Assembly: GCA_015068555.1 (NCBI GenBank)
Contig: SVKI01000015.1
Coordinates: forward strand, 1 to 33,634
Origin: Oscillospiraceae bacterium
Lineage (GTDB): Bacteria; Bacillota; Clostridia; UBA1381; UBA9506
Direction of reading: 5' to 3'
Length of the DNA: 33,634 bases
Positions 1 to 33,634 of this stretch are shown in pieces. A program made the position numbers and the translations under genes. The first letter of the stretch is position 1; each line of letters starts with the position of its first letter. The notes beneath the pieces are model-generated. The model searched no databases. It saw only the letters and a program-made list of their open reading frames with translations, and was not told the origin of the DNA.

Positions 1-8
1 TACTTGCC

Positions 9-683
9 TTACGCTTGTGCCTTAGCGGCTGCGGGCTTTTGTGTCTTCTTGCTTTCGGGAAGAATTTCTCCTTTATAAATCCAAACCTTTACGCCGATTT
101 TACCATAAGTGGTGTTGGCTTCTGCAAAGCCGTAATCGATATCGGCACGAAGGGTCTGCAGGGGAATAGTACCTTCATGATAGTGCTCGGTTCTGGCGAT
201 TTCAGCACCGCCTAAACGACCTGCACAGCTGGTTTTAATACCTTTAACGCCCAGCTTCATGGCACGACCCATAACAGATTTCATAGCTTTTCTGAAAGAA
301 ATTCTCTTTTCCAGCTGCGCTGCAATGTTTTCAGCAACAAGCTGTGCGTCTGCATCGGGGCGTTTAACCTCTTCGATGTTCAGCGCGATGTTTTTGCCGG
401 TCATGGTTTCAAGCTCTTTCTTAACTTTTTCGATTTCGCTACCGCCACGACCGATGATGATACCGGGCTTTGCTGCGAAGATGTTGATCTTAATGCGCTT
501 TGCAGTACGCTCAATCTCGATCTTGGAAACGCCCGATGCAAATAACTTGTTCTTTAAGAACTTTCTGATGTTATAATCTTCTACTAAAAGATCACCAAAC
601 TGAGAATCCTGTGCAAACCATCTGGAATCCCAATCCTTGATGATACCGACTCTTAATCCATGCGGATTTACTTTCTGACCCAA
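9..683 (-). CDS. rpsC: 30S ribosomal protein S3
   Basis: S3 lies at the mRNA entry channel of the 30S head. The 224-residue product begins [13 protein letters not shown] and carries a KH RNA-binding domain with the GRGG loop at residues 78-81, followed by the usual C-terminal S3 domain; the tail is lysine/alanine rich. The start codon is TTG (683-681), chosen because AAAGGAGG lies 8 nt upstream and this is the conserved S3 N-terminus. It is the last gene of the S10 operon inside the window; rplP would be expected just beyond base 1 but is not visible. Confidence 0.97.
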
Positions 684-704
684 GCTTCTTACCTCCTTTA
701 TAGT

Positions 705-1040
705 TTATTCCTTTTCTTTTAAGACCACCGTAATGTGACTGGTCCGTTTTCTGATTCTAAAGGCTCTTCCCTGCGCTCTGGGACGAATTCTCTTTAAGGT
801 CGGGCCCTGGCAAGCAAAAATTTCTGCCACATACAGGCTGTTTACATCCATGTTGTGGTTGTTTTCTGCATTCGCAATAGCCGACTTTAAAAGCTTTTCA
901 ACAGGCTCGCTGGCTGCCTTCGGGGTGTTCTTTAAGATACCCAGTGCAACACCAACAGGCTTGTTTCTGATTAAATCTATTACAATCTTAACCTTTCTTG
1001 ATGAAATGCGCGCATAGCTGAGTTTAGCTCTGGCTTCCAC
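705..1040 (-). CDS. rplV: 50S ribosomal protein L22
   Basis: L22 binds 23S rRNA and lines the peptide exit tunnel. The 111-residue product has the typical N-terminus ([17 protein letters not shown]) and the conserved C-terminal beta-hairpin segment rich in Arg ([19 protein letters not shown]), the part that reaches into the tunnel. The start codon is GTG, with AAGGAGG about 8 nt upstream. It sits 21 nt upstream of rpsC and 32 nt downstream of rpsS, in the standard S19-L22-S3 order. Confidence 0.97.
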
Positions 1041-1072
1041 AAAGATTCCTCCTTCCTAAAAGGAAATAATAT

Positions 1073-1348
1073 TTAACGTACGGACGTTTTGTTACCGGCA
1101 TGTCCCTTGTAGGTTCTGGTCGGAGCGAATTCGCCCAGCTTGTGGCCTACCATGTCTTCAGATACGAAGACCGGAACATGTTTTCTACCGTCATGAACGG
1201 CAATTGTATGACTTACCATTTCAGGGAAAATGGTAGAGCTTCTTGACCAGGTTTTTACAACCTTTTTGTCACCAGACTGATTCATTGCTTCAATCTTCTT
1301 CATCAGACTTTCTGCGACGTAAGGTCCTTTTTTAATGGATCTGCCCAT
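1073..1348 (-). CDS. rpsS: 30S ribosomal protein S19
   Basis: S19 is a 30S head protein that pairs with S13. The 91-residue product starts [11 protein letters not shown] and ends [10 protein letters not shown], close to the family's usual length. The reading frame stays open upstream for 11 more codons, but ATG at 1348 is preferred: AAGGAGGAG lies just before it and homologues begin with this motif. It is cotranscribed with rplB upstream and rplV downstream; a GC-rich hairpin lies in the rplB-rpsS gap. Confidence 0.97.
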
Positions 1349-1381
1349 GTTTTCTCCTCCTTCGACCAAGTTAGCTGGCAC

Positions 1382-1401
1382 GAGCCGCCTGCGGGCGGCT
1401 C
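1382..1401 (-). repeat. GC-rich perfect hairpin between rplB and rpsS
   Basis: An 8-bp perfect inverted repeat (GAGCCGCC at 1382-1389 and GGCGGCTC at 1394-1401) encloses a 4-nt loop in the 74-nt gap between the rplB stop and the rpsS start. No T tract follows on the minus strand, so it is not a classical intrinsic terminator. It may be an mRNA processing or stability element; this is inference. Confidence 0.6.
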
Positions 1402-1422
1402 CGCAGCGATGCGCGGCTTAGC

Positions 1423-2256
1423 TTAGCGTGTGCCGCGGCGCTTAACAATGAATTTATCACTAAGATTCTTTTTCTTTCTGGTCTTAAGACCCAGTGCCGG
1501 TTTGCCCCAGGGGGTAACAGGTCCGGGACGACCAATGGGAGAACGGCCTTCACCACCACCGTGGGGATGGTCATTCGGGTTCATTACAGAACCTCTAACG
1601 GTCGGACGAATGCCCATGTGACGTTTTCTACCGGCTTTACCGATAGAAATGTTTTCATGATCGAGGTTACCAACCTGACCGATGGTAGCCATGCAGTTGA
1701 GTCTGATGTAGCGAACTTCACCGGACGGAAGTCTAACCTGTGCATACTTATCTTCTTTTGCCATGAGCTGAGCAGCACCGCCCGCACTGCGGACAAGCTG
1801 ACCACCCTTACCGGGCATAAGCTCGATGTTGTGAATCAAAGTACCAACGGGGATGAACTGGATCTGCATTGCGTTACCGGGCTTAATGTCAGCACCCTGG
1901 GGATCTGTTACTAAAACGTTGCCGTCGGTAACACCCAGCGGAGCCAGGAAGTAACGCTTTTCGCCATCTTCGTACTGAACCAGTGCGATGTTAGCGGAAC
2001 GGTTGGGATCGTACTCGATACCGATAACGGTAGCTGCACCAACCTTATTTCTCTTAAAGTCAATGATTCTGTATTTTCTTTTATTGCCGCCGCCTCTGTG
2101 CCGAACAGTGATTCGACCGTAGCTGTTTCTGCCGCCTGTTTTGCTGAGGTTAGTCAGCAGGGAACGTTCGGGCTCACTTTTGGTGATTTCATCAAAAGTA
2201 GAAACGGTCATAAATCTTCTGGCAGGAGACGTAGGATTAAACTTTTTTGTAGGCAT
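1423..2256 (-). CDS. rplB: 50S ribosomal protein L2
   Basis: L2 binds 23S rRNA near the peptidyl-transferase centre and supports subunit joining. The 277-residue product starts [14 protein letters not shown] and carries the RNA-binding OB and SH3-like regions. The hallmark C-terminal motif [21 protein letters not shown] contains the conserved histidine, and the tail ([10 protein letters not shown]) is typical. An in-frame GTG three codons upstream is possible, but ATG at 2256 with GGAG 8 nt upstream matches homologues. It lies between rplW and rpsS. Confidence 0.97.
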
Positions 2257-2288
2257 CCTTTTCACTCCTTACTTTTTTGGTGTCGGCA

Positions 2289-2582
2289 TTACGCCATGCC
2301 GTCGAAAAATTCGATGGTTTTGCTGTCAGGCGTCAGCTTTACGATTGCTTTCTTCCAAGCGGGGCGTCTGCCTTCGTTGCGTCCCATGCGCTTCATTTTG
2401 CCCATCATGTTCAGCGTGTTAACGCTTTCAACCTTAACGCCGAAGATTTCTTCGATGGCCTGTTTAATCTGTACCTTATTGGCAGATTTCTTCACCTGAA
2501 AGGTGTATTTTCTATCTGCGAGCTGATTCATGCTCTGCTCGGAGATGATGGGTTTAATGATAATATCATATGCGTATGTCAT
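2289..2582 (-). CDS. rplW: 50S ribosomal protein L23
   Basis: L23 sits at the exit of the peptide tunnel and is the docking site for signal recognition particle and trigger factor. The 97-residue product has the typical opening ([16 protein letters not shown]) and the conserved central motif ([19 protein letters not shown]). The start ATG at 2582 overlaps the rplD stop by one base (TAATG on the minus strand), which points to translational coupling. No strong independent ribosome site is needed or evident there. Confidence 0.97.
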
Positions 2583-3205
2583 TATGCATACACCTCCCCT
2601 AATTTATCGGCTGCACCCTTAGCCAGGATAACAGTGCTGCAGTTGAGCAGATCATACACGTTCAGCATGCCGATAAAGCTGGTTTTAACACCCTCAATGT
2701 TTTTAGCGCTGGCATAAACCAGGTCATTCTTTTCGGGTAATACGATCAGAGTTTTGCCGCTTACGTTCAGATTCTTCAGCATAGCTGCAATCTGCTTGGT
2801 TTTGATTTCGGGAACTGTGATTTCATCCAGTACCTTAATTTCACTTGCTGCAGCTTTTGCAGATAAAGCAGATTTCATAGCCAGTGCGCGAACCTTCTTG
2901 TTTACGCTCATAGCATAGCTTCTCGGCTTCGGCGCAAACACAACGCCACCGCCGGTCCACTGCGGAGAACGAGTGGAACCCTGTCTAGCACGACCGGTAC
3001 CCTTCTGTCTCCAGGGTTTTGCGCCACCGCCGCGAACTTCTGCACGAGTCAGAGCGCTTTGTGTACCCTGTCTTTGATTGGCAAGCTGTGCTACAACAAC
3101 GGTGTGAACCGCGGTTTCATTCGGCTCGATACCGAAAACTGCGTCATTCAGTTCGTAGTTGCCCAGCTCTTTGCCTTCCATATTGTATAATATCACGTTA
3201 GGCAT
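2582..3205 (-). CDS. rplD: 50S ribosomal protein L4
   Basis: L4 binds 23S rRNA and lines the exit tunnel; in E. coli it is also the autogenous repressor of the S10 operon. The 207-residue product has the family signature of the tunnel loop ([18 protein letters not shown]...[18 protein letters not shown]). The frame extends six codons upstream, but ATG at 3205 with AAAGGAGG nearby is the better start. It ends one base into rplW. Whether L4 controls this operon here cannot be told from sequence alone. Confidence 0.97.
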
Positions 3206-3233
3206 GATACTTCCTCCTTTCAATGCAGGTCGC

Positions 3234-3866
3234 TTAGCGAGCCTTTACAGAATTTTTGATGACAACCATACCGCCCTTGGGGCCGGGGATGGCGCCGCGA
3301 ACTGCGATGATGTTTTTCTCTGCATCAATTTTGATAACAGACAGATTCTGAATGGTAACCTTTTCAACACCCAGATGACCGGCCAGCTTCTTACCCTTCA
3401 TAACACGGGAGGGAGAGGAGCAGGCGCCCATGGAACCGGGGCCTCTGTGGTAACCGGAACCGTGCGTCATAGGACCACGATGTGTGCCCCAACGCTTAAC
3501 TGTACCGGCGTAACCTTTACCTTTGCTGATACCGGTTACATCAACAGAATCGCCTTCAGCGAAAATGTCGATTTTGATTTCATCGCCCACGTTCATGTCA
3601 GCAGCATTGTCTAACTTGAACTCTTTCAGGTACTTCATGTAGCCTGTGCCGGCTTTCTTGAAGTGACCCTGCAGGGGCTTTGTGGTATGTTTTTCTTTCT
3701 TTTCCAGGAAACCAACCTGAACGGCATCATAACCGTCGTTCTCAGCGGTTTTCTTCTGGATAACTCTGCACGGACCTGCTTCAATAACGGTAACAGGAAT
3801 TAAAATACCGTCTTCGCCAAAAAGCTGTGTCATGCCGAGCTTTGTTCCTAAAATCGCTTTTTTCAC
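3234..3866 (-). CDS. rplC: 50S ribosomal protein L3
   Basis: L3 is an early-assembly 23S rRNA-binding protein near the peptidyl-transferase centre. The 210-residue product starts (M/V)[15 protein letters not shown] and contains the typical glycine/histidine-rich loop ([19 protein letters not shown]) that reaches toward the active centre. The frame stays open about 21 codons upstream. GTG at 3866 is chosen because AGGAGG lies 7 nt before it and this is the conserved N-terminus. It follows rpsJ after an unusually structured 124-nt gap. Confidence 0.97.
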
Positions 3867-3895
3867 AAAAGCACCTCCTATAAATTTGGTTATTG

Positions 3896-3982
3896 GTTCA
3901 CCTTGCGGCGAACATGACCCGCGCTGCATTTAGCAGCAGCAGTGCCTTTTAACAAACCGGCGCCCGAAGGGCCTGGGTTTGT
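3896..3982 (-). other. Cluster of three stem-loops in the rpsJ-rplC gap
   Basis: In transcript sense, three hairpins follow the rpsJ stop. The first has an outer 7-bp stem at 3976-3982/3952-3958 enclosing GCCC-TTC-GGGC (3969-3972/3962-3965). The second is a 5-bp stem, 3933-3937/3923-3927. The third is a 7-bp stem with one G-U pair and a GCAA tetraloop, 3907-3913/3896-3902. None is followed by a run of T, so simple termination is not suggested. They occupy most of the 124-nt gap between two essential genes. Confidence 0.55.
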
Positions 3983-3990
3983 GAAACGCT

Positions 3991-4305
3991 TTAATATTTC
4001 ATTTCGATGTCCACACCGGCGGGGAGCTCGATTCTCATCAGAGCATCAACCGTCTTGTTGTTGGGCAGCAAAATGTCAATCAAACGTTTGTGGGTGCGCA
4101 TTTCAAACTGCTCGCGGGAGTCTTTGTACTTATGAACCGCACGCAGAATGGTTACGACCTCTTTCTTTGTGGGCAGCGGAATAGGGCCGGAAACTTTGGC
4201 TCCTGTTCTCTTGGCTGTTTCCACAATCTTCTCAGCAGACTGATCTAAAAGAACATGATCGTATGCTTTGAGTCTGATTCTGATTTTTTGACTTGTCTGT
4301 GCCAT
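3991..4305 (-). CDS. rpsJ: 30S ribosomal protein S10
   Basis: S10 is a 30S head protein that also acts in transcription antitermination with NusB. The 104-residue product contains the signature [20 protein letters not shown] and the loop region [13 protein letters not shown] at 4305 is preferred over an upstream in-frame ATG because GAAGGAGGAAAGAC lies directly upstream and the product then matches the usual family length. It is the first gene of the operon and is preceded by a leader of about 385 nt with attenuator-like hairpins. Confidence 0.97.
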
Positions 4306-4331
4306 TGTCTTTCCTCCTTCTCGATTTAACG

Positions 4332-4351
4332 CTTCCTTATATAATAGGAAG
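4332..4351 (-). repeat. Stem-loop just upstream of the rpsJ ribosome site
   Basis: CTTCCT (4332-4337) and AGGAAG (4346-4351) form a 6-bp stem with an 8-nt AT loop about 12 nt upstream of the rpsJ Shine-Dalgarno sequence. The CTTCCT arm could in principle pair with the AAGGAGG ribosome site instead of its own partner. This is speculative. Confidence 0.4.
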
Positions 4352-4385
4352 TCTTTTTGTCTGTGCATGAAGAAACGGCTCGCCC

Positions 4386-4403
4386 GGACTGCCGAGGCAG
4401 CCC
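4386..4403 (-). repeat. Strong GC hairpin in rpsJ leader
   Basis: GGACTGC (4386-4392) and GCAGCCC (4397-4403) form a 7-bp stem in the transcript, counting one G-U pair, around a CTCG loop. No T tract follows. It is one of four stems in the leader. Confidence 0.5.
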
Positions 4404-4444
4404 GTCAAAAAGCATACACACGGCCGGGTGTTTCGCTCCAGGCC

Positions 4445-4476
4445 ATAAATAAAACCCAAAAACCTCTGTTTCTGGG
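4445..4476 (-). terminator. Terminator-like hairpin (possible attenuator) in rpsJ leader
   Basis: In transcript sense CCCAGAAAC (4476-4468), loop AGAG, GTTTTTGGG (4463-4455) form a 9-bp stem with one G-U pair, followed at once by TTTTATTTAT (4454-4445). That is the form of an intrinsic terminator about 230 nt into the leader and 140 nt before rpsJ, so it fits an attenuator rather than an operon end. Confidence 0.55.
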
Positions 4477-4636
4477 CAAGTCATGCTTTTTTCGCGGTCT
4501 TCCCCATAGGAAATCCCGAACACAAACGAAAGTAAAAAAGGACAAAAAGGCAGACAGAGCCGCCCTGGTAAGCTTTTTTTCTCTCTATTTGCGTATGACT
4601 AGTCGCCCGGTTTCTTGAATCGGACATTCTCCACGG

Positions 4637-4656
4637 AAAAACCCGCCCTAAGGCGG
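4637..4656 (-). terminator. Early terminator-like hairpin in rpsJ leader
   Basis: CCGCC-TTAG-GGCGG in transcript sense (4656-4643) is followed by G and T5 (4641-4637), about 35-50 nt after the inferred start site. A competing 4-bp stem (plus-strand 4664-4667 with 4653-4656) would occupy the first arm. The stem is short, so the call is tentative. Confidence 0.4.
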
Positions 4657-4696
4657 CAACCTCCCGCTTCATCGTATGTCATGTCACAGCCCTTTA

Positions 4697-4725
4697 ATGA
4701 TACACTAAATAAAGAAAAAAAGCAA
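4697..4725 (-). promoter_or_regulatory. Sigma-A-type promoter for the rpsJ operon
   Basis: On the minus strand TTGCTT (4725-4720), a 17-bp spacer and TATCAT (4702-4697) form a good -35/-10 pair in an AT-rich stretch. Its position upstream of the leader makes it the likely main promoter of the ribosomal operon. Confidence 0.65.
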
Positions 4726-4819
4726 GTTTTTAAGCAAAAAAGTTGATAAAAATTTTTAACAAACTTTTTTATATTATTTGTCTATTTATTATGCACTTTA
4801 CACACGTTCTGTCTTCTGC

Positions 4820-4858
4820 CAATTTTCAACCACAACTTATTGTGGTGAATAAAAATTG
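4820..4858 (-). repeat. Long imperfect hairpin after the cation transporter gene
   Basis: CAATTTTCAACCACAA (4820-4835) and TTGTGGTGAATAAAAATTG (4840-4858) pair over most of their length with short bulges, 15 nt past the transporter stop. There is no T tract after it in either direction, so it may be a transcript 3'-end stabiliser rather than a classical terminator. The rest of 4726-4872 is AT-rich with nothing further recognised. Confidence 0.45.
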
Positions 4859-4872
4859 ATCCACAATTGGGC

Positions 4873-6042
4873 TTAAATATATTTATTATCAACCTCAATC
4901 ACCACTTCAAAACGCTTATCGTGTGCCTTTAGCCTCTCTCGTATGTCTGCTACCACAAGCGCCCTTTCCTCATTTTGCAAAGAATAAGGAACTTCTAAGT
5001 CAAAAATGAGATTGATTGTAAACTCGCCCTCAGTCATACGGAAATCATGAATACCGAATTTGCAGTTTACCTCTTGCACACACCGCAGCGTTAAGTCGCG
5101 CACAGCCTGAATACGCGCATTGTTCACGCTGATAGGGTCCATATGAATAACCATGTGTACGCCCAGCTCTTTTTGAATCTCTTTTTCCACCGCATCAATC
5201 ACTTCATGGATTTTCACAATGTTTCCGTCCATAGGAACTTCTGCATGAACGGATCCCATAGAACGACCCGGGCCGTAATCATGAAGAATCAGGTCGTGCA
5301 CACCCTGAATCTCCTCCTGCTCTAAAATCAATTCACAAATTCTTGCCGACATCTGCGGATCGGGCGCGGCACCAAGCAAAACCGTGATTGTTTCTTTAGC
5401 GATACCAAAACCCATCCACATAATCAGGGCGGAAATCAAAACGCCGGCAACACCGTCAACAGGAAAAGCCGTGTACAAGCCCACAACCCCCGACACCATG
5501 ACAGCGAGCGTCGCCCAAACATCGTTCAGACTGTCTTGCGCCGCCGCCAGAATCAAAGACGAACAAATGGTTTTACCAATATGCCGGTTAGCAAAAAACA
5601 TCCATAGCTTAATCAGTACAGAAATTCCCAAAATAGCGAATTGCAAAATACCAACCGCCGGTCTGTCGCCATGAAAAATCTTACCAACTGAGGTGCGAAA
5701 CAGTTCAAAGCCCACAAGCATGATAATAAAGGAAACAATCAGCGATGCAATGTACTCCGAACGACCGTGACCGAAGGGGTGCTCTTCATCAGCATGACGA
5801 CCCGCCGCCGTTACGCCGACAAGTGAGATCACCGATGCCCCCATGTCAGAAAGGTTATTAAACGCATCCGACATGATGGCGATAGACCCTGCCAATAAGC
5901 CGGCAATCAGCTTGAGCAAAAACAAAATCATATTGCATACAATACCCAAAAGGCCGGCAAGACGCCCATACGCACCGCGCACCTCCGGATTCTCTACCTC
6001 TTTATATTGCCTGATATATTTACGAATTAAAATCTGTAACAT
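4873..6042 (-). CDS. Cation diffusion facilitator, manganese-exporter-like
   Basis: This 389-residue CDF transporter exports divalent metal in exchange for protons. It has six predicted membrane segments in roughly residues 30-220, the family motif HPFGHGRSEY at 88-97, and a C-terminal cytoplasmic dimerisation domain from about 225 on. The transport site residues read N62-x3-D66 in segment 2 and D170-x3-D174 in segment 5. An Asn-Asp-Asp-Asp site resembles the manganese exporters (MntE, MneP/MneS types) rather than the His-containing zinc site of CzcD; that assignment is inferred. The ATG at 6042 has AAGGAAG upstream. It lies 45 nt behind a WYL regulator and is probably cotranscribed with it. 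Confidence 0.85.
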   Translation of the reverse strand: MLQILIRKYIRQYKEVENPEVRGAYGRLAGLLGIVCNMILFLLKLIAGLLAGSIAIMSDAFNNLSDMGASVISLVGVTAAGRHADEEHPFGHGRSEYIASLIVSFIIMLVGFELFRTSVGKIFHGDRPAVGILQFAILGISVLIKLWMFFANRHIGKTICSSLILAAAQDSLNDVWATLAVMVSGVVGLYTAFPVDGVAGVLISALIMWMGFGIAKETITVLLGAAPDPQMSARICELILEQEEIQGVHDLILHDYGPGRSMGSVHAEVPMDGNIVKIHEVIDAVEKEIQKELGVHMVIHMDPISVNNARIQAVRDLTLRCVQEVNCKFGIHDFRMTEGEFTINLIFDLEVPYSLQNEERALVVADIRERLKAHDKRFEVVIEVDNKYI

Positions 6043-6087
6043 GCTTTTCTTCCTTTATATAATAGAATGGTTTGTGTATGCGCCCGT

Positions 6088-7074
6088 TTATTCATACTGA
6101 CTCAGTGCTTCTTTCGCCAGGCGAATATAGGCCTGCTTGACAGACTCCGGCGACAGAATGGTAATATCACTTCCAAAATTCATGAGCCAGGTAAGAAACA
6201 CCGGGCTGTTTTGCACCGTTACCCGAATTTCAAAGTGGCTGTCTGTCACATTGTGAAACGCAATTTCCTGGCCAAAACGGTCGAGCATAGCACCGGCCAG
6301 ATGATTCTTACACCGCAAAACCACATGCTCTTCCTTGCCCCCAAACATACCGAAGGTAGCTTTGGAATAAACGGCCATGTCAAAATTTTTAAACAAGGCG
6401 CCACCCTCACGCGGTTTTTCTGTCAGGCATAGATTCTGCATTTTATCTACGCGATAATGTTTGATAATTCCTTGTTCATCATCATAGCCTATCATATAAT
6501 AATTTTCATCTGCCCAGGACAGTGCCCAGGGGCTGATGCAATACAGTTTTCCGTTGTGCCGTAATTGTTTTTCTTTTCGTTCATTCCAGTCAAAATACTG
6601 AAAACTCACCTTCACATTGGTATTCAGCGCGTCATGAATATAACTTACGGCATAATAAATACTTTCATTCATAGTTTTAATGCGATTGGCAACAAAAACC
6701 TGACGCTGCAGCTGTTGCGCCTCATGCCGACTGGTTAAAGCCTCCAGCTTTTTAATGAGTTCATTGCTCTTTTTGCGCGTAATAAACTTAGAGGATTGAA
6801 CCGCATCTACCAAAAGCTTTAATTCCGGCAGTTCAAATTCACGACTCACCACATGATAACAAACATTCTTCCCGCGCCTTTGTTCAATATCCAAACCAAA
6901 CAGACGCAAAGTTTCCAAATCATCATACAGGGTTTTGCGCTCTGCATCTATGCCGTAATCGGAAAGCTCTGCGGCAATTTCCTGCAGGGTTAAACCGTGC
7001 TCATCATCCGTACCATTTAGCAGAATCTTCATCAAATATAAAACTTTGATTTTTTGATTGGCTCCTTTTGCCAT
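6088..7074 (-). CDS. WYL-domain transcriptional regulator
   Basis: The 328-residue protein has an N-terminal winged helix-turn-helix of the HTH_11/DeoR-like type (about residues 1-65, with LTLQEIAAELSDYGI and ERKTLYDDLETLRLFG). A linker follows, then a WYL ligand-sensing domain (about 140-220, core WALSWADENYYMIGY) and a C-terminal WCX-like extension. WYL proteins bind nucleic acids or nucleotides and control varied genes; the ligand is unknown here. The start ATG at 7074 was chosen over two upstream in-frame ATGs because TAGGAGG lies 7 nt before it. The downstream transporter suggests it may control metal export. Confidence 0.82.
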   Translation of the reverse strand: MAKGANQKIKVLYLMKILLNGTDDEHGLTLQEIAAELSDYGIDAERKTLYDDLETLRLFGLDIEQRRGKNVCYHVVSREFELPELKLLVDAVQSSKFITRKKSNELIKKLEALTSRHEAQQLQRQVFVANRIKTMNESIYYAVSYIHDALNTNVKVSFQYFDWNERKEKQLRHNGKLYCISPWALSWADENYYMIGYDDEQGIIKHYRVDKMQNLCLTEKPREGGALFKNFDMAVYSKATFGMFGGKEEHVVLRCKNHLAGAMLDRFGQEIAFHNVTDSHFEIRVTVQNSPVFLTWLMNFGSDITILSPESVKQAYIRLAKEALSQYE

Positions 7075-7149
7075 ATCGGTTCCTCCTACCATTGTCAAAC
7101 TGCGTAAAACGTTCAGATCGTTCTTTTCCCACAATTTTTCTTAAAGTTA

Positions 7150-7178
7150 TTGACTGTTATAAAAAAGTATGATATAGT
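7150..7178 (+). promoter_or_regulatory. Sigma-A-type promoter of a small RNA locus
   Basis: TTGACT (7150-7155), an exact 17-bp spacer and TATAGT (7173-7178). The +1 expected 7 nt downstream falls at about 7185, the first base of a long inverted repeat. Confidence 0.75.
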
Positions 7179-7318
7179 ATTTTCACCACACAAATCGAAT
7201 AAGGCTTATTGCAAGGATGTCTTTTTTGTTTTTTGCAAAAAATGCATTCTCTATTTGTGCATGCCTTGTGATATGCCAAATGATTTGTGTGGTAGCAAAC
7301 AGGAGTTATGCATTTTTA

Positions 7319-7348
7319 GTGCATCGACTTATGTTGGTGCACTTTTTT
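7319..7348 (+). terminator. Intrinsic terminator 1 of the small RNA
   Basis: GTGCATCGAC (7319-7328) and GTTGGTGCAC (7333-7342) form a 10-bp stem with two G-U pairs around loop TTAT, followed by T6 (7343-7348). Confidence 0.75.
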
Positions 7349-7388
7349 ATTTGCTCTCTCGGTTTGAAAGCTACCACACACTTCCATC

Positions 7389-7414
7389 AAATCCGCTCAC
7401 CCGGCGGATTTTTT
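7389..7414 (+). terminator. Intrinsic terminator 2 of the small RNA locus
   Basis: AAATCCGC (7389-7396) pairs with GCGGATTT (7404-7411) around a 7-nt loop, within a T6 run (7409-7414). It insulates trmB, which has its own promoter just downstream. Confidence 0.75.
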
Positions 7415-7490
7415 CATTTTTCATAATCGTTCAAGTTTTCATACCACATCCATTCTACCACAAAAATCCTTAAAAAACAACCCGAGGGAA

Positions 7491-7519
7491 TTGATATTTG
7501 CCCCTATGTGTAGTATAAT
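7491..7519 (+). promoter_or_regulatory. Promoter of trmB
   Basis: TTGATA (7491-7496), 17-bp spacer, TATAAT (7514-7519); the expected start near 7526 leaves a leader of about 25 nt. The first bases of the spacer (TTTGCCCCT) are identical to those of the DUF1385 promoter at 13642. Confidence 0.8.
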
Positions 7520-7551
7520 AAAACCACTTTCCGAAAAAGGAGCAAAGACCC

Positions 7552-8205
7552 ATGAGAATGAGAAAAAAGAAGCACTTAAAGGAGCGCCTGGCCGATTGTG
7601 CCGACCTGATCATCTCCGATATTATGCGGTATAACGGTGATATACAATCCGTTTTTCAAAATTCTAATCCCTTGCATATGGAAATCGGTTGCGGCAAAGG
7701 TGCCTTTATTTTAGAAACGGCAAAAAGGCATCCCGATATTAACTTTATCGCCGTTGAAAAAAACTATAACGTGTTGATTTTAGCCGCCGAAAAAATTAAG
7801 GATGCCGGCCTTTCCAACGTAAAGTTTATCGCCGGCGATGCCAATTTGTTGCGCGCTTTTGAAACAAGAACCAAATGCGATATTATCTATATCAACTTTT
7901 GTGACCCCTGGCACAAAAACAGCTACCGCAGGAGGCGGCTGACGCACGCGCAACACCTTATGCTGTGGGAAAAATTACTGCACGAAAACGGTGAAATACA
8001 TTTTAAAACCGATAATAAAAACCTTTTTGAATTCTCGCTCAACTCCTTTTCCGAGTATGACATGAAGCTGAAAAACATCACCTTTGATTTACATAATTCA
8101 GCATATAAAGACGAGAATGTTATGACAGAATATGAAAGGCTTTTCTCCGCTCAGGGTCAACCCATTTACCGCTGCGAAGCGGCCTTTCGGCAGAAAGCAG
8201 AGTAA
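7552..8205 (+). CDS. trmB: tRNA (guanine-N7-)-methyltransferase
   Basis: TrmB makes m7G46 in the tRNA variable loop using S-adenosylmethionine. The 217-residue product has the SAM-binding motif EIGCGKG (44-50), an acidic ribose-contact region (FIAVEKN) and the family signature at DPW (118-120) followed by an arginine-rich stretch (RRRRL). The usual DPWPKxxH reads DPWHKNSY here, a modest variation. AAAGGAG lies 9 nt before the ATG. It is a single-gene unit with its own promoter and a bidirectional terminator shared with nrdG. Confidence 0.93.
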   Translation: MRMRKKKHLKERLADCADLIISDIMRYNGDIQSVFQNSNPLHMEIGCGKGAFILETAKRHPDINFIAVEKNYNVLILAAEKIKDAGLSNVKFIAGDANLLRAFETRTKCDIIYINFCDPWHKNSYRRRRLTHAQHLMLWEKLLHENGEIHFKTDNKNLFEFSLNSFSEYDMKLKNITFDLHNSAYKDENVMTEYERLFSAQGQPIYRCEAAFRQKAE

Positions 8206-8243
8206 AAGGAGGCAGTCACGTTATTACGCGACTGCCTCCTTTT
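8204..8243. terminator. Bidirectional terminator between trmB and nrdG
   Basis: A 14-bp perfect stem (8204-8217 with 8230-8243) has T4-T5 on the plus-strand exit and a matching A-run giving T4 on the minus-strand exit. Both stop codons touch it: trmB's TAA at 8203-8205 and nrdG's TAA at 8245-8243. Confidence 0.9.
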
Positions 8244-8764
8244 TATTCTTTACACAGTACAGCTCTTTTTTCCTTAAGCGAAGCTTTGACATCTAAAATC
8301 CGTTGATTGGAAGAACCGCGAAAGCGCAGAGAAATATCCTTTAAATCATCCACATAGCGGCCGTCAACCAGCACATCAACCAGCGACAAAAGCTGTTCCG
8401 TCACCTCGCAATGTGCATAGGAAGCCGGATTTAACAGTTCCTCAAAGGTAAAGCCGGAGTAGACCCAAACAGTTTTTTGGGGCAATTTGCTTCGCACCTT
8501 TTGCACAAAGGGAAGCAACGTCCTTTGATTCTCCGGTTCAAAAGGCTCACCGCCTAAAACCGTCAGTCCGTTTATATAGTCCGGCGCCAGCACGGCAAGC
8601 AGCCTGCTCTCGGTTTCGCTTGTAAAGGGTTCACCGTAGCTAAAATCCCAGGTCTCCGGCTGAAAGCACTTTTCGCAATGATTGGTGCATCCTGAAACAA
8701 ACAGACTTACACGCACGCCGATGCCGTTGGCTATATCACAATCTTTTATTGTTCCGTAGTTCAT
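8243..8764 (-). CDS. nrdG: Anaerobic ribonucleotide reductase activase (radical SAM)
   Basis: NrdG uses a 4Fe-4S cluster and S-adenosylmethionine to create the glycyl radical on NrdD. The 173-residue product has the radical-SAM triad C26-x3-C30-x2-C33 (GCTNHCEKC), the GGEPF motif and the typical short length of activases. Its ribosome site (TAGGAG) overlaps the nrdD stop codon, with a 9-nt gap between genes, so the pair is translated from one mRNA. Confidence 0.95.
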   Translation of the reverse strand: MNYGTIKDCDIANGIGVRVSLFVSGCTNHCEKCFQPETWDFSYGEPFTSETESRLLAVLAPDYINGLTVLGGEPFEPENQRTLLPFVQKVRSKLPQKTVWVYSGFTFEELLNPASYAHCEVTEQLLSLVDVLVDGRYVDDLKDISLRFRGSSNQRILDVKASLKEKRAVLCKE

Positions 8765-8773
8765 ATGTTTCTC

Positions 8774-10933
8774 CTACAGGTGCATAACCCGTTCTTTAAT
8801 TTCCTGCGTTCGTCCCTGATTCCAATACTGCGTGCCGATGTAGCCACAGGTGCGTCGCGCCACATTCATCGTATCCTGGTCGCGATTGCCGCAGCGGGGA
8901 CAGGTCCACAAAAGTTTGCCTTCGTCTTCCTGAATTTCTATCTCCCCATCCCATCCGCAAAGCTGGCAGTAATCGCTCTTTGTGTTGAGTTCTGCATACA
9001 TGATGTTTTCGTAGATAAATTTAATAATTTGTAAAACAGCCTCAATATTTTGCTGCATGTTCGGCACTTCCACATAGCTGATGGCACCGCCCGAGGAAAG
9101 CGCCTGGAACTGCGCCTCAAAGCGCAGTTTCGAAAACGCGTCAATCGGTTCGGTCACATGCACATGATAGCTGTTGGTGATGTAGCCCTTATCGGTGACG
9201 CCGGGAATCACACCAAATCGGCGTTGCAGGCATTTCGCAAATTTATAGGTTGTGGATTCAAGCGGCGTACCGTAGATTCCAAAGCCGATGGTTGTTTCTG
9301 CCTTCCAGCGTTCACAGGCTGCATTCATATACTTCATAATTTCAAGAGCAAAGGGCGTGGCCAAGGGGTCTGTGTGAGATTTACCCGTCATGTAACGCAC
9401 GCATTCACAAAGGCCTGCATAGCCCAGCGAGATGGTGGAATAACCGCCAACCAACAATTTATCAATTGTTTCGCCCTTCTTCAGGCGCGCGCACGCGCCA
9501 TACTGCCATAAAATGGGAGCCGCATCGGAAAGAGTTCCTTTCAGCCTGTTGTGGCGACACATAAGCGCACGGTAGCACAAATCCAGTCGCTCATCAAAAA
9601 TCTTCCAGAAGGCATCAATGTTGCCACCGGAAGACAGCGCAACATCAACCAGATTCAGCGTGACAACGCCCTGATTAAAGCGACCGTAAAACTTATACTG
9701 ACCGTTTTCATCCTTCCAGGGAGAAAGGGCGCTGCGGCATCCCATAACCGGAAAGCAGTTTCCTTCTTTTAGTTCCTTCATTTTCTTTTCGGAGATATAG
9801 TCAGGCACTAAACGTTTGGCTGTACATTCCGCAGCCAGCTTCGTTAAATAATAATAGGGAGAATCATCATGAACATTATCTTCCTCAAGCACATAAATCA
9901 GCTTGGGGAACGCCGGCGTTACCCACACGCCCTGTTCATTTTTCACACCCTGATGGCGCTGTTTTAATACCTCTTCAATAATCAGCGCAAGATCCTTTTT
10001 TTCCTGCTCGTTTTTTGCTTCGTTCAGATACATAAAGACCGTTACAAACGGTGCCTGGCCATTGGTTGTAAGCAGGGTCACCACCTGGTATTGAATGGTT
10101 TGCACGCCGCTTTGAATTTCACGGCGCAGACGCATTTCGGTCAGGTGTGCAAGCTCTGATTCAGAAAGCGTAACACCCAGCTCAGCCGTTTCCTTGCAAA
10201 GATCGCGGTAGATGCGTTCACGGCTCACCTGCACAAAAGGCGCTAAATGCGCCAGTGAGATAGACTGACCGCCATACTGGTTAGAGGCCACCTGTGCAAT
10301 AATCTGGGTTGCAATGTTACAGGCTGTTGAAAAGCTGTGCGGACGCTCAATCAGCGTGCCGGTAATGACGGTGCCGTTTTGCAGCATGTCCTCTAAATTA
10401 ACCAAGTCGCAGTTATGCATATGCTGAGCATAATAATCCGTATCATGGAAGTGGATAATGCCCTCATTGTGTGCATCGGCAATATCGCGTGGCAGCAAAA
10501 TGCGGTTTGATATATCGCGGGAAACCTCGCCCGCCATATAGTCACGTTGTGTCGAGTTCACGACAGGGTTCTTATTGGAATTTTCCTGCTTTGCCTCTTC
10601 ATTATTGCATTCAATCAGACTCAGAATTTTATCATCGGTTGTGTTGGACTGGCGCACCAGGGCACGGGTGTAGCGGTAGGTGATATAGGCCTTGGCCACC
10701 ACAAAGGCACCTTGTTCCATAATTTGATGCTCCACCATATCCTGCACTTCTTCAACGCTGGGCGAGCGACCCAGAGCAGCACATTTTTCGGCCACCGTGT
10801 CAGAAATCATGCGAATCTGCTCACTGCTCATGCGCTCTCTGGCATCAACAGCCTCGTTGGCCTTGGTAATAGCCGTCATAATCTTCGTAATATCAAATAT
10901 AACTTCTGAGCCGTTTCGTTTCAAAATCTTCAT
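8774..10933 (-). CDS. nrdD: Anaerobic (class III) ribonucleoside-triphosphate reductase
   Basis: NrdD reduces ribonucleoside triphosphates to deoxy forms under anaerobic conditions. The 719-residue protein has an N-terminal ATP-cone for allosteric activity control (about residues 1-95), the ten-stranded barrel core, and a C-terminal zinc site with two CxxC pairs (CQLC, CPRC). The glycyl-radical loop RRTCGYIGTQYW has the radical glycine at G697. The ATG at 10933 has GGAGGTG upstream. It is cotranscribed with nrdG. Control by NrdR is suggested by three repeated boxes at its promoter. Confidence 0.96.
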   Translation of the reverse strand: MKILKRNGSEVIFDITKIMTAITKANEAVDARERMSSEQIRMISDTVAEKCAALGRSPSVEEVQDMVEHQIMEQGAFVVAKAYITYRYTRALVRQSNTTDDKILSLIECNNEEAKQENSNKNPVVNSTQRDYMAGEVSRDISNRILLPRDIADAHNEGIIHFHDTDYYAQHMHNCDLVNLEDMLQNGTVITGTLIERPHSFSTACNIATQIIAQVASNQYGGQSISLAHLAPFVQVSRERIYRDLCKETAELGVTLSESELAHLTEMRLRREIQSGVQTIQYQVVTLLTTNGQAPFVTVFMYLNEAKNEQEKKDLALIIEEVLKQRHQGVKNEQGVWVTPAFPKLIYVLEEDNVHDDSPYYYLTKLAAECTAKRLVPDYISEKKMKELKEGNCFPVMGCRSALSPWKDENGQYKFYGRFNQGVVTLNLVDVALSSGGNIDAFWKIFDERLDLCYRALMCRHNRLKGTLSDAAPILWQYGACARLKKGETIDKLLVGGYSTISLGYAGLCECVRYMTGKSHTDPLATPFALEIMKYMNAACERWKAETTIGFGIYGTPLESTTYKFAKCLQRRFGVIPGVTDKGYITNSYHVHVTEPIDAFSKLRFEAQFQALSSGGAISYVEVPNMQQNIEAVLQIIKFIYENIMYAELNTKSDYCQLCGWDGEIEIQEDEGKLLWTCPRCGNRDQDTMNVARRTCGYIGTQYWNQGRTQEIKERVMHL

Positions 10934-10965
10934 TTGTAAGGCACCTCCGTAAACAACATGCGTTT

Positions 10966-11041
10966 TTTCTATATCTTGTGATTTTCTGTATACAATTCCA
11001 TATCTTGTGTAGTGTACGAAAAATTATAGCACATCTTGTAT
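10966..11041 (-). promoter_or_regulatory. Three NrdR-like operator boxes upstream of nrdD
   Basis: Minus-strand copies of ACAAGATRT occur in 16-bp windows at 11041-11026, 11010-10995 and 10981-10966. Left halves such as ACACAAGATAT and TCACAAGATAT resemble the known NrdR box (ACACwAkATATwG-type). Spacings are 31 and 29 bp, close to three helical turns as usual for NrdR tandem sites. The first box lies in the promoter spacer and -10; the others lie just downstream of the start site. The assignment rests on resemblance to the published consensus. Confidence 0.7.
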
Positions 11042-11051
11042 GCAGAGTCAA
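11023..11051 (-). promoter_or_regulatory. Promoter of nrdD-nrdG
   Basis: Minus-strand TTGACT (11051-11046), 17-bp spacer, TATAAT (11028-11023), giving a 5' leader of roughly 80 nt. An NrdR-like box covers the spacer and part of the -10. Confidence 0.8.
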
Positions 11052-11114
11052 TAGATTTTTTTCTGTAACATAAATATAATATTTGGTATTTATCTTCCAT
11101 TTTTGTACAGCAAA

Positions 11115-11165
11115 CAATAAAAAAGCGCTTTTTTATCTGCCAAGCGCGGGCAGATAAGAAAGCGC
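11115..11165 (-). terminator. Intrinsic terminator overlapping the 3' end of dus
   Basis: A 17-bp stem with one mismatch (11165-11149 and 11141-11125), loop of 7 nt, is followed by TTTTTTATTG (11124-11115). The left arm and loop lie inside the last codons of the dihydrouridine synthase gene, so the end of the protein is also terminator sequence. It separates the MATE-dus unit from the nrdD promoter. Confidence 0.85.
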
Positions 11166-12062
11166 ATGTATAAAGTCTGATAGCGTATTTGCCTTTTTAA
11201 TGGCTTTGGCCACCTTTTTTTCCTCCGGAAAGTTCTGCATCATGTAGGTCCACACTTCCTTGAGCTTATGAAGCGTGAAGGTTTCGCTTTCCAAAACCTG
11301 TAAATACTGTTCCGATAACAGTTTTGAAAAAGCAATCAATTCCTCTGTGGCTAAGGGCTTGCCGCCATGAATCTCTCGAAACAGCGCCGGATTTTTAACG
11401 GCGCCGCGGCCAATCATAACCCCTTCTATAGTGGGAAACTCCTCTATAATATTTTCATAATCTTCTACAGTGTAAACATTGCCGTTATAGCAAACCGGGC
11501 AGCTTGCCTGCCCCAGCGCCCGGCGGAAGACCTCTTGATCCGGCAAGCCGTTATAAAAATCCTTTTTCGTGCGCGGATGAATGATTAAACGTGACAACGG
11601 ATAGCGATTATAAATTTCCATCAGGCCATCCATTTCACGGCTATCTGTATACCCCGTACGGGTTTTGACCGAAATCTTAACGGCAGAATTTTGACAAATG
11701 ACATCAAAAAATCTGCATAGCCCTGCCGGGTCACTCAAAAATCCGGCACCGCGCCCTTTTTTGATGACGGTAGGCGAGGGACAGCCTAAGTTGATGTTCA
11801 CCTCATCATAGCCTAAGGGCTTGATTTTTTCGACAAACTTTAAAAAGGAGTCTGCCCGGTTGGTCAACACCTGCACCTTGAGAGGAACGCCCGCATTGTG
11901 CTCCGGTAAAATGTCGCGCACATTTTTTCTGCCTATTTTTTCATTATCAGAAGGCGTCACAAAAGGCGCATAATAGGCATCGCACCCGCCAAAACAACGG
12001 GCATGAGTGGTTCTGTATGTATATGTCGTGATGCCCTCAAGCGGCGCAAAATATACCTTCAC
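11133..12062 (-). CDS. dus: tRNA-dihydrouridine synthase
   Basis: Dus enzymes are FMN-dependent and reduce uridines in the tRNA D-loop with NADPH. The 309-residue barrel protein starts (M/V)KVYFAPLEGITTYTYR, with the active-site motif NLGCPSP (Cys94) and conserved lysine/arginine (KKGRGAGF). A phosphate-binding segment (GRGAVKNP) follows, and then the C-terminal helical domain. GTG at 12062 is chosen because GAGGTG lies 6 nt upstream and homologues start at this point; a GTG three codons earlier is the alternative. It is downstream of the MATE gene on the same strand, 35 nt away. Its final codons form a terminator. Confidence 0.9.
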   Translation of the reverse strand: MKVYFAPLEGITTYTYRTTHARCFGGCDAYYAPFVTPSDNEKIGRKNVRDILPEHNAGVPLKVQVLTNRADSFLKFVEKIKPLGYDEVNINLGCPSPTVIKKGRGAGFLSDPAGLCRFFDVICQNSAVKISVKTRTGYTDSREMDGLMEIYNRYPLSRLIIHPRTKKDFYNGLPDQEVFRRALGQASCPVCYNGNVYTVEDYENIIEEFPTIEGVMIGRGAVKNPALFREIHGGKPLATEELIAFSKLLSEQYLQVLESETFTLHKLKEVWTYMMQNFPEEKKVAKAIKKANTLSDFIHALSYLPALGR

Positions 12063-12097
12063 TGGCTTCACCTCGCTCTACAATAACAGCGTCCGCC

Positions 12098-13477
12098 TTA
12101 CTGCTTAAGCGCCTTCGTTTTCCATTTGCCCAATTTATAAAAGATACCCGTTATAACAGCACCCATCACCCAAGATACCAGCAGCGAGATTTGTATACAA
12201 ATGCTTTGGCCGTTGGGAAGCTCGGGCGTTCTGGTCAGATACGAAATACCATAGGCCAGGGGCACGCGGAGAACAACCGTAGTAATGAGCGAAATCCACA
12301 TAGGCGTCATCGTGTCACCCGCACCGCGCATAATGCCGGAAAGGCTTTGAGTTACCGCCACGGCGATGTAGCCTACGGCCAGAATTTGCATCAGATAATA
12401 GCTTTTTTCTACCAGCTCAGCCGTATCGGTAAACACGCCCATTAAGCCTTTGCCGAAAAGAAGAATAATGACTGTTATGACGGCCGAACACAGCACGGCA
12501 ATCCAAGTGCCTTGTTTGGCGCCTTTTGTCACCCTGTCATACAGGCCGGCCCCCACATTCTGACCGGCATAGGTCGTAAGCGATGCACCAAAGGAAAAGT
12601 TTGGCATCATGGCAAAGCCATCTACGCGCATCACTACCACATTGGCGGCAATGAAAAGCTCACCGAACTGGTTTGTGAGTGACTGCACCACAATCATGGC
12701 AGAAGAGAAGATAGCCTGGGTTAGACCGGAAGGCAGACCCAGACGAATAACGGTTTTTACATATTCGCCCACCGGCTTTAAATAATGCCATCCAAAATCA
12801 AAAAACTCTGTCATTCTTGCAAGCTTAAGCATGCATAAAGCAGAAGAAACAATCTGTGCGATAACCGTAGCAAGCGCCACACCGGGCACGCCCATGCCAA
12901 GGCCTGCCACAAAATAAATATCCAGCACAATGTTAATCGCAGTCGCCACCAAAAGGTACAAAAGGGCCGAAACAGAATCTCCCATCCCGCGAATGATACC
13001 GCTTAAAATGTTGTAAAACGCCATGCCGACAATACCCACAAGCGAAATAATCAGGTAGTTTGCGCAATCATCAATAATGGATGTCGGTGTGTTTAAAATT
13101 TCAAGAATCGGCCGTATAAACGGCGTTGCCACCACGACCAAAAGAACATAAGAAATGATGGTTACCGTGATGCAGTTGCCCACCGTGTAGGAAAGGCTTT
13201 CTCTGTTACGCGCACCGTAATACTGCGAAACCATAATGCTGGCACCGGTGGAAATACCAATAAAAAGCACCAGCAGCATATTAAGAATCGGCATAGCGCT
13301 ACCAACGGCTGCCAGCGCATTATCGCCGACATAATTACCCACCACAATGCTGTCTACCGTACTGTAAAGCTGCTGTGCTATGTTGCCGAGCAGCATGGGC
13401 AGGGTAAATGTTATAATACTTTTCCAGGGAGCGCCCTGCGTCATATCTGTAGGCGCAAATAAATTTTTAATCATCAT
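12098..13477 (-). CDS. MATE family efflux transporter
   Basis: The 459-residue protein has about 12 predicted membrane segments in two similar halves (for example GNIAQQLYSTVDSIVVGNYVG near residues 31-51 and AGQNVGAG in the second half), which identifies the MATE (NorM/DinF-like) fold. Such proteins export drugs or metabolites using Na+ or H+; the substrate is not predictable. Tandem ATGs at 13477 and 13474 follow GAGGT; either may serve. It has its own promoter and is followed by dus. The N-terminal MTQGAPWKSIITFTLPM is typical of the Clostridia branch. Confidence 0.92.
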   Translation of the reverse strand: MMIKNLFAPTDMTQGAPWKSIITFTLPMLLGNIAQQLYSTVDSIVVGNYVGDNALAAVGSAMPILNMLLVLFIGISTGASIMVSQYYGARNRESLSYTVGNCITVTIISYVLLVVVATPFIRPILEILNTPTSIIDDCANYLIISLVGIVGMAFYNILSGIIRGMGDSVSALLYLLVATAINIVLDIYFVAGLGMGVPGVALATVIAQIVSSALCMLKLARMTEFFDFGWHYLKPVGEYVKTVIRLGLPSGLTQAIFSSAMIVVQSLTNQFGELFIAANVVVMRVDGFAMMPNFSFGASLTTYAGQNVGAGLYDRVTKGAKQGTWIAVLCSAVITVIILLFGKGLMGVFTDTAELVEKSYYLMQILAVGYIAVAVTQSLSGIMRGAGDTMTPMWISLITTVVLRVPLAYGISYLTRTPELPNGQSICIQISLLVSWVMGAVITGIFYKLGKWKTKALKQ

Positions 13478-13511
13478 ATCTTACCTCAATTCCAAAAAAA
13501 TACCATTGTAT

Positions 13512-13540
13512 AGTATATCATGCCCGCCGACAAAAAGCAA
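13512..13540 (-). promoter_or_regulatory. Promoter of the MATE-dus unit
   Basis: Minus-strand TTGCTT (13540-13535), 17-bp spacer, TATACT (13517-13512). It is divergent from the DUF1385 promoter about 100 bp away; the stretch between (13541-13641) shows nothing else. Confidence 0.7.
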
Positions 13541-13641
13541 GATTCTTCCCAATAACTTTTCATTAAAACTAAACTCTTTTTGGTTCTTCTAAACCGTCTG
13601 TAAACAAATTTTTAATTCTCCTGTTTCGGCAATAAAAGATG

Positions 13642-13670
13642 TTGAAATTTGCCCCTTTCTATGATACAAT
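13642..13670 (+). promoter_or_regulatory. Promoter of DUF1385-prmC
   Basis: TTGAAA (13642-13647), 17-bp spacer, TACAAT (13665-13670), giving a leader of about 55 nt. The sequence from the -35 into the spacer (TTGAAATTTGCCCCT) differs by one base from the trmB promoter. Confidence 0.78.
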
Positions 13671-13731
13671 TATTGTAGTAGGATGGTCTCATCTGTCCTC
13701 TGTGGCCGTATGGGCCGGAAAGGATATCATT

Positions 13732-14712
13732 ATGAATGAAAAACAGACGCAAAATTGCAAAACGCATATGACAAGCATCGGTGGACAAGCCGTTATTGAA
13801 GGCGTTATGATGCGCGGTCCCAAGGAGATTGCCGTTGCCGTTCGCACGCCCGATAAAGGGATTATCATTGATAAAAAACCCGTGGCTTCCATCCTGCAAA
13901 AATATAAATTCTTAAAACTACCCATCATCCGCGGCGTTGTTTCATTTATCGAATCTTTAATCATGGGCACAAAAGCCCTGATGTTTTCTGCCGAACTGGT
14001 TGATATTGAAGAGGAAGAAGACAAAAAGAAAAAAGAAACCATGACCGAAGAAGAAAGAAAAGCCACTGAAGCCAAAGAGGGCAAGATGAAAAATCTTGCC
14101 ATCTATTTCTCCGTGGCCATATCGTTAGTGTTTGGCGTGGGTTTGTTTATGCTGCTCCCGACCGTTGTTGTCGGCCTTGCAAGAGACTATTTGTTCAAAG
14201 GCGCAAACAACTTCTGGGTAACGTTGTTGGAAGGCGTGATTCGCATCGCTATTTTCCTGGCCTACGTCAGTCTGGTTTCCCTGATGAAGGATATCCGCCG
14301 CGTGTTTGAATATCACGGCGCCGAGCATAAAACCATTTTCTGCTATGAAAGCGGGGAAGAACTCACCGTTGAAAACGCACGCCGTTTTTCCCGTCTGCAT
14401 CCCCGTTGCGGCACCAGCTTTTTGCTGATTGTGATGGTGATCAGCATTATTGTTTTCTCCTTCATTTCATGGAGCAATCCATGGCAACGACTGGGCATTC
14501 GCCTTCTTTTGCTGCCGGTTGTGGCCGGCCTTTCCTACGAGGTCATTAAATTTGCCGGCAGAAGCAAAAGCAAGTGCATGCGCCTTGTGAGCATGCCGGG
14601 CATGTGGTTGCAAAAAATAACCACGCGTGAACCGGATGACAGTCAGCTCGAAGTGGCCATTGCCTCTTTGAAGGCCGTACTGACAGACAACAGGGAGGAT
14701 GACAAGTGGTAA
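13732..14712 (+). CDS. DUF1385 (YqhQ-like) membrane protein
   Basis: The 326-residue protein matches the DUF1385 family through SIGGQAVIEGVMMRGP near the N-terminus, HGAEHKTIFCYESGE in the middle and RLHPRCGTSF. An acidic/lysine-rich stretch (EEEEDKKKKE) is followed by several membrane segments. The function is unknown; the conserved His/Glu/Cys residues hint at a metal site, which is inference only. ATG at 13732 with GGAAAGGA upstream is preferred to the open frame further upstream, because the conserved domain begins soon after it. It overlaps prmC by 7 nt, an arrangement often seen in Clostridia, where prfA usually also follows; it does not here. Confidence 0.88.
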   Translation: MNEKQTQNCKTHMTSIGGQAVIEGVMMRGPKEIAVAVRTPDKGIIIDKKPVASILQKYKFLKLPIIRGVVSFIESLIMGTKALMFSAELVDIEEEEDKKKKETMTEEERKATEAKEGKMKNLAIYFSVAISLVFGVGLFMLLPTVVVGLARDYLFKGANNFWVTLLEGVIRIAIFLAYVSLVSLMKDIRRVFEYHGAEHKTIFCYESGEELTVENARRFSRLHPRCGTSFLLIVMVISIIVFSFISWSNPWQRLGIRLLLLPVVAGLSYEVIKFAGRSKSKCMRLVSMPGMWLQKITTREPDDSQLEVAIASLKAVLTDNREDDKW

Positions 14713-15551
14713 TCGGCGAAGCTCTGCAAAAAGCTACCGGAAGACTTTCAGAAAGCGGCAGTACATCGGCGCGTTTAGATGCCGAGGTGTTGTTGTCTCA
14801 CCTTCTTGGGCAGGACAGAGTATATCTTGTTTTGCACAAAAACGACCCCCTTTCCCATGAAATTGAAGCGGCGTTTGAAGCGCTGCTGTGCCGTCGTATT
14901 AAGGGTGAACCCATTGCCTATCTGACGGGCAGCCGCGAATTTATGTCTCTTACTTTTTCAGTCTCGCCGGGCGTTTTAATTCCCCGCCCCGACACGGAAA
15001 CATTAGCCGAATGGGCCATCTCAACATGCAGGCCTATCCAAAACCCGCGCATTTTAGATATTTGCACAGGCTCCGGAGCTCTTGCTATCAGCCTGGCACA
15101 TTACCTGCCTCAAGCCGATGTCACAGCTTGTGACATCTCCCCTCATTGCTTACAAACCGCGCAGGAAAACGCTGAAAAAAACGGCGTTTCGTACCGCGTG
15201 CGCCTGCAGGCATGGGATGTTTTTGCCTCCTGTCCCCTGCGTGAGCGTTATCATTGCATTGTTTCCAACCCGCCCTATATCCCCTCTGACGTTGTACCCA
15301 CCTTAGAGAGGGATGTGCGTGATTTTGAACCGGCTCTTGCATTAGATGGAGGGGAGGATGGCCTGCAATTTTACCGCAGAATCATTTCTCTGGCACCTTC
15401 TCTTTTGCAGAAGGACGGCTACCTGGCTTTTGAAGTGGGTTACGACCAGGCCGATTCAGTTGCTCACCAAATGAAGGAATCGGGCTTTTCCGAAATCAAG
15501 AAAATCCCCGATTTGTCCGGGATTTTCCGCGTGGTTTGCGGTCAAATGTAA
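14706..15551 (+). CDS. prmC: Peptide chain release factor N5-glutamine methyltransferase
   Basis: PrmC methylates the GGQ glutamine of release factors RF1 and RF2. The 281-residue product has the N-terminal helical release-factor-binding domain (about 1-80), the SAM motif DICTGSGALAIS (118-129) and the catalytic NPPY (188-191). The start is GTG, with GGGAGG 7 nt upstream inside the DUF1385 gene, so the two are translationally linked. No release-factor gene is adjacent in the window. Confidence 0.94.
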   Translation: MVIGEALQKATGRLSESGSTSARLDAEVLLSHLLGQDRVYLVLHKNDPLSHEIEAAFEALLCRRIKGEPIAYLTGSREFMSLTFSVSPGVLIPRPDTETLAEWAISTCRPIQNPRILDICTGSGALAISLAHYLPQADVTACDISPHCLQTAQENAEKNGVSYRVRLQAWDVFASCPLRERYHCIVSNPPYIPSDVVPTLERDVRDFEPALALDGGEDGLQFYRRIISLAPSLLQKDGYLAFEVGYDQADSVAHQMKESGFSEIKKIPDLSGIFRVVCGQM

Positions 15552-15598
15552 CACGTAAAAATTTTTATCGAAAAAACGTATCTTTTTTATATATGGCA

Positions 15599-15627
15599 TT
15601 GCATAAAGCGAAAAAATATGATACAAT
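15599..15627 (+). promoter_or_regulatory. Promoter of the adaptor-yggS (division) unit
   Basis: TTGCAT (15599-15604), 17-bp spacer, TACAAT (15622-15627), in an AT-rich gap after prmC. The leader holds a 6-bp stem (ATGCAC 15644-15649 with GTGCAT 15654-15659). Confidence 0.7.
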
Positions 15628-15702
15628 AAATTGAATCATACTTATGCACCTGTGTGCATGCTTATACCGCTTGAAAAACTAAAAAATCGGAGCCGATTAT
15701 CT

Positions 15703-16902
15703 ATGAAGCGTAAAATAAACATTCTGATCCCAATTTTTGTGATTTTGATCCTGATTTATGTCCTGCGCTCCACCTTCGGCTCTCGCGTTCAGGTCGAAAC
15801 CCTGTACCGGGGCAGCATGGAGGATGTCATCAACACAAAAGGCCTTGTTGTTAAGTATGAAACGGTACTGGCACAGGGCGTTTCCGGCACCATAGAAGCC
15901 TCTGCTGCGAACGGCGCAAGAGTCGCTGCCGGTGAGGAAGTTGCCGTTGTCTATTCCGGCGAGGTAGATCCGGAACTCAAAAATCAACTGGAGCAAATTC
16001 ATCGAAAAATCGTTCAAATTGAAAAAAACAAAACCGATTTATCCACCTTTAACGGCGATGTGGCTCGCCTGGAGCAGCAGATCACAGCCAAAACCGCCGA
16101 GCTGATTGAAAGCAGCATCAACGGCAACATGGCCTATGTGGCAGAATTGCAATACGCCATCGAAGCACTCTGCCAGAAGAAGGCAGAAGTTTCCGGCCAG
16201 GATGCCGCCACTGACACGCTGCAGGAATTGCAAACACAAATGGCCGATATCGAATCCCGTATCGGCGCCACACAACACCGTATATGCGCCTCTACGCCCG
16301 GTATTTTCTCTGTCACGACTGACGGCTACGAATCTTTGATTACGCCGTATAACATGATGGAGCTAACGCCTTCTGCACTGCAGGAATTGTTGGCACAGGA
16401 AAACGAAAAAAAAGAAAAGGTAAGCGGCTGCAAAGTAATGCAAAACTTCCGCTATTTTATTGCTGTGAATCTGCCTGCTGACCGTTTGAGCGGTTTGCGT
16501 ATCGATTCTATGGTGCAGGTGCGCTTTTATGATTTGTTTGCCAGCCCTGTTAAGGCCAAGGTGCTCTACATGTCTCCAACGGAAGAGGAGCAATGTACCG
16601 TTGTGCTGGAGGTAAATCAGCATATTGATTCTCTGCTTGAGTCTCGTTTCGTAAATCTTGATTTTGTGAAGAGCCGTTACGACGGCTATCGTGTCAGCGT
16701 GAAGGCTATCCGCACGAAGGACAATGTAAACGGCGTTTATGTGCGCCGCGACGGCAGTCTGCACTTTATTCCCGTCACCATTATATACAACACGCAGGAT
16801 GTGGCGATTGTTGATTCGGCTGACAAGGAGCTGCCTCTGCGCCTGTATGATGAGGTTGTTGTCAGCGCCGGCAGTTACGAGGAGGGAAAACTGCTTTCAT
16901 GA
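15703..16902 (+). CDS. HlyD-like membrane adaptor protein
   Basis: The 399-residue protein has one N-terminal membrane segment (about residues 6-22), then a barrel-sandwich (lipoyl-like) half (GLVVKYETVLAQGVSGTI) and a long coiled-coil hairpin (about 90-200). The second lipoyl half (ASTPGIFSVTTDG) and beta-barrel domains follow. This is the plan of HlyD/periplasmic adaptor proteins, but no ABC or RND partner is next to it. Its stop overlaps the yggS start (ATGA) and it heads a division-gene run, so a role at the envelope or septum is plausible but unproven. The start at 15703 (GGAG 10 nt upstream) is chosen over an earlier in-frame ATG because it gives a clean signal-anchor. Confidence 0.78.
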   Translation: MKRKINILIPIFVILILIYVLRSTFGSRVQVETLYRGSMEDVINTKGLVVKYETVLAQGVSGTIEASAANGARVAAGEEVAVVYSGEVDPELKNQLEQIHRKIVQIEKNKTDLSTFNGDVARLEQQITAKTAELIESSINGNMAYVAELQYAIEALCQKKAEVSGQDAATDTLQELQTQMADIESRIGATQHRICASTPGIFSVTTDGYESLITPYNMMELTPSALQELLAQENEKKEKVSGCKVMQNFRYFIAVNLPADRLSGLRIDSMVQVRFYDLFASPVKAKVLYMSPTEEEQCTVVLEVNQHIDSLLESRFVNLDFVKSRYDGYRVSVKAIRTKDNVNGVYVRRDGSLHFIPVTIIYNTQDVAIVDSADKELPLRLYDEVVVSAGSYEEGKLLS

Positions 16903-17576
16903 ACATTGCAGAATCTGTAAACACCATATATAAACAAATCGAAACGGCGGCTCTTGATGCCGGCAGAAACCCCGAAGAAGTTAAGCTTGTGGCTGTTACC
17001 AAAACTGTGGACGCCGAAACGGCCCGGCTCGTTTTAGAAGCCGGATGTCCTGTGCTGGCCGAAAACCGTGTGCAGTCATTTTTAGAAAAATATGAAGTGT
17101 TGGGCGATGCGCCCGAATGGCATATCATTGGCCATTTGCAAACCAACAAGGTGAAATATGTGGTTGGCAAGGTCAGCCTGATTCATTCGGTCGATAGCCT
17201 GCATTTAGCCGAGGCCATCAGCAAAAGAGCTGAAGCCTTAGGCATCACGCAAGACATCTTGCTACAGTTTAATATCTCTGGCGAAGAAAGCAAGTCCGGT
17301 GCTTCTGAAGAAGAGGCCGAAGCTCTTCTTGCTTCTGTTTCTACTCTGCCCGGTATACGGGTTTGTGGCCTGATGACAATGGCTCCGCTGGATGCAACCG
17401 AAACCGAAACGCGTGCCATTTTTTCCGGCCTGCGCGAGCTTTTATATAAGCTTCGGCAAAAACATTATCCCAATACCGATTTAAAAGAGCTCTCTATGGG
17501 CATGAGCAACGATTTTGAAGCGGCTGTTAAAGAAGGCGCCACCTTAATACGAATCGGGCGTTCTCTTTTCAGATAA
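16899..17576 (+). CDS. yggS: YggS-family pyridoxal-phosphate homeostasis protein
   Basis: This 225-residue PLP-binding TIM-barrel protein (PLPBP family, called YlmE in Bacillus) carries its cofactor on the lysine of VKLVAVTKT. It also has the motifs HIIGHLQTNK, SLHLAEAISKRA and SMGMSNDFEAAVKEGATLIRIG. It has no known catalysis; mutants disturb vitamin B6 and amino-acid pools. It overlaps the upstream adaptor gene by 4 nt (ATGA) and precedes sepF, as in most Gram-positive division clusters. Confidence 0.95.
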   Translation: MNIAESVNTIYKQIETAALDAGRNPEEVKLVAVTKTVDAETARLVLEAGCPVLAENRVQSFLEKYEVLGDAPEWHIIGHLQTNKVKYVVGKVSLIHSVDSLHLAEAISKRAEALGITQDILLQFNISGEESKSGASEEEAEALLASVSTLPGIRVCGLMTMAPLDATETETRAIFSGLRELLYKLRQKHYPNTDLKELSMGMSNDFEAAVKEGATLIRIGRSLFR

Positions 17577-17624
17577 ATTATTTTAATAAAAATTTTAGAT
17601 TATATTATGTAGGAGGCGTTACAC

Positions 17625-18053
17625 ATGGGAACCATGAACAAATTACTTAACTGGATTGGTATTTCCGACGAAATTGACGAAGAGGAAGAATTCCTGACAA
17701 ACCAGCAGGAAGAACCTGAAGAACCGGTTATTCCTGCCGGTAAGCGCGGCAAGGTTGTGAACATCCACACATCCACACAGATGAAGGTGGTTGTGATTCA
17801 GCTGACAAGCTTTGAAGACGCACGCGACATTGCTGATCACCTAAAAGCTAAAAAACCGGTTGTGATTAACCTGGAAAAATTAGAAAAGGAAGTTTCCCGC
17901 CGTGTTGTTGACTTTTTATCCGGTGCTGTTTACGGCGTAGACGGAAACATTCAAAAGGTTGCCAACGGCATCTTCTTGATTGCGCCTTATAATGTAGGCA
18001 TTATGGGCGATTTTAAAGACGAACTGAAAAAGGGTTTCCCTTTCTCATATTAA
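17625..18053 (+). CDS. sepF: Cell division protein SepF
   Basis: SepF polymerises into rings and tethers FtsZ to the membrane in Gram-positive bacteria. The 142-residue product has an N-terminal segment able to form an amphipathic helix (MNKLLNWIGI), an acidic linker (DEIDEEEEF), and the C-terminal SepF fold (VVVIQLTSFEDARDIADHLK, PVVINLEKLEKEVSRRVVDF, GVDGNIQKVANGIFLIAP). AGGAGG lies 9 nt before ATG 17625; ATG 17634 is a weaker alternative. ylmH follows after only 3 nt. Confidence 0.95.
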   Translation: MGTMNKLLNWIGISDEIDEEEEFLTNQQEEPEEPVIPAGKRGKVVNIHTSTQMKVVVIQLTSFEDARDIADHLKAKKPVVINLEKLEKEVSRRVVDFLSGAVYGVDGNIQKVANGIFLIAPYNVGIMGDFKDELKKGFPFSY

Positions 18054-18056
18054 GCC

Positions 18057-18800
18057 ATGACGCAACTGGAAGAAAAATTACTTCTGGCCCGTCTTGCAGA
18101 TTTGGAAAAAGGGGCTGAACGCGGCAAAAAACCGTGCTTCAGCCGTTTTTTAGACCCTGCCGAAATCGCTGTTTTTGAAAAACAGATGCGCCCCCGCACG
18201 CCCTATATGCTGTGGGGCGGCTATGCTGACAGTGAGCGGAAGATGGTGGGCTTCTTTCCGGACTTTTTAGAGCCGGATGAAGCTGAGTTCCCCATCAGCG
18301 CCCTGCGGCTTACGGCCGCCGAGGACTTGGGGCACCGCACGGTTTTAGGCTCTTTAATGGGGCTTGGCATTGAGCGCAACCTGGTGGGCGATGTGGCTAT
18401 GGAAGAAGGCGGTACTGTCGTTTTTGTCTGCAGCAGTATTGCCGATTATCTACAAATGAATCTCACAAAAGCCGGCCGCACACGATTGCGTATAGAATCC
18501 GTCCCCTGTGACGAAGTGCATCTTTTGCCCAAGCAGTTTATGCCTATTGGTGGCACAGTCTCCTCGCTCCGGCTTGACTGCGTGCTTGGTTTACTCACCG
18601 GTGTTTCCCGCTCCGGTGCCGATGAACTGATTAAAAAGGAAATGGTCAGCTTAAACCACAGTGTTTGCACCCGCGGTTCTGTTACGGTCGCAGAAGGTGA
18701 CGTGATCAGCGTTCGCCGCTTTGGCCGTGCTGAGGTTTCTGAAATTTTAGGCGAGACAAAAAAGGGAAGAATCAGAATGACTTTAAAAAAATACATATAA
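18057..18800 (+). CDS. ylmH: YlmH-like S4-domain RNA-binding protein
   Basis: The 247-residue product has an N-terminal RNA-recognition-like region (FSRFLDPAEIAVFEKQ, GYADSERKMVGFFPDF) and a C-terminal S4 RNA-binding domain (about 180-240; GVSRSGADELIKKEMVSLNHSV). In Bacillus, YlmH acts in ribosome quality control by binding obstructed 50S subunits. The ATG at 18057 is 3 nt after the sepF stop and has no clear ribosome site, so translation probably depends on sepF. Confidence 0.9.
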   Translation: MTQLEEKLLLARLADLEKGAERGKKPCFSRFLDPAEIAVFEKQMRPRTPYMLWGGYADSERKMVGFFPDFLEPDEAEFPISALRLTAAEDLGHRTVLGSLMGLGIERNLVGDVAMEEGGTVVFVCSSIADYLQMNLTKAGRTRLRIESVPCDEVHLLPKQFMPIGGTVSSLRLDCVLGLLTGVSRSGADELIKKEMVSLNHSVCTRGSVTVAEGDVISVRRFGRAEVSEILGETKKGRIRMTLKKYI

Positions 18801-18830
18801 TATAAATAATCAAAGAAGGGGAGAGCCGAT

Positions 18831-19826
18831 ATGCTGACACCTATCGATATCGAAAACAAAGAGTTTACCAAGGCCTTTCGTGGATATGATATTTACGAAG
18901 TGGAAGAATTCATGAAAAGCCTGGTAGCCGACTACGAAAAGCTCTATCGTGAAAACGCCGAATTAAAAGACAAAAACGCCATGCTGGGTGACACAATCGG
19001 CAATTATAAAGGCATGGAGGAAACCATGCAGAACGCTATTTTGGTTGCACAGCGCACAGCTGAAGATATTAAGCAAAATGCCTACGAGCGCGCAGAAACC
19101 ATTTTAAAAGACGCGCAACGCCGGGCGGCAGAAGCGATCAATAACGCCAACCGCTCCATTCGCGATCTGGAAAAAACCTACCTGAGCCTGCAGAGCGAAA
19201 TGAGCGGCTTTCGCGCTAAAATGAACAGTCTGCTTTCTACCTACATGCAACTTATGACTGAACTGCCTGAACAAAAAGAAGCAAAAGCTTTTAATCAGGT
19301 GCAGATGAATCTGGGCCAGGAAGAGCCCTTAGTGCGCTCCAGCGATTTAACAGAGCCGGAGTTTAACCATGAAAACACCAACACCTTTACCTTGCCCTCT
19401 TCTATGATAGAGCCCGATGCGAAAAAGGCAACACCCGCTCCTGCGCCGAGCACCGTTGAAGCTGAGCAGAAGGTAGCACCGGCCATTCCTCTGCGCCAGA
19501 CAACCGGCCTTGATACTGAGCGCAAGATTAACCCCGTTGTAGAAGAACTGTTACGGAAGAAGAGAGAGCAAAGTGGTCTTTCCGTTTCCCCACAGGTTGA
19601 ACCGGCTCCCAAGACTGATGAACCCGCCGAAGCTACTGAACCCGAAATCCCCGAAGAGGTTACAGAAGTTCCCACAGCTGAACCTGCGCAGGAAATTCCG
19701 CCCTTCACCGTAAAAAAAGAAGTGCTCGAAAGAGAAACTCCTAAAGAAGAAGCTGAAACCGATACACCGGTTTTTAATTTAGATAATCTGGAAAATTTTG
19801 ATGTTTTCCACGATGACTCACTTTAA
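18831..19826 (+). CDS. divIVA: DivIVA-family polarity/septum protein with long acidic tail
   Basis: The first 60 residues are the DivIVA membrane-curvature domain (LTPIDIENKEFTKAFRGYD, YEVEEFMKSLVADYEKL), followed by a coiled coil to about residue 145. The remaining ~180 residues are low-complexity, rich in Pro, Glu, Ala and Thr, and probably disordered. At 331 residues the protein is about twice the length of Bacillus DivIVA (164). The last residues (FNLDNLENFDVFHDDSL) form a short acidic motif. GGGGAG precedes the ATG. It lies between ylmH and ileS, as in many Firmicutes. Confidence 0.92.
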   Translation: MLTPIDIENKEFTKAFRGYDIYEVEEFMKSLVADYEKLYRENAELKDKNAMLGDTIGNYKGMEETMQNAILVAQRTAEDIKQNAYERAETILKDAQRRAAEAINNANRSIRDLEKTYLSLQSEMSGFRAKMNSLLSTYMQLMTELPEQKEAKAFNQVQMNLGQEEPLVRSSDLTEPEFNHENTNTFTLPSSMIEPDAKKATPAPAPSTVEAEQKVAPAIPLRQTTGLDTERKINPVVEELLRKKREQSGLSVSPQVEPAPKTDEPAEATEPEIPEEVTEVPTAEPAQEIPPFTVKKEVLERETPKEEAETDTPVFNLDNLENFDVFHDDSL

Positions 19827-19857
19827 TTCCCAAGGACATTTGAAAGGATGAAATAAA

Positions 19858-22641
19858 ATGGATTACAGTCAAACGCTTAACCTGCCCAAAACCGATTTCC
19901 CCATGCGCGCAAATCTGCCGCAAAGAGAACCTGAAATCCTGGCTCGGCAGGAAGAAGGCGCCATGTATAATAAGTTAATGGAGCATAACGAGGGCAAGCC
20001 CCTCTTTATCCTGCACGACGGACCGCCGTACGCCAACGGCGACATGCACATGGGTCACGCTTTAAACAAAACATTAAAGGATGTTATCACCCGTTTTAAA
20101 AACATGGATGGTTTTAAAGCGCCCTACATCCACGGTTGGGACACCCACGGTCTGCCCATCGAACGCCAGGCCATTGCCAAAATGAAAATCAACCGTCACG
20201 AGGTGGATACCGTTGAATTCCGCAACGTGTGCCGCGATTTTGCGATGAAATATGTCGGTTTGCAGAAGGAATCCATCAAGCGTATCGGTGCTTTGGGCAA
20301 CTGGGATGATCCGTACCTGACCTTAGATCCCAAGTTTGAGGCAAAGCAGATTGAAATCTTTGGCAAGATGGCTGAAAAAGGCTATATCTATAAGGGATTA
20401 AAACCCATCTACTGGTGTCCCGATTGCGAAACTGCCCTGGCAGAGGCTGAAATTGAATACCAGGAAGATAAAACCAATTCCATTTATGTGAAATTTGCCG
20501 TTGTTGACGATAAGGGCGTGTTTGCAGATAGTGGCATCCCAAAGGAAAAGATCAATTTCCTGATCTGGACGACCACCACCTGGACCCTGCCCGGTAACGT
20601 TGCCATTGCATTAAACGGTGCCTTTACCTATGATTTGGTTGAAGCTGACGGCGAATACTACATCATTGCAGACGAGTTGGTTGAATCTGTTATGGCTGCC
20701 GGCAAGCATGAAAGCTTTAACAAGGTTGCTTCCTACCGTGGTAGCGACTTAGAGCTGATTACCTGCAAGCATCCCTTCATTGACCGCGAATCTGTTATCA
20801 TCTTAGGCGACCATGTAACCTTAGATGCCGGTACCGGTTGTGTACACACCGCGCCCGGTCATGGTTTAGAAGACTATATTGCCTGCCAACAGTATAAAGA
20901 TATTCCCATTGTTGTACCTGTTGATGAAAAGGGCTATTTAAATGAACTGGCCGGCGAGTTTAACGGCCTGTTCTATGAAAAGGCAAATCCGGCAATTATC
21001 AGCCGTTTAACAGAAGCGGGCGCGCTGTTTGCCGTTGAAGAAATCATTCACCAGTATCCCCATTGCTGGCGTTGTCACCAGCCCATTATCTACCGCGCCG
21101 CTGAACAGTGGTTTGCCTCTGTAGACGCAATTAAGGATGACGCTGTTAAAGCCATTAAGGGTGTAACCTGGTTACCCAAGTGGGGCGAAGATCGCATCAC
21201 CGGCATGGTGCAAGACAGAAGTGACTGGTGTATCTCCCGTCAGAGAACCTGGGGTGTGCCCATTCCCATCTTCTATTGTAAAGATTGCGGCAAGGAACTT
21301 ATCACGCCTGAAACCATCAAGGCTGTTTCCGAGCTGTTTTATGAACAGGGCTCTAATGCCTGGTATCAGCTGCCTGCAGAAGAAATTCTGCCTGCCGGAA
21401 CCGTGTGCCCCGCTTGCGGCTGCGCACACTTTGATAAAGAAAAAGACATTATGGATGTTTGGTTTGATTCCGGCTCCAGCCATTCCGGCGTACTGGATGT
21501 TAAGGAAGGTCTTTCCTTCCCGGCTGACCTCTATTTAGAAGGTAACGACCAGTACCGCGGTTGGTTCCAGTCATCACTACTGACCTCTATTGCCGCCCGT
21601 GGCGTTGCGCCTTATAAAATGGTTATCACCCACGGTATGATTGTGGACGCTTCCGGCGAAAAGATGTCAAAATCAAAGGGTAACGGCATCAGCCCGCAGG
21701 ATATTATCAAAGAATACGGTGCCGATGTTATGCGTTTGTGGGTTGTTTCGGCTGACTACAAAACCGACATGCACATTTCAAAAGACATCTTAAAGCAGCT
21801 GTCTGAAGCCTATCGTAAAATCCGTAACACCGCCCGCTACATCTTGGGTAACATTCATGACTTTGAACCAGACCGCGATTCTGTCGCTCCGGCCGATATG
21901 CTTGAAATCGACCGCTATGCGATGGCTCGCCTTGACGCCTTGATTGAAAAGGCTCTGCAGGGATACAGAAGCTATGAATTCCACAGCGTGTTCCACGCCG
22001 TTCGTAACTTCTGCGTAGTAGAGATGAGTAACTTCTATTTAGATGTTATTAAAGACCGTTTGTACACCCAAAAGGCCGACAGCAAGGCACGCCGCAGCGC
22101 ACAAACGGCTATGTATAGAATTCTGGATGCTTTAGTCAGACTGTTAGCGCCGATTTTAGCTTACACCAGTGAAGAAATCTGGTCCTTCATGCCGCACAGC
22201 AGCAACGATAATAAAGAATTCGTTCTGCTTAACGATATGCCCAAGACCGACGCTTCCCTGCGCGATGCCGATTTAGAGGCCCGTTGGGAAACCATTCTCT
22301 CGGTGCGCGGTGATGTAGCAAAGGCATTGGAAGAAGCCAGAAACGAAAAGCTCATCGGTCATTCCTTAGGAGCAAATGTTACGCTTTATGCTGACGGTGA
22401 CATCTTTGCAACCTTACAATCTGCCGAAAGCGAACTGGCAACCTACTTTATCACATCCGGCGCTTCTGTTGCGCCCTTGGCTGATGCCCCGGCTGATGCT
22501 AAAGACGGCGAAACCGGTATCAAGCTTGTAATTACTGCCGCTTCCGGTGAAAAGTGCGAACGTTGTTGGATGATTTCTGAATCTGTTGGACAAAATAGTG
22601 AACATCCCACCCTTTGCCACAGATGTGTCGAAATGATGTAA
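19858..22641 (+). CDS. ileS: Isoleucyl-tRNA synthetase
   Basis: This class Ia synthetase charges tRNA-Ile. The 927-residue product has the HIGH-type motif HMGH (64-67), the editing domain in the middle (TTTTWTLPGN region), KMSKS at about 602-606, an anticodon-binding domain, and the C-terminal zinc finger (CERC near 900 and CHRC near 921) typical of bacterial-type IleRS. AAAGGATG precedes the ATG. Only 31 nt separate it from divIVA, too short for a T-box leader, so control by tRNA-sensing is not seen here. Confidence 0.97.
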   Translation: MDYSQTLNLPKTDFPMRANLPQREPEILARQEEGAMYNKLMEHNEGKPLFILHDGPPYANGDMHMGHALNKTLKDVITRFKNMDGFKAPYIHGWDTHGLPIERQAIAKMKINRHEVDTVEFRNVCRDFAMKYVGLQKESIKRIGALGNWDDPYLTLDPKFEAKQIEIFGKMAEKGYIYKGLKPIYWCPDCETALAEAEIEYQEDKTNSIYVKFAVVDDKGVFADSGIPKEKINFLIWTTTTWTLPGNVAIALNGAFTYDLVEADGEYYIIADELVESVMAAGKHESFNKVASYRGSDLELITCKHPFIDRESVIILGDHVTLDAGTGCVHTAPGHGLEDYIACQQYKDIPIVVPVDEKGYLNELAGEFNGLFYEKANPAIISRLTEAGALFAVEEIIHQYPHCWRCHQPIIYRAAEQWFASVDAIKDDAVKAIKGVTWLPKWGEDRITGMVQDRSDWCISRQRTWGVPIPIFYCKDCGKELITPETIKAVSELFYEQGSNAWYQLPAEEILPAGTVCPACGCAHFDKEKDIMDVWFDSGSSHSGVLDVKEGLSFPADLYLEGNDQYRGWFQSSLLTSIAARGVAPYKMVITHGMIVDASGEKMSKSKGNGISPQDIIKEYGADVMRLWVVSADYKTDMHISKDILKQLSEAYRKIRNTARYILGNIHDFEPDRDSVAPADMLEIDRYAMARLDALIEKALQGYRSYEFHSVFHAVRNFCVVEMSNFYLDVIKDRLYTQKADSKARRSAQTAMYRILDALVRLLAPILAYTSEEIWSFMPHSSNDNKEFVLLNDMPKTDASLRDADLEARWETILSVRGDVAKALEEARNEKLIGHSLGANVTLYADGDIFATLQSAESELATYFITSGASVAPLADAPADAKDGETGIKLVITAASGEKCERCWMISESVGQNSEHPTLCHRCVEMM

Positions 22642-22655
22642 AAATAAGAACCTCA

Positions 22656-22689
22656 CGAAATTCTAACAAACTAAAGTTTGAGAATTTCG
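22656..22689 (+). repeat. Hairpin after ileS
   Basis: CGAAATTCT (22656-22664) pairs with 22681-22689; inside, CAAAC (22667-22671) pairs with GTTTG (22676-22680), with a 2-nt bulge and a TAAA loop. No T tract follows. It lies 15 nt past the ileS stop. Confidence 0.65.
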
Positions 22690-22715
22690 GAGAACCTTGT
22701 TGTGTTCACAATTAA

Positions 22716-22748
22716 AAGTTGCCTTCCTTGTAAAAAGGAAGGCAACTT
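22716..22748. repeat. 14-bp perfect hairpin between ileS and lspA
   Basis: AAGTTGCCTTCCTT (22716-22729) pairs perfectly with 22735-22748 around a 5-nt loop. The plus strand lacks a T run after it; the minus strand reads TTTT just after the stem. It may be a processing hairpin, or a weak terminator for antisense transcription. Confidence 0.65.
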
Positions 22749-22781
22749 CAATATTTGAGTATTCCAAAAGGAGAGAGCGCA

Positions 22782-23258
22782 GTGCTCACACTATATAGCC
22801 TGGGTGTGGTGCTTTTGGCAATTATAGACCAGCTTTCCAAATGGGCTGTTCTGCGTTTTGTCAAGCCGACTGACACCATCCCTCTCATACAAAGCGTTTT
22901 CCACTTAACCTACTGCGAAAACCGGGGCGCCGCCTTTGGCATTTTGCAGGGTCGCTTTGGATTTTTATCCATTATAACGGTTGCCGTTATTGTAGTTGCC
23001 ACCATCTACATGATTAAAAAGCGCCCACAGGGCTTTGTTATGAACGCTTCCATAACACTTTTAATCGGTGGCGCTTTAGGCAATTTAATTGATCGGGTGT
23101 GCCGCGGATATGTGATTGATTTTTTAGACTTCCGCCTTATCCATTTCCCCATTTTTAATTTGGCCGATTGTTTTGTGGTTTGTGGCGCCATTTTGCTGAT
23201 TATCTATGTTCTCTTTATTGAAGAGCATGCAGATGTGGACAAAAAAGATTCGGAATGA
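22782..23258 (+). CDS. lspA: Lipoprotein signal peptidase (signal peptidase II)
   Basis: LspA cuts signal peptides from prolipoproteins in the membrane. The 158-residue product has four membrane segments and the family motifs DQLSKW, NRGAAFGI, GNLIDR and FNLAD; the catalytic aspartates are D113 and D129. The start is GTG at 22782 with AAAGGAG 8 nt upstream, rather than the in-frame TTG at 22755, which has no ribosome site. It overlaps rluD by 4 nt (ATGA). The ZnuA-like lipoprotein in this window is one likely substrate. Confidence 0.95.
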   Translation: MLTLYSLGVVLLAIIDQLSKWAVLRFVKPTDTIPLIQSVFHLTYCENRGAAFGILQGRFGFLSIITVAVIVVATIYMIKKRPQGFVMNASITLLIGGALGNLIDRVCRGYVIDFLDFRLIHFPIFNLADCFVVCGAILLIIYVLFIEEHADVDKKDSE

Positions 23259-24232
23259 GTGATATGCACATGGAAGAATTACTTGAAATACTATGCGACG
23301 AAGCGTCCGCCGGCACTCGGCTGGACGTTTTTCTGTCAGAGGTGGCAGACCTGACACGCTCTGCCTCTCAAAAACTGATTGAAAACGGCGATGCAGAGGT
23401 AAACGGAAAGCCTGCATCTAAAAACTATAAGCTCCGCGTAGGTGACACCGTTACGGTAACGACGCCCGAGCCGGAATGTATAGAGGCTGCACCTGAAAAC
23501 ATTCCCATTGAAATCGTGTATGAAGATGATGCGCTGATTGTGGTGAACAAGCCCCAGGGCATGGTCGTACATCCTGCTGCAGGTCATGCAGGCGGCACGT
23601 TGGTTAATGCGCTTTTATACCACGCGCAGGGAAGGCTCTCCGCCATTAACGGCGTTGTACGCCCGGGCATTGTGCACCGGATTGATAAAGACACCAGCGG
23701 CATTTTAGTCGTTGCCAAAACCAACGAAGCACATCTTTCCCTTGCAGAGCAAATCAAGGAGCACTCTGTCACGCGGGAATACTACTGCCTGGCCTGCGGA
23801 ACCTTCAGCCAGACGCAATTTACGGTTGATAAGCCCATCGGCCGACACCCCAAAGACAGAAAGAAAATGGCCGTTACGGAAAAGGGCGGCCGACACGCCA
23901 TTACGCACTTTACTGTTCTTGCCCAGTATCCCGGTTGCGCATTACTGCGCTGCCGCTTAGAAACAGGGCGCACGCATCAGATTCGCGTGCATCTTGCAAG
24001 CCTGGGTAGGCCCGTTGTCGGCGACCCGGTTTACGGCTCAAAAAATGATAAAATCGCAAAAAAATATGCCCTCACAGGGCAGCTTTTACATGCTGCCCTG
24101 TTGGGCTTTAATCATCCGCTTACCAATGCCTATGTCTCATTTTCCGCACCGGTTCCGCCGCTGTTTCAATCCGTTTTGACCGGGCTTGACCCAAACTTTA
24201 ATGCGTCCTTGTTTGAATCTGGTCGGCAATAA
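23255..24232 (+). CDS. rluD: RluD-family 23S rRNA pseudouridine synthase
   Basis: The 325-residue protein has an N-terminal S4 domain (about 15-75; RLDVFLSEVADLTRSASQKLI) and the RluA-type catalytic domain with HRIDKDTSG (catalytic D144) and GRTHQIRVHLASLG. It isomerises uridines in 23S rRNA; exact sites are inferred from family only. The ATG overlaps the lspA stop. The 3' end overlaps the oppositely oriented DUF1836 gene by 35 nt. Confidence 0.92.
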   Translation: MSDMHMEELLEILCDEASAGTRLDVFLSEVADLTRSASQKLIENGDAEVNGKPASKNYKLRVGDTVTVTTPEPECIEAAPENIPIEIVYEDDALIVVNKPQGMVVHPAAGHAGGTLVNALLYHAQGRLSAINGVVRPGIVHRIDKDTSGILVVAKTNEAHLSLAEQIKEHSVTREYYCLACGTFSQTQFTVDKPIGRHPKDRKKMAVTEKGGRHAITHFTVLAQYPGCALLRCRLETGRTHQIRVHLASLGRPVVGDPVYGSKNDKIAKKYALTGQLLHAALLGFNHPLTNAYVSFSAPVPPLFQSVLTGLDPNFNASLFESGRQ

Positions 24233-24752
24233 TTTCTGATAATAACTTATATATGTTACCTGTTAACGCTACCTGCGCCGAGAATCCTGAGAAATCGGAA
24301 AAGGTGGCGTTTTCTTTTCCGTGCAGTTCACTCATCGTTTGGGAAACCTGCTTGGTTGCCACCACAAAAACCTGCTTTTGTGCCTCAATAAAGGCGCCGT
24401 ATGCCCGCTCCACATCTTTATCTGTCAAGCTGAGGGGCAACATCTTTTGTACCACAGAAATAGAAAGCACCTGCTTTAGTGAGCAAACCATAATCAAATA
24501 GGCAAGATGAATACGTCCGTATCTTTTTTTATTGGGCTTTGGAATAACACCTAATTTGACATAGTTATTAATCATGGACGGCGTGATGAGCTTATCCTTT
24601 TCAGAACGATAAATGCGCAAATATTCTTCCATGAGCGTAATCACCTGATCCATATATAAATCCAGTTTGGGAAGCTCTTCCCAGGCGGGCAAGGTATATT
24701 CTTCTAAGGATTCCAGCCAGCTTTTTAAAGCAGTTTGTTTTTCCTGCATCAT
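24198..24752 (-). CDS. DUF1836 family putative regulator
   Basis: The 184-residue protein contains the DUF1836 pattern: a MerR-like helix-turn-helix (KLITPSMINNYVKLGVIPKPNKKRY) followed by a helical region (HLAYLIMVCSLKQVLSIS). It probably binds DNA, with targets unknown. Its ATG overlaps the MFS stop (ATGA), with GGGGGA as ribosome site; a second ATG follows at once. Its last 35 nt lie inside the 3' end of rluD on the other strand, and no terminator hairpin is evident between the two. Confidence 0.82.
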   Translation of the reverse strand: MMQEKQTALKSWLESLEEYTLPAWEELPKLDLYMDQVITLMEEYLRIYRSEKDKLITPSMINNYVKLGVIPKPNKKRYGRIHLAYLIMVCSLKQVLSISVVQKMLPLSLTDKDVERAYGAFIEAQKQVFVVATKQVSQTMSELHGKENATFSDFSGFSAQVALTGNIYKLLSEIIADQIQTRTH

Positions 24753-26014
24753 CTTTCCCCCTTCTTTTTTAAATCAATGCGACACAATACTGTCAGCACC
24801 ACATAGCCAAGCAATGCAAATAAAACACCAACCAGCATGCCGGCACGCAAACTCACCTGTTCAACCGTAAGGTTGACGCAGTCACCAAGCCGCAAGGCCC
24901 AATGACTGCTGCTTGCCATATCCATAACCTTGCCGGCAAGCCAGGGCCCGAGCGAAGAACCCGAATCCCCGCCGGCTGCAAGGAGGGCAAACAAACGGGC
25001 ACCACCCAAAGGAAATTTACCTGAGGCCTCCACCAGCATGGTCGGCCAGGCGATGGACACCGCAAAGCCGCCAAGCACAATCACCGCGAGCACAATATAC
25101 CGACCGGGCAGAAGGCCCATGGCAAGATAACAAAAAATAAGACTTAAAAAGCAGAATCTAACAACCTTTTTTCTGTCAAGACCCGCACCATAGGTTCCAT
25201 ACAAAACCCTGCCCGTTCCCATTGCCGCAGCAAACATGCAAACGCCTAAAATATCACCAATCGTTTTGGAAACACCCAGGCCTTTCTCGATAAACGAAGA
25301 AGCCCATTGGCTGATGATAAGTTCAGTAGCACCGGCGGCCATGATCGAAAAAAAACAAAGCACGAATACACGGCTTTTAAAAATCTCAGAAAACTTCTGC
25401 CGATTATCTTCAGCCACGCGATCACCAAACGGCGCCACTAAAAACATAAGGAAGGTGAGCACCGCAGGAATGCACCACAAAAGCATGATAAAGGGCCAGC
25501 TTGTTGCGCCCCAGAGAAAGACGAGTACGGTGGTGATTAAAACCACAACCACCTGTCCCCAGCTGTATGCTGCATGAATAAAGCTCATCGCCGCTGTTTT
25601 TTTAGCCTCATCGAGCGGCAATGTATCGACAATCGGGCTGAGCAGCACCTCTAAAATCCCGCCAGAGCCGGAGAATAAAACCGTACCTAAAAGCATCCCA
25701 ATATAAGGATTCTGAGGAAATAACACCGGTGCTGCAGCAAAAAGCAGAAATCCCAACAGAGCAACGACCGGCGCCAAAAGTGCATACGGCCTGAAGCCAT
25801 GCCTGTCGATTGAACCGCTAAAGGAAAGGTCGCACAAAAGCTGGGTAATAAAATTAGCCAGCACGAGAAGGCCGAGCTGGCTAAAGGTTAAATGAAATTG
25901 TTCTCTTAAAGGGATAAAAAGAATGGGTGAAACATTCACGACTACAGCCTGCAATAAATACCCTATGCAGCAGGCACAAATGGTAAACCCATATCCCGGT
26001 CTTTTCATTTTCAT
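24749..26014 (-). CDS. Major facilitator superfamily transporter
   Basis: The 421-residue protein has about 12 membrane segments and the MFS loop-2/3 pattern (residues near FSGSIDRHGFRPYALLAP). Substrate is not predictable. The ATG lies 3 nt after the yabR stop with only a weak ribosome site, so it is probably translated by coupling; a second ATG sits two codons later. It overlaps the DUF1836 gene by 4 nt. An MFS gene at this place is not part of the classical yabP-divIC-yabR run. Confidence 0.87.
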   Translation of the reverse strand: MKMKRPGYGFTICACCIGYLLQAVVVNVSPILFIPLREQFHLTFSQLGLLVLANFITQLLCDLSFSGSIDRHGFRPYALLAPVVALLGFLLFAAAPVLFPQNPYIGMLLGTVLFSGSGGILEVLLSPIVDTLPLDEAKKTAAMSFIHAAYSWGQVVVVLITTVLVFLWGATSWPFIMLLWCIPAVLTFLMFLVAPFGDRVAEDNRQKFSEIFKSRVFVLCFFSIMAAGATELIISQWASSFIEKGLGVSKTIGDILGVCMFAAAMGTGRVLYGTYGAGLDRKKVVRFCFLSLIFCYLAMGLLPGRYIVLAVIVLGGFAVSIAWPTMLVEASGKFPLGGARLFALLAAGGDSGSSLGPWLAGKVMDMASSSHWALRLGDCVNLTVEQVSLRAGMLVGVLFALLGYVVLTVLCRIDLKKKGER

Positions 26015-26017
26015 GGT

Positions 26018-26461
26018 TTAAAAAGAACCGCCGGAGCGACGGTAGGAAGAGCCTCTTTTGGATTCGAGACCTCTTTTTAAATCTTGCATTTTCTCGTCAC
26101 TTGCCTGTTTAAATTTACTCATCATATCTTCAAAAGAAAGAGGAGCCTCACTTTTTTTGGTGAATTCAACACGCTCTGTTTTGGGCACGCGAGCCGGGGC
26201 TGATGCAGCATTTTTCTTCTTTTCTTCCAGTAAGGCCTGTTTAATGGAAAGGCTTACCTTGCCATTATCATCAATGGAGATGATTTTAACCTTTACCTCG
26301 TCATTTTCCTTTAAAAAATCGCTCACATTCTTAACATAAGAAAGAGCCACTTCAGAAATATGTACCAATCCCGTTTTTCCCTCGCCCAGTGAAACAAAGG
26401 CACCAAAAGGCGAAATGCCCGTAACCTTTCCTGTTACGATTTTACCTGGTTCCAAAAGCAT
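26018..26461 (-). CDS. yabR: S1-domain RNA-binding protein (YabR-like)
   Basis: The 147-residue product has one S1 domain (about residues 5-73; GKIVTGKVTGISPFGAFVSLGEGKTGLVHISEV), a Lys/Ala linker and a basic Ser/Arg/Gly-rich end (RGSSYRRSGG). It resembles Bacillus YabR and general stress protein 13, proteins thought to bind ribosomal or messenger RNA. ATG at 26461 with AAGGAGG upstream gives the usual N-terminus; an ATG seven codons earlier lacks a ribosome site. It follows divIC as in Bacillus. Confidence 0.88.
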   Translation of the reverse strand: MLLEPGKIVTGKVTGISPFGAFVSLGEGKTGLVHISEVALSYVKNVSDFLKENDEVKVKIISIDDNGKVSLSIKQALLEEKKKNAASAPARVPKTERVEFTKKSEAPLSFEDMMSKFKQASDEKMQDLKRGLESKRGSSYRRSGGSF

Positions 26462-26521
26462 AAAAAACGCTTCCTCCTTCATATTTATGCCGGAATCATC
26501 CAGCTTTTTCCGCTTGTAGAG

Positions 26522-26818
26522 TCAGTTCTTTTTCGCGTCAATAAAAACCTTTTCCTCCGGGCGCATATAACCAAGCTTTTCTCTTGCCACCCGTTCAATA
26601 TATTCACTTGTGCCGGCCGCTTCTTTTTGCTCTTCCAGCTCTTTATTTTCGCGGCGGGCTTCTTCTAGGCGTACATCCAGTTTGTCCTCTTCCTTGGCAA
26701 GGCGCGCAAAATTAAATTGCTGTGCAAGAGCCAGATAGCAAATGTACAAAATCAGGCCGCACATCAAACATCTTTTGAGTAACACCTTGGTATTCACTTG
26801 TCTTTTATTTTTACTCAT
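26522..26818 (-). CDS. divIC: Septum formation initiator DivIC/FtsB-like
   Basis: The 98-residue single-pass membrane protein has a short basic cytoplasmic end, one membrane segment (about 13-32), a coiled coil (EEDKLDVRLEEARRENKELEEQKE) and the conserved EYIERVAREKLGYMRPEEKVFI motif. It belongs to the FtsL-DivIB-DivIC subcomplex of the divisome. It starts at ATG 26818 with TGAGGAA upstream, 10 nt after yabQ. Confidence 0.92.
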   Translation of the reverse strand: MSKNKRQVNTKVLLKRCLMCGLILYICYLALAQQFNFARLAKEEDKLDVRLEEARRENKELEEQKEAAGTSEYIERVAREKLGYMRPEEKVFIDAKKN

Positions 26819-26828
26819 CGGGTATTCC

Positions 26829-27317
26829 TCATTTTCTCTTCATCAGTTTTATGCTGCGATTCGTGCCTGTTCTCAGGCATCTTACAAATCGCTTCGACTT
26901 CCTAAAGAGCGCGCAAAACACAACTCTTGCGCATCTATACATTATATTATACATAATTAGGAGCGGTGTCAAGAGAAATTTCAAAATTTTTTTTAAAATA
27001 AATGAAAAAAAACGCAAAATCATCCTTAGCAAGGTACGCATAACCTTAGACAGTAAAAGCCCATATAAGAATGCACCCAGAGCAACACCGAAAAACTCAT
27101 ATAGTCTGACGCTCCCATTATTGGCATGTAACATCACAAAGAACATCAGGCACAGAGAAAGCACCCAAAAAATTGCATCCTGTACCTGAACTATCAGCGT
27201 TGCGCATTGCGTCTGTTGCCTGATCAGGCGAAACAGGTCGTATAAAAAATAAATTCCTGCTCCCGTTGCCATGGCGCATAAAAACACATACACTTCTTTT
27301 CCAATTGACATGTTCAT
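26829..27317 (-). CDS. yabQ: Spore cortex biosynthesis protein YabQ
   Basis: The 162-residue membrane protein has the YabQ family N-terminal membrane domain (FLCAMATGAGIYFLYDLFRLIRQ, ALGAFLYGLLLS). A very basic C-terminal tail (KKILKFLLTPLLIMYNIMYR and Lys/Arg clusters) follows. In Bacillus, YabQ is made in the mother cell and is needed for cortex assembly. Its presence indicates a sporulating lineage. AAAGGAAGAG lies upstream of the ATG at 27317. Confidence 0.9.
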   Translation of the reverse strand: MNMSIGKEVYVFLCAMATGAGIYFLYDLFRLIRQQTQCATLIVQVQDAIFWVLSLCLMFFVMLHANNGSVRLYEFFGVALGAFLYGLLLSKVMRTLLRMILRFFSFILKKILKFLLTPLLIMYNIMYRCARVVFCALFRKSKRFVRCLRTGTNRSIKLMKRK

Positions 27318-27332
27318 AACGCTCTTCCTTTT

Positions 27333-27611
27333 TTACCTAAACATTTTTTTGAAAAATCCCTTTCCCTTTTGGCCATAACCGCCACGCTCTGCATATACGA
27401 TGCTCACAATTTCCCCGTCAATCTCAAGCTCGCCTCCGGTTACATCAAGCTTTTGAATATGCAGTTCAAATCCCTCTACGATGACCGTGTCTTCCTCAGT
27501 GAACAAAACGATTTTACCCTCATCGAAGGTATCTACATCCGTAACCTGAGAAATCCGCAATTTGCGACGTTCTTCCAAAACCAGATGGTGGGGGTTTTTA
27601 ATACTTTCCAT
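27333..27611 (-). CDS. yabP: Sporulation protein YabP
   Basis: The 92-residue YabP/YqfC-family protein has the typical opening (NPHHLVLEERRKLRISQVTDVDTFDEGKI) and the beta-rich core (TVIVEGFELHIQKLDVTGGELEIDGEI). In Bacillus it is a mother-cell protein needed for proper spore coat and cortex. ATG at 27611 with AAGGAG upstream was chosen over the 37-codon upstream extension. It is the first gene of the yabP-yabQ-divIC-yabR run, next to a sigma-E-like promoter. Confidence 0.92.
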   Translation of the reverse strand: MESIKNPHHLVLEERRKLRISQVTDVDTFDEGKIVLFTEEDTVIVEGFELHIQKLDVTGGELEIDGEIVSIVYAERGGYGQKGKGFFKKMFR

Positions 27612-27633
27612 AGTTTCACTCCTTCCTACTCCA

Positions 27634-27662
27634 ATTCTATGAAAAAAATCGTTTGGATATGT
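27634..27662 (-). promoter_or_regulatory. Sigma-E-like promoter for yabP
   Basis: Minus-strand ACATATC (27662-27656), a 14-bp spacer and CATAGAAT (27641-27634) resemble the sporulation sigma-E pattern (HATATT, 14-15 bp, CATACAMT). Bacillus yabP is sigma-E dependent. The leader would be about 16 nt. Confidence 0.5.
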
Positions 27663-27671
27663 TAAATCTGA

Positions 27672-27700
27672 TTGACTTAAATCTTCCAAAATGGTACAAT
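27672..27700 (+). promoter_or_regulatory. Promoter of the methyltransferase-TCS-znu operon
   Basis: TTGACT (27672-27677), 17-bp spacer, TACAAT (27695-27700). Transcription would begin near 27707, five bases before an 84-nt hairpin. It overlaps the region just upstream of the divergent yabP promoter. Confidence 0.78.
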
Positions 27701-27711
27701 ACAGAGAGGGG

Positions 27712-27795
27712 GGCTGTTGCATTAGGTACTATGCCGCAAAAGCGGATATTGGCCATGGACTTTTGCCGCATGGTTTAGTTCTTAATGCAACAGCC
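27712..27795 (+). repeat. 84-nt nested hairpin at the 5' end of the operon transcript
   Basis: GGCTGTTGCATTA (27712-27724) is perfectly repeated in inverse at 27783-27795, and the stem extends by two more pairs. After an internal loop, 27729-27742 pairs with 27760-27773 with one mismatch and one G-U. Only about 17 bases at the apex stay unpaired. No T tract follows. It could be a regulatory leader or a small MITE-like palindrome with 13-bp terminal repeats; no target duplication is evident. Confidence 0.75.
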
Positions 27796-27825
27796 TTACT
27801 TATACCATAAAAAGAGGAGTCTGTT

Positions 27826-28698
27826 ATGTGGCTTGCAAATAACTGGAAGGAATATCAAATATTGGACTTATCCGGCGGCGAAAAGCTGGAAAGCTGGAAC
27901 GGCGTTAAGGTAGTTCGTCCTGACCCACAGGTCATTTGGGACAGGCGTCTGTCGCCGAAAAAATGGGAATCGGCTGACGGCGTGTATCACCGCAGCAACA
28001 AAGGCGGCGGCGAATGGCAATTTAAAACCAAGCTCCCCGAGCGCTGGCCCATGCACTATGCACCCTTAGACCTTACGTTTCATATTAAGCCCACCGGATT
28101 TAAGCATATGGGCCTGTTCCCCGAGCAGGCTGTGAACTGGGAATGGATGGCAGATTTAATTCGCAAGGCCGGCCGGCCCATTCGCGTTTTAAATCTGTTT
28201 GCCTACACTGGCGGTGCAACACTTGCCGCTGCAAGAGCGGGTGCACAGGTGGTGCATGTGGATTCTTCCAAGGGCGTTGTCACTTGGGCTAAGGAAAACC
28301 TCGCCCTTTCCGGTATGGCCGACAGGCCTGTGCGCTTTATTGCAGATGATGCCATTAAATTCGTAGAACGCGAAAAGCGTCGCGGCAACTTTTACGACGG
28401 CATCCTGATGGATCCCCCCTCATACGGCAGAGGCCCCGGCGGAGAAGTGTTCAAGCTGGAAAAAGAACTGTTTCACCTGATTGAAAACTGTGCCGGTCTT
28501 CTTTCAGAAAACCCCTTGTTCTTTTTGATTAACTCCTACACGACGGGGCTTGCACCTTCTGTTTTATCCAACCTTTTATACTTAACCGTAGCCAAAAAAC
28601 ACGGCGGCAAGGTAAGCGCCGATGAAATTGGACTCGCCACCGCCCATAAAGGCCTGATTCTGCCCTGTGGCTCTTCCGGCCGTTGGCAGTCTTTATAA
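27826..28698 (+). CDS. Class I SAM-dependent methyltransferase (RlmI/RlmK-like)
   Basis: The 290-residue protein has the SAM motif VLNLFAYTGGATLAAARAGA (121-140), the acidic ribose-contact HVDSSKG (144-150) and the catalytic-type motif DPPSYGRGP (196-204) of the large-subunit rRNA methyltransferase group (Methyltrans_SAM, RlmI/RlmK). The N-terminus lacks a PUA domain. The substrate is presumably 23S rRNA by family. GAGGAG lies 8 nt before the ATG. It is the first gene of an operon with a two-component system, 25 nt upstream of the response regulator. Confidence 0.87.
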   Translation: MWLANNWKEYQILDLSGGEKLESWNGVKVVRPDPQVIWDRRLSPKKWESADGVYHRSNKGGGEWQFKTKLPERWPMHYAPLDLTFHIKPTGFKHMGLFPEQAVNWEWMADLIRKAGRPIRVLNLFAYTGGATLAAARAGAQVVHVDSSKGVVTWAKENLALSGMADRPVRFIADDAIKFVEREKRRGNFYDGILMDPPSYGRGPGGEVFKLEKELFHLIENCAGLLSENPLFFLINSYTTGLAPSVLSNLLYLTVAKKHGGKVSADEIGLATAHKGLILPCGSSGRWQSL

Positions 28699-28723
28699 AC
28701 GCATTAAAAAAGGAGGCATATCA

Positions 28724-29413
28724 ATGAATAATCCTCACATTTTAGTCGTGGATGACGACAGAAACATTTGCGAACTCATACGTCTATATCTGGAAAAAGA
28801 AGGCTTTGTCGTAACACTCGCTTATGACGGCCAGGCTGCACTTAATTTGTTTAAAGAAAAAACTCCTTCTGTTGTACTTTTGGATGTGATGTTGCCAAAA
28901 ATCGACGGATTTCAGGTTTGTCGCGAAATTCGCAGAATCAGCAACATCCCCATTATTATGCTTACAGCCAAAGGAGAAACCTTTGATAAGGTGTTGGGTC
29001 TTGAATTGGGCGCTGATGACTACATGGTTAAGCCCTTTGACAATAAGGAACTTGTCGCGCGCATCAAGGCCGTTTTGCGCCGTTATGACCCGAAAGGCGA
29101 TACGGAAAAAGAAATTGTTTATCCAAATCTTGTTATCAATCTTTCAAACTATGAACTCAAAATCAACGGAAATCCTGTTGATGTACCTCCAAAGGAATTA
29201 GAATTGCTCTATTTCTTAGCAACCAATCCCAATAAGGTATTCACGCGCGAGCAACTGCTTGAGATGGTTTGGGGGTTTGACTATTTCGGTGACTCACGAA
29301 CAGTTGATGTGCACGTGAAGCGTCTGCGCGAAAAACTGGAACTGGCAGGCGAAAATCAGAACTGGCAACTAAAGACCGTTTGGGGCGTTGGCTATAAATT
29401 TGAAGTGAAATAA
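28724..29413 (+). CDS. OmpR-family response regulator
   Basis: The 229-residue protein has a receiver domain (acid pocket D10-D11, phospho-acceptor D54 in LLDVMLPKIDGF, conserved Lys in LTAKGE) and an OmpR/PhoB winged helix (RTVDVHVKRLREKLE, TVWGVGYKFE). ATG at 28724, after AAAGGAGG, is the right start; the frame extends upstream into the methyltransferase gene. The partner kinase follows 25 nt later. Target genes are unknown, but the znu genes in the same operon are candidates. Confidence 0.95.
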   Translation: MNNPHILVVDDDRNICELIRLYLEKEGFVVTLAYDGQAALNLFKEKTPSVVLLDVMLPKIDGFQVCREIRRISNIPIIMLTAKGETFDKVLGLELGADDYMVKPFDNKELVARIKAVLRRYDPKGDTEKEIVYPNLVINLSNYELKINGNPVDVPPKELELLYFLATNPNKVFTREQLLEMVWGFDYFGDSRTVDVHVKRLREKLELAGENQNWQLKTVWGVGYKFEVK

Positions 29414-29438
29414 TTCTCCTCGTGAGAGAAAGAAATGG

Positions 29439-30881
29439 ATGGCAAAATGCCTTATGTTTAAAAAAAGTATCTTTACACAGCTTTTTTCTTCTACGGTTTT
29501 AGTGGTTTTGTGTTGCTTTGTTGTCATGGGAACGCTGATGTACGGCCTGCTCGGTAACTATCTGGCAGAACGCCAGGATGATGAACTGACCTACATTGCT
29601 GAGCAGCTCGCCGATTTTACCCTGTATTTAGCAAAGCAAAACGTCAACTACCCGAAAGATAGCTATCAGATGAATATTGATGCTTTGAGCCGCTCGACTG
29701 ATACCTTTATCGTCGTGCTTGATGCAGATGGAACAACCATTACCACCACGACGATTGATGGCTCTGTTTCGTTACGCCCTGAAATTTACGCAGAGGTGCT
29801 GGAAGGAAAGCGCGTGCGCTATGTGGGTACGCTGGGCGGCCTATTCAGCACCACCACCTATTCGGTCGGTATTCCCCTGCGCATTGGGCAAGACGGTATT
29901 GGGGGTGCGATTTTTGTAAGCAAGCCGGCGCCAGAAGTACATCAGCTTCGTGCCGATATCATCCGCATCTTTTTGTTTTCTGTGTGCCTGGTGCTCGTTG
30001 TTGCCCTGATTGTGATTTATGTCGTTTCCAAACGCATCACAAGTCCTATCAAGGCACTCAGCCGTGCCGCCCGCGATATTGCAACTGGTCAGTTTGACAG
30101 GCGCGTAGAATCAGATGCCGGCGGTGAGCTGGCAGAGCTTGGGGAAACCTTTAACAAAATGGCCGCATCCATTGAACAGCTTGAAACCATGCGCAGCAGT
30201 TTTGTGGCCAATGTTTCGCACGATTTGCGCACGCCGATGACGACCATTACAGGCTTCGTTCAAGGGATTTTAGACGGCACCATTCCGCCCGAACAGCAAA
30301 ATCGCTATCTTTCCATCGTATTAGACGAAACGAAGAGACTTTCACGCCTTGTCACCGATTTGCTTGACATTTCAAAAATTGAGCAGGGCAGTTATAAGCC
30401 TGAGATGCGTGAATTTGATATTAACGAAATGATCAGGCTCACGGTAATCAAGCTTGAAAAACGCATCACAGAGAAAAACATTCATCTGTCCATCGGTTTT
30501 CAATCGGATAACAACCGGGTGTTAGCCGATAAGGACAGCATCCAGAGGGTGCTCACAAACCTTATGGACAATGCCATTAAGTTTACCGATGAAAACGGCT
30601 TTATTGATATTACAACCGGCCCGGATGGAAAAGGCAAAGTTTTTGTAACCGTGCAAAACTCCGGAATCGGTATCGAGAAAAAAGACCTCGCCCATATTTT
30701 TGACCGTTTTTATAAAACGGATAAATCGCGCGGCTTAGATAAAAACGGAACCGGTCTGGGGCTTTATATTGCTAAAAGTATCATCCAGGGGCATGGCGAG
30801 AACATTTGGGCCGAAAGCAAGCCCGGTGAATTTACGCGCATGAGCTTTACGCTGGCCCCTGCGCCCGAGGTAAGAAAATAA
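29439..30881 (+). CDS. Sensor histidine kinase
   Basis: The 480-residue membrane kinase has TM1 (about 12-38), an extracellular domain of about 135 residues (with the beta-strand motif FIVVLDADGTT), and TM2 (about 175-196). These are followed by HAMP, HisKA with phospho-accepting H261 (NVSHDLRTPMTT) and an HATPase domain (NLMDNAIKF, GIGIEKKDLAHIF, GTGLGLYIAK). The signal is unknown. The start codon at 29439 has only a weak purine-rich ribosome site; ATG 29454 is an alternative. It pairs with the upstream response regulator and sits 17 nt before the zinc-binding lipoprotein gene. Confidence 0.94.
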   Translation: MAKCLMFKKSIFTQLFSSTVLVVLCCFVVMGTLMYGLLGNYLAERQDDELTYIAEQLADFTLYLAKQNVNYPKDSYQMNIDALSRSTDTFIVVLDADGTTITTTTIDGSVSLRPEIYAEVLEGKRVRYVGTLGGLFSTTTYSVGIPLRIGQDGIGGAIFVSKPAPEVHQLRADIIRIFLFSVCLVLVVALIVIYVVSKRITSPIKALSRAARDIATGQFDRRVESDAGGELAELGETFNKMAASIEQLETMRSSFVANVSHDLRTPMTTITGFVQGILDGTIPPEQQNRYLSIVLDETKRLSRLVTDLLDISKIEQGSYKPEMREFDINEMIRLTVIKLEKRITEKNIHLSIGFQSDNNRVLADKDSIQRVLTNLMDNAIKFTDENGFIDITTGPDGKGKVFVTVQNSGIGIEKKDLAHIFDRFYKTDKSRGLDKNGTGLGLYIAKSIIQGHGENIWAESKPGEFTRMSFTLAPAPEVRK

Positions 30882-30898
30882 CAAGTAGGAGAAAATAT

Positions 30899-31795
30899 AT
30901 GAAACGGATTTTGCTTATTCTTTTATGCCTGTGTGTGCTCTCCGGGTGCACGGTAGCCAATACCGATGCGCCGGCAGGTACACTCAGCATTGTAACCACC
31001 CTTTTCCCGCAATATGATTTCGCCCGCGTCATCGCGGGGGATTTAGCGCAGGTGCGTTTATTATTGCCCCCCGGTGCCGAGAGCCATTCCTACGAGCCGA
31101 CGCCGGCCGATATGATTGCCATCAACGAGGCCGATTTGTTTATCTACACAGGCGACGAAATGGAGGCCTGGGTGCCACAGGTGCTCGCCAGTTTAGAAAA
31201 AGACCCAGTGATTGTCAATCTTTCAAACGGCATTGATTTGTTACATGGCCACGAAGGGCATGACCACGATGTTGACCCGCATGTTTTTACCAATCCGCTC
31301 TATGCTGTGAAGATGGCGCAGGCCATAACGGATGCCCTTTGTGAAATTGATCCACCGAATGCTGCCGCTTACCAAAGCCGCGGCGAGGCCTATATAAAAG
31401 AGCTCCGCGGGCTGGATGCAAGTCTTACGGAAGTGACTCAAAACGCAGCGCGCAAAAAACTGATCTTTGGCGGACGGTTCGCCTTTTTATATCTCACAGA
31501 GGCCTATGGCCTTTCCTATGAAGCGGCTTATGATTCCTGCAGCAGCGAAAGCGAGCCTTCCTCTGCCAAGATTGCCGATATCATTGAAACCGTTCGAAAA
31601 GAAAAGATTCCCGTGGTGATGTATGAGGAGCTGACAGAACCCAAGCTCGCCCAACTAATTTGTGAGGAAACAGGCGCAAAACCATTGTTACTGCATTCCT
31701 GCCACAACATTTCAAAAGAAGAGCTTGCAGGAGGCGCCACCTATCTTTCTCTCATGCAACAAAACATCGAACATATCAAGGAAGGACTGAACTGA
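30899..31795 (+). CDS. znuA: Metal (zinc-type) ABC transporter substrate-binding lipoprotein
   Basis: The 298-residue protein has a lipoprotein signal (lipobox LSGC, Cys17), the cluster-9 solute-binding fold, and a His/Asp-rich loop (HGHEGHDHDVDPH) typical of zinc-binding ZnuA/AdcA proteins. Metal ligand candidates are His in SHSYEP and in DPHVF. The usual third-site histidine reads GGRFAF here; SSESEPS and HSCHN follow. This pattern seems common in Clostridia versions, from memory. AGGAG precedes the ATG. The ATPase gene begins 1 nt after the stop. Confidence 0.9.
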   Translation: MKRILLILLCLCVLSGCTVANTDAPAGTLSIVTTLFPQYDFARVIAGDLAQVRLLLPPGAESHSYEPTPADMIAINEADLFIYTGDEMEAWVPQVLASLEKDPVIVNLSNGIDLLHGHEGHDHDVDPHVFTNPLYAVKMAQAITDALCEIDPPNAAAYQSRGEAYIKELRGLDASLTEVTQNAARKKLIFGGRFAFLYLTEAYGLSYEAAYDSCSSESEPSSAKIADIIETVRKEKIPVVMYEELTEPKLAQLICEETGAKPLLLHSCHNISKEELAGGATYLSLMQQNIEHIKEGLN

Positions 31796-31796
31796 A

Positions 31797-32504
31797 TTGA
31801 ATCTTTTATCCTGCCGTGATTTATGCATGCACTATGACAGCATCAATGCTGTTTGCCATGTCGACTTCTCTGTGGAAGAAGGAGATTATCTGTGCGTTGT
31901 CGGCGAAAACGGTTCCGGCAAAAGCACCCTGATGAAGGGGCTTTTGGGACTGCTTCCACCCAGCCATGGGCAGGTCGTGTTCACCAGCCTTGCCCAGAAC
32001 GAAATCGGCTATTTACCCCAACAAACGCGCGTGCAAAGAGATTTTCCTGCTTCTTGCCTGGAGGTTGTGCTTTCCGGTTGCTTAAGCCGCAAGGGTTTGA
32101 CACCGTTTTATACAAAAAAGGATAAAGCCCGTGCCGATGAAATGATGGCCCTTTTGGGTATTTCCAATTTAAAAAAGCGTTCCTATCGCGAGCTTTCGGG
32201 CGGTCAACAGCAACGCGTGCTTCTTGCCCGCGCCCTCTGCGCCACAGAAAAATTACTGCTTTTAGACGAGCCGGCAGCTGGCCTTGATCCTGTTGCAACA
32301 GCTGAACTGTATCAGATTATCCGTGATTTGAATCGAAAACGCGGCGTTACTGTGATTATGGTTTCACATGATATCAAAAACGCCGTGGAGTACGGCACAA
32401 AAATTTTGCACATGGCAACTCATGTTGTGTTTTTCGGCAAAACAGAGGATTACATTAAAACGCCGGCCTATGCCCATCTTTTGGGAGGTGTCAGCCATGG
32501 TTAA
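31797..32504 (+). CDS. znuC: Metal ABC transporter ATP-binding protein
   Basis: The 235-residue ATPase has Walker A GENGSGKS (36-43), a Q-loop (GYLPQQ), signature LSGGQQQRVLLARAL, Walker B LLLLDEPAAGLD and the H-loop VSHD. It energises uptake through the ZnuB-like permease. The start is TTG at 31797 (GGAAGGAC about 10 nt upstream); other starts would remove the first strand. It overlaps znuB by 8 nt. Confidence 0.92.
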   Translation: MNLLSCRDLCMHYDSINAVCHVDFSVEEGDYLCVVGENGSGKSTLMKGLLGLLPPSHGQVVFTSLAQNEIGYLPQQTRVQRDFPASCLEVVLSGCLSRKGLTPFYTKKDKARADEMMALLGISNLKKRSYRELSGGQQQRVLLARALCATEKLLLLDEPAAGLDPVATAELYQIIRDLNRKRGVTVIMVSHDIKNAVEYGTKILHMATHVVFFGKTEDYIKTPAYAHLLGGVSHG

Positions 32505-33318
32505 CACACTTTTACAAATGTTTAGTTACGGATTTATGTCACGGGCACTTGCCGTGGGGCTTTTGGTTTCCCTTTGCGCCGCACTGTTGGGTGTCTGCCT
32601 TGTTCTCAAGCGCTATTCCATGATTGGCGACGGACTTTCTCATGTGGGCTTTGGTACCTTATCTATCGCCATGGCACTACACCTTTCACCGCTTTTTGTA
32701 TCCATCCCCATTATGATACTTGCCGCTTTTTTACTGCTTCGGCTATCTGAAAACAGCAGTCTGCGCGGTGATGCGGCGATTGCGCTGGTTTCCAGCAGTG
32801 CACTTGCGACGGGCATTTTGGTCGCCTCGCTTTCCGGTGGCATGAACGCCGATGTACATAACTACATGTTCGGCAGTATTTTAGCTATGAGTTCAGGCGA
32901 TGTGTATTTAAGCGTTGGGCTGTCGCTTGCCGTTTTAGTCCTTTTTGTATGTTTTTATAACAACATTTTTGCCGTGACCTTTGATGAAGCTTTTGCCCGT
33001 GCCACAGGCACAAAAGTACGTCTGTATAACCTTTTGATTGCTCTTTTAACGGCTCTTACGGTCGTGGTTGGCATGCGCATGATGGGCTCACTTCTTATGT
33101 CAAGTCTGATTATTTTCCCGGCACTCACAGCAATGCGACTTTTTAAAAGTTTTAAGGCCGTTGTGATTTGTGCCGCGCTAACGAGTCTTTTCTCCTTTTT
33201 ATGCGGTATGGTGGTTTCCTTTTTACTATCGGTGCCCACAGGCGCCTGCATTGTGCTGATAAGCCTTACTTTGCTTTTGGTGTTTACCCTGCTTGAAAAA
33301 GGAAAAAAATTGTTTTAA
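32497..33318 (+). CDS. znuB: Metal ABC transporter permease
   Basis: The 273-residue ABC-3 family permease has about eight membrane segments, the EAA-like region (KRYSMIGDGLSHVGFGTLS) and the typical end (GMRMMGSLLMSSLIIFPALTAMRL). ATG at 32497 with GGGAGG 9 nt upstream is the likely start, although the frame is open for 43 codons upstream inside znuC. It is the last gene of the operon, followed by a likely terminator. Confidence 0.93.
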   Translation: MVNTLLQMFSYGFMSRALAVGLLVSLCAALLGVCLVLKRYSMIGDGLSHVGFGTLSIAMALHLSPLFVSIPIMILAAFLLLRLSENSSLRGDAAIALVSSSALATGILVASLSGGMNADVHNYMFGSILAMSSGDVYLSVGLSLAVLVLFVCFYNNIFAVTFDEAFARATGTKVRLYNLLIALLTALTVVVGMRMMGSLLMSSLIIFPALTAMRLFKSFKAVVICAALTSLFSFLCGMVVSFLLSVPTGACIVLISLTLLLVFTLLEKGKKLF

Positions 33319-33341
33319 TATAATTGTGCCGCCGACAAAGG

Positions 33342-33370
33342 CTTTTATATGCAAAGCTAAAAGTTTTTTT
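33342..33370 (+). terminator. Likely terminator after znuB
   Basis: CTTTTA (33342-33347) pairs with TAAAAG (33358-33363) around a 10-nt loop, followed by T7 (33364-33370). The stem is AT-rich and weak, but the T tract and position fit. Confidence 0.55.
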
Positions 33371-33634
33371 GGAACCATGGGCATAGCCCCCGTGGTATTC
33401 GTTAACACAAAAAGGGGATGCAAAAAAAGTCCAGAACGCAAAAAGGTGAAAGTATATGGAATGTAGATAGTTTAAAAATTTCAAAAGGTTCTAAATATGT
33501 TGAAAAATCTCATTGTATTCGTTTTTTCTATGTTTTTAAGCCTTTTTGCTACGAACAAACCTCGCCTCTCGACGTACCCATGTACGCCTTCGGGTAACCT
33601 TACAAAGCCTATATCAGGCTTTGTAAGCTCAGTT
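33371..33634. other. Structured intergenic tail, no confident gene
   Basis: A bulged hairpin (33374-33382 with 33386-33396), a 5-bp CGTAC/GTACG stem near 33570-33585 and an 11-bp perfect hairpin (33599-33609 with 33617-33627) fill this stretch. A frame open from ATG 33497 to the window end (46 codons, AAAGG 8 nt upstream) starts with a signal-like hydrophobic segment. Its later codons run through the hairpins, so it is not called as a gene. Confidence 0.4.

Follow-up and report, generated by a model that had tools for sequence, protein, structure and literature searches.

What is encoded between a WYL-type regulator gene, which lies upstream in divergent orientation, and trmB in the window, the 33,634-nt stretch of an Oscillospiraceae genome (G000) that we analysed, and what would it act on? 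A preliminary description, made from the DNA letters, had placed a stand-alone small RNA there, with a rod-like fold, two terminators and a partner-switching arm. The locus is real: promoter, rod, both terminators and the complementary downstream arm were all confirmed.

The RNA locus upstream of trmB

The locus has the following features, in window coordinates.

7150–7178 (+): sigma-A type promoter, TTGACT-17-TATAGT with a TG extension before the −10 element; 10 of 12 consensus matches, +1 at 7185
7185–7349 (+): attenuator RNA unit, short form, ending at terminator 1; 152-bit match to covariance model R1, not independent, as this RNA is one of the sequences used to build the model
7185–7196 (+): P1, 5′ strand; perfect 12-bp inverted repeat with 7282–7293
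7238–7251 (+): mid strand AAAAATGCATTCTC within the rod; pseudoknot 5′ side (7238–7247 plus CTC at 7249–7251)
7282–7293 (+): P1′, the 3′ strand of the inverted repeat; covaries across the family
7294–7317 (+): linker and pseudoknot 3′ side AGCAAACAGGAGTTATGCATTTTT, doubling as the antiterminator 5′ half
7318–7348 (+): intrinsic terminator 1, whose 5′ arm can alternatively pair with 7304–7312 (antiterminator)
7353–7380 (+): putative antisense tail GCTCTCTCGGTTTGAAAGCTACCACACA, complementary to P1′-linker in leader L084 (G000:C32:10994–11169, minus strand)
7389–7416 (+): intrinsic terminator 2, closing the long form; in the G017 copy the stem is kept and the loop changed
7491–7519 (+): trmB promoter, separate from the RNA; the trmB ORF is 7552–8205

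The promoter had been called exact; its position stands, and so does its +1 at the start of the perfect repeat, but with ten matches of 12 it is good rather than exact. The rod proposed for 7185–7293 is indeed structured, the 165-nt RNA folding at −62.2 kcal/mol against −35.9 ± 3.5 in shuffles (z −7.6) and the 232-nt long form at z −6.8 against shuffles. It is, however, no plain rod: the mid strand at 7238–7247 pairs perfectly with 7308–7317, outside the rod, in a pseudoknot that had been missed, and CTC 7249–7251 pairs with GAG 7303–7305.

Using 241 bases as a blastn query against 60 relatives, we found one 86% match, in G017, together with many partial matches, several per genome. The G017 copy is an orthologous RNA in a sister genus; its locus is unrelated, next to folC and not to trmB. 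A trmB leader was rejected on these differing neighbours, and the earlier reading of a separate locus with its own promoter was upheld.

A family with alternative pairings

The partial matches led to a shared plan, and the window RNA belongs to a large family of self-terminating RNAs, apparently undescribed, from gut Clostridia. From 5′ to 3′, members consist of P1, which begins at +1, then AATA, a variable rod, the mid strand AAAAATGCATnCTC, P1′, a linker (R)GCAACAATCGGAG, ATGCATTTTT and the terminator. With a covariance model built from 17 compact copies, we found the family in 25 of the order's 27 genera (77 of 95 genomes). In a sample of 391 genomes from across the class Clostridia, 97 had it, representing 56 of 222 genera. 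A single genome can give as many as about 28 forward matches; the window's own, incomplete genome has about six copies. An exact 19-base mid-strand string occurs in 84 stretches in named records, nearly all of them metagenome-assembled genomes (MAGs) from animal guts labelled Clostridia, Oscillospiraceae or Monoglobus, and the covariance model confirms almost all of these stretches; matches in Verrucomicrobia and Veillonella were set aside as chance. A longer RNA variant has an extra arm in the rod and an unchanged 3′ half (L226/L038, L213, L209, L210 and L275, several of which are predicted targets of compact stand-alone tails). Across 87 copies the promoter consensus is TTG at −35 to −33, TG at −15/−14, TATAAT at −12 to −7 and T at −1, with P1 starting at +1. 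The promoter-to-stem register is thus not chance, and since it is the same across copies, a fixed 5′ end is part of the design. A conserved leader peptide seems unlikely: small ORFs overlap the rod, but their frame is not kept in divergent copies as read.

Covariation in the stems, which had been proposed as a check, holds across the family alignments. Among the 17 copies (alignment A1), P1, pseudoknot and terminator are 97.1% paired, against 34–51% in slid controls, and 17 pairs are changed on both sides, against 7.6 in shuffles. P1 is retained in all family members, with both-sided changes in 10 of its 13 pairs in this alignment, and the pseudoknot is paired in 98% of cells. An alignment of 91 rows, chosen by their mid strand, has 98.3% pairing in P1 and terminator (terminator 99.9%) and all 24 pairs double-changed; as the alignments were fitted to P1 and terminator of the model, the counts for these two elements lean upward, and pseudoknot and antiterminator lie outside the model. 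In alignment A3, 96 rows for which the mid strand was no selection criterion, the pseudoknot shows 92.8% pairing and 70 double-changed cells against 24.8 in shuffles. Its double-changed pairs number eight, which 39 of 500 shuffles reach, so little above chance, as fixed A-U makes up half of the pairs.

The antiterminator, in which linker and ATGC pair with the terminator 5′ arm, is 79.8% paired, with 61 double-changed cells against 32.5 in shuffles and a covariation score of 0.273 against 0.226; the number of its double-changed pairs is no higher than in shuffles. From these alignments it is the weaker-supported of the alternative pairings, relative to the terminator and likewise to the pseudoknot. 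Terminator and antiterminator are mutually exclusive and are conserved across copies. An arm that switches partners had been described correctly, but the decisive switch appears to be pseudoknot versus antiterminator, ahead of terminator 1.

What follows the terminator divides the family. A Shine-Dalgarno site and an ORF lie within 160 nt past it, typically at 15–30 nt, in about 91 of 150 copies (the window's two entries counted apart), which places these members between promoter and gene as expected of an attenuator; the window copy is stand-alone. Judged by this arrangement, gene-coupled copies look like attenuators, that is, on/off switches. Their genes encode lipoproteins and other signal-peptide proteins, SLH and leucine-rich secreted proteins, AbrB-like, zinc-ribbon and DUF4177-like products and small proteins of no assigned family. 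Most of the other copies stand alone. A second intrinsic terminator follows within 190 nt in 24 of 32 stand-alone copies tested and in 1 of 35 coupled copies, a division made partly by hand.

Several recurrent arrangements were seen among the coupled genes. An AbrB/MazE-like small protein (MIVKIDSxGRILIPKKYREEF) stands behind a family leader in L113, L144, L147 and L168, from Monoglobus-type MAGs, and a small-protein family with MICxxLGE/CCFIGHR...FYVG stands behind leaders L083, L085, L224, L225, L216 and L243, in all three genera looked at. Leaders also occur in tandem (L134, 6406–7239; L127, three copies; L204, 1271–1894), where ORFs behind upstream copies have a truncated look that would fit duplication and later decay of leader-gene units.

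A new riboswitch class would account for part of this: a ligand would stabilise the rod pseudoknot, and stand-alone copies would be decayed or free-standing riboswitches. The succession of pseudoknot, antiterminator and terminator, the exact 5′ end and the gene-coupled and tandem copies all suit such a reading. AATA and the mid strand are conserved, though no invariant unpaired core as in an aptamer was recognised. Set against the riboswitch reading, little invariant unpaired sequence is present, given a rod interior free to vary and an additional arm in some long forms, and the downstream genes share no common pathway. It would also leave the antisense tails described below unexplained. We therefore regard it as unlikely as a full account; it is compatible with the attenuator model that we prefer, as an input that sets the pseudoknot.

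Tails of stand-alone copies and their predicted targets

In stand-alone copies, the segment between the two terminators reads as the reverse complement of the P1′-linker-pseudoknot 3′ side, often together with the terminator 5′ arm. We computed duplex energies between each tail and the 3′ regions of all copies in its genome and compared them with dinucleotide-shuffled tails. Over seven genomes, z is about 0 in gene-coupled copies and −2 to −8.4 in most stand-alone ones (medians 0 for 35 coupled and −2.75 for 32 stand-alone copies; Mann-Whitney P 1.2e-7, z and P values being indicative, as copies within a genome are related and not independent). Values of z ≤ −2.5 were reached by 19 of the 32 and by 3 of the 35, respectively. 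The strongest duplexes are L199 with L198 (−68 kcal/mol), L193 with L213 (−60), L054 with L226 (−60) and L055 with L241 (−52).

The best partners are, by genome: in G015, L213 for L193, L195 and L198, L209/L210 for L062, L190 and L192, and L198 for L196, L197 and L199; in G008, L226 for L054, L225 for L223 and L221 for L222; in G009, L056 for L237 and L240; in G017, L241 for L055; and in G440, which lies outside the order, L273 for L269 and L276 for L266/L267. Several stand-alone copies (L082, L194, L232 and L268) have no target seen among same-genome copies. With equal site numbers, the own-genome site beats random other-genome sites for 12 of 18 chosen tails (P < 0.001), and the other six have no same-genome preference. 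All of 20 tail-leader pairs examined have duplexes that take in the linker and the pseudoknot side (15–23 nt), and 15 of these duplexes also span at least 5 nt of the target's terminator 5′ arm. Complementarity to the switching region of a leader, as in antisense attenuation, thus stands out in energy against shuffles, if modestly for the window pair; the tails come from other loci, not from the strand opposite the leader itself. That stand-alone tails match the switches of their siblings suggests that family RNAs control one another.

For the window tail, the best site is the leader L084, at −39.5 kcal/mol, which 1 of 30 shuffles equals. Other-genome draws do as well in 9% of cases, in part through the better score of its target's orthologue in G017. 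Taken alone, the predicted pair is modest. L084 precedes a gene for a Cys-rich small protein, MRKKIMDVTGTPLTPSNQGKRCLGNG..., and the orthologous RNA in G017 (L055) pairs with L241, the leader of the orthologous gene, at −51.8 kcal/mol (0 of 100 shuffles). The motif CTCGGTTTN{0,9}TACCACA occurs at seven places in 95 genomes: the tail and the target-linker complement, each once in G000 and once in G017, and three unrelated sites within genes. Tail and target complement co-occur in these two genomes only. The Cys-rich protein gene also stands behind family-type leaders in at least five further genomes (G019, G008, G006, G060 and G031). No Pfam family was found for this protein (DVTGxxLTPxxxGxxCLGNG...CCCDECDY..CF), which we noted at L084 1239–1484 (−), at L241 1219–1491 (−) and in L254–L265.

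The preliminary description had the downstream arm compete for the RNA's own stem. In a purely cis device, the arm would contest P1′ with 7185–7196 in the same molecule, and the read-through RNA would refold and end at terminator 2. The complementarity is there, 7370–7380 being an 11-nt perfect complement of 7286–7296; in the centroid fold of the 232-nt molecule the arm is paired to the RNA's P1′, and kinetics favour intramolecular pairing. Yet self-pairing reaches only −29.8 kcal/mol against −39.5 for the sibling leader, a predicted trans target that is conserved together with its orthologous gene. Most stand-alone tails, moreover, have no fit to their own P1, with self energies no better than those of shuffles: L193 scores −30.1 on itself (null −33.9) and −60.1 kcal/mol on L213, and L004, L097 and L090 carry tails of another P1 type. 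A device acting in cis alone is thus quite unlikely, and we prefer to read the arm as an antisense tail directed in trans at a sibling leader, not, or not only, as a competitor for its own stem.

We consider it likely, from sequence comparison, that the window locus encodes a stand-alone RNA of a transcription-attenuator family, with a trans-acting antisense tail. With the pseudoknot formed, the terminator arm would be free and transcription would stop at terminator 1, giving a short RNA of about 165 nt; in its absence the antiterminator would pair and polymerase would read through. The read-through product would be an mRNA in most relatives and, at the window locus, an RNA of about 230 nt whose tail ends in the second terminator. 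This tail would pair in trans with the P1′-linker of the L084 leader and decide termination there. Tails that cover the 5′ arm of a target terminator are predicted to cause antitermination; the window duplex covers only P1′ and linker, the antiterminator half of its target, and might instead cause termination. Candidate inputs to the pseudoknot are a ligand, a protein, another tail or nothing.

Cascades are possible in the family because some targets are themselves tailed stand-alone copies, such as L198 in G015, where a candidate cascade runs from L196, L197 or L199 through L198 to L213. We lean slightly towards a chromosomal, RNA-only network in which each genome would have tens of paralogous attenuators, part of them in charge of genes and part in charge of tails that switch siblings, forming natural multi-step cascades in a large part of the uncultured gut Clostridia.

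Known systems and known RNAs

In the pT181 and pIP501 plasmid attenuators and their synthetic offspring, including STARs, an antisense RNA selects terminator or antiterminator, and synthetic antisense attenuators have been wired into cascades (PMC4878617, PMC10465534). The leaders described here likewise fold into terminator or antiterminator, with an antisense RNA predicted to choose in trans. The natural plasmid systems, however, are single self-antisense pairs that repress, whereas here one chromosomal family supplies both leader and antisense RNA as paralogues, each regulator carries its antisense segment downstream of its own attenuator, and an internal pseudoknot strand is the cis competitor. 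EutX and Rli55 are riboswitch-controlled sRNAs. The SreA/SreB RNAs of Listeria are trans-acting riboswitches, according to the citation of Loh et al. 2009 in PMC5387305. In these systems, too, an attenuated RNA has a second role in trans and the read-through or terminated form decides on the effector part, but they have known aptamers (SAM, cobalamin) and unrelated mRNA or protein targets; here no aptamer is known and the predicted targets are sibling attenuators. The Brt1-9 RNAs of Bartonella are multi-copy, structured RNAs of about 200 nt upstream of genes, proposed to act both as cis switch and as trans sRNA, a dual role like the one proposed here; they belong to an unrelated taxon and a single downstream gene family, and no sibling antisense tails are described for them (PMC5387305). 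T-box riboswitches also let an RNA in trans decide antitermination of an intrinsic terminator, but that RNA is a tRNA, and no T-box features were matched here in Rfam scans.

By analogy, the principle would be that of pT181-type antisense attenuation and of cis/trans RNAs, and what appears new is the union of switch and antisense regulator in one chainable chromosomal family. We know of no natural precedent for chainable switch/antisense regulator pairs from one such family. In the literature searched, no such RNA family appears in main texts; an unnamed earlier prediction may exist in supplementary motif lists. A widespread multi-copy RNA family outside Rfam appears to control secreted proteins, lipoproteins and uncharacterised small proteins of Clostridia from gut and rumen. 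Should the tails work as proposed, it would be a natural counterpart of hand-built synthetic RNA transcription cascades, each leader would gain a testable partner, and the family is predicted to supply orthogonal natural attenuator/antisense pairs.

Many copies per genome, inverted-repeat ends and some tandem copies could also mark a MITE-like mobile DNA repeat with terminal inverted repeats and no RNA function. This is very improbable given the compensatory changes across divergent copies, the fixed promoter register and the placement of most copies exactly between promoter and gene SD. Nor was the window RNA or its family matched in phages, in plasmids (blastn with one member) or in viral contigs (two conserved strings as exact patterns), and a phage or plasmid origin was rejected on these grounds.

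A 6S RNA or 6S paralogue, an option raised by the preliminary description and suggested by a long rod with bulges, is refuted on sequence and structure: RF00013 is matched neither in the window nor at E ≤ 10 within 6.9–7.9 kb, the genome's bona fide 6S RNA lies on another contig (G000:C31:21079–21267, RF00013, 94 bits), and the family has pseudoknot, antiterminator and coupled genes.

That no known RNA had been recognised was borne out. No Rfam 15 family reaches its gathering score at the locus, nothing credible appears there at E up to 10, and a tRNA/tmRNA search of the locus found none. Twenty relatives have no Rfam 15 match over the element itself, and family member L139 has none with E < 0.2. 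The only Rfam hits among the 20 relatives come from a tmRNA gene that adjoins member L006 (55–431) in G028. Elsewhere in the window, an S10-Clostridia ribosomal protein leader (RF03136, 49.7 bits), an ordinary known element, lies at 4600–4681 on the minus strand, upstream of a ribosomal protein operon.
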